Shown piece after piece: positions 1 through 64,000 of a stretch of 64,000 nucleotides of DNA. Positions within the stretch are counted from its first letter, which is position 1. The number at the start of each line of letters is the position of its first letter. Origin of the DNA: an uncultured Nitrospira sp. Its GTDB lineage: Bacteria > Nitrospirota > Nitrospiria > Nitrospirales > Nitrospiraceae. A program made the translations under genes and the position numbers. The notes beneath the pieces were generated by a model. That model was not told the DNA's origin. It made no database searches and saw only the letters and a program-made list of their open reading frames with translations. The stretch is from the NCBI GenBank assembly GCA_902500825.1, contig CABVRX010000016.1:20561-84560 (forward strand), given 5' to 3'.

Positions 1-339
1 AAACGTCATAACGACACGTTGAAATCACTGGTAGCCCGTTACCAAAAGGAGCTCAAAGATCGCTCCAATGCCGGGGGGGCGAATCAAACAGCGACCGTGA
101 CTCCAAGCCAGACTCCACTCGGAACCGCGACGGCCCCTCAGGCGGCTGTCTCAGCGGCGATGAACATTAATAAAGTTTCAGCGAGCGATATGATTCTCTT
201 TCTCGGACTGAAGCAAGATGAGGCCGATCGCATCGTGAGCAATCGGCCTTATCGCGTGAAGGGTGAGTTGGTAGCGAAAAATGTGGTGCCAAAAGAAACC
301 TTCGACCTGATCAAGGATCGGATCTCAGTCAGTCCATAG
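1..339 (+). CDS. Helix-hairpin-helix protein, C-terminal part
   Basis: The reading frame is open from the first base of the window, so the gene starts upstream and only about 112 residues are visible. The last ~60 residues (ASDMILFLGLKQDEADRIV, then a Pro-Tyr-Arg turn and a second helix ending in LIKDRI) have the spacing of a helix-hairpin-helix repeat of the ComEA type, in which small residues between helices contact DNA backbone or mediate protein contacts. The preceding ~40 residues are rich in Ala, Thr, Pro and Gln and look like a flexible linker. A strong terminator follows, so this is the last gene of its transcript. The exact role cannot be told from this part. Confidence 0.6.
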   Translation, partial: KRHNDTLKSLVARYQKELKDRSNAGGANQTATVTPSQTPLGTATAPQAAVSAAMNINKVSASDMILFLGLKQDEADRIVSNRPYRVKGELVAKNVVPKETFDLIKDRISVSP

Positions 340-367
340 CCGACTGAACATCTCAGCGGCAATGTAC

Positions 368-404
368 AAAAGGGCCGTTCTCCTTGTTGGAGAACGGCCC
401 TTTT
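368..404 (+). terminator. Rho-independent terminator
   Basis: A perfect 16-bp stem (AAAAGGGCCGTTCTCC paired with GGAGAACGGCCCTTTT) with a 5-base TTGTT loop ends in a T-rich run. It closes the helix-hairpin-helix gene. Flanked by A and T runs, it may also serve the convergent minus-strand operon. Confidence 0.9.
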
Positions 405-451
405 GTTTGGATGGACAAACCCTTGCGTCTGCGTCGTCAACGGTATGAGAC

Positions 452-1417
452 TCAGCTCGAAACAAGCTCGTCGAAGGATCTAAAATTCAGCTTCAGACCT
501 TTACAGACCTCAACCTGTCGATCGAAGCGGTTCTTTGTGCGAATCATGTTCCATAACCTGCCAAGGCCCACGCGCCCCCAGGCTGCCAGGTGGAAGACGG
601 ACAACGGATAGTCTGTTCAAAACAGGAGGCGGGATTGAAGCTCGGGGTGATGCCTGAGATGCAACAGCACCTTCAAGCGATGGGGTTGGGTGAGAGCGGA
701 AATGTCGGCATAGAAGTTTGGGTAACGCGCACACAGTTCTCGGAACGTTGGAATGAATTTTTCATAAAACATGAGGCCATAGCTGCAAGCGTGGGCAGCG
801 ATGACCGTCACTCCTTCCTCCAATGCCAGGCGGAGTCTATCGGGATCGCCGAGCGATTGATCCTTACCGATCAGGCTGAATTCGTAACCGACATGGCTGA
901 GAAACGGCAATTTCCTCTGAGCGAGTGCTCGATAGAACGGTGTGTATCTCTGATCAGCCGGATTGAAGTGCTGGGCGTTCGGCAAGACTTTGATCAAGAC
1001 GGCGCCGGCATCGGCACAGCGGTGAACTTCATCGATGGCATCTTCGCGTTGCGGGTTGATCGAGGGGCCGGCAAGAAATATATCCGGATACGCTCGGACG
1101 GTCTTGAAGACGTACGCGTTGCTGACGAGAAAGTCCGTATGCTGCCGATTGAGGAGGCCGGCCTGGTCGTAAAGTCCATCCATGCCGAGCAGCACGGCTT
1201 TCGAAACATGCTGCGAGGCGCGCAACTCCTTGAGAAGGTGATCGAGATATTTCTGATTGGCTTCCCGAGGATGTGCCGGTGACAGATCCTGTTTCCATAA
1301 AAGAAATTGAAAGAGCGGGCTTCGAAGGAGTTTCGACGAAATGAAACAACCATTGTCGCCGTCCGGCAGCGCCGCGAGATGGACGTGGCAATCGACCAGC
1401 GATTTGGTGGACGTCAT
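452..1417 (-). pseudogene. Amidohydrolase interrupted by an in-frame TGA
   Basis: This is a TIM-barrel metal-dependent hydrolase of the amidohydrolase-2 type. The N-terminus carries the metal motif DCHVHL. Later His residues lie in LSHVGYE and VIAAHACSYG. The frame stops at a TGA (617-619) after QSRLLF. Beyond that TGA the same frame continues with TDYPLSVFHLAAWGR and runs about 55 codons to a TGA at 452-454. Family members have G-(S/T)-D-Y-P here, so a Gly codon GGA appears changed to TGA. The Asp of that motif, normally a metal or catalytic residue, is lost from the shorter product. The start ATG overlaps the stop of the upstream gene as ATGA, showing translational coupling. A sequencing error is possible. 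UGA recoding is unlikely because neighbours use TGA as a stop. Confidence 0.75.
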
Positions 1418-4400
1418 TCGGCGATCGCGTTCTGGTTCGCGCCTTTACTCCTCACTTCCAATGTCTCATGTGATGAGAGTCGTTCCATCGCAATCCGCTT
1501 CACACCTCGCAGATCAAGCTTGCCGGTTCCAAGAACCGGTAATGCCTCGACTTTGATGAACTGGTGCTTTCCCGGGATAAATAAATTGGGCAGGCCGCTT
1601 GCCGAGAGTTTGTCCAGGATGGGAGGAATGCGGGATTCCTCAAGTGTATGGAGGACGGCGAGACGTTCGCCCTTTTTGTCGTCGGGTAGACCGGTCACGG
1701 CAAAGACTTGTGTGTCGGCCTCGGCAGCCTGTTGCAAGGCTTCTTCGACTTTGCCGTGAGGGACCATCTCGCCGCCGATTTTTGAGAAACGTGACAGCCG
1801 GTCGGTAATCGTCAAAAATCCGTCTTCATCCAGGGAGGCGATGTCACCGGTAATGTACCAACCATCCCGCATGGCCTGGGCGGTAAGGTCTTCGCGTCCA
1901 AGATAGCCGTTCATCACGTTCGGTCCCTTCACGAGCAACATCCCCGGTCTTCCGGTTGGAAGCGGTGCGTAACTGTCAGGATCGACGATCTGCACCGACA
2001 CACCGGGTAGCGGCTGTCCGACGGTGCCTCGGCGCGAGGCCGGTTGATAGTAGCCGGCTGCGCGGAAGTCCGGGCAATTAACGGCAATGACAGGCGCACA
2101 TTCCGTGACGCCATAGCCTTCGATCGGTCCGATCCCAAACTTGTCTTCGACGGCCTCTGCCAGTCGTGCCGGCAGTTTTTCCGCACCGGTGAGGATGACC
2201 CGCACCGAACTGAATTGTTCCGGTGTACAGCGGCGCAGATAGAGTTGGAGAAACGTCGGCGTGGTCACGAGAAAGGTGATCCGATGTCGCCGGATGAGCT
2301 CACCGATCGCTGCGACATCGAGCGGTGAAGGATGAAAGATCATGGCGGCGTTATTGGACATCACAAACCAGAAGACCATGTATCCGAATGAATGGAAGAA
2401 CGGCAGAATGCCGAGAACGCATTCGTTTTGATAGAAATGAAGCACCTGCGTGGCGCCCTGACTGTTGGCGTCGATGCTGAAGTGCGAAAGCATGACACCT
2501 TTGGGTTCTCCGGTGCTGCCGCTGCTGAAGATGATCGTGGCCAGGCTGTCGGGAGTGAGCGGAATCGTCTGCCCGCAGGCGCGTTCGATGATGCGGCACG
2601 GAGCGAAGAGGGCCAGCAAGGCAGCCAGTAGTTTCTGACCCGTGCTGATTGTCGCGGCCACGTCCTCCAGCCAAACGACCGACGGTCCATCCGGCAGTTC
2701 GAGGTTGGCTTTTTCAACGAAGGCACGGCTCGTCACGATTGTGCGCAGGCCCGCCTGTTCTACGGCGGCCTCTAGTCCTGATTTTCCGACCGTGTAGTTC
2801 AAGTTCACGATGGTCTTTCCGCAGAGGGGGGCGGCGACATTGACCAAGGCGGTGGCCACTGTGGGCGGCAACAAGGCGCCCACCTGCTGTTGGTCCTTCC
2901 AATAGAGCCGAAGCGTTCTCGCAAGGACGATTGATCCGATGAGAGCTTGCAAGGATGAGACGCGGGGACGGTTCTCGTCGGCCATGGCCAGGCGGAAAGG
3001 ATAGCGGCGCATCGACCGGATAAATTGGCGATGGAGCGGCCGGCGACTCGGTTTCCTGAGCTGCCAAGCTGTTTCGCCGAGTGCTCGAATCTTCTTGCGC
3101 AGTTCGTGCGCCGATGTATCCGACGGCAGCGACATTCCGAACGAAACGGTGACGGGATACGGAAGTTGTTCCGGCACTTTCCACAGAAAGCGGCCGTGAT
3201 TGAAGCTGAAGATGCTGCCCCACACACGGTCGAGATGAACCGGGATGATAGGAACTGTCCGTCCTTTCACGATTCGTTCGAAACCCCGCCGGAACGGTAA
3301 CAGCGTTCCGGTACGAGTCATCTGGCCTTCAGGGAATATGCAAACGAGTTCTCCCTTGTCGATGGCCGCACCGGCATCGCGGAGCGCCCGCAGAATCACA
3401 CGCAATCCCCCATGAGACGAAATCGGAATGACTCCGAGCGCCTTCATGAACGGTTTGAAGATCGGCTGTTCGGCATATTGCGAATCAACGACAAAGCGCA
3501 CGGGTCGATCCAAGCTGGCGATCAGCAAAAAGCCATCGACAAAGGAGACGTGATTGGGAACGAGGAGCGCTCCACCGGATTGCGGCACATGAGACTGACC
3601 GACGATGCGGAGTCGATAGAGGGTGTTGGTGAGAATGACCAGCACCAGCCGGATAAACGTGTCAGGCAAAAACCACAGCGCCCACCCGATGCCGCCCAAG
3701 GTCATTGCGGCAGCGGCCAAGAAAATGCCCGTTGTCGAGAGGCCGGCGTTGGCCAAGGAACCGCCTACCAGTGATCCCAACAAAATGCCGCTGAAGACGC
3801 ACGTGTTGGAGAACGAAATGACGGCACCCCTCCGATCGGACGGGGATTTCCATTGGAGGATGGCGTTCAACGGAACAAAGATGAATGAACTGGCAATTCC
3901 CAGTGCTCCCATCATAAGGAAGGTTCCTGTCAATGGAGGTGCCAGGATCCCGAGTGACAGCAAAGTGAGAAACACGCCGATGGCGCCTAAGGGGATCAAT
4001 CCGTACTCGACCCGGTTCTTGGAGACTCGTCCGACCAGCATGGCGCCGATTCCGATGCCCACTGATAGAATGGTGAGCGGAAGGCCAGACATGGCATCAG
4101 ACAGATGCAAGACGGCCTTTGCATAGACGAGGACGTTCTGTCCGAACAGGCTCGCAATCGTCCAGAACATGACTTCCATGGGAATGGCCATGCGCAGCAT
4201 CCGTTCCGATTGAATCGCGGCCCATGCACCTTGGACCGTGACTCCTATGCCTCCAGCTGCGCGGGCGGGTGACACCTGTGGAATGCGAAACGCGGTCGCG
4301 AGGCCGATGACCGAGAGGCCGGTCAATGCCAGCGGGGCCAGCCAGGTTTGAGCGCCCGCAATTTGTAGAAGGAATCCCCCGGCGGCGGTTCCCGTGAGAA

Positions 4401-4902
4401 TGGCGGCAAAGGTCCACATCTCCAAGAGTCCATTGCCGGTTGCTAGCCGCTCATGTGGGATTAATTCAGGAAGGATTCCGTACTTCGAAGGGCTGAACAG
4501 GGCGCTGTGCACACCCATGCCGCATAACACGATCAAAGGTAGGACACCGCCGGCTGGATTCAGCCAGAGCGCAACCGTGCCTGCGGCCATCAGGAAGACC
4601 TCGATGACTTTGATCGAGATGATGACGGTCCGCTTACTGATGCGATCGGCCAATGTGCCTCCAACGAGAGAGAGGAACACCAAGGGTAGCGTGAAAATGA
4701 CAAAGGCCATCGCGGTCTGTGTCTGGGCGACCGTCTCCAGTGCGGGGCCTGATGCCATACCTGCTGTGGCTTGCCGAATAGCGAGCAGCGCGACCATCAG
4801 TTTCCACGCGTTATCGTTGAAGGCGCCGCAGAATTGGGCGATCAAAAGACCCTGAAGCGGGCGTGACAGAGGTTGGGGTTCAGAACCGGCCGAGGTGGTC
4901 AT
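1414..4902 (-). CDS. aas: LplT-PlsC-Aas fusion: lysophospholipid transporter, acyltransferase and acyl-ACP synthetase
   Basis: The 1162-residue protein combines three functions. Residues ~15-410 form a major-facilitator transporter resembling LplT, with about 12 hydrophobic segments. Residues ~425-640 are a PlsC-type glycerolipid acyltransferase with the HX4D motif in NHVSFVD near residue 451. Residues ~660-1140 are an AMP-forming acyl-ACP synthetase with the P-loop FSSGSTGEPKG near 790, the motif GYGVTE and the C-terminal Lys in GTGKLDL. In E. coli LplT and Aas are separate and together re-acylate lysophosphatidylethanolamine at the inner membrane; fused forms are known in other bacteria. 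The start overlaps the upstream MutS-like gene by 4 bp and its stop overlaps the amidohydrolase, so the three genes form one operon. Confidence 0.9.
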   Translation of the reverse strand: MTTSAGSEPQPLSRPLQGLLIAQFCGAFNDNAWKLMVALLAIRQATAGMASGPALETVAQTQTAMAFVIFTLPLVFLSLVGGTLADRISKRTVIISIKVIEVFLMAAGTVALWLNPAGGVLPLIVLCGMGVHSALFSPSKYGILPELIPHERLATGNGLLEMWTFAAILTGTAAGGFLLQIAGAQTWLAPLALTGLSVIGLATAFRIPQVSPARAAGGIGVTVQGAWAAIQSERMLRMAIPMEVMFWTIASLFGQNVLVYAKAVLHLSDAMSGLPLTILSVGIGIGAMLVGRVSKNRVEYGLIPLGAIGVFLTLLSLGILAPPLTGTFLMMGALGIASSFIFVPLNAILQWKSPSDRRGAVISFSNTCVFSGILLGSLVGGSLANAGLSTTGIFLAAAAMTLGGIGWALWFLPDTFIRLVLVILTNTLYRLRIVGQSHVPQSGGALLVPNHVSFVDGFLLIASLDRPVRFVVDSQYAEQPIFKPFMKALGVIPISSHGGLRVILRALRDAGAAIDKGELVCIFPEGQMTRTGTLLPFRRGFERIVKGRTVPIIPVHLDRVWGSIFSFNHGRFLWKVPEQLPYPVTVSFGMSLPSDTSAHELRKKIRALGETAWQLRKPSRRPLHRQFIRSMRRYPFRLAMADENRPRVSSLQALIGSIVLARTLRLYWKDQQQVGALLPPTVATALVNVAAPLCGKTIVNLNYTVGKSGLEAAVEQAGLRTIVTSRAFVEKANLELPDGPSVVWLEDVAATISTGQKLLAALLALFAPCRIIERACGQTIPLTPDSLATIIFSSGSTGEPKGVMLSHFSIDANSQGATQVLHFYQNECVLGILPFFHSFGYMVFWFVMSNNAAMIFHPSPLDVAAIGELIRRHRITFLVTTPTFLQLYLRRCTPEQFSSVRVILTGAEKLPARLAEAVEDKFGIGPIEGYGVTECAPVIAVNCPDFRAAGYYQPASRRGTVGQPLPGVSVQIVDPDSYAPLPTGRPGMLLVKGPNVMNGYLGREDLTAQAMRDGWYITGDIASLDEDGFLTITDRLSRFSKIGGEMVPHGKVEEALQQAAEADTQVFAVTGLPDDKKGERLAVLHTLEESRIPPILDKLSASGLPNLFIPGKHQFIKVEALPVLGTGKLDLRGVKRIAMERLSSHETLEVRSKGANQNAIAE

Positions 4903-6758
4903 CCGTGAGGGTCATTCTGCCTGAGATTTGGTGCTGGGGAAATAGGCAGGCCTTCCAACTCCATAATTCTCAGCGCGTTCGTCGTAGGGCACGGGCCTGG
5001 TCGGAGCCGGTAGTCAAACTCGAGTGAACCGGCTGACACGGTTTCCTGAAAGTGTGCATTGATGAGCCTCGGCACAATGCGCTCCAGATCGGCCAACTCC
5101 AGATCATGGGTGCTCACAAGGCCGAAGCCGTTTCCTTGCGACAGTTCGGTAATGTAGGCCTGGCTGCCGATGAGCCGTTCCCGATTGTTGGTGCCTTTGA
5201 AGATCTCGTCGATCAGGAACAGCACAGGTGGCGCGGGTATTTCTTTGGTAGCAGTAAGGATTGTCTTGAGCCGTTTGACCTCGGCATAGAAGAACGAGAG
5301 ACCGGCATCAAGCGAATCATCGACCCGGATGCAACAGGCCAGCCGGCTCCAGGTCCATTCCAGCGAGCCTGCACAAACAGGGGCACCGGCTTGCGCGAGG
5401 CAGAGGTTGATGCCGATCGTCCGCAGGAACGTACTCTTGCCGGACATGTTGGAGCCTGTGATCAGGTGAATTGCGCCGAGTTCAGTCAGATGAACGTCAT
5501 TAGCAACACAGGTCTTCGTCGGCAGTAACGGATGGCCGAGTCGGTCGGCGTGAAAGGCAGGAGGCGTGCCGTTCCGTTCACCGGCTGCGACGAGGGGAGT
5601 CGGCCATGTGTAATTGGGATGAAGGTAGGCAAAGGTCGCTAGAGCCGATGCCGCTTCGACTTCCGCCAAGCAGTTCAACCACAGCGGGAGGGCGTTTTTG
5701 ATCTCGTGCTGGATCTGACTCAGTCGGCGAGTGAACCACAGATCCCATGGGCAGAGCGCGTTGATTGCCAGATGAACGAGCGGGTGCGCCTTGATGCTGA
5801 TCGCATGAAGCGCGCGTGCAGCACGATTGAGGTGCCGCATGGGGCTAGCCGTGCCGATCAGGTTCGTCCAGGCGGAAGTGAGTGCCGTGTCTCGTCGTCG
5901 TGCATGCCGCTCAATGTAACCAAGGACCGTAGCAAGCCGCTCAGTTTCATGATGAAGTCCGACGGCATGCTCCAGCAACTCTTCTCCTTGATCAGTCATG
6001 AAGTAAATCACGACATAGGCCGCGAACGAAAACATCCAATAACCAGGGAGCAAGCCGAGCATCGTGGCTAAGGCAAGACTGATCGTTGCAAGGGCGAGGA
6101 GACTTTGGACGATCAGGATAGTGTCTACGTGAGGTATGCCGATCGGATGTTCAAGCACCGCGGCCAACCGCTTGCCGTTGATTTCTTGGTCTCCGGTTAA
6201 TTTGGCCTCGAGCGCAAGACGGTCACGAAACAAGGTACGAACTGCCAATTCTTTTACCAAAGACCGCCGTGTGTGCCAATGTGACGGCGTAGGGGGCTGC
6301 TCCAGCAGCCAGCCATGCAAGCGCTCTCGGCCATGGTCGGATACGGTGGTGTCGAGGAGATGTGTCAGAGAGTGTGCGCCGAAGAGATCCAGGTCTGCGG
6401 CATACGGATGAGACTTCGGAGCTTCACCGGGCCTCGCGGGAATCGCAGCCCAGTCCAGTGCCATCCGAGCCAGATGAGCCAGCTTAATCTGTTTCCATTG
6501 CCGAAGCCGGTGAATCCGTGTTTCTACCCTGTTATGATACGCGGCCACGGTGACGAAAATGGCTAAGAATATTCCGAGGGCCAGGTTGCCGCTGTGATAC
6601 CAATCGAGCTTGTAAAAGGTCACGGTTCCGACGAGGCCGATGAGGAAAATAGCCAGCCGCCATCGTGTGAATGTTGCGCTGGTCCTGGTTCCTTGAACAA
6701 TGAGGTGGTCGGTGCGCCGGATCATCGACTCGATCTGTGCCATACGTGAGCTGGCCAT
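4899..6758 (-). CDS. Membrane-associated MutS-family ATPase
   Basis: The C-terminal ~210 residues are a MutS ATPase domain: Walker A GSNMSGKST near residue 433, Walker B LFLIDEIFKGTNN near 510, and the His switch STHD. At 619 residues the protein is much shorter than mismatch-repair MutS (about 850) and has no N-terminal mismatch-recognition domain with its Phe-x-Glu motif. Instead it has two hydrophobic segments near residues 30-70 and two more near 215-260, so it is probably membrane bound. A core helical lever region follows the second pair. This subfamily is widespread but its role is unclear, and canonical mismatch repair should not be assumed. It is first in the operon with the Aas fusion, with a 4-bp overlap. 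Confidence 0.85.
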   Translation of the reverse strand: MASSRMAQIESMIRRTDHLIVQGTRTSATFTRWRLAIFLIGLVGTVTFYKLDWYHSGNLALGIFLAIFVTVAAYHNRVETRIHRLRQWKQIKLAHLARMALDWAAIPARPGEAPKSHPYAADLDLFGAHSLTHLLDTTVSDHGRERLHGWLLEQPPTPSHWHTRRSLVKELAVRTLFRDRLALEAKLTGDQEINGKRLAAVLEHPIGIPHVDTILIVQSLLALATISLALATMLGLLPGYWMFSFAAYVVIYFMTDQGEELLEHAVGLHHETERLATVLGYIERHARRRDTALTSAWTNLIGTASPMRHLNRAARALHAISIKAHPLVHLAINALCPWDLWFTRRLSQIQHEIKNALPLWLNCLAEVEAASALATFAYLHPNYTWPTPLVAAGERNGTPPAFHADRLGHPLLPTKTCVANDVHLTELGAIHLITGSNMSGKSTFLRTIGINLCLAQAGAPVCAGSLEWTWSRLACCIRVDDSLDAGLSFFYAEVKRLKTILTATKEIPAPPVLFLIDEIFKGTNNRERLIGSQAYITELSQGNGFGLVSTHDLELADLERIVPRLINAHFQETVSAGSLEFDYRLRPGPCPTTNALRIMELEGLPISPAPNLRQNDPHG

Positions 6759-6864
6759 AGCAGGCGACCTTACTGGGAACGGACGGGAACGTCAAATACC
6801 GAGGTGAGTTTCAGAAACGAATCTCGTCGGCCCAGGAGAATCGGTCACGTTTCATCAAATAATA

Positions 6865-7740
6865 ATGGCTAACGATTGGATTGACGTCTGCATCCAAGAG
6901 CGCTTCGATGCAGGCGAGTTGCTGAGCCGACTTGACGATCCCAGCATCCAAGGCGCTTGGGAGGATGAGGGGGGCGTCCATCTCTATTGGCCGGAAGACC
7001 AATGGAACGAAGATCGGCTCGCCTCGGTTCGCCTGGTCCTTGCAGACCTCGCACCGTCGATGGGGGACATTTCGCTCTCGGTACGACAGGTGCCGGCTCA
7101 GGATTGGAACGAGACATGGGCGCGATCCGTGAAACCGCTTCACATCGGTCGGTTGGTCATTCGTCCGAGTTGGGAATCAGTCGTGCTGGGGCCGAGGGAT
7201 ATCGAAATCGTGCTTGATCCTAAGCAGGCATTCGGTACCGGCCATCATGCGACCACTCGCATGATGCTGGAATGGCTGCAGAAAGAAATTCACGGTGGTG
7301 AAAAGGCTCTGGACGTAGGGACGGGTAGCGCTCTCCTGGCCATGGCAGCGGTCAAGCTCGGCGCCGCATCGGCTATTGGTGTTGAACATGATTCGGTTGC
7401 GGCGGAATGTGCAAGAGAGTATCTCGGATTGAATCATTTGGACGATCGGATCGACATCATCACCGGCACGTTAGACGACCTGCCGGGGGAGAAGCGAGAG
7501 ATCGCTGATTTAGTGCTGGCCAATCTCGACCGGCAGACGATCTTGGACCTCACCGGCGATTTGGTAGGCTCGGCGTCGGAAGGGGCGAGAATCATGGTCT
7601 CCGGCATTCTGGTCGAGCAGCAGGACGAAATCGTCGAACGGTTTTCCAGTCTCGGCTTGGCGTGCTCCGAACGCTGTGAAGATGAAGGGTGGGTGGCGAT
7701 GAAGTTTTTCAGACCAGAATCCTGCGATGGAGAGGCCTGA
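6865..7740 (+). CDS. prmA: Ribosomal protein L11 methyltransferase
   Basis: PrmA trimethylates ribosomal protein L11 using S-adenosylmethionine. The N-terminal ~95 residues are the small substrate-binding domain. The linker FGTGHHATTRM is a hallmark of the family, and the SAM motif I is DVGTGSALLAMAAVKLGA near residue 150. The motif NLDRQT stands where bacterial PrmA has an N-(I/L)-x-x-x sequence. The 291 residues match family length. The gene is divergent from the MutS-like operon and its stop lies 2 bp before the MOSC gene, so the two are probably co-transcribed. Confidence 0.93.
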   Translation: MANDWIDVCIQERFDAGELLSRLDDPSIQGAWEDEGGVHLYWPEDQWNEDRLASVRLVLADLAPSMGDISLSVRQVPAQDWNETWARSVKPLHIGRLVIRPSWESVVLGPRDIEIVLDPKQAFGTGHHATTRMMLEWLQKEIHGGEKALDVGTGSALLAMAAVKLGAASAIGVEHDSVAAECAREYLGLNHLDDRIDIITGTLDDLPGEKREIADLVLANLDRQTILDLTGDLVGSASEGARIMVSGILVEQQDEIVERFSSLGLACSERCEDEGWVAMKFFRPESCDGEA

Positions 7741-7742
7741 CG

Positions 7743-8222
7743 ATGTCAACCAGGCCTCCCTATCCGCATGTGCATCAGATCAATGTCTCTGACGGAGGTG
7801 TTCCGAAGCTGCCGGTTTGGGAGGCCAAGGTGAGTGAACGGGGTTTGGATGGCGATCGCCAGCGCAATCTGAAGTTCCATGGCGGGCCGGATCGTGCCGT
7901 CTGTCTGTATTCGCTTGAACTCATCGAACAACTTCAAGATGAAGGCCATCCGATCGATCCAGGATCCTCCGGTGAAAACCTGACCTTGTCCGGCTTGGAG
8001 TGGGAGCTGGTGCGACCCGGTGCGCGATTGACGATCGGTCCTGACGTCGAACTCGAAGTCACGAGCTTTACAACTCCATGCAGCCATAATGGGCGCTGGT
8101 TTCGGGATGAGGACTTCTCGCGCATTTCGCAGAAGCTCAATCCAGGCTGGAGTCGTGTCTATGCGAAAGTGCTGCAGGGTGGAGTTGTGCGGCCTGGAGA
8201 TGCAGTCGAGATAGGGAGCTAA
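7743..8222 (+). CDS. MOSC domain protein
   Basis: A compact 159-residue MOSC domain related to the C-terminus of molybdenum cofactor sulfurase and to YiiM. Recognisable elements are GDRQRNLKFHGGPDRAV, the sequence PGSSGENL, and a conserved Cys in TPCSHN proposed to carry a persulfide in the family. The ATG used here lies 2 bp after the prmA stop; a start 18 codons upstream would overlap prmA and lacks support. MOSC proteins are thought to deliver sulfur or reduce N-hydroxylated compounds with molybdenum. The substrate here is unknown. Confidence 0.85.
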   Translation: MSTRPPYPHVHQINVSDGGVPKLPVWEAKVSERGLDGDRQRNLKFHGGPDRAVCLYSLELIEQLQDEGHPIDPGSSGENLTLSGLEWELVRPGARLTIGPDVELEVTSFTTPCSHNGRWFRDEDFSRISQKLNPGWSRVYAKVLQGGVVRPGDAVEIGS

Positions 8223-8250
8223 CAACCCCGTACGCTTTTGGAGGTGTCTA

Positions 8251-8910
8251 GTGGATCGCGTACCAGAACCAGAACTGATGGACGATCCGAAGCAGGCAGA
8301 GGCCTACGCTCGCGCCGACTTTGCGGAGGAAAACCAAGGATTCGTTGAACGATTCAAAGAGTATTTTCCGGAGTTTGCGCAAGGAAAGGTATTGGATCTC
8401 GGCTGTGGTCCAGGGGATATCCCGATCCGATTTGCCAAACTGTATCCGGCCTGCCAGGTCATGGGCATCGACGCGTCGGCTCCCATGATTCAATTAGGAG
8501 AGCAAGCGGTGCAACAAGCGGTACTGGCCGACCGCATCACGTTGCGATGCGAACGGTATGAAGAGGTGGCTGGTGCGAGAATCGTTGACGCCGTCATTTC
8601 CAACAGCCTACTCCATCATCTGCTCAATCCGTTGCAGTTTTGGCAGAAACTTCGCCAACTGGTGAAGCCTGGGGCGCCAGTCTTGGTGATGGACCTGCTC
8701 CGCCCGGACTCACCGGAAGCGGCACAAGCTATTGTCGATCAGTACGCTGCTAACGAGCCGGCTATCCTGCGTCGCGATTTCTACAATTCTCTGCGTGCGG
8801 CATTCACAGAAGATGAAATCGGTTCACAACTTGCCCGCATGAATCTCACACGATTGCTGATCGATATCCCAGACGACCGGCACTGGGTGGTCGGAGGGAT
8901 AATTTATTGA
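8251..8910 (+). CDS. Class I SAM-dependent methyltransferase
   Basis: This 219-residue protein has a Rossmann-type methyltransferase core: motif I VLDLGCGPGDIPIRFA near residue 48, an acidic residue ending strand 2 in MGIDAS, and post-motif NSLLHHLLNP. It belongs to the Methyltransf_25/11 group, whose members act on diverse small molecules, and no substrate can be named. Translation starts at a GTG preceded by the ribosome-binding site GGAGGTG eight bases upstream. It lies 28 bp after the MOSC gene in the same direction and may end the prmA transcript. Confidence 0.85.
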   Translation: MDRVPEPELMDDPKQAEAYARADFAEENQGFVERFKEYFPEFAQGKVLDLGCGPGDIPIRFAKLYPACQVMGIDASAPMIQLGEQAVQQAVLADRITLRCERYEEVAGARIVDAVISNSLLHHLLNPLQFWQKLRQLVKPGAPVLVMDLLRPDSPEAAQAIVDQYAANEPAILRRDFYNSLRAAFTEDEIGSQLARMNLTRLLIDIPDDRHWVVGGIIY

Positions 8911-9047
8911 GAGCGATGGCGAACCTATATTTTAGCGTTCAGTATCCAGCTAACGGCAGACACGGGACAGGTTGTCTCTGCGGGATTATACAGTCTGTCT
9001 AATCATTGTTGGGTGTTGGATATAGGGTTTAGACGGGATAGAGGACA

Positions 9048-9602
9048 ATGAGCCAGTTGATTCGATGCCTAGTTTTAGCGGTCTTGTTTTCGCTGGCCGC
9101 TGGTTGTGTGAATGTGGTCAATCCGGTCTTGGTAAAAGTAACCTATGACAAGCCTATTAGAATGACATCCGACAAAACTGCAAGGCTGGAACTAATTATC
9201 GGCGTCGTACAAGGGGACCGCCCTTACCCTAGTTCGCTGTTCAATGCGCAAGACCAGCAAGTATTCACGGAGTCTCTCGAAGAAGAACTCCTCCGCCTCA
9301 ACCTCTTGCGCGTATTTGGAGAGGGAGAATCGACCATCGAGGGTACGGATGTCCTGATCCTACTGATGTTCGTGCATACGACGCACGACAGCAATTTACA
9401 CGACTATCGGCTAGATGTTGCTATGGAAATCTGCTCTGCCGATAGAGCATTCAAGAAGCGGTATCAAGTTCTATCGTCAGAGGGGGAGAGCATATTGATA
9501 CGTATGGGAACCAACGCAGCAGAAGGCAAAGCCAAAGCGGCCAAGAAACTAATGGCAGCGTTGATCCCGGACATCGAGCAGTTTATGAAAGCCCAGCAAT
9601 GA
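9048..9602 (+). CDS. Predicted lipoprotein of unknown function
   Basis: The protein begins with a short signal peptide and a lipobox (LAAGC, Cys at residue 20), so it should be lipid-anchored after cleavage. The 165-residue mature part has alternating strands and helices and ends in a Lys-rich helix; I do not recognise the family. The region GVVQGDRPYPSSLFNAQ followed by a helix, and an inner segment LILLMFVHTTHDS, loosely resemble small envelope lipoproteins that bind as helper subunits. It lies just upstream of the RlpA-like lipoprotein with a 52-bp gap. Base composition appears somewhat AT-richer than its neighbours. Confidence 0.65.
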   Translation: MSQLIRCLVLAVLFSLAAGCVNVVNPVLVKVTYDKPIRMTSDKTARLELIIGVVQGDRPYPSSLFNAQDQQVFTESLEEELLRLNLLRVFGEGESTIEGTDVLILLMFVHTTHDSNLHDYRLDVAMEICSADRAFKKRYQVLSSEGESILIRMGTNAAEGKAKAAKKLMAALIPDIEQFMKAQQ

Positions 9603-9654
9603 TGATTCCCAAGGCTCATGCTTGACCCCATTGGTCTTCCTCAAGTGTTAGGCA

Positions 9655-10410
9655 ATGAAATCCCATCCTCTGTCATTACGGCGTATTTGTGAAGACCTTC
9701 GGACAGTTACTTTTCTTCCACTGCTTCTCCTTCTCGCCATCCTGAATCTTGCCTCCTGTTCGGTGATCGAGGCGACTTTCTCGACGATCAAGACGGGCTA
9801 TCGTGTCATTAAGGGAACAGTTAAAGGGACTATCTGGGTCGTGCGAGGCACCTATCAATTTACAAAAGAGACGACCAAACTCGTGTACCGCATCGGCAAG
9901 TTTACCTTTGAAGTCGTCCGTGCTCCATTGGAGTATCCCTTGGTGAGGGACGACGTTCAGACCATCGATGGACTCCCTGTCAAGGAGGCGATTCGCCTAG
10001 GGCGCGTGAAAAACGCTCCCTATACCGTCAAGGGCCGGCATTATGTGCCGATGAGCGTCTCCAGTGCACAGACCTATGAAGAGACAGGCATGGCATCGTG
10101 GTATGGGGAAGAAACACTGCGTCAGAACAATGGATCCATGACGGCCAACGGCGAACTGTTTAACCCGCGAGCATTGACGGCAGCCCATAAGTATTTGCCG
10201 CTTCCAACCCATGTGCAGGTGACGAACTTGGAAAATGGGCGGTCGATTGTTGTGAGAGTGAATGACCGTGGCCCCTTTCCCAGTCAGTACAATCCTGATT
10301 CCGGAAAGAGGATCATCGACTTGAGCGAAGGAGCAGCCGAACAGCTTGGGTTTGTCGACAAAGGAATCGCCCTGGTCCGTGTGGAGACGATTCAACTGGA
10401 AGAGTCGTAA
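9655..10410 (+). CDS. rlpA: RlpA-like septal ring lipoprotein
   Basis: The N-terminus carries a signal peptide with lipobox LASC. A ~90-residue region with hydrophobic beta-like repeats (Val/Ile/Thr/Lys) follows. Residues ~140-250 form the double-psi beta-barrel of the RlpA family: GMASWYGEE, TANGE, ALTAAHKYLPLPT, VRVNDRGPF and IIDLSEGAAEQLGF are all present. The Asp in VNDRGPF and the His in AAHKYL match residues of lytic transglycosylase RlpA that cleaves denuded glycan strands at the septum. There is no SPOR domain, so septal targeting would have to be indirect. Confidence 0.9.
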   Translation: MKSHPLSLRRICEDLRTVTFLPLLLLLAILNLASCSVIEATFSTIKTGYRVIKGTVKGTIWVVRGTYQFTKETTKLVYRIGKFTFEVVRAPLEYPLVRDDVQTIDGLPVKEAIRLGRVKNAPYTVKGRHYVPMSVSSAQTYEETGMASWYGEETLRQNNGSMTANGELFNPRALTAAHKYLPLPTHVQVTNLENGRSIVVRVNDRGPFPSQYNPDSGKRIIDLSEGAAEQLGFVDKGIALVRVETIQLEES

Positions 10411-10717
10411 GCGGAGCCAAGGAACCGTCTATTCAAACCGAGAAAAGTGCCGACCCCTTAATTCTGTTTCGGAACTCACGTCCATTTTTAGCATCATTGC
10501 CATACCTCACTTCGTTCATGATGTAGGAATATCCAGATGAAAGATTTGGTCATCAGCGAGCCTCCGATCGTGGAAGCGTTGCGCTGAACCATTGTTCGCT
10601 TTCAGCAAGCTGATTATGAGTGAGCGGCCGTGAGGTGGTGTGTCAGCCAATCGGCAATCCTCCATGGCCTTCAGAGGGCCAAGTGGTTGCGTCAACCGTT
10701 CCACGAGGACCATTCAA
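10411..10717. other. Intergenic region between convergent genes
   Basis: About 300 bp between convergent genes. I see no convincing hairpin followed by a T run, no RNA gene and no coding frame with a credible ribosome-binding site. A 65-codon minus-strand frame is composed of low-information sequence. Confidence 0.4.
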
Positions 10718-11362
10718 CTATACAGCTCCTGGCTCGATAGCGCGGCGCCGCACGTCGGCCAGCAGTCGTTCGACGATCAGTCGCATGAAAAAGAAGCCTA
10801 GCTTGGGGTTCTGGTAGTACAGGCGGTAAATCATCTCATCCGTCATCGTGTATAGTTCGCAGTCGGTCTCGCAGATCACAGTCATCGTGCGCACCTTCTC
10901 GATGGAGAAGAGCCCTATCTCTCCGATCAACTCACCGGGATCGAGGTAGTGGCCGATTTCTTGAAGCTTGAGGCGCCCCATGGCCACGTAGACGATTTCG
11001 TTGGCCAGATCACCCTTTCGGAAGAGCACTTCCCCGGCCTTGTGCTTCCTGAGATACATGTGTGGCAAAAGCCATTCCGAAACGGGTGATGCCACAGTGG
11101 CCTGTTCGATCTGCTTTGTCAGCCGGATGATTTCTGACAGCCGTTTGGAGTTGATCGGTAACAGGATGGCATTGAGGAGAAATTCCGGCGCGCCGAGCAA
11201 TTTAACGATATCAAACTGCACATGCAATACGCTGAAGCTGATGAAAATGACGTTGCTGGCCACGGCCAGCACACGCAGGTGAATCATGTCTTTCTGCGCA
11301 TGACTGGCAAGATACAACAGGCATCCTAGTAGGCCAATGATGGTAACGTAATCAACGTGCAC
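10718..11362 (-). CDS. Membrane protein with C-terminal cyclic-nucleotide-binding domain
   Basis: Residues 1-~75 form three hydrophobic segments, an arrangement resembling the Popeye-type membrane region or YgjV. Residues ~95-205 form a cNMP-binding beta-roll: HKAGEVLFRKGDLANEIVYVAMGRL and the phosphate-binding cassette GELIGEIGLFSIEKVRTMTV. The canonical cassette contains an Arg that holds the cyclic phosphate, and an Arg is present at KVRTMT, so ligand binding is plausible. It faces away from the Usp-UbiB gene. Two cyclases and a phosphodiesterase lie within 15 kb, which fits a membrane cAMP sensor, although partners are not shown. Confidence 0.8.
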   Translation of the reverse strand: MHVDYVTIIGLLGCLLYLASHAQKDMIHLRVLAVASNVIFISFSVLHVQFDIVKLLGAPEFLLNAILLPINSKRLSEIIRLTKQIEQATVASPVSEWLLPHMYLRKHKAGEVLFRKGDLANEIVYVAMGRLKLQEIGHYLDPGELIGEIGLFSIEKVRTMTVICETDCELYTMTDEMIYRLYYQNPKLGFFFMRLIVERLLADVRRRAIEPGAV

Positions 11363-11826
11363 GGATCGTGATCTTTCTAACGATGGCCGATGCGAGGATA
11401 TGCGTGGTTGTCGTTGTTCTTCCGTTATGATCCGGTTGAGCGATCCGCATCCAGTGTGCTGAGACCTGCTTCGGTGCGCTCAAAACCGATGGAGAGCTGG
11501 ACTGAGGGGTATCGGTTGTGTGTTCCACAACGTATTCGAGAAAGGTGCTTTCCCAGTTCCTGAATGCGAGTTCCCCTGAAAAGGGATCAGAAAAATGTAA
11601 TTGGAAGGCCATATCCAGTTCAGTGGGGCGTATGATAGCGCCGATGGTGAAGAAAAATAAATCAGGTCTGCTCGGGATATCGAGCCTCGGTTCTGGCGGT
11701 GGTCGTGTAGACCTATCCCTTCCGGCACTTGCGCTCGCTCGGAAACTCGTCATTTGATTTTGAGAGAGGTTCGAGTCATACTTCTCGCCCAATCCGCATC
11801 GGTGAGCTTTATTAAGCGATAGCATT
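11363..11826. other. Divergent intergenic region
   Basis: About 460 bp separate two divergent genes. A 157-codon minus-strand frame covers it and ends 11 bp inside the next gene, but it shows no domain, signal peptide or good ribosome-binding site and is Thr/Ser/Pro-rich in a way typical of chance frames. Promoters for both flanking genes must lie here; I could not fix one. Confidence 0.35.
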
Positions 11827-13911
11827 GTGGACGATCAGCCGCGGAATCACGCCATACGACGTGTCATGGTCGGCACCGACCGCTCGAAAACAGCGGATCA
11901 GGCTGTTCTCTGGGCCGCCCAATTCGCTGATCGCTATGGTGCAGACCTGTTCGTGGTGCAAGTCATCCTCCCGCAGCACCCATCCACCACAGAATTCGGC
12001 ACGGCGGAGCACACACGGGCTGCGGCCGCGAAACATGAACTGACGGATTGTGTCCGTCAGCTTGTCGGAGAGCGCGGACATGCGTTCATCGTCATGGATG
12101 ATGACCCGGCGTTGGCCATCGTCCGTGCCGCTGAGCAAGAAACAATCGATGTCTTGGTGGTGGGGAATGCGGGCATGGCGGGGAGAAAGGAGTTTTTGCT
12201 CGGCAACGTCCCGAACCGAATCAGTCACAATTCCCGTTGCACCGTGATCATCGTGAATACCCAGCTATTAGCCGAAGGGCACACTGGAGAAGCCGCCCGA
12301 GTCATCTCCTCTCAACCCGAAAGCCAAGTCTCTGAACCTCACATGGGAGCTCGAGCAGTAAAAATCGCCACCGTGATGGCGAAATATGGTGTTCAAGAAT
12401 TCTTGAGCCAACCCGCTCCATCGGATATCTTGACACGCCGTCAGCAAGCCAAGCGTCTTCGTGCTGCGCTGGAAGAACTGGGGCCCACCTTTTCAAAACT
12501 GGGGCAGGTGTTGTCGACTCGCCCGGATCTCCTTCCTGCGGAATACATCGAAGAACTTGCGATGTTGCAGAGTCACGTCCCTCCACTGTCTGAGCGCGAA
12601 GTTGTTCGAGTGGCTGAGCAGGAATTGCGGGTGCCGTGGGAAGATGTGTTCGAGTCGATTGATCCCAAACCGCTCGCTGCCGGGACCATCGCCCAAGTTC
12701 ATCGGGCGACATTGGAAACCGGCGACCGGGTGGTCGTCAAGATTCAGCGGCCCACGGCACGAGCGGAAATCGAGCAGGATCTGGCTCTCCTGGAGGTCTT
12801 TGCCGAAAAAGTCGGCAAGCGTCCTGCGCTCAACCGAGTGGTGAATATGGAGGCCGTGTTCAAACACCTCTCCACGTCGCTTCAGCGTGAACTCGACTTC
12901 CGTCAGGAAATTGAGAACATCGAGAGGATGCGGATGGTGCTCGCAGACTATGATCGATTAGCGGTCCCTTCCGTGTACCGAGAACTCTCGACCGCCCGAT
13001 TGTTGGTGATGGGAGAAATTCAGGGTATTCACATTGCTCAGGCGCCGGACGGTCCAGAACGCGTCGAGGCCGCCCGGCAGCTCTTGGAGAGCTTCTATAA
13101 GCAAATCATCGTCGATGGTTTCTTCCATGCCGATCCTCACCCAGGGAATCTTATGTGGTGGAAGGACCGTATCTACCTCCTGGATTTCGGTATGGTCGGG
13201 GCTGTGGATGCCAATGTGCGTGAGCACCTCTTGTTACTGCTGATGGCGTTGTGGAAAGAAGATACGGTGTTCCTGAGCGACGTCATTCTCATGATGGCGG
13301 GGTCGCTTGATCGGAGCGATCTGAATGTGCCTCAGTTCCAGAGTGACATAGGCGACATGATCTCAAAATACCGTACGGCGGCTCTGGCCGACATGCAGAT
13401 CGGACCGCTTCTCCAGGAAATGAGTGCGATCGGTGTTCGACACGGTGTGCCACTGCCGGCGTCATTGACACTTGCGGCCAAGGCGCTTGCGCAGGTCCAA
13501 CTCGCGACCGCGCAGCTTGATCCCAAACTCGATCCGTACGATGTGGCGGGCAAGTTTTTGATGCGGTCGATGCTGAAACGTCTGGGTGCCACCCTGGATC
13601 CCAGAGGGTTGGTGTATCAGTCGCAGAAGTTGAAAGTACGGGCTGAGCGGGTCGTCGAAGCGATTGAACATCTCATCGGTGCCCGCCCTGGCCAGAAGCT
13701 GGTCGTCAATTTTAAGGCGAATTCCCTGGAGGATACGGTTCGCCGTACAGGTCGGCGTTTCGCAGTAGGGCTGACCGCTGCCGCAAGTATTCTCGCCAGC
13801 GGACTCACGGCGACCTCGGCCACAGCGGCCGATTGGGTCTCCGTCTCGTTCGGGATCGTCGCCGGGCTGCTGATTGTTGGATTGGTTCTGGATTTGATGC
13901 GCGGACGGTAG
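11827..13911 (+). CDS. Universal stress domain fused to UbiB/ABC1-type kinase
   Basis: The 694-residue product has a Usp domain at ~10-145 (MVGTDRSKTADQAVLWAAQFA; nucleotide-loop-like VGNAGMAGRKEFLLGNV) joined to an ABC1/ADCK/UbiB atypical kinase at ~190-560. Kinase marks are SKLGQ near 221, the Ala-rich loop AAGTIAQVH near 283, VVKIQRP near 302, the ExD motif in RELDFRQE, the catalytic HADPHPGN near 433 and the metal LDFG near 451. Two hydrophobic segments close the protein, as in membrane-anchored UbiB. UbiB-family proteins support quinone biosynthesis or lipid transport through ATPase activity. The Usp fusion suggests nucleotide or stress input. Translation begins at a GTG; no other start is better placed. 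Confidence 0.88.
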   Translation: MDDQPRNHAIRRVMVGTDRSKTADQAVLWAAQFADRYGADLFVVQVILPQHPSTTEFGTAEHTRAAAAKHELTDCVRQLVGERGHAFIVMDDDPALAIVRAAEQETIDVLVVGNAGMAGRKEFLLGNVPNRISHNSRCTVIIVNTQLLAEGHTGEAARVISSQPESQVSEPHMGARAVKIATVMAKYGVQEFLSQPAPSDILTRRQQAKRLRAALEELGPTFSKLGQVLSTRPDLLPAEYIEELAMLQSHVPPLSEREVVRVAEQELRVPWEDVFESIDPKPLAAGTIAQVHRATLETGDRVVVKIQRPTARAEIEQDLALLEVFAEKVGKRPALNRVVNMEAVFKHLSTSLQRELDFRQEIENIERMRMVLADYDRLAVPSVYRELSTARLLVMGEIQGIHIAQAPDGPERVEAARQLLESFYKQIIVDGFFHADPHPGNLMWWKDRIYLLDFGMVGAVDANVREHLLLLLMALWKEDTVFLSDVILMMAGSLDRSDLNVPQFQSDIGDMISKYRTAALADMQIGPLLQEMSAIGVRHGVPLPASLTLAAKALAQVQLATAQLDPKLDPYDVAGKFLMRSMLKRLGATLDPRGLVYQSQKLKVRAERVVEAIEHLIGARPGQKLVVNFKANSLEDTVRRTGRRFAVGLTAAASILASGLTATSATAADWVSVSFGIVAGLLIVGLVLDLMRGR

Positions 13912-13943
13912 ACTCGAGTGGTTCTATTAACCGTTCGTCACAA

Positions 13944-14081
13944 TCACGGTTTGGCTCCACCGCTCTTGACTGAACGTAGGATCATTTTTTCGAGCAGGTA
14001 GGCTAATACCGACATCCCCAGGGATATCAGCCAAAATTGCAACCGTCCTTCAAGAGACCGAGGTTTCATCTTCGTGCTCAT
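13944..14081 (-). CDS. Possible small single-span membrane protein
   Basis: A 45-residue frame starts with MSTKMKPRSLEGRLQFW, continues with a hydrophobic segment (LISLGMSVLAYLLEKMIL) and ends in a basic tail. The pattern, basic N-side then one transmembrane helix, is typical of small membrane proteins. The frame extends 40 codons upstream to another ATG but that part is polar and low in information. No strong ribosome-binding site precedes either start. It lies convergent to the kinase gene. Kept as a weak candidate only. Confidence 0.35.
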   Translation of the reverse strand: MSTKMKPRSLEGRLQFWLISLGMSVLAYLLEKMILRSVKSGGAKP

Positions 14082-14245
14082 TGTGGGACCATTATCATTG
14101 ACGGCCACGCCGTCTGCAATAGGGAATTGATTCGCAGCCTGGTTCTTCAGCCGAGCATGCTTGCGCTCGGGGTGTGCTTCCCTTTGCATCTGCTGGGCCA
14201 CCTTACTGATGCCAGCCGTAATATTTAAGGATGCTGAGGTGACAC

Positions 14246-15565
14246 ATGAGAGGTGATGGGGCCAAGTTGGCTAAAAAGCTCTTACCCCAGGTAGCAATGT
14301 TGTCATTCCTCTCTCCCGGCGAAATACAAGCGCTTTCACAACGCGGCGAAATACTGTCTGTTAATGATGGCGATGTTCTTATTGCTGAGGGTGCGGTTGG
14401 AAACACCTTGTTTCTTGTGCTGCGAGGTAAAGTGGCGATCTCACGGGATGGATTTCGCCTGGCCGTAAGTGAAATGGGATCTGTAGTAGGCGAAATATCG
14501 CTCGTTGACTCGGGAAAGGCAACCGCAACAGTAACAGCTATAGGTCCAGTGATGGTGTTCAGGATATCCAGGGAGAACTTTGAAACTCTCTACTCAAATA
14601 AGAATTTTGTTCGCGCTATCCTCAAAGGTCTTGCCGCGAAAACAAGGGAGGCGATTGACCGAGACGTTGGCAACCTTCACAGAATAGAAGGACTGCGTGA
14701 TACGTTCGGGCGATATGTTTCTAAGGCAGTGTTGGATGATATATTGTCTTCTTCTGACCCGGAGTCACTTTTATCCGGTCGCTTGGCCAATGCAACAATC
14801 TTCTTTTCTGACATTCGCAATTTCACTACTTTCTCCGAGCATCTGCCTGCTGCCGACATGATCTGCCTGCTTCGAGACTATTTTGGCCGAATGGTTCCCC
14901 TGGTAACGAAGCACAACGGGTATATAAACAAGTTCATTGGTGACGCTCTTTTGGTTCTATTTAATCTTCCAGTGGCATACTCAAATTCGGCCATTGAAGC
15001 GGTACAGACTGCAATTGAAATGTCCCAATCGCTTGACGAGATGAACGCTGATAGACGCGACCGCGGAAAACCTGCGATAAGCATCGGAATTGGGATCCAT
15101 GCAGGAGAAGTAATTGCTGGCAACATTGGTAGTGTTGAGAGAATGGAATACACCGTCATCGGTGACAATGTCAATCTATGCTCACGCCTTGAGGGTTTGA
15201 CCAAGCACTATGGAGTACGGGTGCTGATCAGCGAAGATCTGCGAGAGAAGATTGGCCAACATTTCCTCATTCGCGCAATAGATTTAGTGATAGTGCAAGG
15301 TAGGCAGAAGCCCACACGGATCTATGAACTTTGTGGGACGATATCTTCAGCGAGAGATATAGAAGTATCAGTGTGTAGGCAGTATGAGGAAGTACTAAAT
15401 CTGTACTTCGCTAGACGCTGGCGTGACTGTATCAAGAAAATATCTAAGAGCAAACTGCTAGCTATCGACAATCCATCTAACGTGCTGCGTAACAGATGTG
15501 AGTTCTTTTTAAAAGAACCTCCTTCCGAAAACTGGAATTGTGCTTTTGCCATGGGTGAAAAATGA
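14246..15565 (+). CDS. cNMP-binding and class III nucleotide cyclase
   Basis: Residues ~20-135 are a cyclic-nucleotide-binding fold (LSVNDGDVLIAEGAVGNTLFLVLRG, cassette VVGEISLVDSGKATATV). It lacks a clear Arg at the cassette position, so ligand binding is doubtful. Residues ~180-370 are a class III cyclase catalytic domain: FFSDIRNFT with the first metal Asp, NKFIGDALLVLF with the Lys and second metal Asp, and MEYTVIGDNVNLCSRLE with Asn and Arg transition-state residues. Lys plus Thr/Asp suggests ATP as substrate. No membrane segment is visible, so it is likely soluble. The C-terminal ~70 residues end in PPSENWNCAFAMGEK, a motif also present at the end of the downstream CHASE2 cyclase. Confidence 0.88.
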   Translation: MRGDGAKLAKKLLPQVAMLSFLSPGEIQALSQRGEILSVNDGDVLIAEGAVGNTLFLVLRGKVAISRDGFRLAVSEMGSVVGEISLVDSGKATATVTAIGPVMVFRISRENFETLYSNKNFVRAILKGLAAKTREAIDRDVGNLHRIEGLRDTFGRYVSKAVLDDILSSSDPESLLSGRLANATIFFSDIRNFTTFSEHLPAADMICLLRDYFGRMVPLVTKHNGYINKFIGDALLVLFNLPVAYSNSAIEAVQTAIEMSQSLDEMNADRRDRGKPAISIGIGIHAGEVIAGNIGSVERMEYTVIGDNVNLCSRLEGLTKHYGVRVLISEDLREKIGQHFLIRAIDLVIVQGRQKPTRIYELCGTISSARDIEVSVCRQYEEVLNLYFARRWRDCIKKISKSKLLAIDNPSNVLRNRCEFFLKEPPSENWNCAFAMGEK

Positions 15566-15866
15566 TAGGGCACTCAAATATGGCCAAAAAGTATGGGGTC
15601 AAGAGCCTTTATGAAACGTTTTTGGTTGATGGTCACTCAACCGAATCTCCGTGGCGAGATGATGCCGTTTAACTGTGGATGCGCCGAGCGGTGGAGGCAT
15701 CGGTAGAGAACACTCTCGTTTCTACGGATGCCCCGATGCGTTTCGCACACCTTTCCTGCGAGAGGGCACCTTGTCGGTGAGATGAGGCATCGGTGTCTGT
15801 GAGGAGCCGGTGAGGCATCCTGGCGCACGCCGCTCGAGTTTTCGCAGCCTGCTAAGGTTTGAAACG
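15566..15866. other. Intergenic region between two cyclase genes
   Basis: About 300 bp, with GC-rich patches repeating short GAGGCATCGGT-like strings (15690-15800). No coding frame with support and no obvious terminator or RNA gene. An alternative start for the next gene (GTG at 15810) lies here. Confidence 0.35.
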
Positions 15867-18119
15867 ATGAGGCGAATACTCAAAGCGCTCGCATGGGGCT
15901 GTGTGGTTGGGCTCATCGGGCTCGTCTTCAGCTTCACGCACATGGCGAGAAGTTTTGAAGAGGATCTTGGCCTCGACTTTTTTTTTAAGTTGAGAGGTGT
16001 TCAACAACCGCCCACGGAAGCCGTCGTCGTCAGTATCGATAGAGACTCTGCGGAAAACCTCAAGATCCCGGACAATCCTGACAAGTGGCCTCGCTCCGTT
16101 CATGCGAGACTTATCGACACCCTTGTGCGAGCAGGTGCCAAGGCCATTACCTTCGACGTACATTTTATCGAGCCGAAGGTGACGGAAGACGATCATCTGT
16201 TCGAACAGGCGATTCGCCGCGCTGGAAATGTGGTCCTCGCTGATGCCATGAGGGCGAAAGATATTCCGACCCCATCGGCTGGACATGATGCCTCCGACAC
16301 CACCAATATCGTCAAGCTCATCAAGCCGCTTGAGTCGTTTGCGCAGGCGGCGACGGGAACTGCACCATTCGTCCTGCCCAGGATTCCTTTCAAGGTGAAT
16401 CAGTATTGGACGTTCCAGCAGGGAGCCGGTGATGCCCCGACGTTTCCGATTGTGGCATTGCAGCTGTACGGGTGGGAGGAGTTAGGAAATTTGGTTCAGT
16501 TGGTGAAACAGGTCAACCCGGCCTATGCGGAGAGGCTGCTCGGCGATGTGGAGAAGGAGCGTATCACGCGAAGTCTTGTGGGAATGATCCGTGATCTGCG
16601 AGACCTGTTTGAAGGCGATTCCTTGCTGGCTGAGCGGGTGCGCGAGGAGTTAGAGCGATCGGGTCTGCGAGCGAAGGACCAGGGTCGGTATCGCCTTCTG
16701 AAGGCTCTGATCAATATATACGGAGGAGAGGTCAGCCGGTATATCAACTTCTATGGACCGCCTGGGACGGTTCCCACGATCCATTATGACCAGGCGCTGC
16801 AGATTGGAACGGAGTCAGGGCCGGCTTTCGATGTGGAGGGCAAAGCAGTCTTTGTCGGCCTTTCGGAAATTCTGCTCGCGGAACGAAAGGACAGCTTTTA
16901 CACCGTCTTCTCGCAGGGGAACGGGGTATTCATCGGTGGGGTGGAAATTGCCGCAAGCGCCTTCCTGAACATTCTCGATGACACGACGATCGTACCGATC
17001 AGCTTGCCGGCTCATATCGGGCTGCTGTTGTGTTGGGGGATGGTCGTCGGGGCTCTCTGTCGGCTGCTCTCTATCAGCATTGCCGCCGGGGCGATGTTCG
17101 GCATGGCCGGGCTGTATCTGACTATCGCCGCACATCAATTTCAGTCCTACCAGCAATGGTATCCGGTTGTGCTTCCTCTCCTCGTTCAGTTGCCGATCGG
17201 CTTCGTCGGTGCGGTCCTCTGGAATTATGTCGAATCGGATCGTGAGCGAAAGAACATCCGCAAAGCGTTCGGGCTCTATTTGCCGAACGATGTCGTCGAT
17301 CAATTGGCGAAGGACATGGCGAATATCAAGGGCACGACACAGGTGGTCTACGGAACCTGCCTGTTCACCGATGCCGGAGACTATACTGCGCTCTCAGAGA
17401 AAATGACGCCGAAGGACCTCAGCGATTTCCTTGGCCGGTATTTCGAAGCGCTCTTTCAGCCGGTGCGCAAACATGGCGGTCTGATCGTGGATCTGAAAGG
17501 GGATTCGATCTTAGCTATTTGGAAAGGACCGCACGATGATCCGGCTCTGCGCAAAAAGGCTTGTCTGGCCGCGCTGGAGATGTCTGAGTCCGTGGCCCGG
17601 TTCAATCAATCTGTGGCGCCCTATAGTCTGCCCACACGCATCGGTCTGCATGCCGGTGAATTGACGATCGGGGCGGTCGGAGCCATGGATCACTATGAAT
17701 ATCGGCCGACCGGCGATGTCGTCAATACAGCCTCGCGTGTGGAAGGGTTCAACAAGTATGTCGGGACACAAATCGCCGTGAGCGACGAAGTGATCAAAGG
17801 TTTGGACGGACTACTGACCAGGCAACTCGGTACATTCCGGCTCAAAGGCAAAGGCACACCGCTGAGGCTTCATGAATTGGTGAACCCCTCGGAGCAGGTG
17901 AAACAGATACAGCATGAAATCTGCGCGATCTTCGCGGAGGGGTTGACGGCCTTTAGAAATCGTTCGTGGGATCAGGCTCGCGCTGCCTTCCAGCGGTGTC
18001 TCGACGTGACAGAACAAGATGGCCCCTCTCAGTTCTATTTTGCCCTCTGCGATCAGTATCTCACGACTCCCCCTTCAGAAGAACCCTGGGACGCTGTCAT
18101 CACTTTTGAAAACAAATAG
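15867..18119 (+). CDS. CHASE2-domain adenylate/guanylate cyclase
   Basis: A 750-residue membrane cyclase. An N-terminal signal-anchor (~8-27) leads to a CHASE2 extracytoplasmic sensor at ~30-380 (VVVSIDRDSAENLK, RAGAKAITFDVHFIEP). Three hydrophobic segments at ~385-465 cross back, and a class III cyclase follows at ~490-690. Catalytic features are FTDAGDYT near 498, LKGDSILAIW near 545 and EYRPTGDVVNTASRVE near 610, all consistent with nucleotide cyclisation. CHASE2 cyclases often sit beside FecR-domain proteins, and here a FecR-TPR-barrel gene follows. The ATG chosen lies 19 codons after an upstream GTG; it keeps the signal-anchor near the N-terminus, and neither start has a strong ribosome-binding site. 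Confidence 0.9.
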   Translation: MRRILKALAWGCVVGLIGLVFSFTHMARSFEEDLGLDFFFKLRGVQQPPTEAVVVSIDRDSAENLKIPDNPDKWPRSVHARLIDTLVRAGAKAITFDVHFIEPKVTEDDHLFEQAIRRAGNVVLADAMRAKDIPTPSAGHDASDTTNIVKLIKPLESFAQAATGTAPFVLPRIPFKVNQYWTFQQGAGDAPTFPIVALQLYGWEELGNLVQLVKQVNPAYAERLLGDVEKERITRSLVGMIRDLRDLFEGDSLLAERVREELERSGLRAKDQGRYRLLKALINIYGGEVSRYINFYGPPGTVPTIHYDQALQIGTESGPAFDVEGKAVFVGLSEILLAERKDSFYTVFSQGNGVFIGGVEIAASAFLNILDDTTIVPISLPAHIGLLLCWGMVVGALCRLLSISIAAGAMFGMAGLYLTIAAHQFQSYQQWYPVVLPLLVQLPIGFVGAVLWNYVESDRERKNIRKAFGLYLPNDVVDQLAKDMANIKGTTQVVYGTCLFTDAGDYTALSEKMTPKDLSDFLGRYFEALFQPVRKHGGLIVDLKGDSILAIWKGPHDDPALRKKACLAALEMSESVARFNQSVAPYSLPTRIGLHAGELTIGAVGAMDHYEYRPTGDVVNTASRVEGFNKYVGTQIAVSDEVIKGLDGLLTRQLGTFRLKGKGTPLRLHELVNPSEQVKQIQHEICAIFAEGLTAFRNRSWDQARAAFQRCLDVTEQDGPSQFYFALCDQYLTTPPSEEPWDAVITFENK

Positions 18120-18813
18120 TCTGACGCGCGAGATTAGCGGACTGTAACAAATACCGCATACTTCGTTGCACGGCCTCAGAGCTGCTCATCCAGCCTTCGT
18201 GAAAAGGGCGTCATAGTCAGCCACTTTCCTCGGGCCTGAATCGAATCGGATACAGGATCTATTTCGATACATTGGATCTGTTTCGATACATCAAGATCTT
18301 GACAACGATTGCGGAAATAATTGGTCGGAAGCTCCCGCCTGTGACTGACGTGCTCCGCTAGGCCGTTCTGTCACGCTGAAAATGAGTGCGACCAACCGTC
18401 GCGGCGCCGCATAACTGAACCTCTGAGCCTGAAACGGGTTGGTTACGTCTTCTCCATCCATCCTTTCCTTCTTGCATAGGCACATCCTTTGCGTATCGCC
18501 GTGCGGAGGTGATGATGTTGACCAGATGTAATGGTGGTAATTCAGGTTTCCTGAGTGAAGGTGGTGTTTTGACATATAGGAATACGTTTAATTCTTATAC
18601 CTTATAAAATGGCATGTGGCCGCCTCGTCGTAATGCTTGTAATTGGTCGAGTGTGATGATTAGGGTGCGCCCCTCCTTGTCATGCATGAGGACTTGGAGG
18701 ATCCGGAGAAGTAGTCGAGTCGTCAAAAAGCGGAATTGATCAGAGCTTCCCTAAGTGCACTATGGCTGATTCCAGGATGGGACAGCCGTGAAGCAACGAG
18801 AAGGGAGGTAGTG
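18120..18813. other. Long leader region before the FecR-barrel gene
   Basis: Nearly 700 bp without a credible gene. It holds a small direct repeat (see 18262-18291) and a sequence TTGACA at 18569-18574 with AT-rich sequence downstream that could be a sigma-70 -35 element, although the -10 is poor. The ribosome-binding site AAGGGAGGT (18801-18809) belongs to the following gene. A structured 5' leader or small RNA cannot be excluded. Confidence 0.35.
18262..18291 (+). repeat. Short direct repeat TTTCGATACAT
   Basis: The 11-mer TTTCGATACAT occurs at 18262-18272 and 18281-18291, 19 bp start to start, each near GGATCTG/GGATCT. A spacing close to two helical turns would suit two copies of a protein-binding site. 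Confidence 0.5.
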
Positions 18814-21800
18814 ATGGGAGGAACGGCGAACCGATGGGGGGTTTGTGCAAGTCTTATGGTTTGCTCAAGCATCCTGCTGGGTGTGTTGTCTCCTGCCCCG
18901 TCACGTGCGGCGACATGCGAGCCGCCGATCGCGAAAGCGATGGCCGTCGAGGGCAAGGTGGATGTCCGCTCCACCGACAGCACGCAGTGGCGGCCGGTCA
19001 AGCTGAACGACACCTTCTGCCCCGGCGACGTCATTCGCGTGCAGGAACGAAGCAGAGCCGATATCGCGCTCTCGAATCAGCCGATCTTACGTCTCGATCA
19101 GAACAGCACGATGACGCTCGGCGGCGTCAAGAAACAAGGCGGCTCGGTCGTCGAACTCACGAAGGGCGCCGTGCACTTCTTCAGTCGCCTCCCCAGGAAC
19201 CTCGACATCAAGACCGCCTTCGTGAACGCAGGTGTGGAAGGTACGGAAGGCGTCGTGAACGTCGGCGAGGAGAAAGCTGAAGTCACGATCTTCGAAGGGA
19301 AGGTCGTCGCGGCCAACGAATCCGGGACAGTCACCCTCACCAACGGCCAGTCGGTTGTTGCTGAAACGGGTAAACCCCTTACATATCAGACCGTCGTCAA
19401 GCCGCGCGATGCGGTGCAGTGGGCGCTGCATTACCCGCCGGTCATTGACCGGAAATCCGGTGAAGCGGGAGAAGCGCAATCGCTCACCAACCGTGCCGCA
19501 GACGCGCTGGCGGTCGGCCGGGTGGACGAAGCCAAGGCGGACCTCGACCGGGCGCTGAAAACGGATCCGCGATCTGCCGATGCACTGGCCCTCCAGTCCA
19601 TCATCGCCGTCGTGCAAAACGACAAGGAACAAGCGCTGGGCTTGGCCACCAGCGCAGTGGCGGCAAATCCGCAGTCCGCCTCCGCTAAGATCGCGCTGTC
19701 CTATGCCCAACAGGCTCATTTTGATGTCGACGGAGGGCTGAAGAGTCTCCAGGAAGCCGTCAAGGCCGAACCCAACAACGCCCTGGCCTGGTCGCGATTG
19801 GCGGAATTGCATCTGTCGCTGCAGCAACTCGATAAGGGATTAGCAGCCGCACAACAAGCCGTGGAAATAAATCCCGATGTCGAGCGGGCACACACGGTTT
19901 TAGGATTTGCCTACCTCTTGCAGGTCAAAACCAAAGAGGCGCAAGCCGAATTTCAAAAGGCGCATGAAATTGACCAAGCTGCGGCATTGCCGCAACTGGG
20001 ATTAGGTTTGGCCAAATTCCGGGAAGGCAAAGTCGAAGAAGGTCGCCGCGAGATGGAAGTCGCCGCCAGCTTGGATCCAAACAATTCGATGATCCGCAGT
20101 TATCTAGGCAAAGCGTACTTCGAAGAGAAAAAAACAGATTTGACGGAACGTGAATATCAGAACGCCAAGGAACTTGACCCCAAAGATCCAACACCGTTCT
20201 TCTATGACGCGCTACAGAAACAGCTCACCAACAGGCCGGTCGAGGCGTTAAAGGACATGGAGACGGCCATTAAGAACAATCAAAATCGCGCTGTGTATCG
20301 GTCTCAATTACAAATGGATCGAGACCTTGCGGCACGCAGTTCTGCCTTGGGTCGTGTCTACACCGATTTGGGTTTCGAGCAAGTCGCCTTGGTTGAAGGT
20401 TGGACTTCTATCACGCAGGATCCCAGCAGTTACACGGCTGCTCGTTTCCTGGCCGATACCTATGCCTCACGGGAACGTTCAGAAGTGGCGCGGGTCAGCG
20501 AATTGCTGCGATCCCAACTGTTACAACCGCAAAACATCACGCCGATCCAACCAACCCAAGCCATCAGCAATCTTTTGTTACTGGGTTCCATCGGTCCAAC
20601 CGGCACGTCGTTTAGCGAGTTCAATACCTTGATGGTCAATCGCGACCGGCTCACGTTTCTCGGCAATGGATTGTATGGTAGCAATAACACAGCGATGGGA
20701 GAAGGTGTCGTTGCCGGCATTTTCGGAAAACTCTCGGTCAGCGCCGGATTCTCCAATTTTAGGACAGATGGCTGGCGCGCGAATGCCAACCAAAAAGATG
20801 CGATTGCGAACGTGTTCATGCAGTATGAACTCACCCACAAAACGAGTATTCAGGCTGAATATCGCTATCGCAACCTACAGCTAGGTGACGTGCAGCAACG
20901 ATTCTTTAACGATAATTTCGAGCCATTTTTTAATAATTCGATAGTGAACAATGTTTTCAGGATTGGAGGACGGCATTCTTTTACACCTGACTCGACCCTG
21001 CTAGCCAACTTTAGTTACACGAAAAATGGGGATCTTGCCACATTCGCCCCTCCGAATACGCCCCCCGTTGACGTCGGACTCGGGAGTCCTGTTCCGATCT
21101 CATTCCAGCAAATCAACGGAAAAGGATTCAAGCAGGACGCGTATACCGCTGAGGTCCAACACATATTGCGCACTCAGTATCTGAATCTCGTGACCGGTGG
21201 AGGCTACAGACAACAAAACGGAAGCCCCCAATTACTTGTCAATCTTAATGCCAGCATCCTGGACCCCACGGACCCTACCCTCGCGAACCTCAATGTAGTG
21301 AACCAACCGATTCCGTTGCTTCTCCAACACCTCAACGCGTATGCGTACGGCTATTTCAAGCCGATTCGGAATCTGACCTTGATCGCGGGAGGAAGCTACG
21401 ACTATTTGGAAGGCTCACCGGCATACGTGGCTGGACCGAATTCCGACAACTCGAAGAGTCAGTTTAACCCAAAATTCGGCCTGCTCTATCAGCCTCACCC
21501 GAACACGACGATTCGGTTAGCGGCCTTCAGGACGCTTAAATCACAAACCTTAAATGAGCAGACAATCGAGCCCACCCAGGTGGCAGGCTTTAACCAGTTC
21601 TACGACGACGTCTCTATTAGCCATGGATGGCGCTACGGAGCGGCGATCAACCAAAAGTTCTCAAAGACGTTCTTTGGAGGTGTCGAAGGTTCTTACAGAA
21701 AAGTGGACCTTCCCACAACGGATGTCCTCGATGTCACAAATACCACTAACAATACTAACGAGTGGTATCAGGCGTTGGCCTATCTCAACTATGCGCCGCA

Positions 21801-22209
21801 TCCGTGGGTCGCACTCAGGGCACATTACCAATATGACCAATACGCCAACAGTTTGCCTGGTGCCGGACAATTCTCCGATGCCCAGCTATACACGAGTCGC
21901 GTGCCCTTGTCGGCTGGTTTTTTCCACCCATCTGGGTTCATTGCCAATGTGACTGTCACCTACTGGAACCAAACTGGGACGTTTGAGCCCCTGAGTCAAC
22001 CACTCGGAACACGAGTAGATGGGCACGATACGTTTTGGCTGACCGATGCCATGATCGGATACCGGATGCCGGAACGGTACGGACTGATTGTGGTCGGCGT
22101 GAAAAATCTATTTGATCAGCAGTTCAACTATTTCAACACGGACTGGAGAAATCCGATCATTCAGCCTGATCGGCTCGCATTCTTCAAGATCACCATTGCC
22201 CTTCCATGA
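18814..22209 (+). CDS. FecR-TPR-outer-membrane barrel fusion protein
   Basis: A 1131-residue protein with a cleavable signal peptide (Sec type, cleavage near SRA-AT). A FecR domain is at ~42-170 (AVEGKVDVRS, GDVIRVQERSRADIAL, EGTEGVVNVGEEKAEVTIFEGKV as separate strands). About seven tetratricopeptide repeats span ~220-500, and ~600-1131 contains many amphipathic strands typical of an outer-membrane beta-barrel, like the C-terminus of TonB-dependent receptors but without a plug domain. The C-terminal strand ends in FFKITIALP. FecR domains are usually periplasmic sensors; TPRs bind partners. The start is set by the signal peptide and the ribosome-binding site AAGGGAGGT. It is followed after 51 bp by the cysteine-rich genes. 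Confidence 0.85.
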   Translation: MGGTANRWGVCASLMVCSSILLGVLSPAPSRAATCEPPIAKAMAVEGKVDVRSTDSTQWRPVKLNDTFCPGDVIRVQERSRADIALSNQPILRLDQNSTMTLGGVKKQGGSVVELTKGAVHFFSRLPRNLDIKTAFVNAGVEGTEGVVNVGEEKAEVTIFEGKVVAANESGTVTLTNGQSVVAETGKPLTYQTVVKPRDAVQWALHYPPVIDRKSGEAGEAQSLTNRAADALAVGRVDEAKADLDRALKTDPRSADALALQSIIAVVQNDKEQALGLATSAVAANPQSASAKIALSYAQQAHFDVDGGLKSLQEAVKAEPNNALAWSRLAELHLSLQQLDKGLAAAQQAVEINPDVERAHTVLGFAYLLQVKTKEAQAEFQKAHEIDQAAALPQLGLGLAKFREGKVEEGRREMEVAASLDPNNSMIRSYLGKAYFEEKKTDLTEREYQNAKELDPKDPTPFFYDALQKQLTNRPVEALKDMETAIKNNQNRAVYRSQLQMDRDLAARSSALGRVYTDLGFEQVALVEGWTSITQDPSSYTAARFLADTYASRERSEVARVSELLRSQLLQPQNITPIQPTQAISNLLLLGSIGPTGTSFSEFNTLMVNRDRLTFLGNGLYGSNNTAMGEGVVAGIFGKLSVSAGFSNFRTDGWRANANQKDAIANVFMQYELTHKTSIQAEYRYRNLQLGDVQQRFFNDNFEPFFNNSIVNNVFRIGGRHSFTPDSTLLANFSYTKNGDLATFAPPNTPPVDVGLGSPVPISFQQINGKGFKQDAYTAEVQHILRTQYLNLVTGGGYRQQNGSPQLLVNLNASILDPTDPTLANLNVVNQPIPLLLQHLNAYAYGYFKPIRNLTLIAGGSYDYLEGSPAYVAGPNSDNSKSQFNPKFGLLYQPHPNTTIRLAAFRTLKSQTLNEQTIEPTQVAGFNQFYDDVSISHGWRYGAAINQKFSKTFFGGVEGSYRKVDLPTTDVLDVTNTTNNTNEWYQALAYLNYAPHPWVALRAHYQYDQYANSLPGAGQFSDAQLYTSRVPLSAGFFHPSGFIANVTVTYWNQTGTFEPLSQPLGTRVDGHDTFWLTDAMIGYRMPERYGLIVVGVKNLFDQQFNYFNTDWRNPIIQPDRLAFFKITIALP

Positions 22210-22260
22210 GAACAATGATCAAAAATGTGCTGATGAAAACCCAACCGACAGGAGGTGCGT

Positions 22261-22926
22261 ATGTTGATTAGATGCTTAGCCGTGATCTGTGCCATGGCGC
22301 TCACCATTCCTATCTGGGGACTCACGAGTGACGCCCTGGCACTGAACATTACGTTGAGGAAGGCGAGCCCCAATACCGTGGGCTGTGACCTGGTTGTGAC
22401 CGAGACAGGAGATATTGACACGGATACCTTGAGCGTTAGCTGCAAAGTTGGGCCGCCGTCAGAAGGCGTGCCTAATATACCCGGGCTTGCTCTGTGTCGC
22501 AATCCAGGGAGCAAGAAGAACGCAGCCCCAGGGATACAGCTGGTGGAAGTGGAATTAGTTGGATCATTTGAGGACACGTCCTCAGTTAACCAGGTGAATT
22601 GCAACGGGGAGACTGGACAGTGTGAACAAACTGTTACCGCTTCGGCCAAAGGAGCTCAATTAGCCGCGTTAAATGCTGCATGCCCAAACCCACGATGGAC
22701 CGTGTCAGATTTTGCGCCCTGTTCGACGATAATTATGGTCACAGCAACTGGTACATGTGGCGAAGGGTACGGGACGAGGACAGCCACGGCAACATTCAGC
22801 TGTGTAGAGATTAACTGCCAGGCGGTAGTGCAGTTCGATAAAAAAACTGGGAGATTGGGGGGGCCTGATTACGCATGCAATGAGGTATCTAGGACAGATT
22901 CAGGGTGTGTGTATCCTGGAGACTAA
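22261..22926 (+). CDS. Secreted twelve-cysteine protein A
   Basis: A 221-residue protein with a signal peptide (hydrophobic core ALTIPIWGL, likely cleavage after DALA) and a mature part of about 195 residues containing 12 Cys. I do not recognise the family. The 12 Cys align one for one with those of the downstream paralogue, along with ITLRKASPN, VGPP, NPGxK, NAAPGIQL and LNAACPNP. An even, conserved Cys count in an exported protein implies up to six disulfides, and a DsbA-like gene follows. Start: ATG at 22261 is 5 bases after AGGAGG; an upstream in-frame GTG overlaps that site. Confidence 0.8.
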   Translation: MLIRCLAVICAMALTIPIWGLTSDALALNITLRKASPNTVGCDLVVTETGDIDTDTLSVSCKVGPPSEGVPNIPGLALCRNPGSKKNAAPGIQLVEVELVGSFEDTSSVNQVNCNGETGQCEQTVTASAKGAQLAALNAACPNPRWTVSDFAPCSTIIMVTATGTCGEGYGTRTATATFSCVEINCQAVVQFDKKTGRLGGPDYACNEVSRTDSGCVYPGD

Positions 22927-22935
22927 GGAGGTTGA

Positions 22936-23086
22936 ATGCTGAGGCCAGTACCAACAAGTCGCCCGATCACTTTTGTGCTTTGGGGATGGGGCTCCTGCAG
23001 GCCGCAGGGCTGAGTGAGAACACGGGGACCGCTGCACAGCCAACAGCGGTCGCCACTATTGATGGTTCCATTGTCTCAGAAGCCGA
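22936..23086 (+). pseudogene. Truncated copy of the DsbA-like gene start
   Basis: This 150-bp stretch matches the first ~150 bp of the complete DsbA-like gene at 23845. Shared elements include ATGCTGAGG, GGGGATGGG, GCTGAG(T/C)GAGAAC and the stretch encoding ATIDGSIVSEA. A one-base deletion near 22978 shifts the frame, so translation from the ATG ends early at GLY-TGA. The copy is cut at the duplication junction, where the second leader begins. It cannot make a functional enzyme and is a duplication relic. Confidence 0.85.
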
Positions 23087-23140
23087 GAGCACAATGGCCA
23101 AAAATGTATTAATGCAAACCCAACCAACAGGAGGCGCGTT

Positions 23141-23782
23141 ATGTTGAGTAGATTCATGTCCGTGCTCTGTGTCATGGCGCTCACCATTCCTATCTGGGGA
23201 CTCACGAGTGACGCCCTGGCACTGAACATTACGTTGAGGAAGGCGAGCCCCAATAGCGTGTTGTGTGAGGTGCAGGGTACCGGTGCGGGAAATATTACCA
23301 AGGATCCCCTGGTCTTTAGCTGCGAAGTTGGGCCGCCGCAAGAACTCTCGACTATAACCGGGCTTGTTGTGTGTGGAAATCCCGGGAAGAAGTTGAATGC
23401 CGCGCCCGGTATACAGCTGGCGGAATTAGCTGGAACATTTGTTGAGTTTGATCCAGTTAGCCCGAGAAATTGTGACAAGAATGGAAAGTGCGTACAAAGT
23501 GTTCTTGCTGAGCCAACCGAAACTCAATTAACCTCGTTAAATGCTGCATGCCCAAACCCACAATGGGTTGCGAAAGATTTTGTGCCCTGTGCAGCGACTG
23601 TTACGGTCCAAGGGATTGGTCTGTGTAGTGATCGAATCACCGAGGGGGTGCTAGCCCAGGCATCATACTCCTGCGTGATCCCGAATTGTGAGGCTGTCCT
23701 GACATACAATCCAGCCACTCAGAAATTGGAGGGACCTGATTTCACATGCACAAAGCTATCAGAGGGACCGTCATCATGTTAG
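23141..23782 (+). CDS. Secreted twelve-cysteine protein B
   Basis: A 213-residue paralogue of protein A. The signal peptide and first ten mature residues are almost identical (the DNA too), while the remainder has diverged to roughly one third to one half identity, with all 12 Cys kept. The sharp change from near-identical to divergent sequence suggests recent gene conversion or strong constraint at the 5' end. Elements such as NPGKKLNAAPGIQL, AACPNPQW and CEAVLTYNP recur. The AGGAGG ribosome-binding site lies 5-8 bp before ATG. The DsbA-like gene starts 62 bp downstream. Confidence 0.8.
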   Translation: MLSRFMSVLCVMALTIPIWGLTSDALALNITLRKASPNSVLCEVQGTGAGNITKDPLVFSCEVGPPQELSTITGLVVCGNPGKKLNAAPGIQLAELAGTFVEFDPVSPRNCDKNGKCVQSVLAEPTETQLTSLNAACPNPQWVAKDFVPCAATVTVQGIGLCSDRITEGVLAQASYSCVIPNCEAVLTYNPATQKLEGPDFTCTKLSEGPSSC

Positions 23783-23844
23783 GAACACTACAAAATGGAG
23801 CATTAAAGAGTGGGCACCAGGCTTGTAGAGGAAGAGAAGATTGA

Positions 23845-24906
23845 ATGCTGAGGTACGTACAAAAAAGTTGCCGGTTCACTTTCTTGATTTTGGGGATGGG
23901 TTTGTTGCCGGCCGCAGGACTGAGCGAGAACAGGGGGACAGCCATACAGCCAACACCTGTCGCCACTATTGATGGTTCCATTGTCTCAGAAGCTGATCTC
24001 GCTCAGACGGTCGCGGGCCAACTCCAACAGTTAAGACAGCAGGAATATGAGCTGAAGAGTAAATCGCTGGACCAGTTGATTGCCAGGCGGTTACTCGAAG
24101 TGGAGGCCGCGAAGCAGGGTATCTCGGTTGATCAACTGACCGATCGCGAAGTCAAGGCAAAGGTCGGTGAACCAACCGATGCGGAGGTGGAAGCGTATTA
24201 TCTCGGCCAAAGGGATCGTCTTCAGCGGCCGCTATCTGAAATTCGATCACAGCTTCGGGAGGCTTTACGCCAGTCGCGAATTCAAGAGGGCATGCACCAG
24301 TATGGTGCTCGATTGAAAGCTGCATCAACGATTGTGGTGTGGCTCAATCCGCCTCGCGTTGAACTCAGTGGACATTCCAGCCGTATTCGGGGCAATTCGG
24401 ATGCGCCGGTCGCAATCGTGGAATTCTCGGATTTTCACTGCCCATTCTGTAAACGGGTGCAGCCTTCTCTGAACGAAGTGCTGTCGCGCTACGATGGAAA
24501 AGTTAAACACGTCTTCCGCGATTTCCCGTTGGATAACCTCCATCCGCAAGCCAGAGCGGCGGCCGAGGCCGCCAATTGCTCGGGAGATCAGGGTAAATTC
24601 TGGGAGTACCACGATCTCCTCTTTGCACAGGCTCCGAAAGCCTCGCTCGAAGATCTCAAAGGCTATGCCAGGACCGTGGGCTTGAATACGGAGAAGTTCG
24701 ACAACTGTGTCTTTCAAGGCACGCATCATGATGCGGTGCAACGTGATATCGATGAGGCGACCAGGGTAGGGATGACTGGGACACCGGGTTTCTTCATCAA
24801 TGGACGATTTCTCAACGGTGCACAGCCATTAGAGAAGTTTGTGCAGATCATCGACGAGGAACTGGCGTTCACACAGAAAGGGCACCGTCAGCGCATCGCT
24901 GAATGA
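23845..24906 (+). CDS. DsbA-family oxidoreductase with SurA-like N-terminal region
   Basis: A 353-residue exported protein with a signal peptide (LILGMGLLPAAGLSE). Residues ~35-160 resemble the N-terminal helical region of SurA/PpiD chaperones (ATIDGSIVSEADLAQ, LDQLIARRLLEVEAAKQGI). Residues ~170-345 are a thioredoxin-like DsbA domain with active site CPFC near 199-202 in FSDFHCPFCKR, and the cis-Pro loop GMTGTPGFFING near 310. CPFC is close to E. coli DsbA CPHC. The enzyme is expected to oxidise or isomerise disulfides in exported proteins. Its position directly after a twelve-cysteine protein suggests a dedicated substrate. It is the complete copy of the duplicated pair. Confidence 0.88.
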   Translation: MLRYVQKSCRFTFLILGMGLLPAAGLSENRGTAIQPTPVATIDGSIVSEADLAQTVAGQLQQLRQQEYELKSKSLDQLIARRLLEVEAAKQGISVDQLTDREVKAKVGEPTDAEVEAYYLGQRDRLQRPLSEIRSQLREALRQSRIQEGMHQYGARLKAASTIVVWLNPPRVELSGHSSRIRGNSDAPVAIVEFSDFHCPFCKRVQPSLNEVLSRYDGKVKHVFRDFPLDNLHPQARAAAEAANCSGDQGKFWEYHDLLFAQAPKASLEDLKGYARTVGLNTEKFDNCVFQGTHHDAVQRDIDEATRVGMTGTPGFFINGRFLNGAQPLEKFVQIIDEELAFTQKGHRQRIAE

Positions 24907-25206
24907 AGTGCTCTCCACCCGCATCGAATCTGAATGAACCGCTGGAAGAACAGGCCAGCATGAAGTCGATCAGAAGTGGCAGTGCGCCGGCCTGACGCGC
25001 ACTACCATGTCGCTCATGAATCATGAGTCAAATGAACAGCCCGCCCAAAAGAATGCAAGCCAAGGTATGAAGACAGGGGGGAGTCCAACATGGTATAATT
25101 TTGCATACCGTGAGAGGCATGCTCTATTTGATTGGCTGTCAGATATTAGCTGGCAAAAGTGTTCCTGCCGGCGGCCAACCGCATCTCTAAAATCCGAAGT
25201 CTGGAC
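24907..25206. other. Intergenic region before the phosphodiesterase
   Basis: About 300 bp. An extended -10 element TGGTATAAT is present at 25091-25099. No small gene or RNA structure is convincing here. Confidence 0.4.
25091..25099 (+). promoter_or_regulatory. Candidate extended -10 promoter
   Basis: TGGTATAAT matches an extended -10 box (TG-N-TATAAT) with a perfect TATAAT hexamer. The -35 region (AGACAG) is poor, as extended -10 promoters allow. It would start the phosphodiesterase transcript about 100 nt before the ATG. Confidence 0.45.
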
Positions 25207-25995
25207 ATGCAGATACGAGTGTTGGGTTGCCACGGGGCGGATTGCCTCGTGAATACAACAGACCGGTCGGTTTGCCAAGAGAGTTGCGGATTCCTCATTG
25301 ACAACTCCGTGCTTCTGGACGGTGGCACAATCGGCACGCGACTCACCTTGTCAGAGCAGTGTCGTATCCGATTTGTGCTCCTCAGCCATCTTCATTTCGA
25401 TCATATCAAGGGTCTACCATTATTGGTTGACAATCTCGCTGAATGGTTCGTTGAACCAGTGACTGTTGCGGCAACGGAGCCGGTCCTGCAGGGTTTGAGG
25501 GACCATGTGTTTAATGACAAGGTCTATCCAAATTTTTTCCAGCTGCCGAGTCAGGAAAATCCGATCCTGCAAGCACACGTGCTTCATCCTGGCAAATCGG
25601 TTGTGCTCGGACATCTTGAGGTCATTCCCGTTTCGGTCAACCACACCGTCCCCACCGTGGGATATGTGGTGAAGGATGACGAAGCTGCCTTGCTCTATAG
25701 CGGTGATACCTATCAGACTGAGGAAATCTGGAGCCTGGGTCAGACAACGCCCGAACTCAAGGCCGCTTTTATTGAATCATCCTTTCCTGACGAACTGGGG
25801 AAGTTGGCCCAAAAATCCAAACACCTGACTCCTTCGCTGTTCCTCAAGGAGTTTCAAAAACTTAGGCGTCCGAACCTGCCTGTCTACGCGTATCACATGA
25901 AGCCTCCTTACCAGGCCCAGATCAAGGAGGAAATCAGTCGGCTAGGCATTGAGCGGGTGGCGTTTCTCGAAGAAGGTCAGATCATTAAGTTGTAA
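25207..25995 (+). CDS. Class II 3',5'-cyclic-nucleotide phosphodiesterase-like metallo-beta-lactamase fold protein
   Basis: A 262-residue metallo-beta-lactamase-fold hydrolase. The metal motif is LSHLHFDHIKGLP, matching the HxHxDH set, with further ligands in NHTVPTVGY and YSGDTY and a final His in YAYHMKPP. The sequence fits the bacterial class II cyclic-nucleotide phosphodiesterase group better than tRNase Z or glyoxalase II, for example in LGCHGAD, LPLLVDNLAE and the SVNHTVPTVGYV pattern. It would hydrolyse cAMP or cGMP. Two cyclases lie upstream, consistent with signal removal. The start ATG at 25207 removes 16 non-conserved codons. Confidence 0.75.
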   Translation: MQIRVLGCHGADCLVNTTDRSVCQESCGFLIDNSVLLDGGTIGTRLTLSEQCRIRFVLLSHLHFDHIKGLPLLVDNLAEWFVEPVTVAATEPVLQGLRDHVFNDKVYPNFFQLPSQENPILQAHVLHPGKSVVLGHLEVIPVSVNHTVPTVGYVVKDDEAALLYSGDTYQTEEIWSLGQTTPELKAAFIESSFPDELGKLAQKSKHLTPSLFLKEFQKLRRPNLPVYAYHMKPPYQAQIKEEISRLGIERVAFLEEGQIIKL

Positions 25996-26050
25996 TTGCA
26001 CACGAGTGGTGAGATTCTCTTAACCCCGGCTGGCTAGGCTCATCGATTGG

Positions 26051-26818
26051 CTAGCCTGTGAGATGACTGATTAACCAATCTGCGATTAAGTCCGTCATCC
26101 GTCCAAAATCGTCGCCCCTCGTAAACTGATGATCGGCACCGGGCAACAGCTCGAGGTGTTTCTTGACCAGCAACGCGTCGTAAAGCTGTCGACTTTGATG
26201 AAGCGGGACATGCTCGTCCTTGTCGCCCTGCACAATGACGGTTGGGGCGGTGATCGATCGTGCGGGGGCGTAGGCGATCTGTCGGAGGGCATCTTCATAA
26301 AAGGCGTAGTGGAGCGCGATTCGATCGGGACCGCCCATGATATTCGGAATCGTACCGGTGGCTTTCCAGTGAGCCATTTCATCATCCCCAAATTCGAGCC
26401 GTAGCTCCTCGGCAAAGTCCACGACGGGACATTTCAGAGCGAGACAGGCCAAGTCCCCCCGTTGCGAAGCAGTCAAAATCGACACCAGACCGCCGAAACT
26501 TGAGCCCATCAGGCCGATGTGCCGATACCCGCGCTTTCTCATGAGCTCGACCGCTCGATGTGCCTGTTCAACCGCCAAGCTGACGGTGATCTGATCGAAC
26601 GGTCCCTCGCTTTCCCCTTGGCCAAAGAAATCGAAACGAAAGGTGGCGATGCTTTGGCTGCCCAGCATGCGGGTCAGTGCGTTGTTCGTCGAGCTGGTTT
26701 TCGATGAAAGAAATCCGTGACAGAGGATGGAAATTTTGTCCGTCCCTCCGTCGGGGACGGTCAAGATGGCGGCGACCCGATGGCCGTGAGGATCGAGGAA
26801 TGAGAACCGTTCTTCCAC
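26051..26818 (-). CDS. Alpha/beta hydrolase of the serine aminopeptidase type
   Basis: A 255-residue hydrolase with nucleophile elbow GSSFGG, acid residue in VQGDKDEHVP, and catalytic His in PGADHQFTRG. Oxyanion region is LCHGFLSSKTSST. The family includes serine aminopeptidases S33 and small esterases, and substrates cannot be inferred. No signal peptide, so probably cytoplasmic. It is last of a minus-strand group with the oxidase-like membrane protein 62 bp upstream. Confidence 0.85.
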   Translation of the reverse strand: MEERFSFLDPHGHRVAAILTVPDGGTDKISILCHGFLSSKTSSTNNALTRMLGSQSIATFRFDFFGQGESEGPFDQITVSLAVEQAHRAVELMRKRGYRHIGLMGSSFGGLVSILTASQRGDLACLALKCPVVDFAEELRLEFGDDEMAHWKATGTIPNIMGGPDRIALHYAFYEDALRQIAYAPARSITAPTVIVQGDKDEHVPLHQSRQLYDALLVKKHLELLPGADHQFTRGDDFGRMTDLIADWLISHLTG

Positions 26819-26880
26819 AGGAGGGATTGTATCAGAGTCGGGGTCTGAGATCAGGAAGAAGGTCGGTCCCTGGTGGGCGT

Positions 26881-28212
26881 TCAGGCCGTGAGCTTGAGTT
26901 CGTCGGTAGAGATCTGTCCTGTCCGACGCTGGTCCGGTTTCTTGGCGATGATCGAGGTCAGCTTGACGGAAAAAATGACTAAGCCGGTCATCAAAAGGCC
27001 GAGACTGGTCCAGTTTGCAACACGGATGTAGATGGAGGTGAGCGGCACATTCCAGGTCAGCGCTGCCAAGATGCCGAGTCCCATGGTTCCTAGGTTGAGG
27101 GTAGTGATTTGAACGGTACTCCAGCGATTCATCACGGTTGTGAGCTGGTCACGATAGGGCCCACGTTTCTTCTGATTCGAGATCCGGCCATTCGCGAGGG
27201 TGATGGGAATCAGGTAAGAAAATGCGCCCATAATGGCATTCATAACGAAGCCGATGAATGCCATGTGTGTGTAGGCCACAAGGTGGAGTCTGCCATACGG
27301 TAACACCGAGCGGCTGGAGAGGTTATTTGCTCCGACAAGCACGCCTAGAACGATGGTAAAGATGAGAAAGAACGCACTGACGAAAAGATGGTCCTCGGCA
27401 GCACTGCTGGTTTGGGCTGAGGAGAGCCACGTGCGAAACAGACTGCCGATCCAGAGGATCCCCCCCAGAAAAAACATGGCGCCGGCGGCCAGTTCAATCA
27501 GGACCGATGAGTTCAAGAATCCACCGATTAAGACGGCCACGCCTATCGGCATCACGATCGTTCCCAGCTGGGCAAGCGTAGGGCTTACGCGCGGACGGTT
27601 CCAGACTGCCGGCAGGAGGTGGTGTACTATTCCGATGACGGCTAAAACCACAAAACCGAGTACCGCCAGGTGAATGTGCGCGAGCCGCACGGAGCCGTAG
27701 TATTCCGGAAGGTACCCCAGCGTCATGATTTCCCCGCAGGCCGACCCGCCCACAAGGCATAGGAGAGAGAGCGCGTCACACCAAGACTCTTTGATGGAAA
27801 ACTTCCAGGCCAGGCTCGTACGTACCCAAACGGTGTAGATGACAGAAAGAAACGCGGCAATCACCACGAAGCCGGATACACTTACGACTAGGTCCCGGTG
27901 CAACCAGAACCCCACAAGCATTCCAATCACGCCACCGTTCACTGCTGAAAATGTGAGGAGATGGAAGTCCGCTTCTTTTCTGTTTGCCGAGCTTGGTGAA
28001 GGGATGAGCAGGAGAAATCCGCCGAGAATGATCTGGGCTACACCTCCGACCAGAGTGGCATGGACATGGAGCGCCCTGACCCACGACGGCAACGGGGTAC
28101 CGTGAACCAGCCCGACCAATGTCGCCATGCCAAGAATCGACGCCAGCACTAACCAGCTGAAGCCCGTGACGCAAAACGCGAGAGGGGGAATGGTTTGTGC
28201 CAACATCGGCAT
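26881..28212 (-). CDS. Heme-copper-oxidase subunit I-like membrane protein
   Basis: This 443-residue protein has about 12 hydrophobic segments. Histidines sit in helix contexts resembling the heme ligands of CcoN/NorB-related proteins: ALHVHATLVGGVAQIILGG, RLAHIHLAVLGF with VHHLLPAVW, and VAYTHMAFIGFVMNAIMGA. These support a heme-binding membrane protein of the cbb3/NO-reductase superfamily fringe. However, no partner subunits or cytochrome c are encoded nearby and the full set of oxidase ligands is not evident, so oxidase activity is uncertain. It lies 3 bp after thiD in the same operon. Confidence 0.65.
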   Translation of the reverse strand: MPMLAQTIPPLAFCVTGFSWLVLASILGMATLVGLVHGTPLPSWVRALHVHATLVGGVAQIILGGFLLLIPSPSSANRKEADFHLLTFSAVNGGVIGMLVGFWLHRDLVVSVSGFVVIAAFLSVIYTVWVRTSLAWKFSIKESWCDALSLLCLVGGSACGEIMTLGYLPEYYGSVRLAHIHLAVLGFVVLAVIGIVHHLLPAVWNRPRVSPTLAQLGTIVMPIGVAVLIGGFLNSSVLIELAAGAMFFLGGILWIGSLFRTWLSSAQTSSAAEDHLFVSAFFLIFTIVLGVLVGANNLSSRSVLPYGRLHLVAYTHMAFIGFVMNAIMGAFSYLIPITLANGRISNQKKRGPYRDQLTTVMNRWSTVQITTLNLGTMGLGILAALTWNVPLTSIYIRVANWTSLGLLMTGLVIFSVKLTSIIAKKPDQRRTGQISTDELKLTA

Positions 28213-28215
28213 GTG

Positions 28216-29016
28216 TTATCGCTCTAAGAAATAGAAATGGTCCGTCGGACCCTGCCCGTGGCCGATCGCTAAGCCATGTCGGATCGCTTCGGTGACATAG
28301 GACTTGGCGGCTTGCGCGGAATCTAAGACAGATCTTCCTCGTGCAAGATGAGCGGCCAAGGCGGAGGCGAACGTGCAGCCGGTGCCATGCGCATGGCGGG
28401 TCTCGATGAACTCTCCCTTCAAGACGTTGAAAAACCGTCCGTCATAGAGCAGATCCGTCGCCCGCTCATTGAGCAGATGGCCGCCTTTGATCAGGACATG
28501 CTTGCACCCGAAGCCATGAATCACTTTGGCCGCTCGTCGGGCATCGGTCAACGAGGCAATTTCAATCCCCGACAGTTGCTGCGCCTCATGCACATTCGGT
28601 GTCACGACCAAAGCGAGTGGGAGCAACTTCGTCTTGACGGCCTCAATGGCGTCCGGCCGCAAGAGAGAATGCCCGCTCTTGGAGATCATCACCGGATCCA
28701 CGACCAGGTTGGCGACGTGTTGCGGCCCCAGCATGGTAACGACCACCTCGACGATGGCTGCCGAGGAGAGCATACCGGTCTTGACGGCGGCAACGTCGAA
28801 GTCGTCGAAGACGGCATCGATCTGTGATGCGATGATGGACGCGGGCAATTCGAAGACATCCGTCACTTCTTCGGTATTCTGAGCCGTGATGGCCGTGATG
28901 ACGGACATAGCAAACACGCCGTTGGCGGACATGGCTTTGATGTCCGCCTGAATCCCTGCGCCTCCGCCGGAATCCGAGCCGGCGATCGTGAGCACCTGTT
29001 TCAACGTATTCGACAT
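28216..29016 (-). CDS. thiD: Hydroxymethylpyrimidine/phosphomethylpyrimidine kinase
   Basis: ThiD phosphorylates HMP and HMP-P in thiamine biosynthesis. The ribokinase-fold signatures are clear: TIAGSDSGGGAGIQADIKA at the N-terminus, VVDPVMISKSG, TPNVHEAQQL, KGGHL and the C-terminal anion-hole motif HGTGCTFASALAAHLA with catalytic Asp position occupied by Cys-flanking residues typical of ThiD. Length of 266 is normal. I found no TPP riboswitch upstream. Gene order thiD then oxidase-like protein, 3 bp apart, implies co-transcription. Confidence 0.95.
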   Translation of the reverse strand: MSNTLKQVLTIAGSDSGGGAGIQADIKAMSANGVFAMSVITAITAQNTEEVTDVFELPASIIASQIDAVFDDFDVAAVKTGMLSSAAIVEVVVTMLGPQHVANLVVDPVMISKSGHSLLRPDAIEAVKTKLLPLALVVTPNVHEAQQLSGIEIASLTDARRAAKVIHGFGCKHVLIKGGHLLNERATDLLYDGRFFNVLKGEFIETRHAHGTGCTFASALAAHLARGRSVLDSAQAAKSYVTEAIRHGLAIGHGQGPTDHFYFLER

Positions 29017-29085
29017 GTAATGATCCTTTTATGGTGTCGTCTAGACAGATTTCGACGGCTGGCCAATCTTGAGCCCATCTGGCTC

Positions 29086-29211
29086 CTATGGTACCCCGTA
29101 CTTCAACTGCTTGAGGCTTTCCACATAACTCGCTCCAGCCCACAGCGATGCCGTATGTGAGAAGGATGTTGTGAAACCGACGAGCAGTACCAGAAGGCCG
29201 ATCATACGCAT
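29086..29211 (-). CDS. Possible 41-residue exported peptide
   Basis: A minus-strand frame starting with two close ATG codons encodes MRMIGLLVLLVGFTTSFSHT, a basic then hydrophobic stretch like a signal peptide, followed by ASLWAGASYVESLKQLKYGV and a final Pro. It lies between thiD and the Rh transporter, in the thiD direction, 69 bp upstream of the thiD start. No strong ribosome-binding site is seen before either ATG. It could be a small exported peptide or a leader peptide for thiD. Confidence 0.4.
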   Translation of the reverse strand: MRMIGLLVLLVGFTTSFSHTASLWAGASYVESLKQLKYGVP

Positions 29212-29606
29212 GAACTAAATGTCATTATACTCAGTGAAGGTCTACTGTCTAGCGGGCCGTAAAAAATGATGCGGCGAAGTGTAGGCGCTGGAAGCGGCGT
29301 GGAATGGTTGAGCGTTGACATGGACTGTAGGGATGCGGCCCTTGTCTCAGGAACGGGCTGGTCGAGATGGAAATCATGGTAATGTTTGTCGCCCTGCGAT
29401 AGGCTTCATCTGAGAACTGAGTTTTGCATTATTTATCACGCATTTCGTCGATATTATTCGTTTCCACACTGACCTGGTGACGCTGCTAGTCAGGTTATTC
29501 CCCCGCTGAGTAAGCCAAAGGTGGGGTTTGACAAGGGCGCTTGCTAGTGGAGTACACTGCCACTCCAATAGCCCCCCATTCACTCCTACTGTCCAAGGAG
29601 GACTCG
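29212..29606. other. Region before the Rh transporter
   Basis: About 390 bp. A TTGACA hexamer lies at 29528-29533 and a hairpin-like AGTGG...CCACT surrounds the sequence at 29546-29564. The ribosome-binding site AAGGAGG at 29595-29601 fixes the start of the transporter. No gene seen. Confidence 0.35.
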
Positions 29607-30911
29607 ATGCAGAACAGCTTCTGGTTGAAGATGCTCAGCGCAGCAAGTCTGTTTCTTCTGTGCGTCACGAGTTGGGTCGGTGCCGAAGAGCCGACGAGTG
29701 CCGTCAATGAGGCGCGCCTGGTCGCGCAATATAATTACTCGATCCATATCCTGGCCATGTTGGTGGTCGGCTTCGGATTTCTCATGGTGTTCGTCCGGCG
29801 GTATGGTTTCGGGGCAACGACCGGTACCTATCTCGTCGTCGCAACCGGAATACCTCTATACATGCTGCTGCGTGCGAACGGGGTAGTGGGGCATACCATC
29901 CAGGCCCATTCGGTCGAGACGCTGATGCTGGCTGAATTTTCGGTGGCGACGGCGTTGATCGCGATGGGGGCGGTGCTCGGACGATTGCGCGTGTTTCAAT
30001 ACGCGTTACTCACGCTGTTATTGGTGCCACTCTATGCGCTGAACGAATATTTGGTATTGGACAATGGTTCGGGGCTGACCAAAGGATTTCAGGATTCGGC
30101 AGGGTCGATCGTCATTCACGCGTTCGGCGCGTATTTCGGCTTAGCTGCGTCTCTGGTGCTGACGACTGCGCAGCAGCGTAGTCAACCAATCGAATCAGAT
30201 CCGACGTCCGATCGGTTTGCAATGCTCGGTTCCATGGTTCTGTGGCTGTTTTGGCCGAGTTTTGCGACCGCGATCGTGCCGTTTGAGCAAATGCCCCAAA
30301 CCATCGTGAATACGATCCTGGCTCTGAGCGGAGCCACGCTTGCCACCTATTTTCTCAGCACACGTTTTCATCATGGAAAAACTTCGATGGTGGATATGGC
30401 CAATGCGGCGTTGGCGGGTGGGGTTTCAATCGGCTCGACCTGTAACCTCGTGAGTCCCACCGGTGCATTTGGTATCGGATTACTTGCCGGTGCGCTCTCG
30501 GTGATTGGGTTTGTCTTCATTCAGCCCATGCTGGAATCGAAAATCAAATTGGTCGATACCTGCGGTGTGCACAATCTGCATGGAATGCCTGGCCTTTTGG
30601 GAGGACTCTGCGCGATCGTCGTCGTACCGAGCGTTGCCGGGGTCCAACTCGTAGGCATCGCGATGACGCTCATCATCGCCGTTATCGGAGGGGTCATCGC
30701 CGGCATGGTGATCAAAGCCACTGGCACGACGGAACAGGCTTATGAAGATTGCCATGAGTTTTCCCATGTGCCGGGACCGGAAAGTGAACACAAGGTTGAG
30801 CAACTCGCGTTAGGCGCCAAAGCCGATATCGAAGCTTTGCAAAAGGAACTGCTTGCCCGCACAGAGGCGCACATTCGATCTGCACGAGAGGAGCCAAGAC
30901 CGATTGTGTAA
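29607..30911 (+). CDS. Rh-type ammonium transporter
   Basis: A 434-residue carrier of the Amt/Rh superfamily that moves ammonium or ammonia. Rh rather than Amt identity is shown by VVGFGFLMVFVRRYGF, DSAGSIVIHAFGAYFGLA and VDTCGVHNLHGMPGLLGG; the two pore His are in IHAFGAYFG and HNLHG. A signal peptide and about 11 hydrophobic segments are visible, followed by a ~50-residue cytoplasmic Glu/Lys-rich C-tail. The ATG at 29607 follows AAGGAGG; the frame upstream of it is not conserved. No PII/GlnK gene is adjacent, unlike most amtB operons. In Nitrospira, Rh carriers are reported in complete ammonia oxidisers of clade A. Confidence 0.92.
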   Translation: MQNSFWLKMLSAASLFLLCVTSWVGAEEPTSAVNEARLVAQYNYSIHILAMLVVGFGFLMVFVRRYGFGATTGTYLVVATGIPLYMLLRANGVVGHTIQAHSVETLMLAEFSVATALIAMGAVLGRLRVFQYALLTLLLVPLYALNEYLVLDNGSGLTKGFQDSAGSIVIHAFGAYFGLAASLVLTTAQQRSQPIESDPTSDRFAMLGSMVLWLFWPSFATAIVPFEQMPQTIVNTILALSGATLATYFLSTRFHHGKTSMVDMANAALAGGVSIGSTCNLVSPTGAFGIGLLAGALSVIGFVFIQPMLESKIKLVDTCGVHNLHGMPGLLGGLCAIVVVPSVAGVQLVGIAMTLIIAVIGGVIAGMVIKATGTTEQAYEDCHEFSHVPGPESEHKVEQLALGAKADIEALQKELLARTEAHIRSAREEPRPIV

Positions 30912-31191
30912 CTGACCTATCGGGCCGGCACCGGCCTGCTGAGAGCGCCCACCAGTCGGAGCGACGCCGTGAGAGTCGATGTGACCTTCGGCGCTTACTG
31001 CGTGCCGGACTCGTGAGTGTGCTTATGCGGCTGTTTCTGTGTCCAGACACTCGGCATAACGATCCACATGAATAAACCCGTGGGCTAGGGATACCCCCAG
31101 TCGCATGATTCCGTAACACCTGCCACGATACAGGAGGTCACCACGGCTTTGGTCAACGTTTGAACGAGCGCACGTACGTAGAGGATTTGTC

Positions 31192-31833
31192 ATGTATGGT
31201 GCGAGAATCTTGCTCGCTGACGACCATCCATTGGTGTTGGAGGGCGTCAAGCAATTGCTTGAGCCGGATTGTTCAGTGGTAGGGACTGCACAAACGGGTC
31301 AGCAAGTGCTGGAAGAAGCCCAGAAGTTGAATCCGGATATCGTATTACTAGACGTCAACATGCCGGGGATGAATGGATTTGAAGCGGCTCGAAAGCTGAA
31401 AGCGCTCTTACCTACGGTCAAAGTCATCTTTGTCACGATGCTTACAGAAGCCATAGCAGTCAGCGAGGGGTTTCGCTCCGGAGCGATGGGCTATGTGTTG
31501 AAGCAAGATGCTTCGGACGAACTCCATGCCGCGGTCAAGAGTGTCATGGCGAATAGAAGATTTGTGTCCTCCAAGATCGATATGGAAGTTCGCGATGCTA
31601 TGGAATGCCAATGGTCTCGACCTGAAGGCTATTCGACCAATTTGACCGAGCGACAGCATCAAATCCTCGCGATGCTTGCCAACGGCTCGTCCACCAAGCA
31701 TATTGCCAAGGAGCTCAACATTTCGATGAAGACCGTGGAATTTCACAAAGCCAACATTACCCGCAAGCTTGGTGTCCGTACCACGTCCGATTTGATTCGC
31801 GTTGCGCTGGCTTCAGGTATGACGGTCCTCTAA
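31192..31833 (+). CDS. NarL/LuxR-type response regulator A
   Basis: A 213-residue regulator. The receiver (~1-125) has the acidic cluster LLADDH, phospho-acceptor Asp in LLDVNMPGMNG near residue 55, Thr in FVTM and Lys in VLKQDAS. The C-terminal LuxR helix-turn-helix is at ~150-210 with LTERQHQILAMLANGSSTKHIA and MKTVEFHKANITRKL. No histidine kinase is adjacent, so the input is unknown. It converges with a second regulator of the same family 41 bp away. Confidence 0.92.
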   Translation: MYGARILLADDHPLVLEGVKQLLEPDCSVVGTAQTGQQVLEEAQKLNPDIVLLDVNMPGMNGFEAARKLKALLPTVKVIFVTMLTEAIAVSEGFRSGAMGYVLKQDASDELHAAVKSVMANRRFVSSKIDMEVRDAMECQWSRPEGYSTNLTERQHQILAMLANGSSTKHIAKELNISMKTVEFHKANITRKLGVRTTSDLIRVALASGMTVL

Positions 31834-31874
31834 GCAGACATTCACTGACCAAATATCACGTATATCCAGCCGCT

Positions 31875-32528
31875 TTAGTGAATGGCGATGAGCCCATTCG
31901 CGATGGCATACTTTGTGAGCTGAGCCGCCGACCTCATGCCGAGCTGCCTCATAATGCGTGTTTTGTGAAACTCGACGGTTTTGATCGACACATTTAAGAC
32001 AGCCGCCACTTCTTTGATGGATTTTCCTTCAGCCACGAGTTGCAGAACCTCCCGCTGTCGCAAGCTGAGTGTATGAGCGAATCCTTCGGGCGCTTCTTCA
32101 GTGTTCGTGTCAGCGCGGGACTGTATCCCCTGGTCGGCGACGATTGGAGACACGAACGTGTTGCCGTTCAAGACTTCCTTGAGCGCTTGCGTCAATTCTA
32201 ATCCTACCGACTGCTTCAACACATAACCCGATACGCCGATGCGGAGTGCTTCCGTCACGAAGTTCGGCTCAGAGTGCATCGTCAGGACAATGACTTTGAT
32301 GGCTGGGTTACGCTTCAAAATTTGACGGGATGCATCCAATCCGTTGAGCAGCGGGAGAGAAATATCGACGATGACCACGTCCGGCGAACATTCTTCAACA
32401 GCCTTGAGCAAGGCGCGGCCGTCAGAAACAATCCTCAATAGTTCGAATTCCGGTTCCAGCAGTTTCCGGATCCCCTGGGCGACAAGGACATGATCATCCG
32501 CCAGCAAGATGATGGGTTGGGTATTCAT
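31875..32528 (-). CDS. NarL/LuxR-type response regulator B
   Basis: A 217-residue paralogue of regulator A. The receiver has LLADDHVLVAQGI, Asp in VIVDISLPLLNG, Thr in VLTMHS and Lys in VLKQSVG. An Ala/Thr/Glu-rich linker separates the LuxR HTH (LSLRQREVLQLVAEGKSIKEVA, IKTVEFHKTRIMRQL). The regulatory pair shares domain order and several motifs but lies tail to tail, an arrangement typical of an inverted duplication. No kinase is found nearby. Confidence 0.92.
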   Translation of the reverse strand: MNTQPIILLADDHVLVAQGIRKLLEPEFELLRIVSDGRALLKAVEECSPDVVIVDISLPLLNGLDASRQILKRNPAIKVIVLTMHSEPNFVTEALRIGVSGYVLKQSVGLELTQALKEVLNGNTFVSPIVADQGIQSRADTNTEEAPEGFAHTLSLRQREVLQLVAEGKSIKEVAAVLNVSIKTVEFHKTRIMRQLGMRSAAQLTKYAIANGLIAIH

Positions 32529-33321
32529 GGCGAAATCTCCTTTCCTGCTTATCCCAAGATGAGCATAGAGCCCTGTCTACAGAGTATGCCGCGTTACACC
32601 ATTCCGGGTTGCCGTTATGGCCTCCAGTCATTGTGGTCAGGCGACTCTCAAGGGATCCTAATTAGTCCGCTGAGCAGGGAACCATTACTGTACTGCCACA
32701 CATGATGATGGTTGATTGTTGCAGGATAAGCAAGAGGCACTATCATAAGCCTCGTCCGTAGACCCTGATCAGGGCCCCGTGCCTTCAGTGAGAAACGCCT
32801 CCAATGAGCGCGAAGCAAGTGATGTGTCGATTAAGCGACATCGCCGTCCGAAAAAGAACGGAATGAATCGGAGCTACAAAAGAATTTAAGACAGGGATAA
32901 CCAGCCTGCTGAAGAGTAATCGTTACCTGAACCTCTCAAATCAGATGTTGGCACGTAGCTCATTTCCATGACGCGCTGCGAGTCCTCAAGAGTGTTCGCA
33001 ACGTTCAAGTTGTACCTATTGGACAGCCGAAAGGACTTCAGCTCCATCCCATCCTGGGGAAAAATACAGTTGAGTCGTACGCCTGTGTGCCGCAGTTTTC
33101 ACTTGAGTCTTGAGTGATGAATCTCAGCAAAAACTAGGTGAATGATTTACCGCTATGGCATGATGACATGGCGCGCATCTTGCAATTTGTAAAAGTATGT
33201 ATCTCCTGTTGGTCTTAAGAAACAGATAACGTCGAATGGAGCTGAACCTATTTCCAAGATTCAGTACTACCTGCACTTTGAAGGGAAGGACTGAAGCACA
33301 CGATACGTCAAGAGGCTTTCC
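32529..33321. other. Long intergenic region with a sigma-54 promoter
   Basis: Almost 800 bp without a credible gene. A strong sigma-54 promoter lies at its 3' part. Short reading frames in the rest have no ribosome-binding site or domain; an unannotated regulatory RNA is possible. Confidence 0.4.
33170..33185 (+). promoter_or_regulatory. Sigma-54 promoter
   Basis: TGGCGCGCATCTTGCA matches the -24/-12 consensus TGGCACG-N4-TTGCW at all but one position, with the required GG-N10-GC spacing. Transcription should start about 12 bases downstream and read the membrane-protein gene at 33322, leaving a ~125-nt leader. Confidence 0.75.
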
Positions 33322-33867
33322 ATGGCAGAAATCATCGTCTCGTGGATACTAGGTTTGATCGTCATTGCCATTGCATGGGGAAGCGTAGATAAAATCGCCG
33401 TTCCTATCAAAGCATTTGCTCAATCATGGCAAAGTCCTAACCGGAGAAAATGTTTACAGATTGTGGTCACAAGCCTTTTCGCGTTAGCCTTACTTTGGAT
33501 CATAGCCTCAACGGATAGTAATTACATGGAAGAGTGGGCCGGCCTTCCGACGCTCTTGATATGGGCCGGCGGCCTCTGGCTGATTCCGTTTCAGTTTGAT
33601 GCCGTGGGGCACTACTGGCTCTCTTTCTTGGCCATAGGCGTTATCCTGATACTGTTCTGGGTGGGAAGCAGTTCTTATCATTCAACACGAACGCATGCCT
33701 CGACAGATGTTTCAATTCAGGCAACTATTTCGATGCAGCAGGGGCAGGACGCATCCTCGAGCCTGACTGGTCTCGGGTTTCTCTTTTGGATTGCTTTCAT
33801 CGGCCTCACGGTTGCCGCTATCGCCCGATACACATCTACGTGGAATGCCGGTGTTCTTAATTCATGA
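33322..33867 (+). CDS. Uncharacterised polytopic membrane protein
   Basis: A 181-residue protein with about five hydrophobic segments: IIVSWILGLIVIAIAWG, VTSLFALALLWIIAS, LPTLLIWAGGLWLIPF, LSFLAIGVILILFWVG and FLFWIAFIGLTVAAI. A polar loop around residue 110-145 carries Ser/Thr/Gln. I do not recognise a family or catalytic motif. The sigma-54 promoter upstream implies activator-dependent expression, linking it to nitrogen or envelope stress control, but the signal is unknown. Confidence 0.7.
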   Translation: MAEIIVSWILGLIVIAIAWGSVDKIAVPIKAFAQSWQSPNRRKCLQIVVTSLFALALLWIIASTDSNYMEEWAGLPTLLIWAGGLWLIPFQFDAVGHYWLSFLAIGVILILFWVGSSSYHSTRTHASTDVSIQATISMQQGQDASSSLTGLGFLFWIAFIGLTVAAIARYTSTWNAGVLNS

Positions 33868-34012
33868 ACGACGCCGCAATACTTGCACGCTAGTCGGCGA
33901 GTTATGGCGGGGGTGGACTTAGTTACGGTGAAAGAGTTCTTCGGCCGTTGAAAGATTGAAACGACTTTTCAGAACAGGGGATGGGAAGGGGAGATGCAAC
34001 CACTTGATTCTG

Positions 34013-34088
34013 TGGTGCGCCCGACAGGACTTGAACCTGTAACCCCCAGATCCGTAGTCTGGTGCTCTATCCATTGAGCTACGGGCGC
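34013..34088 (-). tRNA. tRNA-Arg (anticodon ACG)
   Basis: The minus strand reads GCGCCCGTAGCTCAATGGAT and folds as a cloverleaf. The acceptor stem GCGCCCG pairs with CGGGCGC, the anticodon stem CCAGA/TCTGG holds the loop CTACGGA with anticodon ACG, and the T arm contains GGTTCAAGTCC. The discriminator is A and CCA is encoded. ACG would be edited to ICG to read CGU/CGC/CGA. Confidence 0.95.
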
Positions 34089-34164
34089 ATCCCGATTTTC
34101 CGCCGAGGTATAAGTCCTGAGGTAAAGGGCTAGCTTGACGACGATGGTTAAGGATGGTGTCTCG

Positions 34165-34195
34165 TCTCAGCACTCAGCGCTTTTGTCTCAGCACG
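34165..34195 (+). repeat. Dispersed TCAGCACTCA-type repeat, copy 1
   Basis: TCTCAGCACTCAGCGC at 34165-34180 and a partial unit TCTCAGCACG nearby. The same motif is found near 38.3, 42.2, 51.8 and 55.3 kb. This copy is upstream of the tRNA gene. Confidence 0.6.
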
Positions 34196-34286
34196 TACCA
34201 GAGCCAGTGGTTATACAGTTCTTGGAGAGAGAGGGTCAAGAGACGAACGCTGGAAAAGTCTGGATTCGAGGTTGAGCGGCGGTTGG

Positions 34287-34643
34287 TTAGTGGATACTTT
34301 TGCTCACTTCGTTTGAGAAGGAACTTTCGGCGCCATTTGAATTATACGCGGTGACTGTAAAGAAGTGGGTGGTATCGGTTTCCAAGTCAGTCACGGTGTA
34401 GCTGGTGACATCCATGGCCACAGCAGCAATCGGCGCACCATACGCACCTGATGTTGTTGCCTGATAGATCTTGTATCCCGCAAGGTCCGGTCCCACACTG
34501 GCATCCCATGAAAGCATAGCCGTCCCACCGGTTGGCTCGGAGGTTGGAGCGGAATCAGGCGATGCGCACGCCGTAGCAACGAGCAGAAACAAACAGATTT
34601 GAAATAAATGATAATGACTGGCCATCGATCTCGGTAGGTCCAT
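34287..34643 (-). CDS. Fibronectin type III lipoprotein
   Basis: A 118-residue protein with an N-terminal signal and lipobox (VATACAS). Residues ~40-115 form one fibronectin type III fold: SWDAS, DLAGYKIYQATTSG, SYTVTDLETDTTHFFTVTAYNSNGAES and SFSNEV are standard strand signatures. The ribosome-binding site TAGGAG is 7 bases before the ATG. Single FN3 lipoproteins often bind partners or carbohydrate at the cell surface; function here is not assigned. Confidence 0.85.
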   Translation of the reverse strand: MDLPRSMASHYHLFQICLFLLVATACASPDSAPTSEPTGGTAMLSWDASVGPDLAGYKIYQATTSGAYGAPIAAVAMDVTSYTVTDLETDTTHFFTVTAYNSNGAESSFSNEVSKSIH

Positions 34644-34897
34644 TTCACACTCCTACGACGTGGCAGTCTCTTCGGTGGCTACAAAGGAGCAAAGCTTATA
34701 CCGATGTCAGCGTGGAAATATTACCACAGAAGTCTATGGAAATATGAAGAATGGGTGGATCGTCGGCAGCGATCAACAAAATGAGACGCTAGGGATCTCA
34801 GTCAGAATCGTACGACTTGGCCAGAATTTGGTATTTTCAATCATTGGAAGAGGGGCTGGAGCTGGATTAGGGGAGCGAGGCTCTGCTCCATGAAAAT
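34644..34897. other. Intergenic region
   Basis: A 77-codon plus-strand frame starting at GTG 34660 spans most of it but has no strong ribosome-binding site or recognisable domain; it may be chance. Confidence 0.3.
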
Positions 34898-34935
34898 ACT
34901 GGGGGGGCTTCCTACTGTATAGGAAGCCCCCCAGT
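34898..34935 (-). terminator. Intrinsic hairpin after the KEK-repeat gene
   Basis: A near-perfect GC-rich stem (ACTGGGGGG...CCCCCCAGT with flanking GGAAG/CTTCC) lies 22 bp beyond the stop of the minus-strand KEK-repeat gene. Downstream on that strand is ATTTTC, a short T tract. Confidence 0.7.
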
Positions 34936-34956
34936 TAAGTTTCACTAAACCGGCTC

Positions 34957-35193
34957 TTACTTGCCGCCCTTGTCCTTCTTCTCTTCGCCGAAGGTGTCGG
35001 CATGGCCGCCCTTCTTCTCTTCTTTCTTGTCGCTGAAGGTATCGGCATGGCCGCCCTTCTTCTCTTTCTTCTCCTCGCCGTACACCACGACGTGGCCGCT
35101 CTTCTTCTCTTCCTTCTTCTCGCCGGCGAAGGCTGGCGCGCTGAAGGTCACTGCCACTGCCACTGCCATAATTGCCATCAACATGCTCTTCAT
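34957..35193 (-). CDS. Exported lysine/histidine-rich repeat protein
   Basis: A 78-residue protein with a clear signal peptide (cleavage after PAFA) and a mature 55-residue part made of three 15-residue units plus a partial fourth. Each unit has a Lys/Glu block, then GGHADTFS, GGHADTFG or, in the first unit, SGHVVVYG. Unit boundaries begin EKKEEKKSG, EEKKEKKGG and DKKEEKKGG. One His per unit in a charged context suggests metal or polyanion binding, which is inference. No domain is recognised. The ribosome-binding site AAGGGGG precedes the ATG; a longer frame upstream is unsupported. A sigma-54-type promoter lies upstream and a terminator follows. Confidence 0.8.
   Translation of the reverse strand: MKSMLMAIMAVAVAVTFSAPAFAGEKKEEKKSGHVVVYGEEKKEKKGGHADTFSDKKEEKKGGHADTFGEEKKDKGGK
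34987..35121 (-). repeat. 45-bp tandem coding repeats
   Basis: Three in-frame 45-bp units encode the 15-residue repeats of the KEK protein. Units 2 and 3 are nearly identical at DNA level (shared GGCATGGCCGCCCTTCTT on the plus strand), whereas unit 1 differs in the Val/Tyr part. Confidence 0.85.
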
Positions 35194-35587
35194 TATGAGA
35201 ACCCCCTTATAGAAGTAATGATTATAAATTATGTGTGCCATTCACTTGGCACTTGCCCAGATGCTCAGCAAAGGTAGTGCCGTTCTTCCCTATTCGTAAG
35301 ATGAGACACAGACCATTGGGTAATCAGCAGGTTACAAAATTTCTCTCATGAAGCTGCGAATGATTTATCCTACAGGGTGCTGTAGCAGAATGGTATGGAT
35401 ACGACTAAACCGCCTCATTGCAGTAGTTGGCCTGGATAGTTGGCAGATACTTTACGGGTACCCTCCCGCTGCTCATCACATTCAAGGGCCTTTATGCCTG
35501 GGGATGGAGCTGGGTGATGTCGCACGATCAGTTGATATCTCGTAATCGTATGTATTCGTATCCCTACTTTTCAAGATCGGTCCGGCA
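35194..35587. other. Leader and intergenic region
   Basis: About 390 bp, including the leader and promoter of the KEK-repeat gene. A plus-strand frame of 65 codons (35348-35545) has no ribosome-binding site or domain. Confidence 0.4.
35267..35282 (-). promoter_or_regulatory. Candidate sigma-54 promoter of the KEK-repeat gene
   Basis: The minus strand reads CGGCACTACCTTTGCT, matching TGGCACG-N4-TTGCW at 12 of 16 with the exact GG-N10-GC spacing. Predicted start of transcription near 35256 gives a ~60-nt leader to the ATG. Strong candidate given the match to GGCAC and TTGCT. Confidence 0.65.
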
Positions 35588-35782
35588 TCATCCTCCAGAA
35601 ATGACCGGACGAATTTCGATTCGATCCTTGTCGGAAAGCATTTCGTCTTCAGTTACTAATTCGTCGCCTCGAATGACCAAATGCGCTTCAGCCAAAAGAT
35701 TCAATTCGCGCAGGAGGTCTTTTGCCCGCTTCGGCCCCTTGATTTCAATCGACCGTGACGGGTGGTTCAATTGCACATGCAT
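35588..35782 (-). CDS. ThiS/MoaD-family ubiquitin-like protein
   Basis: A 64-residue protein starting MHVQLNHPSRSIEIKG, with the beta-grasp pattern of ThiS/MoaD proteins and the C-terminal VISGG. The terminal Gly-Gly is the site of adenylation and thiocarboxylation in the family. Its partner is unknown; ThiS, MoaD and TtuB-like tRNA-thiolation carriers are all possible. It lies 95 bp downstream of cca; the longer frame back to a TTG at 35872 overlaps a likely terminator, so the ATG at 35782 is preferred. Confidence 0.75.
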   Translation of the reverse strand: MHVQLNHPSRSIEIKGPKRAKDLLRELNLLAEAHLVIRGDELVTEDEMLSDKDRIEIRPVISGG

Positions 35783-35861
35783 GGGAGAATGATACGCGTT
35801 CCAGCGGCGAAGGGGCAAGGGTGTTTTGGAACCACCGTATGAGCACATTCGAAAGGCCTGA

Positions 35862-35901
35862 GAAAAAAACAAGCCGATCAGCAGGGAGTGGAAAGTCGGC
35901 T
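35862..35901 (-). terminator. Candidate terminator at the end of cca
   Basis: On the minus strand AGCCGAC and TCGGCT form a 6-bp stem around a ~16-base loop and are followed by TTGTTTTTTT. It straddles the cca stop and would separate cca from the ThiS-like gene. Confidence 0.5.
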
Positions 35902-37260
35902 CTTTATGTAGGCGAGACCGTCTTCCAGTGTTCCAAAGCCTCCATCAAGTTGAGCTTCATAACAATCGTCAAGTAGTCGGCCCATGTCAGGACCTGGCTG
36001 GACTCCTAATTCCAATAGGTGACGGCCCATGACAATGGGAAGAGGAGCACCGTGGTCCACTGCCAACTGTTGTGCTCTGTTCAATAGCCACTCGCCTGCT
36101 GGAAATCCATCAAACTGCTTCGGCGGACGGCCTGCATGGTCGGCCCGCGCCACACGCACCAATCGGTCGATGCGGTGGACTTGCTTTGCCAATCGGCGGA
36201 CGGCGCTGTCTGAAGCGTTGGCGTCATAAAGGGCGCGAGGACGAAGATGGCAACGCACCAGAGGAACCACCTCATCGATCAGGTCGTGCTGGTTGGTCAG
36301 TCGCTCGAGAAAACATCTCGTTGGGCCTGCGCCTTCCGATTCGTGTCCCCGTGAGGTGACGTGCCCGTATTCCTCTCGGGTCGTGGCCGGCTTGCCGAAG
36401 TCGTGGCAAAGCACGCCTAAACCGACGGCAAGGTCGTCCTGCTCATCACCGGTTCGCTCTGCAGCGAACCAGTCTAGGCAATGGAGTGTGTGGATCCAGA
36501 CGTCGCCTTCCGGGTGCCAGACGGGGTCTTGGAGGCAGCCTTGAAGGGCCGCGAGTTCCGGATAGAAACTGAGCCAGCCGCAGTGACCTAAGAACTGCAA
36601 ACCCAACGACGGCTTGCCACCTTGAAGGAGAAGCTTCTTCCATTCTTCCCACAGCCGCTCTCTCGGCTGACCCTCCTGCGACAGTGTTTGGCACAGGGCT
36701 ACTGTTTCCGACGCAACAGTGAGGTCAAAGCGGGCCGACAGCTGCATGCCACGCAAGGTCCGCAGAGGATCTTCAGCGAATTGGTTCGACGTGTGGCGCA
36801 ATATCCGTGCATCAAGGTCGCCACGACCATTGAAGGGATCGCGGAGTTCCATGGTGTCCGGATCCCAGGCCATCGCGTTCATGGTGAAGTCTCGCCGTGC
36901 AAGCGCCTCGTCGATCGGCATGCCGGGATCGGCTTGTCTCAGCAAGCCGGGGAGGGATGTGTCGTTCGCGAGCATGCGGGAGGGAATGGAAATATCGATC
37001 GGCAGACCTTGCAGCTTGAAGATCTGGAACGCTTTCCCGACGAATTGCACGGAGAAGTGCTCAGCCAGCAGTGCATGGACGTGACCGGGCGGGAGCCCAA
37101 GGACTTCGAGGTCCAGATCCCGTGGTTGTCGGCCGAGTGCGAGATCTCGGACCGAGCCGCCGACCAGCCAGACCCTTCCGCCCCCACGACGAATGGTGTG
37201 TTCAATACGGCGAAGGAGTTCCCTGAGGGGGGGATCTTCAAGACGAAAGCGGACCGGCAC
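35878..37260 (-). CDS. cca: CCA tRNA nucleotidyltransferase / poly(A) polymerase family
   Basis: A 460-residue polymerase-beta-type nucleotidyltransferase. Residues ~25-160 hold the catalytic head GGGRVWLVGGSVRDLALGR and DLDLEV (two metal Asp) and the neck motif RRDFTMNAMAWD. Residues ~170-230 have AEDPLRTLRGMQLSARF. An HD-like domain follows (LCHDFGKPATT, HESEGA), suggesting a bacterial enzyme with phosphohydrolase. It may add or repair CCA ends; the tRNA gene in this window encodes its CCA, so repair would suffice. galT abuts it with no gap. Confidence 0.88.
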   Translation of the reverse strand: MPVRFRLEDPPLRELLRRIEHTIRRGGGRVWLVGGSVRDLALGRQPRDLDLEVLGLPPGHVHALLAEHFSVQFVGKAFQIFKLQGLPIDISIPSRMLANDTSLPGLLRQADPGMPIDEALARRDFTMNAMAWDPDTMELRDPFNGRGDLDARILRHTSNQFAEDPLRTLRGMQLSARFDLTVASETVALCQTLSQEGQPRERLWEEWKKLLLQGGKPSLGLQFLGHCGWLSFYPELAALQGCLQDPVWHPEGDVWIHTLHCLDWFAAERTGDEQDDLAVGLGVLCHDFGKPATTREEYGHVTSRGHESEGAGPTRCFLERLTNQHDLIDEVVPLVRCHLRPRALYDANASDSAVRRLAKQVHRIDRLVRVARADHAGRPPKQFDGFPAGEWLLNRAQQLAVDHGAPLPIVMGRHLLELGVQPGPDMGRLLDDCYEAQLDGGFGTLEDGLAYIKSRLSTPC

Positions 37261-38265
37261 TTAGATCACCGCATCGCGGAGGAACGTCGCGGCTTCTTCC
37301 GGTGATACCGGATTGATGTAGAAGCCGGTGCCCCATTCGAAACCTGCGACTTGCGTCAGTTTGGGGATGACCTCCAGGTGCCAATGGTAGTAGTCGCCGG
37401 TTTTCTCATGAAGAGGAGAGCTGTGGAGGATGAAGTTATACGGGGGGCGGGACAGCACGTTGTCCATGCGCCGCAACGACTCCGAAAGGATCGGGGCCAG
37501 AAATTCAAATTGCGATTTTTGGCTTTCCTCGAAATATGCAGCATGACGCTTCGGAAGAATCCACATTTCGAACGGAAACCGCGGCGCGAACGGCGTCACA
37601 CACAGGAATTCAGGATTCTCCGCGACGATCCGATCTCCATCCGAGAGATCCTGCCGAAGGATGTCACAGTAGATGCAGCGCTCCTTCTGCTGATAGTGGG
37701 TGCGGCAGCCGTCCAGCTCTTCTTGCACGTTGGTCGGGACGATCGGCAAGGCAATGAGCTGAGAGTGGCTGTGTTCCAGCGTGGCACCGGCGGACGCGCC
37801 GTGGTTCTTGAAAATGAGAATGTAGCGGAATCGAAGGTCCTTTCTGAGGTCGATCATGCGGTCTCGATAGGCCCATAGCATATCCTCGATCTTCTTAGTC
37901 GGGAGATCGGCGAGACCTTCGACATGGTTGGGTGTTTCGATGATGACTTCGTGAGCGCCCACACCGTTCATGCGGTCGTAGAGTCCGATTCCCTCGCGCC
38001 CCATTTCACCTTCGACTTGCAACGCGGGAAATTTATTCGGCACGACACGCACGGTCCAGTTGGGGGAATTGGGGCCGCTCGGTTGCGGTCGATAGGCCAT
38101 GATTTCTTTCGGTGTGAGGCGTTCCTGTCCAGGGCAAAACGGACAGACGGCAGTCGAAACAGGTCGGGTCGGTTGGAGCTTGATAAAGTCGTGCGGGCGG
38201 CCTCTCCGTTCGGTGGAAATGATCACCCAGCGACCCACGATGGGATCACGTCTTAGATCTGGCAT
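37261..38265 (-). CDS. galT: Galactose-1-phosphate uridylyltransferase
   Basis: GalT exchanges UMP between UDP-glucose and galactose-1-phosphate in the Leloir pathway. The HIT-type active site is EHSHSQLIA, with His of HSH as nucleophile. The CPFC motif near residue 41 is a zinc site, and NHGASAGATLEHSHSQ is a family hallmark. The second His cluster YYHWHLEVIP supports the C-terminal domain. It belongs to the ~330-residue bacterial group that may accept other sugar-1-phosphates. It lies between the GH57 enzyme and cca; the stop of galT directly precedes the cca start. Confidence 0.9.
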   Translation of the reverse strand: MPDLRRDPIVGRWVIISTERRGRPHDFIKLQPTRPVSTAVCPFCPGQERLTPKEIMAYRPQPSGPNSPNWTVRVVPNKFPALQVEGEMGREGIGLYDRMNGVGAHEVIIETPNHVEGLADLPTKKIEDMLWAYRDRMIDLRKDLRFRYILIFKNHGASAGATLEHSHSQLIALPIVPTNVQEELDGCRTHYQQKERCIYCDILRQDLSDGDRIVAENPEFLCVTPFAPRFPFEMWILPKRHAAYFEESQKSQFEFLAPILSESLRRMDNVLSRPPYNFILHSSPLHEKTGDYYHWHLEVIPKLTQVAGFEWGTGFYINPVSPEEAATFLRDAVI

Positions 38266-38287
38266 GTGTGCTCCATTCCGTGAAGTT

Positions 38288-38350
38288 CTGAGTGCTCAGT
38301 GTCTCGGGCACAAATAGATTTCACAGCTCAAAATTCAACACTCAGCACAG
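38288..38350. repeat. Dispersed TCAGCACTCA-type repeat, copy 2
   Basis: The block contains GAGTGCTCAGTG on one side and CAACACTCAGCACAG on the other, in opposite orientation, so RNA could fold into an imperfect stem-loop. It fills the junction between the GH57 gene and galT. Confidence 0.6.
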
Positions 38351-38356
38351 TTTCTC

Positions 38357-40558
38357 CTACACTCTCCAGAGTCCGGCCTCAAAGTCCGGCCCGGGGACGA
38401 TGAGGACGGCTGGACCATCGCCTGGATAGCGGGCCACTTCAAGACTGTGTTCTCGCACGATGATCGACATCTGGACTGCATTCCCTTGTTCCAGGCGCAA
38501 TTCCTTCCAGGGAACGGCCAACTCCAAAATGGTGTGGGCCTTGATCGACCGATGGGTTCCGGTCTCTTGCCAGACATCCGCTTGGGACTGACGAGACAAA
38601 AGAAATGCTTCCGCGCCAGGCGAGGAAAGCGGAAACGTAAGCCGAAACGTGAATTGAGGTCCTTGCAACGTAATGTCGATGTCGAGGCCCTGTCGTGTCG
38701 TGCTTGTCTCGTCGGGGTCGAATCTCATCACCAGGTGATCGAGATTCCAACCGAATCGGATTGCAGTGAAGAGTCCGTCAGCTTTCCACATGGCGCCAAG
38801 CGGGGGGCGGGTATTGATGCTTCCCGCGCCGCGCCATTCGAAAAAGTCGGTCACCATGCCGTCGATCGTGGGATTCAACAGGACGAGCGGCTGTTGGACC
38901 GAATCGGATTCGGAAGCAATTGTTGTGGTACAGATAGGGTTGTTCAGTTGATCGGGAGGCGGAAGGCCCATATGCGTCCAGACATTGCGGAGATGCGTTC
39001 GAAAGAGCCGATCGAATTCCGGTTTGAAGTCGGTATCGAAATCGTCGCCATACCACCAGAACCAGTCGCTGCCTTCGGCTGCGTATAGCTCTTGCCAAGC
39101 TGCTTTCGCACGGTCAGGCGAAAGGCTCGGCGCAAGCCCCATAAGCTGTGTGCGGGTATGACCGAGAAGATCCCATCCGCGATTGTCTTCGTAGTGCCCG
39201 ATCCAAATCTTGTAGTCGGAATTGATCCAGGAGCCCGAATGGAGACAGGGCAGCTGCTGCGTTGGTTGAATTGAGGTGATCGCATCAGAAATAGTCGACG
39301 ATTGAGCTGCGATCTGTCCCGCTTGATCCAGTTTGTGGTTTGTGAAGGCGTCATACAGCAGAGAAAGGAATCGTTCACCGCCGTCATGATAGTGTTCCCA
39401 TGGGTTTTCACCGTCCAACACGATGGCGATGACGATCTTGTCTTGGGGGGCATCGTAAACGATGCCTCGTAAACGCCGCAGGACATCCTCAGCGGCGGAT
39501 TCTGGTGTGGTCTTGTGGTAGACGAATCCGAATGCGTCGGAGATCTCCCGGTCGCGGAACAGGACGGTCAAAGCATGGTCGGCTTCACCGATGCGATAGG
39601 GCTGATAGAGTGCGGACTGGCGATGCCATGGGCGGCCGCACATTTCTAGGGAACGTGCGAGAATGCCTTCGTCCGTGGCAAACCAGCGAAGACGGGCTCG
39701 ATGGATAAGCGGAAGCATTTCGGGACACACTGATCCCTCGGATGGCCACAGGCCCACCGGAGGCCGGCCGAATGTTTGCTGGTGAAAATCGACGGCTTGT
39801 TGAAGTTGGGCTGCGGCATCGTCCGGGGCATGGAAGCGAGCGGGCAAGGGGAGGTCCGGTCTGGCTCGTCGGTTGAGATCGGTGTCGATGACCAGCGGCA
39901 GAATCGGATGATAGAAAGGGGTGGTGGTTAGTTCGATCTGCTCTCGTTCCATGAGTCGTCGGTAGAGAGGGAGGATTTCCCGCACGGCCAGCCGTTGCAG
40001 TTCCAATACTTCTTGTTTGTCGCTCTCGGTGAAGCTGCGATTTTTCTGGCGCAGTGCGGCCAGGCGAGGATATTGTTGAACGGTGCCGTATCCGAACCAA
40101 GCGAGATTGTGCCAAACTTGCAGATCCAGCAGTTCTTGCGCGGAAAACTGGCGGGCAACACGGTGGAGATCATGCCTCGATATGTCCAATCCCCGTTTCA
40201 CCAGCAACTCATGGTATCGTGGATATGGCCGCACCATCGTCGCCCAGTTGGCCGAAAAAAAATGACGGACCAGAAAGGCCTTTTCTTCAAGGGTCAGGTT
40301 GGCCGCCGGACGTTGTGCATGCTCCAGGAAAAGATCGCGGATTTTGCCGGTACCGATCTCCTCCAACTGCAAGAGGAGGGATGGAGTAAAGTTGAATGTG
40401 GCGCGAACACCGGGAAATTTTTCCAACAAATAGGCCATATCATAATAGGCCTTGGTCGCATGCAGGCGTACCCACGGCATACTGGCTGATCCGGCCACCG
40501 GGTCGGTGTAATAGGGCTGGTGCATATGCCACAGAAAACACACGTGGAGATGCTTCAT
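38357..40558 (-). CDS. Glycoside hydrolase family 57 protein
   Basis: A 733-residue GH57 enzyme of the amylopullulanase/alpha-amylase type. The N-terminal marker is LHVCFLWHMHQPYY. The nucleophile Glu is in WPSEGSVC and the acid/base Asp lies in VLDGENPWEHY. Residues ~530-733 add a C-terminal beta-rich domain typical of GH57 extension modules. It would cleave or transfer alpha-glucan, and with galT suggests storage polysaccharide metabolism. No signal peptide, so cytoplasmic. The ATG at 40558 is chosen because the family begins there; a 51-codon extension upstream is not conserved. Confidence 0.9.
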   Translation of the reverse strand: MKHLHVCFLWHMHQPYYTDPVAGSASMPWVRLHATKAYYDMAYLLEKFPGVRATFNFTPSLLLQLEEIGTGKIRDLFLEHAQRPAANLTLEEKAFLVRHFFSANWATMVRPYPRYHELLVKRGLDISRHDLHRVARQFSAQELLDLQVWHNLAWFGYGTVQQYPRLAALRQKNRSFTESDKQEVLELQRLAVREILPLYRRLMEREQIELTTTPFYHPILPLVIDTDLNRRARPDLPLPARFHAPDDAAAQLQQAVDFHQQTFGRPPVGLWPSEGSVCPEMLPLIHRARLRWFATDEGILARSLEMCGRPWHRQSALYQPYRIGEADHALTVLFRDREISDAFGFVYHKTTPESAAEDVLRRLRGIVYDAPQDKIVIAIVLDGENPWEHYHDGGERFLSLLYDAFTNHKLDQAGQIAAQSSTISDAITSIQPTQQLPCLHSGSWINSDYKIWIGHYEDNRGWDLLGHTRTQLMGLAPSLSPDRAKAAWQELYAAEGSDWFWWYGDDFDTDFKPEFDRLFRTHLRNVWTHMGLPPPDQLNNPICTTTIASESDSVQQPLVLLNPTIDGMVTDFFEWRGAGSINTRPPLGAMWKADGLFTAIRFGWNLDHLVMRFDPDETSTTRQGLDIDITLQGPQFTFRLTFPLSSPGAEAFLLSRQSQADVWQETGTHRSIKAHTILELAVPWKELRLEQGNAVQMSIIVREHSLEVARYPGDGPAVLIVPGPDFEAGLWRV

Positions 40559-40658
40559 CGAGGCGGATTTCCTTTTTCTTTGGTTGAGTATGTCATAGGG
40601 GGTATGAGCATGCAATCCGCGGATGGATTTATGATCGAACGTCGCGTGAGGAGTTGAG

Positions 40659-41060
40659 ATGACGACATTTTTTCGGTACTGGGGGCCGGTGTGCGGATAT
40701 GCCGGGCTCATTTTCTATTTATCCGCGCAGTCTCATCCTGAAACCCATGTGCCGTTCGTCACGTATTTCAGTGATAAGGTCTTGCATGCCGTCGAATATG
40801 CCGTATTGGGCGCATTGTGTTACCGGGCTATTCGTGGAAACGGATATGACTCATGGAGACAGCAAGCGATTCCCGCGGCCATTCTCCTGGCCTCGTTGTA
40901 TGGGATGAGCGACGAGATACACCAAGCGTTCGTTCCGTTTCGAGATTCAAGTTGGCTCGATTGGTTGGCAGATACGGTCGGAGCCGCACTCGGAGTGATC
41001 GCCATGCATCGGATATCGAATCTCCGACCGGTGGGTACGATTCCGGAAGCGTTGCCGTAG
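40659..41060 (+). CDS. VanZ family membrane protein
   Basis: A 133-residue protein with four hydrophobic segments and the VanZ signatures FYLSAQSHP, DKVLHAVEYAVLGALCYRA and SDEIHQAFVPFRDSSWLDWLAD. VanZ proteins contribute to glycopeptide tolerance in some bacteria by an unknown mechanism, and most homologues have no known role. Divergent from the GH57 gene and 61 bp upstream of amgK. Confidence 0.9.
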   Translation: MTTFFRYWGPVCGYAGLIFYLSAQSHPETHVPFVTYFSDKVLHAVEYAVLGALCYRAIRGNGYDSWRQQAIPAAILLASLYGMSDEIHQAFVPFRDSSWLDWLADTVGAALGVIAMHRISNLRPVGTIPEALP

Positions 41061-41121
41061 CACTGATCGAATACATGGTCTTCGTGACAAGTCGCGGACC
41101 GCTCGCTATAATTCGCTGAGT

Positions 41122-42225
41122 ATGTTGTCGGCCAACGCAACCCCTTTCAAGGCACCACTCTCCCCACCCGATCAAACGCTCATTGCTCAGGCTGTCGAGA
41201 CTCGTCTTCTTCCCGGCCTTTTGTTCAGAACGTTGACGCCATTGGCAGGGGATGCCTCCAATCGGCGCTACTATCGAGCCGTTGTTGCCGGAGGGCCGCC
41301 GCATTCTGTCATCGTGATGCAGTTGGCTGAGCCGGAAGGATTTAAACAGTCTGAAGAGGCGGTGAGCGGGAGTATCCATCAGATCTCCGAACTGCCGTTC
41401 ATCAATGTCATGTCGCATTTGGGCAAAGCGAACGTGCCGGTGCCGACTCTCCACTACTATGATCAATCGGCAGGGCTGCTCTATCTGGAAGATTTCGGAG
41501 ATGTGACGTTGGCGGAGGCCGTCAGCCAGGCGGATGCGCCGGGCTTGGAGTCACGGTATAAGCAGGCGGTCAACGTCTTGGTTCAAATGCAGATCAGTGC
41601 CACGACGCCGGCGGATCCCGGGTGCGTGGCGTTTCATCGCAGTTTCGACGCGTCGTTATTGATGTGGGAGTTCGATCATTTCTTGGAGTATGGCATCGTG
41701 GCGCGCAACGGCAAACCGTTGCCCGATGAGGCCGCCACGGCTATAAAGCGGGAGTTCGAATGGATTGCGGAACTGCTTGCCGGGGAGCCACGCGTCTTTA
41801 CGCATCGTGATTACCACTCTCGCAATTTGATGGTCGACGGACTGCGGCTCGGCGTGATCGACTTTCAGGATGCCTTGATGGGACCGGCGACGTACGATCT
41901 TGCTTCACTGTTGCGGGATGCCTACATCCAGCTCGACGAAACCCTCATCGACGATTTGGTGGGGTACTACCTCGACCAGCTGGCCGAACGGCGTTTTGTC
42001 TGGACCAACCGCGCCGCGTTCCGACGACTATTCGATTTGACGAGTATCCAACGTAATCTGAAGGCGGCCGGCAGATTTGTCTACATCGATCGGGTCAAAG
42101 GGAATCCGAAGTTCTTAGCCGATATTCCTCGTGTCTTGAGCTACGTCAAACGCAATCTTAAAAAATATCCGGAACTGGATACCCTCCGGAAGCACCTCAG
42201 CCCACACGTGCCGGAATTGCAGTAG
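41122..42225 (+). CDS. amgK: Aminoglycoside-phosphotransferase-fold sugar kinase, AmgK-like
   Basis: A 367-residue kinase with the phosphotransferase fold. Catalytic motifs are VFTHRDYHSRNLMVDG (Brenner loop, Asp in RDYHSRN) and GVIDFQDALMGPATYD (metal Asp in IDFQD). The companion gene downstream is a MurU-type nucleotidyltransferase. In Pseudomonas putida AmgK phosphorylates anomeric C1 of MurNAc and GlcNAc and MurU converts MurNAc-1-P to UDP-MurNAc, a peptidoglycan recycling route. Pairing and order here match that system. The nucleotide-binding P-loop part is less clear. Confidence 0.85.
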   Translation: MLSANATPFKAPLSPPDQTLIAQAVETRLLPGLLFRTLTPLAGDASNRRYYRAVVAGGPPHSVIVMQLAEPEGFKQSEEAVSGSIHQISELPFINVMSHLGKANVPVPTLHYYDQSAGLLYLEDFGDVTLAEAVSQADAPGLESRYKQAVNVLVQMQISATTPADPGCVAFHRSFDASLLMWEFDHFLEYGIVARNGKPLPDEAATAIKREFEWIAELLAGEPRVFTHRDYHSRNLMVDGLRLGVIDFQDALMGPATYDLASLLRDAYIQLDETLIDDLVGYYLDQLAERRFVWTNRAAFRRLFDLTSIQRNLKAAGRFVYIDRVKGNPKFLADIPRVLSYVKRNLKKYPELDTLRKHLSPHVPELQ

Positions 42226-42292
42226 AGGACTGAGGGGTGAGGACTGACGACTGAACGTCGGATCATCGACTCAGCACTCAACCCTCAGCATT
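42226..42292. repeat. Dispersed TCAGCACTCA-type repeat, copy 3
   Basis: GAGGACTGAGGGGTGAGGAC and, about 25 bp later, ACTCAGCACTCAACCCTCAG face each other and can pair into an imperfect stem-loop. It occupies the entire gap between amgK and murU, ending 6 bp before the murU GTG. Confidence 0.6.
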
Positions 42293-42298
42293 GATCGT

Positions 42299-43057
42299 GT
42301 GAAAGCCATGATTCTGGCGGCTGGTCTCGGCACCCGGCTGAGGCCGCTGACGAACACCATTCCCAAACCGTTGCTGCCGGTCGGCGGAACGCCGCTCATC
42401 GTCTGGAATTTACTGCTGCTGAAGCGGCATGGGTTCCGTCAAGTCGTCATCAACCTACATCATCTGGCTCCGATGATCGAACAAGTGTTGGGCACAGGCT
42501 CAAAGTTCGGGGTTCGGATTATTTACTCCCATGAGCCGGTCATTCTTGGAACCGGCGGCGGGATTAAACAAGCCGAGCCTCATTTTTCGGGAGAGCCGGT
42601 TCTGATTCTCAACGGGGATACGCTGGTGGAATTGGATCTTGAGGCGCTCTGCGATTTTCACCGCACGCGCAACGCGGCGGCCACATTGGTGCTACGGGAA
42701 GACTCGGACGCTGCTCGCTGGGGGTTGGTCGAGGTGGGAGACCAGGGACAAATCCTGCGTATTACCGGAAAAGGGCTCGTGGATTCCGGACCGGTGATTC
42801 CACGCATGTTCGCCGGGATTCACATCGTGCACCCTCGGGTGCTCCGGCATGTGCCGAAGGGCGTGGCCTCCTCGATCATCGATCCCTATGTGCGGGCCAT
42901 CGAGCGGGGTGAACCGGTGCTCGGGTATGACCTGCAGGGATATTGGTCGGATATCGGCACGGCCGAGCGCTACGCGAAGGCGGAACAGGATGTTCGATCA
43001 GGACTGATTCGATTAGAAGACCGGCAGTCTCTCGATCCTCACATTCCGCTCACGTAG
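42299..43057 (+). CDS. murU: N-acetylmuramate-1-phosphate uridylyltransferase-like protein
   Basis: A 252-residue sugar nucleotidyltransferase. Signature LAAGLGTRLRPLTNTIPKPL is at the N-terminus, followed by a GTGGGIKQAEPHF loop, NGDTLVELDLEAL with the metal Asp, and a C-terminal Ser/Trp-Asp cluster in YWSDIGTAERY. Length and sequence are closer to MurU than to the larger RmlA or GlmU. It would form UDP-MurNAc from MurNAc-1-P, matching the upstream kinase. Start is GTG; the repeat abuts it, so no separate ribosome-binding site is obvious. Confidence 0.83.
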   Translation: MKAMILAAGLGTRLRPLTNTIPKPLLPVGGTPLIVWNLLLLKRHGFRQVVINLHHLAPMIEQVLGTGSKFGVRIIYSHEPVILGTGGGIKQAEPHFSGEPVLILNGDTLVELDLEALCDFHRTRNAAATLVLREDSDAARWGLVEVGDQGQILRITGKGLVDSGPVIPRMFAGIHIVHPRVLRHVPKGVASSIIDPYVRAIERGEPVLGYDLQGYWSDIGTAERYAKAEQDVRSGLIRLEDRQSLDPHIPLT

Positions 43058-43112
43058 GAAGAGTTGATCTCGGCCATGACGATTCACCGAATCGCCAGGA
43101 CGGCAATCCTGC

Positions 43113-44477
43113 TTATCCTTTTTGTTGCTTGAGTAACCGGGCCAGGTACGTTCGCTGGAGCTTGAGCGATTCAGCGGCTTTCGTCTGATTGCCTTCGGCC
43201 TGCTCCATCGCGCGCGCGATGATATAGCGGCTATGATGCTCCATCGATTCATGGTAGGGCATGTTGAGATACGGCAGTGCGGCATCCTCTCTTCGATGGA
43301 GAATGGGATCATCCGCCAGTAGCGCCAACATCTCCGGTTCGATGATGTCTTTCGGGCTCAAAACGACGGCGCGCGCGATGACATTATCCAATTCTCGAAT
43401 GTTTCCCGGCCAAGTATAGTGGGTCATAGCATCGAGCGCGGCCCTACTCAGAGCCATGCCTGGTCGTTTCGCATCTCTCGTATGTCGATCTAAAAAGAAC
43501 TGGGCCAGAGCCGCGACATCCCCCGATCGTTCGCGAAGCGGTGGTAGGGTCAGGGTCACGACGTTGAGTCGAAAATAGAGATCTTCTCGGAACTGGCCGG
43601 TCCTCACAGTTTGCCGAAGATCCTTGTTCGTGGCCGCAATGATGCGAATGTTGACGGAGACAGTCTTGGAGCCGCCGACGCGCTGAAACTCCCGGTCTTG
43701 CAGGACACGTAACAACTTCGCTTGCAAAGGAAGGGACATATCTCCGATCTCGTCGAGGAAAACGGTCCCACCGTCGGCCATTTCCAGCTTGCCCTTCTGC
43801 AGTCGATCAGCTCCGGTGAAGGCTCCTCGCTCGTGTCCGAACAGTTCATTTTCCAACAGCGTCTCCGTCAAAGCGACGCAGTTGATGACGATGAGCGGCA
43901 TGGCGCAACGAGGACTCCACTGATGGATCGACCGGGCGAAGAGTTCCTTGCCGGTCCCGCTTTCACCGAGGAGCAACACGCTCGCATCGGATTTGGCGGT
44001 TCGTTGTGCTGCTTCTACGACAGACCTCACGGACGGACTGTTTCCGACGATGGAGGCATAGCGACCGTCGACCTCGGACCGGAGATATGCGACTTGGTGC
44101 CGGAGCGCATCCCGTTCCAAAGCTTTGCGAATCACGATCAAGAGATGGTCTCTGTCGAGGGGTTTGGTCAAGAAGTCATACGCCCCTTCTTTCATGGCCT
44201 CCACTGCGGCTTCAATGGATGCATGCGCCGTCATGACGATGACGGGAATAGTGTCCGACGGCTTCATCTGGGACAGACGTTTGAGGACATCAAGCCCCGA
44301 CACTTTGGGCAGGGTGAGGTCCAGGAGGATCAGCTGCGGAGATTCATGAACGATTTGGTCAATCGCCTGTTGCCCCTCGGTGGCCACGATGGTCTCGTAC
44401 CCGGAGGCGTGGAGCCGGTCCTCGAGCATCATGACGATATCGGGATCATCGTCGACAATAAGAATTTTGGAGCTCAT
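43113..44477 (-). CDS. Sigma-54-dependent response regulator, NtrC family
   Basis: A 454-residue activator. The receiver (~1-120) has phospho-acceptor Asp in LILLDLTLPKVSGL and Thr in VMTAHA. The AAA+ domain (~145-380) has Walker A LLGESGTGKELFA, the sigma-54 contact loop GAFTGA in HERGAFTGADRL, Walker B GGTVFLDEIGDM and arginine fingers in REDLYFRLNV. A Fis-type HTH ends the protein (GNQTKAAESLKLQRTYLARLL). It could activate the sigma-54 promoters seen in the window; no kinase is adjacent. Confidence 0.95.
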   Translation of the reverse strand: MSSKILIVDDDPDIVMMLEDRLHASGYETIVATEGQQAIDQIVHESPQLILLDLTLPKVSGLDVLKRLSQMKPSDTIPVIVMTAHASIEAAVEAMKEGAYDFLTKPLDRDHLLIVIRKALERDALRHQVAYLRSEVDGRYASIVGNSPSVRSVVEAAQRTAKSDASVLLLGESGTGKELFARSIHQWSPRCAMPLIVINCVALTETLLENELFGHERGAFTGADRLQKGKLEMADGGTVFLDEIGDMSLPLQAKLLRVLQDREFQRVGGSKTVSVNIRIIAATNKDLRQTVRTGQFREDLYFRLNVVTLTLPPLRERSGDVAALAQFFLDRHTRDAKRPGMALSRAALDAMTHYTWPGNIRELDNVIARAVVLSPKDIIEPEMLALLADDPILHRREDAALPYLNMPYHESMEHHSRYIIARAMEQAEGNQTKAAESLKLQRTYLARLLKQQKG

Positions 44478-44576
44478 CGGAATAACTCTCTACGTCTGGT
44501 CATCACCGCCGGTATGAGCGGATCGCCAGAGAATCGTGTCGCGGTTGATAAGCGGCGATGTGTAAAACATCTCCAC

Positions 44577-45899
44577 CTACCCGTTCATCACATTGATGAC
44601 GAGTCCCGTCAACGGCTTCGGGTAAAAATACGTCGATTTGTGCGGCATCCGTTCGCCCGCAGCGGCGACGGCTTGCACCTCACTGACCTTCGTGGCGTTG
44701 AGCAGGAATGCCCCTGTTCCGATTCCTTTGGCCACCCAGTCCAGGGCTTCGTGGTCATCTTTGGTGTAGAGAATAGCTTCTTGTTCTTGCTGCGTTGGAC
44801 AGAGCCTGGTTACGATCAGTTGTTGCAGAAGAGAGACGTCAAGTTTGGTTCGAGGGGATGCCTGAGAGGACGGTCGATGGGCCGGCTTCAGCGTGAGGGT
44901 GATGTATCGAGCGTCACCTTGTTGCGTCAGTCCGAACACCGGGGCATTCTTTCCTCCTGTTCGTAAACTTGCCAGGAACTGTGACCGCGCTTGCTGTTGT
45001 GTGGATGCGCTGAAGGAGAATTCTCGAAACTCGAACGTATCCCCGAGTGCCGCCTTGATCTGTTCTGAAGAAGGCAAGGGAGTGGTGGCCACCCGGTGCG
45101 TCGGTAAGACCGTCAATCCCGGATCTTCGAGCGGGGTAAGTAGCATTAAGACCGAGTCGTAGGGTTGCAGCTCGGTTTGAGGGCCGGCCTGCTGTCTCCG
45201 GAGCTTTTGATAGTTCAGCGCCGTTTCATAGCGATGATGACCGTCCGCGATGAAAAGCGGCTTGCTGTGCATCGCTTTGGTAACTTGTTGAAGAACGGTC
45301 TCATCGGTGACGGCCCACAGGCATTCGCGGCAGCCCGCGTCGTCTTGAAAGTCGTAGCGCGCCGGCTTGCCTTTTACCGCGCTTTCCAGAAGCTCGATGA
45401 TGGTACCGAGCGGATCGGAGTAGAGGGACCAGATCGGGCTGAAGTTTGAGCGACAGGCTTCGATCAGATTCAGGCGATCGGTCTTTGCCGCAGCGCGCGT
45501 GTTCTCGTGAGGATAAATATGTCCGGAGTCAAGCGCCTCCAGCTTTGCCAGCGCCAAAAATCCCCGAAGCACTTTCTTCGGGGCATCGGGGGATGAGTAG
45601 GGAGGAGCGTATTCAATCGTGTGATAGTAGACGGTAGGCTGTGCATCGCGCTTGAAGATACCCTGGTTGAGCCAGGTCTGCAGCGTAGCGGCTGCGCGGC
45701 TGTACCGGTTGTGGGCAGGACCGTCACCGGGCTGGTCGAGCCCCAATTCCATGCGGATAATGTTATGCGGATGGCGGTCGTGAAGTCGTTTTTGCCCCTC
45801 CGCATCAATAATGTCATATGGCGGGGCGACCACATCTTTGATGGAGCCCACGAGTGCCTGATCGTACAGCATGCCCTGAAACGGAAAGATCTGTGACAT
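44577..45899 (-). CDS. DUF1015 family protein
   Basis: A 440-residue cytoplasmic protein of DUF1015 type. Family marks are IFPFQGMLYDQ near the start, VVAPPYDIIDAEG, and PLFIADGHHRYETALNY near residue 230 with the His-rich loop ADGHHRYE. Residues at C-terminal end (KSTYFYPKPLTGLVINVM) close the fold. DUF1015 proteins are predicted transferases or HTH-linked enzymes in nucleotide or amino-acid metabolism, but no function is established. It lies between the NtrC-type gene and the polyprenyl synthase. Confidence 0.8.
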   Translation of the reverse strand: MSQIFPFQGMLYDQALVGSIKDVVAPPYDIIDAEGQKRLHDRHPHNIIRMELGLDQPGDGPAHNRYSRAAATLQTWLNQGIFKRDAQPTVYYHTIEYAPPYSSPDAPKKVLRGFLALAKLEALDSGHIYPHENTRAAAKTDRLNLIEACRSNFSPIWSLYSDPLGTIIELLESAVKGKPARYDFQDDAGCRECLWAVTDETVLQQVTKAMHSKPLFIADGHHRYETALNYQKLRRQQAGPQTELQPYDSVLMLLTPLEDPGLTVLPTHRVATTPLPSSEQIKAALGDTFEFREFSFSASTQQQARSQFLASLRTGGKNAPVFGLTQQGDARYITLTLKPAHRPSSQASPRTKLDVSLLQQLIVTRLCPTQQEQEAILYTKDDHEALDWVAKGIGTGAFLLNATKVSEVQAVAAAGERMPHKSTYFYPKPLTGLVINVMNG

Positions 45900-46029
45900 G
45901 AATAACCCCTTGGCGATGTCGCGACAGCGACGACGGTTTGTTTGATGGTTACAGGAGAGAGTGGGATCCTTTCGCCCTACGCCATGCCGCTCCTACGGCC
46001 AGGCGTCCTTCCATTTGGCGGGAAGCCAA

Positions 46030-47034
46030 CTACCGGTCGCGGGTAATCATATAATCAGCGGCGACCGACAGCGCGCGCCGTGCAGTACTATCGTCGAAGC
46101 GCTCGAGTTCATGTTTGGCGGCGGCGATATAGGCGCTCGCACGATCCATCGCATAGGCAATCGAACCGAAATCGGCCATTAACATTAAGATTCGTTCAAG
46201 ATCGGCGGTGCTGAGCGTCCGAGTTTCCATTCGGTCCTTGATCATCTGACGGTCCTGTTCCGAGCAATGCTGCAACAGATGCAGCAGGGGCAGCGTCGCT
46301 TTTCCCTGCCGGAGATCCTGGCCGATCGTTTTCCCGAGTGACTCGCCGTTGGCGATGTAATCTAAGGTATCGTCGGCAACTTGAAAGGCGATACCGAGGT
46401 ACTGACCGAAGCGGAACAGCGCCTCCTGTTGCGTGTCCGAAGCCTCGGCCAGAATGGCACCCATGCGGCAGGCCGCGGCAATCAAGCTGGCAGTCTTGTG
46501 CTCGACGATCTTGATGTAATCGATTTCCGGCATCGAAGGGTTCCCGTTGTAGTACATCTGCAGGACTTCACCTTCCGCCATTTTGTTACAGGCTTCGGCG
46601 AGGACTTCATTGATGCCTTGGCTCTGGAACTCGACGACTTTGCACATGGCCTTCGTATAGAGGTAATCGCCGACGAGAATGCTGATTTGGTTTCCCCACA
46701 CCTTACGCGCGGTTCTCCTGCCTCTTCGGAGATCGGCGTCATCCACGACATCGTCGTGTAACAGGGTGGCGGTATGGATGAATTCCACGATGCTGCCGAG
46801 CTGATGGTGCTCGGTTCCAGGATAGGCGCAGAGGCGAGCCGACAAGAGGAGAAGCAGGGGTCTAAGGCGTTTGCCGCCACCGCTCAAGATATGGGCGGCG
46901 ACCGTATTGACCAGCGTTACGCTGGAGTCGAGGTTCTTTCGGACTCGATCCTCCACACCGTCCAGCTCACCACGGTAGGCCTCCCACACATCCGACATGC
47001 TATGCAGGGTTGCGATCGCTGGACCTTGTGCCAT
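46030..47034 (-). CDS. ispB: Polyprenyl (octa/nona-type) diphosphate synthase
   Basis: A 334-residue trans-prenyltransferase. First Asp-rich motif LLHDDVVDDADLRRG near residue 100 and the second FQVADDTLDYIAN near 230 bind the diphosphate Mg. The residues preceding the first motif (HTAT before LLHDD) are small, as in long-chain enzymes making quinone side chains, and it probably supplies the menaquinone or ubiquinone tail; UbiB-type kinase also occurs in this window. Exact chain length cannot be read. The gene is divergent from gltB. Confidence 0.9.
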   Translation of the reverse strand: MAQGPAIATLHSMSDVWEAYRGELDGVEDRVRKNLDSSVTLVNTVAAHILSGGGKRLRPLLLLLSARLCAYPGTEHHQLGSIVEFIHTATLLHDDVVDDADLRRGRRTARKVWGNQISILVGDYLYTKAMCKVVEFQSQGINEVLAEACNKMAEGEVLQMYYNGNPSMPEIDYIKIVEHKTASLIAAACRMGAILAEASDTQQEALFRFGQYLGIAFQVADDTLDYIANGESLGKTIGQDLRQGKATLPLLHLLQHCSEQDRQMIKDRMETRTLSTADLERILMLMADFGSIAYAMDRASAYIAAAKHELERFDDSTARRALSVAADYMITRDR

Positions 47035-47171
47035 GCGGCGGATGGTATGGCAGCCGAGGAAATAAAGTCAAGCAAATGAAAGAGGTATAGGCCCATCGTA
47101 ACCTTGACAGACGAATGACCCATCCAGTAAGGTCCCATCCTAACAATCGGGTGAGGTTCACCCTGCTGCTT

Positions 47172-47217
47172 ATGGGGGGAAATCCACCCAGGCTTCTCTC
47201 TGGTGCCATTCCCCCAT
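47172..47217 (+). promoter_or_regulatory. Hairpin in the gltB leader
   Basis: ATGGGGGGAAAT pairs with ATTCCCCCAT with one bulged G, and an inner CACCCAG/CTGGTG pairing extends it. It lies 42 bp upstream of the gltB ATG and is not followed by a T run on the plus strand. A regulatory leader or divergent terminator role is possible. Confidence 0.4.
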
Positions 47218-47258
47218 TGTCATAGGGAAAACGCTTATCCTTTGAATGAGATAGGTAT

Positions 47259-51776
<4,518 letters not shown>

Positions 51777-51793
51777 AGAAGCGCCGAGTAAAA

Positions 51794-51829
51794 AGTGTTG
51801 AGTTCGGATTTCACTCAGCACTCAGGACT
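51794..51829. repeat. Dispersed TCAGCACTCA-type repeat, copy 4
   Basis: AGTGTTGAGTT and ACTCAGCACTCAGGACT flank an 8-base loop and form a stem of about 9 bp (GTGTTGAGT with ACTCAGCAC). It fills the gltB-gltD junction and replaces a recognisable ribosome-binding site close to gltD. Confidence 0.65.
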
Positions 51830-51836
51830 AAAGCAT

Positions 51837-53273
51837 ATGGGTGACCCCAAAGGTTTCATGAAATATGCCCGTGAGGGTCCGAAGCGTAAGCCGATTGAGC
51901 TGCGGGTGCTCGATTGGAAGGAGATGTACGAGCCGATCTCCGAAGACAAGCTGAAGGCCCAGGGCGCGCGCTGCATGGACTGTGGCGTTCCATTTTGCCA
52001 AGGCCACACCGGTTGCCCTGTGGTCAATTTGATTCCGGAGTGGAACGATCTCGTCTATCGCGGCCGTTGGAAAGATGCGTTGAAAGCTCTGCATACGACC
52101 AACAACTTTCCCGAGTTCACCGGCCGGCTCTGTCCGGCGCCTTGCGAAGGGGCCTGTGTGTTGGGCATCAATGAAGATCCGGTCTCCATCCGTATCCTCG
52201 AATGGAACATCGTTGACCGCGGCTTCAATGATGGACTCGTGATCCCGATCGTGCCCGTGGTCAAGACCGGGAAGACAGTAGCGATCGTTGGTTCCGGTCC
52301 GGCCGGTCTCGCCGCCGCGCAACAGTTGGCTCGCGCCGGCCATGACGTGACCCTCTTCGAAAAGGCCGATCGCATTGGTGGCCTGCTTCGCTACGGTATT
52401 CCTGATTTCAAGATGGAGAAGTGGGTCATCGACAGACGGCTGGAACAAATGAAGGTCGAAGGGGTGAAGTTTCAGACCGGTGTCTCGGTCGGCAGAGACA
52501 TTACCGGCGAACAGTTGCGTCGACAGTTCGATGCGGTGGGACTGACGATGGGAGCTGAACAGGCGCGCGAGTTGCCCATTCCCGGACGTGAGTTGAAGGG
52601 TGTGCACCTCGCGATGGAATATCTCACCCAGCAGAATAAGCGGACGGCCGGCATCCCTTTCAGCGATGAGCCGATCACTGCGAAGGGTAAACGGGTGGTT
52701 ATCATCGGCGGAGGCGATACGGGATCCGATTGTCTCGGTACCACGCACCGTCAAGGCTGTCTCGAAGCACATCAATTTGAATTACTGCCGGAACCACCGC
52801 CGGAGCGGGCCGAGTCGACCCCCTGGCCGCTCTGGCCGATGCAGCTGCGCACGTCGCATGCCCATGAAGAAGGCTGTGACCGGCAGTGGAGCGTGTCCAC
52901 GACGAAGTTTACCGGCCACGATAGCCATGTCACCAAACTGCATGCGCATCGCGTACAGTTCAGTAACGGCAAGTCCACGCCCGTTCCCAACACCGACTTC
53001 GAGATGAACGTCGATCTGGTGTTGCTGGCGATGGGATTCACCGGTCCCGTCAAGAACGGTCTGCTTGATGACCTGGGCGTGAAGTATGACGCACGCGGGG
53101 CAGTCACCGTCGACGAGAACTTTATGACCAACCTTGACGGCGTTTTTGCAGGCGGCGACACCAAACGCGGCGCCTCGCTCATCGTCTGGGCTATCGCCGA
53201 GGGAAGAAAGATGGCCGCGGGTATCGACAAGTATCTGCAAGCCGGGAAGTCCGCGAAGAAGGATCGGCCTTAA
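51837..53273 (+). CDS. gltD: Glutamate synthase small subunit
   Basis: GltD (478 residues from the ATG at 51837) supplies electrons from NADPH to GltB. N-terminal Cys motifs CMDCGVPFCQGHTGCP and CPAPCEGAC bind 4Fe-4S clusters. The FAD site is VAIVGSGPAGLAAAQQLARAG near 145, and the NADPH site VVIIGGGDTGSDCLGTTHRQG near 285. The C-terminal FAGGDTKRGASLIVWAI is conserved. The start 14 codons after an upstream ATG was chosen because conserved sequence begins at MGDPKGF and the upstream part is repeat DNA. Confidence 0.95.
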   Translation: MGDPKGFMKYAREGPKRKPIELRVLDWKEMYEPISEDKLKAQGARCMDCGVPFCQGHTGCPVVNLIPEWNDLVYRGRWKDALKALHTTNNFPEFTGRLCPAPCEGACVLGINEDPVSIRILEWNIVDRGFNDGLVIPIVPVVKTGKTVAIVGSGPAGLAAAQQLARAGHDVTLFEKADRIGGLLRYGIPDFKMEKWVIDRRLEQMKVEGVKFQTGVSVGRDITGEQLRRQFDAVGLTMGAEQARELPIPGRELKGVHLAMEYLTQQNKRTAGIPFSDEPITAKGKRVVIIGGGDTGSDCLGTTHRQGCLEAHQFELLPEPPPERAESTPWPLWPMQLRTSHAHEEGCDRQWSVSTTKFTGHDSHVTKLHAHRVQFSNGKSTPVPNTDFEMNVDLVLLAMGFTGPVKNGLLDDLGVKYDARGAVTVDENFMTNLDGVFAGGDTKRGASLIVWAIAEGRKMAAGIDKYLQAGKSAKKDRP

Positions 53274-53370
53274 TCGCTGCCGCAACCGAATAAACGTTCC
53301 AACCGGTAGTCCCACCCACGCTGATATCTGAACGGCTGGTATTTCTTTCCGTATTCGCTAGAATAGCCGT

Positions 53371-53478
53371 GTGTCCGTCTACGAACCCATATTCAAAATC
53401 TTGAATGCAGCGGATGTGCAGTATGTGGCGGTCGGGGGAGTTGCCACCTTATTGCACGAGATGATCTCATTACATTGA
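53371..53478 (+). pseudogene. Fragment of a nucleotidyltransferase gene
   Basis: A frame from GTG to TGA encodes only 35 residues, including YEPIFKILNAADVQYVAVGG and VATLLHE. That matches the N-terminus of MNT/AbiEii-like nucleotidyltransferases, which continue with an Asp-x-Asp metal motif. Here the gene ends before any such motif, so it is a remnant. A PD-(D/E)xK-like gene starts 1 bp later. Confidence 0.6.
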
Positions 53479-53479
53479 A

Positions 53480-53989
53480 GTGTCGCGTTACGGTAAAGCA
53501 GAGCACCCAGTGAATGAAAACATTCAGAAGGCGTCAATCGGTGATCTTCTTCGGCTGTACGGCAACATCCTGGATGAGTTGCGTGCGCGGAAGGTCCTCC
53601 GAAGCACGAACAATCCGCTGGGGGATTATACAGAACACCTCGTCTCCACTGCCTTGGGGCTTAAGCGGACTGGAGGGTCGGCATCGGGCTACGACGCCAT
53701 CGATGCCGAAGGGAAGCGGTACCAGATTAAGGGGCGACGACTCACGCTGCAAAACCCTTCGACGCAGCTTAGCGCCATCCGAAATCTTCCGGCGCGGCCT
53801 TTCGACGTCCTAGCTGCAGTGATGTATCGCACTGACTTCGGAGTCGATTACGCGGCGCTTGTTCCCTTCGAGATCATAGTCGAACGCTCGCGTTTCCAGC
53901 AGCACACGAACTCCTTTCGCTTCATGATGGATCGGAAGATTCTGAGTGACCCGAGGGTTACCGATATCACATCGAGGCTAGCCGTTTAG
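53480..53989 (+). CDS. PD-(D/E)xK nuclease-like protein, DUF6998-type
   Basis: A 169-residue protein. The segment GYDAIDAEGKRYQIKGRR shows the D...(Q/E)xK core of the restriction-endonuclease-like fold, and an upstream Glu in NPLGDYTEHLVSTALGLK fits the helix before it. The family label rests on my recall of similar sequences. Two GTG starts are possible (53480 and 53510); the second, followed by conserved NENIQK, may be real. It follows a nucleotidyltransferase remnant, which suggests a degraded defence or toxin-type locus, but no methylase or partner is present. Confidence 0.6.
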   Translation: MSRYGKAEHPVNENIQKASIGDLLRLYGNILDELRARKVLRSTNNPLGDYTEHLVSTALGLKRTGGSASGYDAIDAEGKRYQIKGRRLTLQNPSTQLSAIRNLPARPFDVLAAVMYRTDFGVDYAALVPFEIIVERSRFQQHTNSFRFMMDRKILSDPRVTDITSRLAV

Positions 53990-54054
53990 CTTTGCGGTAC
54001 ACCGGACAGCTGATTGCGTTGCTGGGTAATGGGAAGATCGAAGGAAGAAAGCGG

Positions 54055-54420
54055 TTACGCGGCGACTGGGTTGAGAGTCAATTCTTCCTGCTCAACTTGA
54101 TTGGAGATGGCAGGTGTTTCGCGACCTTCGACTAGATCGGAGACTCGCTCGCGGTTGCCTAGGGCGTACCGAAGGAACTCAATGCCGAATTGGTTGTCTT
54201 TGGTCCAACGTACGACTGAAACTTCCACGGCCAGTGGAGATTCGGTGTCAGGGGTCTCAATGTGCAACGCAAGGTAGCTTCCTGGAGTCAGGGGCACGTT
54301 ACTCTGCATCCGGCATCCCGTTGCTGAAAGGTCGAAAAGGATTCCCTGACCTGCGCCGTTGTCGGTCTGGACGCTGGCGGGATATCGCACATAGATTCTT
54401 GGGTTGCACCGCAACTGCAT
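54055..54420 (-). CDS. PilZ domain protein
   Basis: A 121-residue c-di-GMP receptor candidate. The RxxxR element is RIYVRYPA, followed ~20 residues later by DLSATGCRM, the (D/N)xSxxG motif. The strands FGIEFLR and VVRWTKDN fit the PilZ barrel. Single-domain PilZ proteins relay c-di-GMP to motility, pili or exopolysaccharide systems; no target lies adjacent. Start ATG begins the fold without extra sequence. Confidence 0.88.
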   Translation of the reverse strand: MQLRCNPRIYVRYPASVQTDNGAGQGILFDLSATGCRMQSNVPLTPGSYLALHIETPDTESPLAVEVSVVRWTKDNQFGIEFLRYALGNRERVSDLVEGRETPAISNQVEQEELTLNPVAA

Positions 54421-54563
54421 ATTATCCTCGCTGTTAATGCCTGTATCGGCAGTGCTGAGAAAAACTTGACAGGCTAGGTTGCCTTTCTCTCTTTGGCTCC
54501 TCTACACTTCGTCGGTTCCTTGCTTGTATCGTGGGTTGAACCTTTACATAGAAGAACTGAATC

Positions 54564-55001
54564 GTGTCACAGCCAACGTATCCTCGCAGTCCCAAAATCC
54601 TACTCGGCGGCCTTGCTCACTTGGGACGATTTATCGACAAGATTCGGCTGCGCAACGCCGGACACATTCAGGATTACAACTACATCACGGTTGGATTCGA
54701 CAAATATCTGGCCGACTTCCTAGGCATCGATGGGAAAGCGTTCGAGCAGCGCGTATTGGCTGGTGGGACCGAGGAAGAGTTGCTCGCTTGGGTGAAGGCT
54801 AATGGCCGCAAGCCGTCTGAGCAGGAAATCGCGCAATGGTCGCAGGCTCTGCTGGCTTCTGGACCAACGGATGATGCAACTCGCCAGCGGTTCCAAGGTC
54901 GCTTGAAGGATGTTGCTGTCAAGCGTGGCGTGGCCGTGAGTTCCCTGCCACCTGTTACGACCTGGGCTGATGTGATTGAACTTGATGAGGGTAGGCTGTA
55001 A
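54564..55001 (+). CDS. DUF5069 family protein
   Basis: A 145-residue protein of DUF5069 type; markers are SPKILLGGLAHLGRFIDKIR, NYITVGFDKYLADFLGIDGK and the Trp in WSQALL. No catalytic motif is known and no function is established. Start is GTG, preceded by no strong ribosome-binding site. It is followed 11 bp later by a membrane protein in the same direction, so these are probably co-transcribed. Confidence 0.8.
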   Translation: MSQPTYPRSPKILLGGLAHLGRFIDKIRLRNAGHIQDYNYITVGFDKYLADFLGIDGKAFEQRVLAGGTEEELLAWVKANGRKPSEQEIAQWSQALLASGPTDDATRQRFQGRLKDVAVKRGVAVSSLPPVTTWADVIELDEGRL

Positions 55002-55012
55002 GTGTCCGAGGC

Positions 55013-56161
55013 ATGAACCGGGCTGGCGTCATTTGCATCTTTCTTGCGCTGGTGCTTGGGCTGCCACTTCTGGGAGTGCTGTGGGCCGGTCAGCCGCTTG
55101 GGCGCTATCTTGAATTTCCTCCGCGTACCAACTACGTGCAGCATGAATCATTTTCCTGGCCGGTGTTCATCGCTCTGGGAACTTTGATCGTTCTGGTGGT
55201 TGGACCGATTCTTCTGCGGATAGCGAGCACAAACCTTCGTCCGTTATCTCCTCTGACTCAGCGCTCAGTACTCAATACTCAACATCGCTCCTCATCATTT
55301 CACTGGTGGGGTTGGATCGGGATCGGATGGACGAGCCTCTGGTGGGTAGTGGCCTGGACCAGGTTTCCCGGGCTGGCGGCGGTTCAAGAACATACATTTA
55401 CGCCACTGTGGCTCGGCTACATCTTGATCGTGAACGCCGCCACATTCGCCCGCACCGGCCGATGCATGATGCTTCATCGCCCTCGCTATTTTCTGTCGCT
55501 GTTTCCGCTGAGCGCCGGCTTCTGGTGGCTGTTCGAGTACCTGAATCGGTTTGTGCAGAACTGGTCTTACGTCGGTGTGGTTGAACTGTCGTCGATCGAG
55601 TACTTTCTTCGAGCCACGCTCCCGTTCTCCACGGTGCTGCCGGCCGTTCTTGGCACGGCAGAGCTGTTGATGTCGTATCCTGCTGTCAGTTCGGGGCTGA
55701 ATCGGTTCAAACCAATTCAACTCCTGTCCATGAAGTTGGCAAGTTGGTCGTTCTTGATTATGTCCTGCTTCGGACTTTTCGGCATGGGACTGTGGCCGAA
55801 TTATCTTTTCTCGCTCGTGTGGGTTGGCCCGCTGTTGCTGGCGATCTCGCTTCAGGAATTGACCGGAAGGCCGACCGTTCTACCATCGCTTGCGCAGGGT
55901 GATTGGCGAGGGGTATGGATACCGGCGCTGGCGGCCCTGATCTGTGGATTCTTTTGGGAGCTTTGGAACTGGAAAAGCCTTGCCCATTGGGAGTATGCCA
56001 TTCCGTTCGTGCACCGGTTCCAGTTGTTCGAGATGCCCTTGCTGGGCTATGCGGGGTATCTGCCGTTCGGTCTTGAATGTGCCGCAATTGCCGATCTCTA
56101 TTTGAGCCGTCAGGTTTCCGAAAAACAGGATAATCCCGTCATGAATAATGGCCATTATTGA
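55013..56161 (+). CDS. Uncharacterised multi-pass membrane protein with inserted repeat
   Basis: A 382-residue protein with about ten hydrophobic segments, aromatic-rich (WWGWIGIGW, FWWLFEYLNRF). I do not recognise the family. Between the second and third segments, residues near 82-91 (LTQRSVLNTQ) are encoded by the TCAGCACTCA-type repeat, which lies in frame. A hydrophobic segment follows directly, so the insertion extends a loop and seems tolerated. It lies 11 bp after the DUF5069 gene. Confidence 0.7.
   Translation: MNRAGVICIFLALVLGLPLLGVLWAGQPLGRYLEFPPRTNYVQHESFSWPVFIALGTLIVLVVGPILLRIASTNLRPLSPLTQRSVLNTQHRSSSFHWWGWIGIGWTSLWWVVAWTRFPGLAAVQEHTFTPLWLGYILIVNAATFARTGRCMMLHRPRYFLSLFPLSAGFWWLFEYLNRFVQNWSYVGVVELSSIEYFLRATLPFSTVLPAVLGTAELLMSYPAVSSGLNRFKPIQLLSMKLASWSFLIMSCFGLFGMGLWPNYLFSLVWVGPLLLAISLQELTGRPTVLPSLAQGDWRGVWIPALAALICGFFWELWNWKSLAHWEYAIPFVHRFQLFEMPLLGYAGYLPFGLECAAIADLYLSRQVSEKQDNPVMNNGHY
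55256..55283 (+). repeat. Dispersed TCAGCACTCA-type repeat within a coding sequence, copy 5
   Basis: ACTCAGCGCTCAGTACTC and continuing CAATACTCAAC read in frame as TQRSVLNTQ. It is a variant of the element found in gene junctions elsewhere. It has no inverted partner nearby. Confidence 0.65.
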
Positions 56162-56190
56162 GAACTCACCCCGCCATTCCTTCAGGATTC

Positions 56191-56823
56191 CTATCTCAAT
56201 TCTGTCCAACCACCTGTTTGTGAGCGAAAGGTTAGGTTGCGCATCGTGGTACGGATCACGGTCACATCGTTGGTTTGATCGATTGATTGCATCTGCTCGT
56301 TCGCCGACCAGCGCACTGCAAAGAATCCCCCGGTGAACGCTGAAAAACCCAAGGCTCGCTCGGAGGTAATCACCACGATCACATGGCCGTGGCCCTGCAG
56401 TTGTCTGACGGTTTCATTGGGTCCCAACGCTTCGCTGAACCAATGGCCGCGACTCTCTTGAAACCCATGGACTCGCCGATTTGTCTGAACCATCAGCAGG
56501 CGCGGCGACACATGATGCCGGTCGACATGCTCTTCGATGCCCAACTGCACCTCCGTCCATCGCCGTAAGCCGAAGGAAAAGCCCAGAAGTCGGCGGGTAG
56601 TCTGGGCAAAGCCGGCCGGCCCTTGAGCCGCTGTGGTGACGATTGTTTCGTTAACACCCAATGGTTCCTCGACCGGACTGCCGCTTCCTGGTAGCGCAAC
56701 GACTCTGTCCTTTATGACGGTGACCAGGACATCGACATGGCGACTTTGTGGTAAGGCGGAACTTGGGGCGAGGGCGAGCATGATGATGAGAGAAAACGTT
56801 GCGCGACTGGTCGTAGAGCACAT
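56191..56823 (-). CDS. Predicted exported protein of unknown function
   Basis: A 210-residue protein with a hydrophobic N-terminus (FSLIIMLALAPSSALPQS) that resembles a signal peptide. The body is rich in Arg, Thr, Val and Gly with strand-like alternation, such as GFSFGLRRWTEVQLGIEEH and SERALGFSAFTGGFFAVRW. Two sections each show a Glu/Gly-(Ala/Gly)-(Phe/Arg) pattern that could be an internal repeat. I do not recognise it. It is convergent with the membrane protein above. Confidence 0.55.
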   Translation of the reverse strand: MCSTTSRATFSLIIMLALAPSSALPQSRHVDVLVTVIKDRVVALPGSGSPVEEPLGVNETIVTTAAQGPAGFAQTTRRLLGFSFGLRRWTEVQLGIEEHVDRHHVSPRLLMVQTNRRVHGFQESRGHWFSEALGPNETVRQLQGHGHVIVVITSERALGFSAFTGGFFAVRWSANEQMQSIDQTNDVTVIRTTMRNLTFRSQTGGWTELR

Positions 56824-56965
56824 CTGTATCCCGATCGTAGAGCTGATTCAGTGTTGCTTACTTATGCGAGGTTACGCAAGGGATGGCTCGAAGCTATCTT
56901 AAGGCAAGCGATCGCCCCCTAGACACCGATGGCTTTTGGTTTTCGGTGGTCAAGGAGGTGAGGTG

Positions 56966-57397
56966 CTATATGGAAGGCAGCGTCAACAGCTTTTTCATTT
57001 CGCAGTGTGCGAGGACGACGTCGGGGGCGCGTTGCAGTGCTTCATAATAACTCCGCTCATATCCGTCACCGAGTTCTGAGGGGCGAATGAGTGCCCGCAC
57101 CTCGGTCAACAGGACCGCTACGTCGTCGACCGTCGGTTGGTCGTGTCCATCAAGCAGTTCATCGATACGAACGACCATGTTGGAAAGCGGATGCAGCCAG
57201 GTAAACCACGGGTCGTTCATCACCAACTGGAGGAGCTGGCCCGTGGAGTCCACGCGGCCGTAAATCCGCTCAAAGGTCAACTGTTCGGCGACGATCAGGG
57301 CTTTATGCAATCCTAAGAGCCCATGCCGGACATCTGTGAGGGTTCGACGAAGCGGGTTGGTTTCTCGGACATGTGCTTGTTTTGATGAGATAGCCAT
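56966..57397 (-). CDS. Conserved hypothetical protein
   Basis: A 143-residue helical protein containing LHKALIVAEQLTFERIYGRV, LLQLVMNDPWFTWLHPLS and VRIDELL. This pattern of helices is familiar from hypothetical proteins of diverse bacteria, none with known function. No signal peptide, no membrane segment. Slight Leu-rich C-terminus (CEMKKLLTLPSI). Neighbours do not point to a pathway. Confidence 0.65.
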   Translation of the reverse strand: MAISSKQAHVRETNPLRRTLTDVRHGLLGLHKALIVAEQLTFERIYGRVDSTGQLLQLVMNDPWFTWLHPLSNMVVRIDELLDGHDQPTVDDVAVLLTEVRALIRPSELGDGYERSYYEALQRAPDVVLAHCEMKKLLTLPSI

Positions 57398-57602
57398 AGC
57401 GATAATCTTACCAGGTCAATGGAAGAATTGTGACTTAGCGTCGACTCTCAATACGGTTGACGCCACGATATGTTCCTTATCGGATGCCATAGGTTTGTTC
57501 TGTAGCCGCCACTTGAGTCATCGCAATGTTTGAGTTATGGGCCACATTCTTATCTCTGCCATCATCGGGCTTGGTTGCCCAGTGGTGTGCCGGAAGTCAG
57601 CG

Positions 57603-58433
57603 TCATTGTTCGGGTAATTCTGAGGACAAGGAGACAGAAGTCCGTTGCTGGTTCAGGTTCTGTATAAACGGTCTCTCGGAAGAAATTTGTTTTGAAGGGC
57701 TGAGCAGGTTTCCATAGAAGGAAAAGAGCTCGCCGGTCAAACGGGGCGTATGGTCGGGATCGCTCGGGTGTTTCCGCCGTATATAATCGTTCAACACGCG
57801 GCCGTCGGCATTCTTATGAATATGAGGCTGGTCCAAATTCATGTAGTAACGCTGGACTGCGTTGGCGACGCGGCTGATGAAGATCACAGTGCCATCTGAT
57901 TCCAGCCGTTCGACGACTCCTACATGGGTGAGAGGATCGTTCAGCTTGCCGTCTCCGTTGAAATCCCACGTGTTGTCGAAAAATACGAGATCGCCCGGAC
58001 TGACGTTCGTTCCTCGATGAAGGATGCCATGCCGCCGCACGTGGTTGTGGATGAGCCGGACGCCGTTTCCCTTCGGATCATTGACCGCTCCACGATAGAG
58101 GTCGATGCCGTGCTCCAGAAAGATGGCACGAGTCACCCCTGCACAATCATAGCCGATGCGTCTGCCCTGGCTTGTAATCGTCCGTGCTCCGACCAGCCTG
58201 GCTGCGGATTCAATGATGGCTGATCGGCTGGGAAGCGACGTCATGACGAAAGTAGAGTGATCCGCCGCGGTCGATGTAACAGAAGACTGCGGCGGTGTAG
58301 GCGATTCGCGAAGCTTCAGCTTCTCTGTTGAGATTGATGGAGCCACCGTTTCCCTAGTCAGCTTCTGGACCGGCTTGGTGCAGCCTACGAGAATCACGCT
58401 CGCAAGAACGGCCATGATCAGGGGAAATGGCAT
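57603..58433 (-). CDS. NlpC/P60-like peptidoglycan amidase lipoprotein
   Basis: A 276-residue lipoprotein (lipobox ILVGC). Residues ~75-200 hold an NlpC/P60-type Cys protease or amidase: catalytic Cys in YDCAGVTRAIF near 97 and His in THVGVVE near 168. A Ca-binding-like loop DFNGDGKLNDPL just before the His resembles an EF-hand loop and is a variable but recurrent feature of the group. It likely trims peptidoglycan peptides in the periplasm. The gene ends the minus-strand group and begins 6 bp after the AAA ATPase stop, indicating co-transcription. Confidence 0.83.
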   Translation of the reverse strand: MPFPLIMAVLASVILVGCTKPVQKLTRETVAPSISTEKLKLRESPTPPQSSVTSTAADHSTFVMTSLPSRSAIIESAARLVGARTITSQGRRIGYDCAGVTRAIFLEHGIDLYRGAVNDPKGNGVRLIHNHVRRHGILHRGTNVSPGDLVFFDNTWDFNGDGKLNDPLTHVGVVERLESDGTVIFISRVANAVQRYYMNLDQPHIHKNADGRVLNDYIRRKHPSDPDHTPRLTGELFSFYGNLLSPSKQISSERPFIQNLNQQRTSVSLSSELPEQ

Positions 58434-58439
58434 CGGTAG

Positions 58440-59999
58440 TTACCGCACGTTCACAAATCGCCCTTCGGCTGTCTGTCGGAGCGCATCGATGTCTTCACGC
58501 CTGGTGACGGAGAGCGGCACCGTGTGGGTCAGTTCTTCGATGAGCAAGGCGGTCGTGAGCGGAATTTTCTGGTGCAGCGCTCGATACAGGGCCGCGACCA
58601 CTGCTTGTTCGATTTCGGATCCGCTGAAGCCGTCGCTTGCGCTGACGATTTTCACGAGATCGAACTTCTTACTGTCCTGCTTCCGGAGGCCAAGGTGAAT
58701 CTTCCAGATGGCTTCCCGTTCGACATCATTCGGTAGATCGACGAAAAAGATTTCATCGAATCGCCCCTTGCGCAGGAGTTCGGGAGGCAGCGACGACAGA
58801 TCATTGGCGGTGGCCACGACAAATACGTCCTGCTGTTTTTCTTGCAGCCACGTGAGGAACGCGCCGAAGAGTCGTCGGCTCAACCCCGCGTCGGCGTCGC
58901 CGCTTCTTCCCCCGGCGACCATGGCTTTCTCGATTTCATCGATCCAGAGGACGATCGGGGACAAGGATTCCGCCATCTCAATCGCCTTGCGGAAGTTCTT
59001 TTCCGATTCGCCGATGAACTTGTCGAATAACCGACCGGCATCGAGTTTCAGGAGCGGGAGTTTCCATTCCCGCGCGATGGCCTTCGCGGCGAGCGATTTG
59101 CCGCATCCCGGTACGCCGACCAACATGATGCCGCGCGGCGGGGTGAGATTGAGTGCTTTGGCTTCGGGAGTAAATCCGACCTGGGCACGCTCCAGCCAGG
59201 ACTTCAGATTGCTAAAACCTCCCAATTCAAACCGATTGTCCTCCACGGGGTAGTATTCTAAGAGGCCTCCGTCCTTGATCGCCTGCACTTTACGCTTCAG
59301 GATTGTTTGAACATCTTCGACAGAGAGTGAGCCGCGTTCCACGATACACTGGGCAATAACTTGGCGGGCTTGATGAAGCGTCAAACCCTGTAGAGCACCG
59401 AGGATCGCGTCGGACTCCTGGGACAAGGAGTCGTTGTCGGCTCCTTTGGTCTCGCTGATCGAACCGAGTATGCTTTGCGCGAGAGTCGTGGACCGTGGGC
59501 GAGTGGCTGTTCGAGGTCTCAGCGATCGGAGTAACCCTCGTAGCATCGACCGGAGTTCGTCTCGATCCGGCAGTTTCAGATCGAGTCGCACGGCAATTTT
59601 ATCGAGATCCAACGGCAGCGTGATCGGTTGACCGGTCAGCACACAGGTGGCCCGTGATCGTCCGTAGATCGCTGCAACTTCACGAAGTTGTCGACAGACA
59701 GCGGGATCTTGCAGATGTGGCCCAAGATCCTTGAGCCAAAACACCGCTTCTACTGTCAGGCCATGAAGATGCTGAAGGACAGCCAAAGGCGTCGAGGTCA
59801 TCTTACTCAGGGTTGCGCCTTCGTCGGCGCGGGTAAGCCCTCTGGTGACGGACCATTCGAAGAGCGGCATGCGCTCCTGTGCGGTCACCGACTGTAGTAA
59901 GGCTAGGACTCGCTCCTCCTCTACTGTTTCAATGACGACGAGAGGATGGGAGGAGCGAATCAGGGTTCGGAGATCGTGCACGCTGGTCGAGAAAGCCAT
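58440..59999 (-). CDS. Ycf46-like AAA ATPase
   Basis: A 519-residue ATPase with a poorly conserved N-terminal ~250 residues and a C-terminal AAA domain. Walker A is GVPGCGKSLAAKA near 293, Walker B IVLWIDEIEKA near 348, the sensor 1 region VVATANDLSSLP, and an arginine finger in LRKGRFDEIFF. It matches the Ycf46/FtsH-related group, whose cellular role is not clear; membrane segments are absent. The N-terminal region resembles the inactive AAA-like half of Ycf46 proteins. It is followed closely by the NlpC lipoprotein. Confidence 0.88.
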   Translation of the reverse strand: MAFSTSVHDLRTLIRSSHPLVVIETVEEERVLALLQSVTAQERMPLFEWSVTRGLTRADEGATLSKMTSTPLAVLQHLHGLTVEAVFWLKDLGPHLQDPAVCRQLREVAAIYGRSRATCVLTGQPITLPLDLDKIAVRLDLKLPDRDELRSMLRGLLRSLRPRTATRPRSTTLAQSILGSISETKGADNDSLSQESDAILGALQGLTLHQARQVIAQCIVERGSLSVEDVQTILKRKVQAIKDGGLLEYYPVEDNRFELGGFSNLKSWLERAQVGFTPEAKALNLTPPRGIMLVGVPGCGKSLAAKAIAREWKLPLLKLDAGRLFDKFIGESEKNFRKAIEMAESLSPIVLWIDEIEKAMVAGGRSGDADAGLSRRLFGAFLTWLQEKQQDVFVVATANDLSSLPPELLRKGRFDEIFFVDLPNDVEREAIWKIHLGLRKQDSKKFDLVKIVSASDGFSGSEIEQAVVAALYRALHQKIPLTTALLIEELTHTVPLSVTRREDIDALRQTAEGRFVNVR

Positions 60000-60226
60000 C
60001 GGAGGGAAATGCTAGCACGAGGCCTCGACCGGACCAAGAAAACCGATGATTGCGACCTGGCATTCAACACCGGCTTGAATGCCGACATGGTATGTACGAA
60101 TTTATCCAGTCAAAGTCTTTCGTATATCGATGCCGGGCTTCCTAATCTCGTGAACGAATTTCCGGTTCAAGTGCTTGCTTGTGTCGGCCTGTTCTCGGTT
60201 ACGTCCATAAGAGCTAAAGAACGGGT

Positions 60227-61768
60227 CTACTCCCACTGCAGTGTCGGGTCTGGATTAGGGCACAATGGCAGTCGTTTGCAGACGACACCCAAGATCCACA
60301 CCTCATCCTTCTCAAAGGGAGTCTGCGTCTGTGGAGAAGGCGGAGGCGGTGGCGGGAGGACTACCGGCGGCTTCGGTAGTGTCGTGAAGATTTTCCCTTG
60401 CATGCGTTGGAGGGCGATGCTTTTCCGCTCTGTGGAGCCCGGTGAAAGCTGCGCAAGTTCATGATCCATTACGGCCGATGCAAATCGAGCCGGTTTCGCC
60501 GTGTGCGCCATCCTGACTGTTCCTCCGGCCTTCGGAGCAGAGAGAGGCTTCATCATCATTGTAGGGACCGGTTGTGTCGTAGCGCTCATCAGCATGACGG
60601 GGTCACCGGGTGGTGGTGCTGCTGACGAGGCTGCCAGTTTGAATGTTGCAAACGAAAGGGCCGGAGAAGTTTTCAGCATGGTCATGACTTGTTGGTTTTT
60701 GGATGATTGCGGCCTGAGCTTGATCGCAAGATTCCGCGCGAAGACGATGGCTACCGTATAGGCGGGACAGTCTCCAGAAGCGGGAGTCTGCCCGTTCGAA
60801 AGGACTTTGCCCGTGTCGTAGAATTTCCAGAACCGTGCTTTGAACACTTCAGAAGCAAACCAGGCTCGGGTAATCACGGCGGAACTGATTTCGAGCGAGA
60901 GCGATTCAATATCGAGGTCGATTTGATCCACGCCGAGAAGTGTGCGGATTTCCGTAGACGCTGCTTTCGCGAGTCCCTCGACTTCGTCGGCGGTCAGCGT
61001 CAGTGCCCTCCAAACCGGAGCATCCAGAACGTTCGACGGAGCGAATCCACAGGGGAAAAACTCTTGAGCTGATGCGGCGTCGGTCAGTTTATCCAAACCG
61101 GGCAAGCATAGTCTGGTCCACTCGTCCCAGATGACGGAGGGTGAACTGCCGACAAACTGTTCGTAGGTGCGCCTGGCGCTTTCATATTCAGCGCGATGTC
61201 CTTTTGTGCTCCATTCGCTCTCGATCTCTGAAATTGTACTCCGAAGAATGGGATCCTCAACGGCCTTCCAGCGTTCTTTTACAGCGTCATCCGTCGTATA
61301 GGTCGCTTCGATTTCTTTGTTCTTGTACGTTGCCTGCGCGGCAAACCACGCGTCTCGATACTGCTTGTAGGCGATGGTTGAGAGGGAGTCAGACCAGGAA
61401 CCATCCGGTGTTACGACATAGAGAAACTGAAAAGCCTTCTGATAAGCAGCTTCTTCGTCAAGGGTACGAGTTCTCGCGGTCACAGCTAATTTCACCCCAC
61501 TATCGGAGCCGCTGAGCAGGCCCAGATAGGTTGACGAGAGGGTGCCGGGGCGTGTCAGATCCAGGGCAATACCGTTTGGGATGCAATCCATAATGCGGGA
61601 AAACTCAGTGAGCTTGAGCAGCCGCTGCGCAGTCAATACACCTGTCCCGAAGTTCAAATCATCCTTCTTATACGATAGGCTGGAGCTTGGGAACGCAAGA
61701 TAAGTGTCTTCCCCTTCGAACATCAGTTTGGCCTTGTTCAGTAAGGCGAGTGATACGACGGGATCCAT
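60227..61768 (-). CDS. Unrecognised 513-residue protein B of a paralogous pair
   Basis: I do not recognise this protein. Its first ~330 residues are mixed helix and strand, with Trp and Tyr clusters. The ~320-385 section (ISSAVITRAWFASEVFKARFWKFYD as parts, then DCPAYTVAIVFARNLAIKL) matches a corresponding section of protein A. A Pro-rich linker (VVLPPPPPPSP) follows and it ends GVVCKRLPLCPNPDPTLQW-E. No signal peptide or membrane segment is evident. Start: ATG at 61768 with GGAGGAACCT upstream; an in-frame TTG four codons earlier lies inside that site. The partner gene is 90 bp upstream. Confidence 0.75.
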   Translation of the reverse strand: MDPVVSLALLNKAKLMFEGEDTYLAFPSSSLSYKKDDLNFGTGVLTAQRLLKLTEFSRIMDCIPNGIALDLTRPGTLSSTYLGLLSGSDSGVKLAVTARTRTLDEEAAYQKAFQFLYVVTPDGSWSDSLSTIAYKQYRDAWFAAQATYKNKEIEATYTTDDAVKERWKAVEDPILRSTISEIESEWSTKGHRAEYESARRTYEQFVGSSPSVIWDEWTRLCLPGLDKLTDAASAQEFFPCGFAPSNVLDAPVWRALTLTADEVEGLAKAASTEIRTLLGVDQIDLDIESLSLEISSAVITRAWFASEVFKARFWKFYDTGKVLSNGQTPASGDCPAYTVAIVFARNLAIKLRPQSSKNQQVMTMLKTSPALSFATFKLAASSAAPPPGDPVMLMSATTQPVPTMMMKPLSAPKAGGTVRMAHTAKPARFASAVMDHELAQLSPGSTERKSIALQRMQGKIFTTLPKPPVVLPPPPPPSPQTQTPFEKDEVWILGVVCKRLPLCPNPDPTLQWE

Positions 61769-61786
61769 AGGTTCCTCCAAATTGTC

Positions 61787-61814
61787 CCCACCACGCGCGT
61801 TTGCGCGTGGTGGG
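61787..61814 (-). promoter_or_regulatory. Intergenic hairpin between the paralogous pair
   Basis: CCCACCACGCGC and GCGCGTGGTGGG form a perfect 12-bp GC-rich stem with a 4-base loop. On the minus strand it is followed by GACAATTTGGAGGAACC, the ribosome-binding site of protein B, and there is no T run. It probably sets mRNA processing, stability or relative output rather than full termination. Confidence 0.6.
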
Positions 61815-61858
61815 TGTTGTGCATCATGTTATGCGTGTAATTCAGGCCACCTCTCTCC

Positions 61859-63418
61859 CTACACCCATTGGGTGATCGTGGGAATCGGATCCGGACATTT
61901 CGGGAGAACATGACATTTGAACCCGATCACTTGCATTCCCTCCACCTTCATCGTTTGCCCGTCCCAGTGATAATTGGACTTACCGGCTGTCTTACCCTTC
62001 TGGTAACTGCCGCCGACTGCGAATGGTCCGAATCCGACGAATCCGCCACCGCCGATGCTGCTCTTGGTGAACTCATGCATGCCGCTGGAATTGCTCATGC
62101 TCAGCTCAAGATCTTTGACGCAGACCATGGTAGTCGGGTACGCCGGGATCATTCCCTTCGGAGGCTTTCCACCATCGCTGATCATCTGACCTTTAGCTTC
62201 AAGATTGCTCTGATCAAAGCGCCAGGCCTTGCTGGAGAGAAACGCCGACTTGAGCCATGGACGAACAATCGGTACTTGCGTGATGGAGAACGACAATCGG
62301 AAGCTCGAGTTGTCGAATCCGCCTGCGTACTGACTCTTGCTGCCTCCTGCACTCCCGCCGACCGAAAAGAGCCCAATGCTAAAACCTCCACCGGCCGACC
62401 ACTTACTGTGGGACGATGATGAATACCGGGAGATATCGGTTGAGCCGAAAGAGAACTGAGTCCATCCGGAGGCTTTCACGAAGTTTCCTGGGACGACGGA
62501 TGTGTAGTAGAAGTCCGAACCGGACGCGAGCCCCGTCAGCTTGGCCTTCTCCAAAACATCTCGGTATTCCGCTTTCAGCAAGGCCATGTCGCGTTGCATC
62601 ACCTGATCAATAAAGGCTGCGATGGCTTCATAGTCGTTCTTGTAGCCGTTGGTGACCCAATCATTCATGGCGGCTTTGACCCTATTCCGCAGCGTGCTGG
62701 CGTTAACAGCCCAATAGTGGACGGCCTTCGGGCTATCCCCTGCGAGCGCGTCGATCCGACGGGCATTGTATTCCAGCGCCGCATCTTCGTAGGCTTTCAG
62801 CTTCTCGTTGTACACCACCACCAGTGGGCTGGACTCGATGACTTCGGTCTCGGAGTCATCAATGAGGTTCTTTTTGATTTTCTTGACACTCAAGAGTGCT
62901 CTGAATTTCTCGATTTTTTTCTTCGTTTCCTCAGGGAGTTCAGTCTGCATCACCTGACTCATTCGAAGCGCGTACTCATAACGATCTGAAAGAGACCCCT
63001 CGTTGTTCATGACGTTGAGTTTTGCAAACCGATCATCGATTCCTGACACGTCGGGTACAAAATCCACGAGGCGCGAGAAATTCTCAGCCTGCATGTATAG
63101 CTTGCCGACATCTTGAGCCAGGAGTTTGTCCATGAGCTCAGGCGTTAAGGTCGGCGCAGCAGGCGCGGGTTGTCTTTCGCCGCTTGGTTGAGTCGTCCCA
63201 CCTGGTGCAGTGAGTTCCGATAAGGCGGACTGTTTCACCACTCCGGTCAGGCCCTGGGACAAGAATTCAAAGTCCCCTGCTTCGAAAGGGATTCCCGGTG
63301 TGCACCAGGTAAAAAAGTTGTCCTCCGATTTGGGAACAGTCTCGTCCCCGTTGGTCAACACGTCATACAGCTTGCCCATGATGGAATTGGCTAGCTGGCT
63401 CGGCAATACGTCTCCCAT
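61859..63418 (-). CDS. Unrecognised 519-residue protein A of a paralogous pair
   Basis: Unrecognised family. The N-terminus is GDVLPSQLANSIMGKLYDVL. Middle residues ~170-330 are charged and helical, like a coiled-coil or helical bundle. The section from ~340 has Gly/Ser-rich alternating stretches (SKWSAGGGFSIGLFSVGG, GGGGFVGFGPFAVGGSY) as in amphipathic beta-hairpins. A shared module (ITQVPIVRPWLKSAFLSSKA, then PAYPTTMVCVKDLELSM) and the C-terminal GFKCHVLPKCPDPIPTITQW-V match protein B. No signal peptide or lipobox is seen. Good ribosome-binding site AAGGAGG before ATG; a candidate sigma-54 promoter lies upstream. Confidence 0.75.
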   Translation of the reverse strand: MGDVLPSQLANSIMGKLYDVLTNGDETVPKSEDNFFTWCTPGIPFEAGDFEFLSQGLTGVVKQSALSELTAPGGTTQPSGERQPAPAAPTLTPELMDKLLAQDVGKLYMQAENFSRLVDFVPDVSGIDDRFAKLNVMNNEGSLSDRYEYALRMSQVMQTELPEETKKKIEKFRALLSVKKIKKNLIDDSETEVIESSPLVVVYNEKLKAYEDAALEYNARRIDALAGDSPKAVHYWAVNASTLRNRVKAAMNDWVTNGYKNDYEAIAAFIDQVMQRDMALLKAEYRDVLEKAKLTGLASGSDFYYTSVVPGNFVKASGWTQFSFGSTDISRYSSSSHSKWSAGGGFSIGLFSVGGSAGGSKSQYAGGFDNSSFRLSFSITQVPIVRPWLKSAFLSSKAWRFDQSNLEAKGQMISDGGKPPKGMIPAYPTTMVCVKDLELSMSNSSGMHEFTKSSIGGGGFVGFGPFAVGGSYQKGKTAGKSNYHWDGQTMKVEGMQVIGFKCHVLPKCPDPIPTITQWV

Positions 63419-64000
63419 GATGCGTCCTCCTTAGGTTGAATGAGAACCAGTGGATTCTGGTTCAAACAGTTCATGTGGTGAACGCTCCGCAAGCATCATG
63501 CCGAAAGTTCCGCGGGGGTCGGAGAGTGAAGGTGAGAGGAATCTTTCCGTAGGATCGAAGGAATACAGGAATAACTATGAAGACATGGAATGGATATGCG
63601 GAATTACGTAGAGGACGATAGGTGATGATATGCAATACATCCAGAGCAAATGAGTCTTGCTGTTTGGAAATACCGAAACGTTCGTCGAAGAGAATATACG
63701 TATCTCTTTCGATACTAGATGTATCGGATTTGATTCGATCTACTCAGCTCACACCGAGATGGCAAAGGTCACTGAGCAGCGATGTGACAGCATTATTCCA
63801 GTAATTCATCAGATGTTCGACAACGCTCTATGTTGCTATGGAGATTGAAAGTGGGAATAAGTTTTGCCTGTGCAGATATACGACGCTGTCTTCTCATGGA
63901 TAGGAAGCAGCGAGTTGAATGTACACAACACATAGCCGGGCAAGAAAAAGGAGACGGTATGAATTGAGTTGCCACAGCAATGTGGACTGGGGACAGTGCT
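63419..64000. other. Upstream region at window end
   Basis: About 580 bp without a convincing gene, holding the leader and candidate promoter of the paralogous pair. Several frames of ~60 codons on both strands lack ribosome-binding sites. Some strings resemble the TTTCGATAC motif found at 18.3 kb (63690-63735). Confidence 0.35.
63488..63503 (-). promoter_or_regulatory. Possible sigma-54 promoter of the paralogous pair
   Basis: The minus strand reads CGGCATGATGCTTGCG, matching the -24/-12 consensus in GGCA, G and TTGC with correct GG-N10-GC spacing, but with mismatches at the first, fifth-position C and last base. Predicted start of transcription near 63476 gives a ~58-nt leader. Confidence 0.42.

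What the first reader, a model, noticed from the sequence alone, without database searches (positions are those of the whole stretch)
18814..24906. Candidate system: FecR-TPR-barrel protein, twelve-cysteine secreted proteins and DsbA-like enzyme
The genes run in one direction with short gaps (51, 214 and 62 bp, the second containing the truncated DsbA copy). Both small exported proteins keep all 12 Cys while much of the rest diverges, and the next gene encodes a SurA-like plus DsbA-like enzyme with CPFC. This suggests dedicated folding of six-disulfide products that are either exported by, or act on, the barrel protein.
Basis: partly seen in the sequence, partly recalled or inferred. Interest (0 to 1): 0.72.

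Follow-up and report, generated by a model that had tools for sequence, protein, structure and literature searches.

The report
Cyclase receptor with secreted cysteine-rich partner
In Nitrospira bacteria, genes for a predicted outer-membrane receptor, a predicted cyclic-nucleotide-making enzyme and two cysteine-rich, likely secreted proteins lie side by side; the receptor and enzyme genes recur together across many bacterial phyla, usually with a small gene of one kind or another in the same slot, whose product is likely the receptor's dedicated partner.

Summary
In detail: gene order, gaps (51, 214, 62 bp), 12 conserved mature cysteines, a truncated dsbA copy, and a SurA-N plus DsbA enzyme with CPFC. 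The interpretation needs re-centring. The fixed core is not DsbA plus Cys proteins but a CHASE2 cyclase gene (15810-18119) beside the FecR-TPR-barrel gene: 42 of 44 well-flanked loci carry both. The barrel is predicted as a 22-strand TonB-receptor type with no plug. By profile comparison its nearest characterised relative is a rhizobial FecR-TPR-barrel protein encoded beside a CHASE2 cyclase, which I take for NsrA beside CyaK; NsrA is an outer-membrane receptor acting with such cyclases (PMC7529298, passages). The 12-Cys genes fill a slot just behind the barrel gene; in other lineages that slot holds a different family, small proteins with a two-cysteine tail. Slot type changes once on the barrel tree, phylum labels 17 times. 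A DsbA gene was seen only beside third genes with 12 or more cysteines (3 loci, plus a remnant). My reading: a trans-envelope receptor-cyclase with a dedicated secreted partner, likely ligand or co-receptor. Export cargo or pathway output are not excluded. No function was tested.

The parts
14246..15565 (+). cyclic-nucleotide-binding domain plus class III cyclase (accessory; present in 2 of 5 Nitrospira loci)
   Evidence: Pfam cNMP_binding and Guanylate_cyc; also in G405, not in the held DNA of G210, G404, G088
15810..18119 (+). CHASE2 sensor plus class III nucleotide cyclase (core)
   Evidence: Pfam CHASE2 1.3e-25, Guanylate_cyc 3.2e-16; CHASE2 near the barrel gene in 42 of 44 well-flanked loci
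18814..22209 (+). FecR - TPR - outer-membrane barrel protein, 1131 aa (core receptor)
   Evidence: Pfam; AF2 model mean pLDDT 69.8, 22 long strands by my count from residue 613; Foldseek best matches FpvA, FptA and other TonB-dependent receptors, E 4.5e-15
19027..19305 (+). FecR domain of the receptor
   Evidence: PF04773, 2.3e-12, residues 98-190 of the frame from 18736
20650..22203 (+). predicted 22-strand barrel, no plug domain before it
   Evidence: strand list; no plug family among the Pfam hits
22208..22260 (+). leader, first copy of the duplicated unit
   Evidence: repeat D6, 83%
22261..22926 (+). secreted-type 12-Cys protein, copy a
   Evidence: signal-peptide-like N-terminus (by eye) with Ala27 invariant in 17 of 17
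22926..23086 (+). truncated copy of the dsbA 5' end
   Evidence: repeats D5 (77%) and D3 (86%) against 23835-23996
23087..23139 (+). leader, second copy of the duplicated unit
   Evidence: repeat D6
23141..23782 (+). secreted-type 12-Cys protein, copy b
23845..24906 (+). SurA-N plus DsbA-like thiol oxidoreductase, CPFC (accessory)
   Evidence: PF13462 4.3e-34, PF13624 1.2e-9; 70% identical orthologue only in G405 among 79 genus genomes
25159..25995 (+). metallo-beta-lactamase-fold, class-II cyclic-nucleotide-phosphodiesterase-like protein (start probably 25207)
   Evidence: PF12706 3e-17, PF02112 1.5e-8; relatives in the four other Nitrospira loci and in L067, L083

Best explanation
The genes at 15810-25995 likely form one trans-envelope signalling unit related to NsrA/CyaK of rhizobia, in which the predicted plugless outer-membrane barrel protein (18814-22209) would report through its FecR and TPR parts to the neighbouring predicted CHASE2 cyclase, and the two 12-cysteine proteins, predicted to be secreted, are likely its dedicated outer partner. 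Shown here: the gene linkage, the domain make-up, the conserved cysteines, the strongly uneven conservation, and the match between slot-gene type and receptor lineage. Predicted: the barrel model, secretion, cyclase activity. Inferred: (1) the 12-Cys protein crosses to the periplasm or surface and binds the barrel as ligand or co-receptor; (2) binding changes the FecR-CHASE2 contact and so cyclic-nucleotide synthesis; (3) the SurA-DsbA enzyme helps to form up to six disulfides in the partner; (4) the metallo-beta-lactamase-fold gene product ends the signal.
For: CHASE2 lies in the held DNA of 42 of 44 loci with at least 4 kb on both sides; of 63 loci with CHASE2 in all, 50 have it upstream on the same strand. 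In 21 Nitrospirota genomes, 21 of 22 long FecR frames have a CHASE2 gene within 6 kb, and 28 of all 44 CHASE2 genes have a FecR gene within 6 kb, against 0.59 expected under uniform scatter. Profile comparison with three rhizobial FecR-TPR-barrel proteins encoded beside a CHASE2 cyclase, one of them on a Sinorhizobium meliloti pSymB: probability 99.9, E 5e-34. In print, NsrA is an outer-membrane receptor, barrel at residues 600-1200, required with CyaK or CyaD1/D2 for response to plant signals, one of them of protein nature (PMC7529298 abstract and passages); these cyclases have CHASE2 domains (PMC13001267 passages). Mean pairwise identity in the five Nitrospira loci: cyclase 95, FecR 90, TPR 85, CHASE2 85, barrel 56, Cys protein 34%. 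Slot type (37 small-tail versus 14 Cys-rich) changes once on the barrel tree, shuffled mean 12.4 and minimum 8 in 500; phylum labels change 17 times.
Against: No binding, secretion or cyclase activity was tested. In S. meliloti the FecR gene smc02177 and the small periplasmic-protein gene smc02178 near the CHASE2 cyclase cyaD1 are cAMP-activated and were reported as not needed for signal perception, with only a weak effect of the smc02178 mutation (PMC5498481 abstract and passages); if that layout is analogous, the small protein is an output. The three rhizobial nsrA-like loci that I read show no slot gene between barrel and cyclase. The FecR+TPR tree splits the slot types as cleanly as the barrel tree (1 change), so the pairing cannot be pinned to the barrel, and inheritance as one cassette would give it too. 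Many small-tail slot proteins show no signal peptide by eye. The cyclase lacks the usual substrate lysine (K in 1 of 62), so its product is uncertain. In the rhizobial proteins the barrel part alone matches only weakly (domain E 9e-6 to 0.3). L072 and L108 have long flanks and no CHASE2 hit.
Confidence: 0.45

Rival explanations
1. The barrel is a secretion pore and the slot protein its cargo: the TPR part would gather the cargo in the periplasm and the plugless barrel would let it out, as in Slam (type XI) secretion; FecR-CHASE2 would report the load.
For: TPR plus barrel with an adjacent secreted-type product; no plug domain found; slot type tracks receptor lineage; the slot protein varies most.
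Against: The barrel is predicted as 22-strand TonB-receptor type, not a known export pore; no Slam family among the Pfam hits; the nearest relative in print is a receptor.
Confidence: 0.2
2. The slot protein is an output of the pathway: its gene is switched on by the cyclic nucleotide and it acts elsewhere on the envelope or outside, without binding the barrel.
For: S. meliloti smc02178, a small periplasmic-protein gene near a CHASE2 cyclase and a FecR gene, is a cAMP/Clr target and was reported as not needed for signal perception (PMC5498481 abstract and passages).
Against: The slot gene starts mostly within about 160 bp of the barrel stop, as if co-expressed; no excess of sites like the E. 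coli CRP site was found in the window (20 against 28 expected), though the Nitrospira site is unknown.
Confidence: 0.2
3. One reading: mainly a disulfide-folding system in which DsbA, the Cys-rich proteins and the barrel form the unit, and the cyclase is incidental.
For: DsbA next to third genes of 12 or more Cys in the window, L046 and L103, and a DsbA remnant in G210.
Against: DsbA in held DNA of only 3 of 12 loci with 10 or more Cys and 0 of 50 with fewer, whereas CHASE2 is in 42 of 44 well-flanked loci.
Confidence: 0.1
4. Neighbourhood without function: variable secreted genes happen to sit behind the barrel.
For: Slot genes are not one family: 48 of 72 link, the rest fall in small groups or alone.
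Against: Two-cysteine C-terminal pattern in 44 of 72 slots (pattern chosen after looking) and 9 of 16 new slots (pattern fixed), against 7 of 496 other gene ends; one change of slot type on the tree.
Confidence: 0.03

Closest known systems
NsrA with CHASE2 cyclases CyaK/CyaD1/CyaD2 of Sinorhizobium meliloti
   Same: Long FecR-TPR protein with a C-terminal outer-membrane barrel, gene next to a CHASE2 cyclase; profile match over most of the length. In print: outer-membrane receptor for plant signals, one of protein nature (PMC7529298, passages).
   Different: About 20% identity in the profile alignment; no slot gene seen between barrel and cyclase in the three rhizobial loci. That the pSymB gene is nsrA is inferred from replicon, size and neighbour; its locus tag was not in the passages that I read.
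Campylobacterota cluster: CHASE2 cyclase, phosphodiesterase, FecR outer-membrane protein, TPR protein (PMC9239204)
   Same: Same four functions, including a phosphodiesterase; its authors propose one pathway (section read).
   Different: FecR protein and TPR protein are listed as separate genes there; no small secreted gene is mentioned in that section.
BiofilmReg operon: LysM-FecR protein, CHASE2 histidine kinase, DUF4136 protein (PMC5192318)
   Same: FecR protein encoded beside a CHASE2 sensor, with an uncharacterised small gene in the operon (passages).
   Different: Histidine kinase in place of cyclase; LysM in place of TPR-barrel.
FecA-FecR-FecI and FpvA-type cell-surface signalling
   Same: TonB-receptor-type barrel and a FecR domain.
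   Different: FecR fused to the barrel through TPRs, no plug domain found, no sigma factor among the seven genes scanned; cyclase instead.
Slam / type XI secretion (recalled)
   Same: TPR plus barrel with an adjacent secreted product.
   Different: Barrel size and family differ; no Slam family hit.

Membership tests
NsrA/CHASE2-cyclase receptor pairs | FecR and TPR parts followed by a C-terminal outer-membrane barrel | tested here: met
   (barrel by prediction)
NsrA/CHASE2-cyclase receptor pairs | CHASE2 cyclase gene adjacent | tested here: met
NsrA/CHASE2-cyclase receptor pairs | sequence relationship over the whole length | tested here: met
   hhalign 989 columns, E 5e-34; likely driven by FecR-TPR, as the barrel part alone is weak
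NsrA/CHASE2-cyclase receptor pairs | cyclase response requires the barrel protein | not testable with these tools
   needs a bench test
TonB-dependent transporters | 22-strand barrel | tested here: met
   (prediction; strands counted by me)
TonB-dependent transporters | N-terminal plug domain | tested here: not met
   no plug family in Pfam hits up to E 0.1; about 43 residues between the TPR helix ending at 569 and strand 1 at 613
Fec-type sigma signalling | ECF sigma factor encoded alongside | tested here: not met
   seven genes 14246-25995, none a sigma factor
Slam / type XI secretion | Slam barrel family | tested here: not met
   no such Pfam hit; 22 strands predicted; family features recalled
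DsbA-like thiol oxidoreductases | thioredoxin fold with CXXC and cis-Pro loop | tested here: met
   PF13462 and PF01323; CPFC and TGTP read in the sequence
Class III nucleotide cyclases | two metal Asp, transition-state Asn and Arg | tested here: met
   61, 61, 62 and 61 of 62 CHASE2 proteins; residue roles recalled
Adenylate cyclases of class III | substrate-site Lys | tested here: not met
   Asp in the window; Lys in 1 of 62; residue roles recalled
12-Cys family as any known protein family | match to a curated family or solved structure | tested here: inconclusive

The most novel reading that the evidence does not exclude
A widespread class of bacterial surface receptors carries its own protein ligand: a plugless TonB-type barrel fused to FecR and TPR parts, wired to a CHASE2 cyclase, with a co-encoded, exchangeable secreted protein (a Cys-rich beta-sandwich protein in one receptor lineage, a small protein with a two-cysteine aromatic tail in others) that docks on the barrel and lets the cell sense itself, its kin or its surface state through a cyclic nucleotide.
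Probability: 0.3. Interest if true: 0.8.

Novelty: new variant of a known kind. Interest (0 to 1): 0.6.

Why it matters
CHASE2 is a sensor domain whose input was unknown (stated in a 2016 passage of PMC5192318). The finding that 28 of 44 CHASE2 genes in 21 genomes lie by a FecR gene, that FecR is built into a predicted outer-membrane barrel protein, and that a small gene of its own usually sits behind the barrel gene makes that question directly testable: which part touches CHASE2, and is the slot protein the ligand? It would extend a receptor type known from legume symbionts to nitrifiers, sulfate reducers and methanotrophs.

Tried and rejected
A first scan of genome contigs with the two 12-Cys proteins found no relative; its patterns fell in the signal peptide. 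The phylum search with the two-row profile found only the window's genome among 395; G404 and G405 were not in that draw, and G088, which was, matched only with the 17-row profile. Fold search of the 12-Cys model gave nothing below E 0.001 and only generic beta-sandwich or Ig-like partners; families not listed are not excluded. Rfam found only a tRNA. A scan for sites like the E. coli CRP site found fewer than chance. PHROGs gave nothing of use. Considered and rejected: that the Cys-rich slot proteins are multihaem cytochromes (no CxxCH in any of the 44 downstream ORFs listed); that DsbA defines the system; that the slot genes are all one family (48 of 72 linked, the 12-Cys family apart).

Limits of counts: the 80 loci are the best 80 of 463. 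L080 and L090 gave no barrel ORF and were dropped. Nine of the 81 loci had no usable downstream stretch or no barrel ORF, so slots were counted on 72; 10 of these 72 gave no ORF by the caller. Of 22 loci in the second set, 6 repeated the first set and were left out. At least two of the seven control matches (L052, L056) look like true slot genes beside another gene. The clustering set left out L050 and L149 as poor ORF calls. The Cys-rich label was set by me by hand (15 loci; L103 fell out because its barrel is incomplete; L058, L061 and L072 have 6 to 9 Cys); 24 loci were 'other' and not counted. Phylum labels come from NCBI ranks; several 'Myxococcota' rows are records titled Deltaproteobacteria.

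Not-in-print statements rest, in a library that lacks most subscription papers; the NsrA paper itself is not held.
Full report
Observation. The reported layout is real. Reading frames, gaps and coordinates agree with the finding. The 214-bp gap holds a truncated copy of the dsbA 5' end followed by a copy of the leader of the first 12-Cys gene, so the pair likely arose with a tandem duplication of a unit made of leader, 12-Cys gene and dsbA start. The two proteins share 51% identity; all 12 mature cysteines are kept while only 75 of 173 other mature positions are. A database search gave 17 members, 2 of them the window's own; 16 of 17 keep all 12 Cys, and Ala27, at the likely cleavage site, is invariant. 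The one organism named by a source is Nitrospira.

Co-occurrence in the genus. Among 79 genomes of the genus the full-length barrel protein (64% identity or more) is in 5 and the 12-Cys family in 4; every 12-Cys hit lies directly behind the barrel gene, and the fifth barrel genome (G210) has a 13-Cys ORF in that place. In two further cases a 12-Cys protein and a barrel protein have the same longest-contig length (P0004/P0009 with P0021; P0010 with P0022), which suggests linkage but was not seen. Contexts of the other members are unknown.

What is constant. All five Nitrospira loci have a CHASE2-cyclase gene before the barrel gene and a metallo-beta-lactamase-fold phosphodiesterase-like gene after it; DsbA is in two, a DsbA C-terminal remnant is in G210, and a small protein that looks like an outer-membrane protein takes the place in G404 and G088. 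Beyond the genus the barrel family is large (1706 proteins at E up to 0.001 for the barrel part, 7997 candidates scored). Of 80 loci with flanks plus the window, 79 gave a barrel ORF; of 44 with at least 4 kb on both sides, 42 hold CHASE2 (L072 and L108 do not); 63 of 79 overall, many being cut short. Clustering of neighbour ORFs of 90 aa or more found no third gene family in more than 7 loci. In 21 Nitrospirota genomes, 21 of 22 long FecR frames have CHASE2 within 6 kb, and 28 of 44 CHASE2 genes have FecR within 6 kb, against 0.59 expected.

The slot gene. Directly behind the barrel gene there is usually a gene with a good ribosome-binding site: 62 of 72 slots with at least 400 bp held, against 222 of 496 other gene ends treated the same way. 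A pattern chosen after looking (C-x(5-18)-C in the last 34 residues) is met by 44 of the 72, against 7 of the 496. With caller and pattern unchanged, 9 of 16 new Nitrospirota slots meet it. By sequence, 48 of 72 slot proteins from both sets link into one family; 16 aligned members share two invariant Cys in a tail like NPxCxW....GxWYxxC. The Cys-rich ones fall apart from it: the window's, L046, L047 and L049 match the 12-Cys profile clearly, L048 and L072 (a Methylococcaceae MAG) only weakly (E 0.005 and 0.008). Of 12 different slot proteins from other loci, 10 scanned in each of Pfam and NCBIfam, none matched a family beyond chance (best E 0.15).

Pairing. On a tree of the barrel domain (75 rows) all 14 Cys-rich loci fall in one 25-row group with SH-aLRT support 100 that holds none of the 37 small-tail loci; the 14 carry four NCBI phylum labels (Nitrospirota, Thermodesulfobacteriota, Myxococcota, Pseudomonadota). 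Two-state changes: 1, shuffled mean 12.4 and minimum 8 in 500; leaving out four of the five Nitrospira rows it is still 1; phylum labels need 17. A tree of the FecR-TPR part gives 1 too, so the pairing is with the receptor as a whole. Linked inheritance of a cassette would also give this.

Conservation. In the five Nitrospira loci mean identity falls from cyclase (95%) and FecR (90%) through TPR and CHASE2 (85%) to barrel (56%) and Cys protein (34%), while the metallo-beta-lactamase-fold gene is at 80% and a flanking 266-aa gene at 89%. The inner, signalling side is held fixed; the predicted outer side and the secreted-type protein vary.

Structures. The barrel model (35-row alignment, mean pLDDT 69.8, barrel blocks mostly 70-94) shows 22 long strands by my count after the TPRs and no plug. 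Foldseek's best matches are TonB-dependent receptors, FpvA and FptA among the first, FecA in the list.

Nearest known. On a Sinorhizobium meliloti pSymB, and on an Ensifer and a Rhizobium plasmid, a FecR-TPR protein of about 1,200 residues with a weakly matching barrel end precedes a CHASE2 cyclase; profile comparison with the barrel family gives E 5e-34 over 989 columns. From replicon, length and neighbour I take the pSymB gene for nsrA beside cyaK. Papers (abstracts and passages) describe NsrA as an outer-membrane receptor that works with CHASE2 cyclases, one of its plant signals being of protein nature (PMC7529298; PMC13001267). A section of PMC9239204 describes a Campylobacterota cluster of CHASE2 cyclase, phosphodiesterase, FecR outer-membrane protein and TPR protein and proposes one pathway. 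PMC5498481 (abstract and passages) describes smc02177 (FecR) and smc02178 (small periplasmic protein) near cyaD1 and clr, both needed for infection control but reported as not needed for signal perception. The last point speaks against the ligand reading and for the output rival.

DsbA. In the DNA held it is beside third genes of 12 or more Cys only: window, L046, L103 (Rokubacteria MAG, 18 Cys); 3 of 12 loci with 10 or more Cys, 0 of 50 with fewer, p 0.006, but window and L046 are near kin, so about two independent cases. In L051 (10 Cys) an ORF like the SurA-N start of this enzyme is cut by the contig end 3.3 kb downstream. In the genus, 74 of 79 genomes have some DsbA-like match at E up to 1e-20, but a close orthologue only in G405. 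So the enzyme looks like a dedicated paralogue recruited in some lineages.

Cyclase caution. Metal and transition-state residues are kept in 61-62 of 62, but the substrate lysine of adenylate cyclases is Asp here and Lys in only 1 of 62. I therefore write 'cyclic nucleotide', not cAMP.

Verdict. The best reading is a receptor-cyclase unit distantly related to NsrA/CyaK with a dedicated secreted partner; ligand or co-receptor is my choice over cargo and output, at modest confidence.

Noticed in passing
L067, L070, L073, L079, L096, L101 and others, just behind the barrel gene: A family of small slot proteins (about 60-140 aa), many without an evident signal peptide, ending in a two-cysteine aromatic tail; the members scanned have no curated family. 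It may resemble a peptide precursor; export route unknown.
   Followed up: partly
CHASE2 cyclases of 62 loci: The substrate lysine of class III adenylate cyclases is replaced in 61 of 62, mostly by Asp, Asn or Glu, while catalytic residues are kept; the product may not be cAMP.
   Followed up: partly
L153 4206-4745 and L152 4167-4775: A gene annotated as Pycsar system effector family lies divergently beside the FecR-barrel/CHASE2 cyclase pair in Rhizobium sp. BG4, and a similar-sized ORF lies in the same place on S. meliloti pSymB.
   Followed up: no
21 Nitrospirota genomes: Seven CHASE2 genes lie within 6 kb of shorter FecR genes without a long frame, so the FecR-CHASE2 link is wider than the barrel type.
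   Followed up: partly
L037 11645-13408: G210 holds a DsbA C-terminal remnant and what looks like a decayed copy of the metallo-beta-lactamase-fold gene between the Cys gene and the intact copy.
   Followed up: partly
L038 7922-8623, L039 7614-8303: In G404 and G088 a small protein that by eye looks like a small outer-membrane beta-barrel takes the place of DsbA.
   Followed up: no
L050, L093 behind the barrel gene: The slot protein ends in a PEP-CTERM-like tail (by eye).
   Followed up: no
window 22261-23782 and L036 13269-14780: Two 12-Cys paralogue types occur in both genomes but in swapped order; in the window their 5' ends are more alike than the rest, as after a recombination.
   Followed up: no
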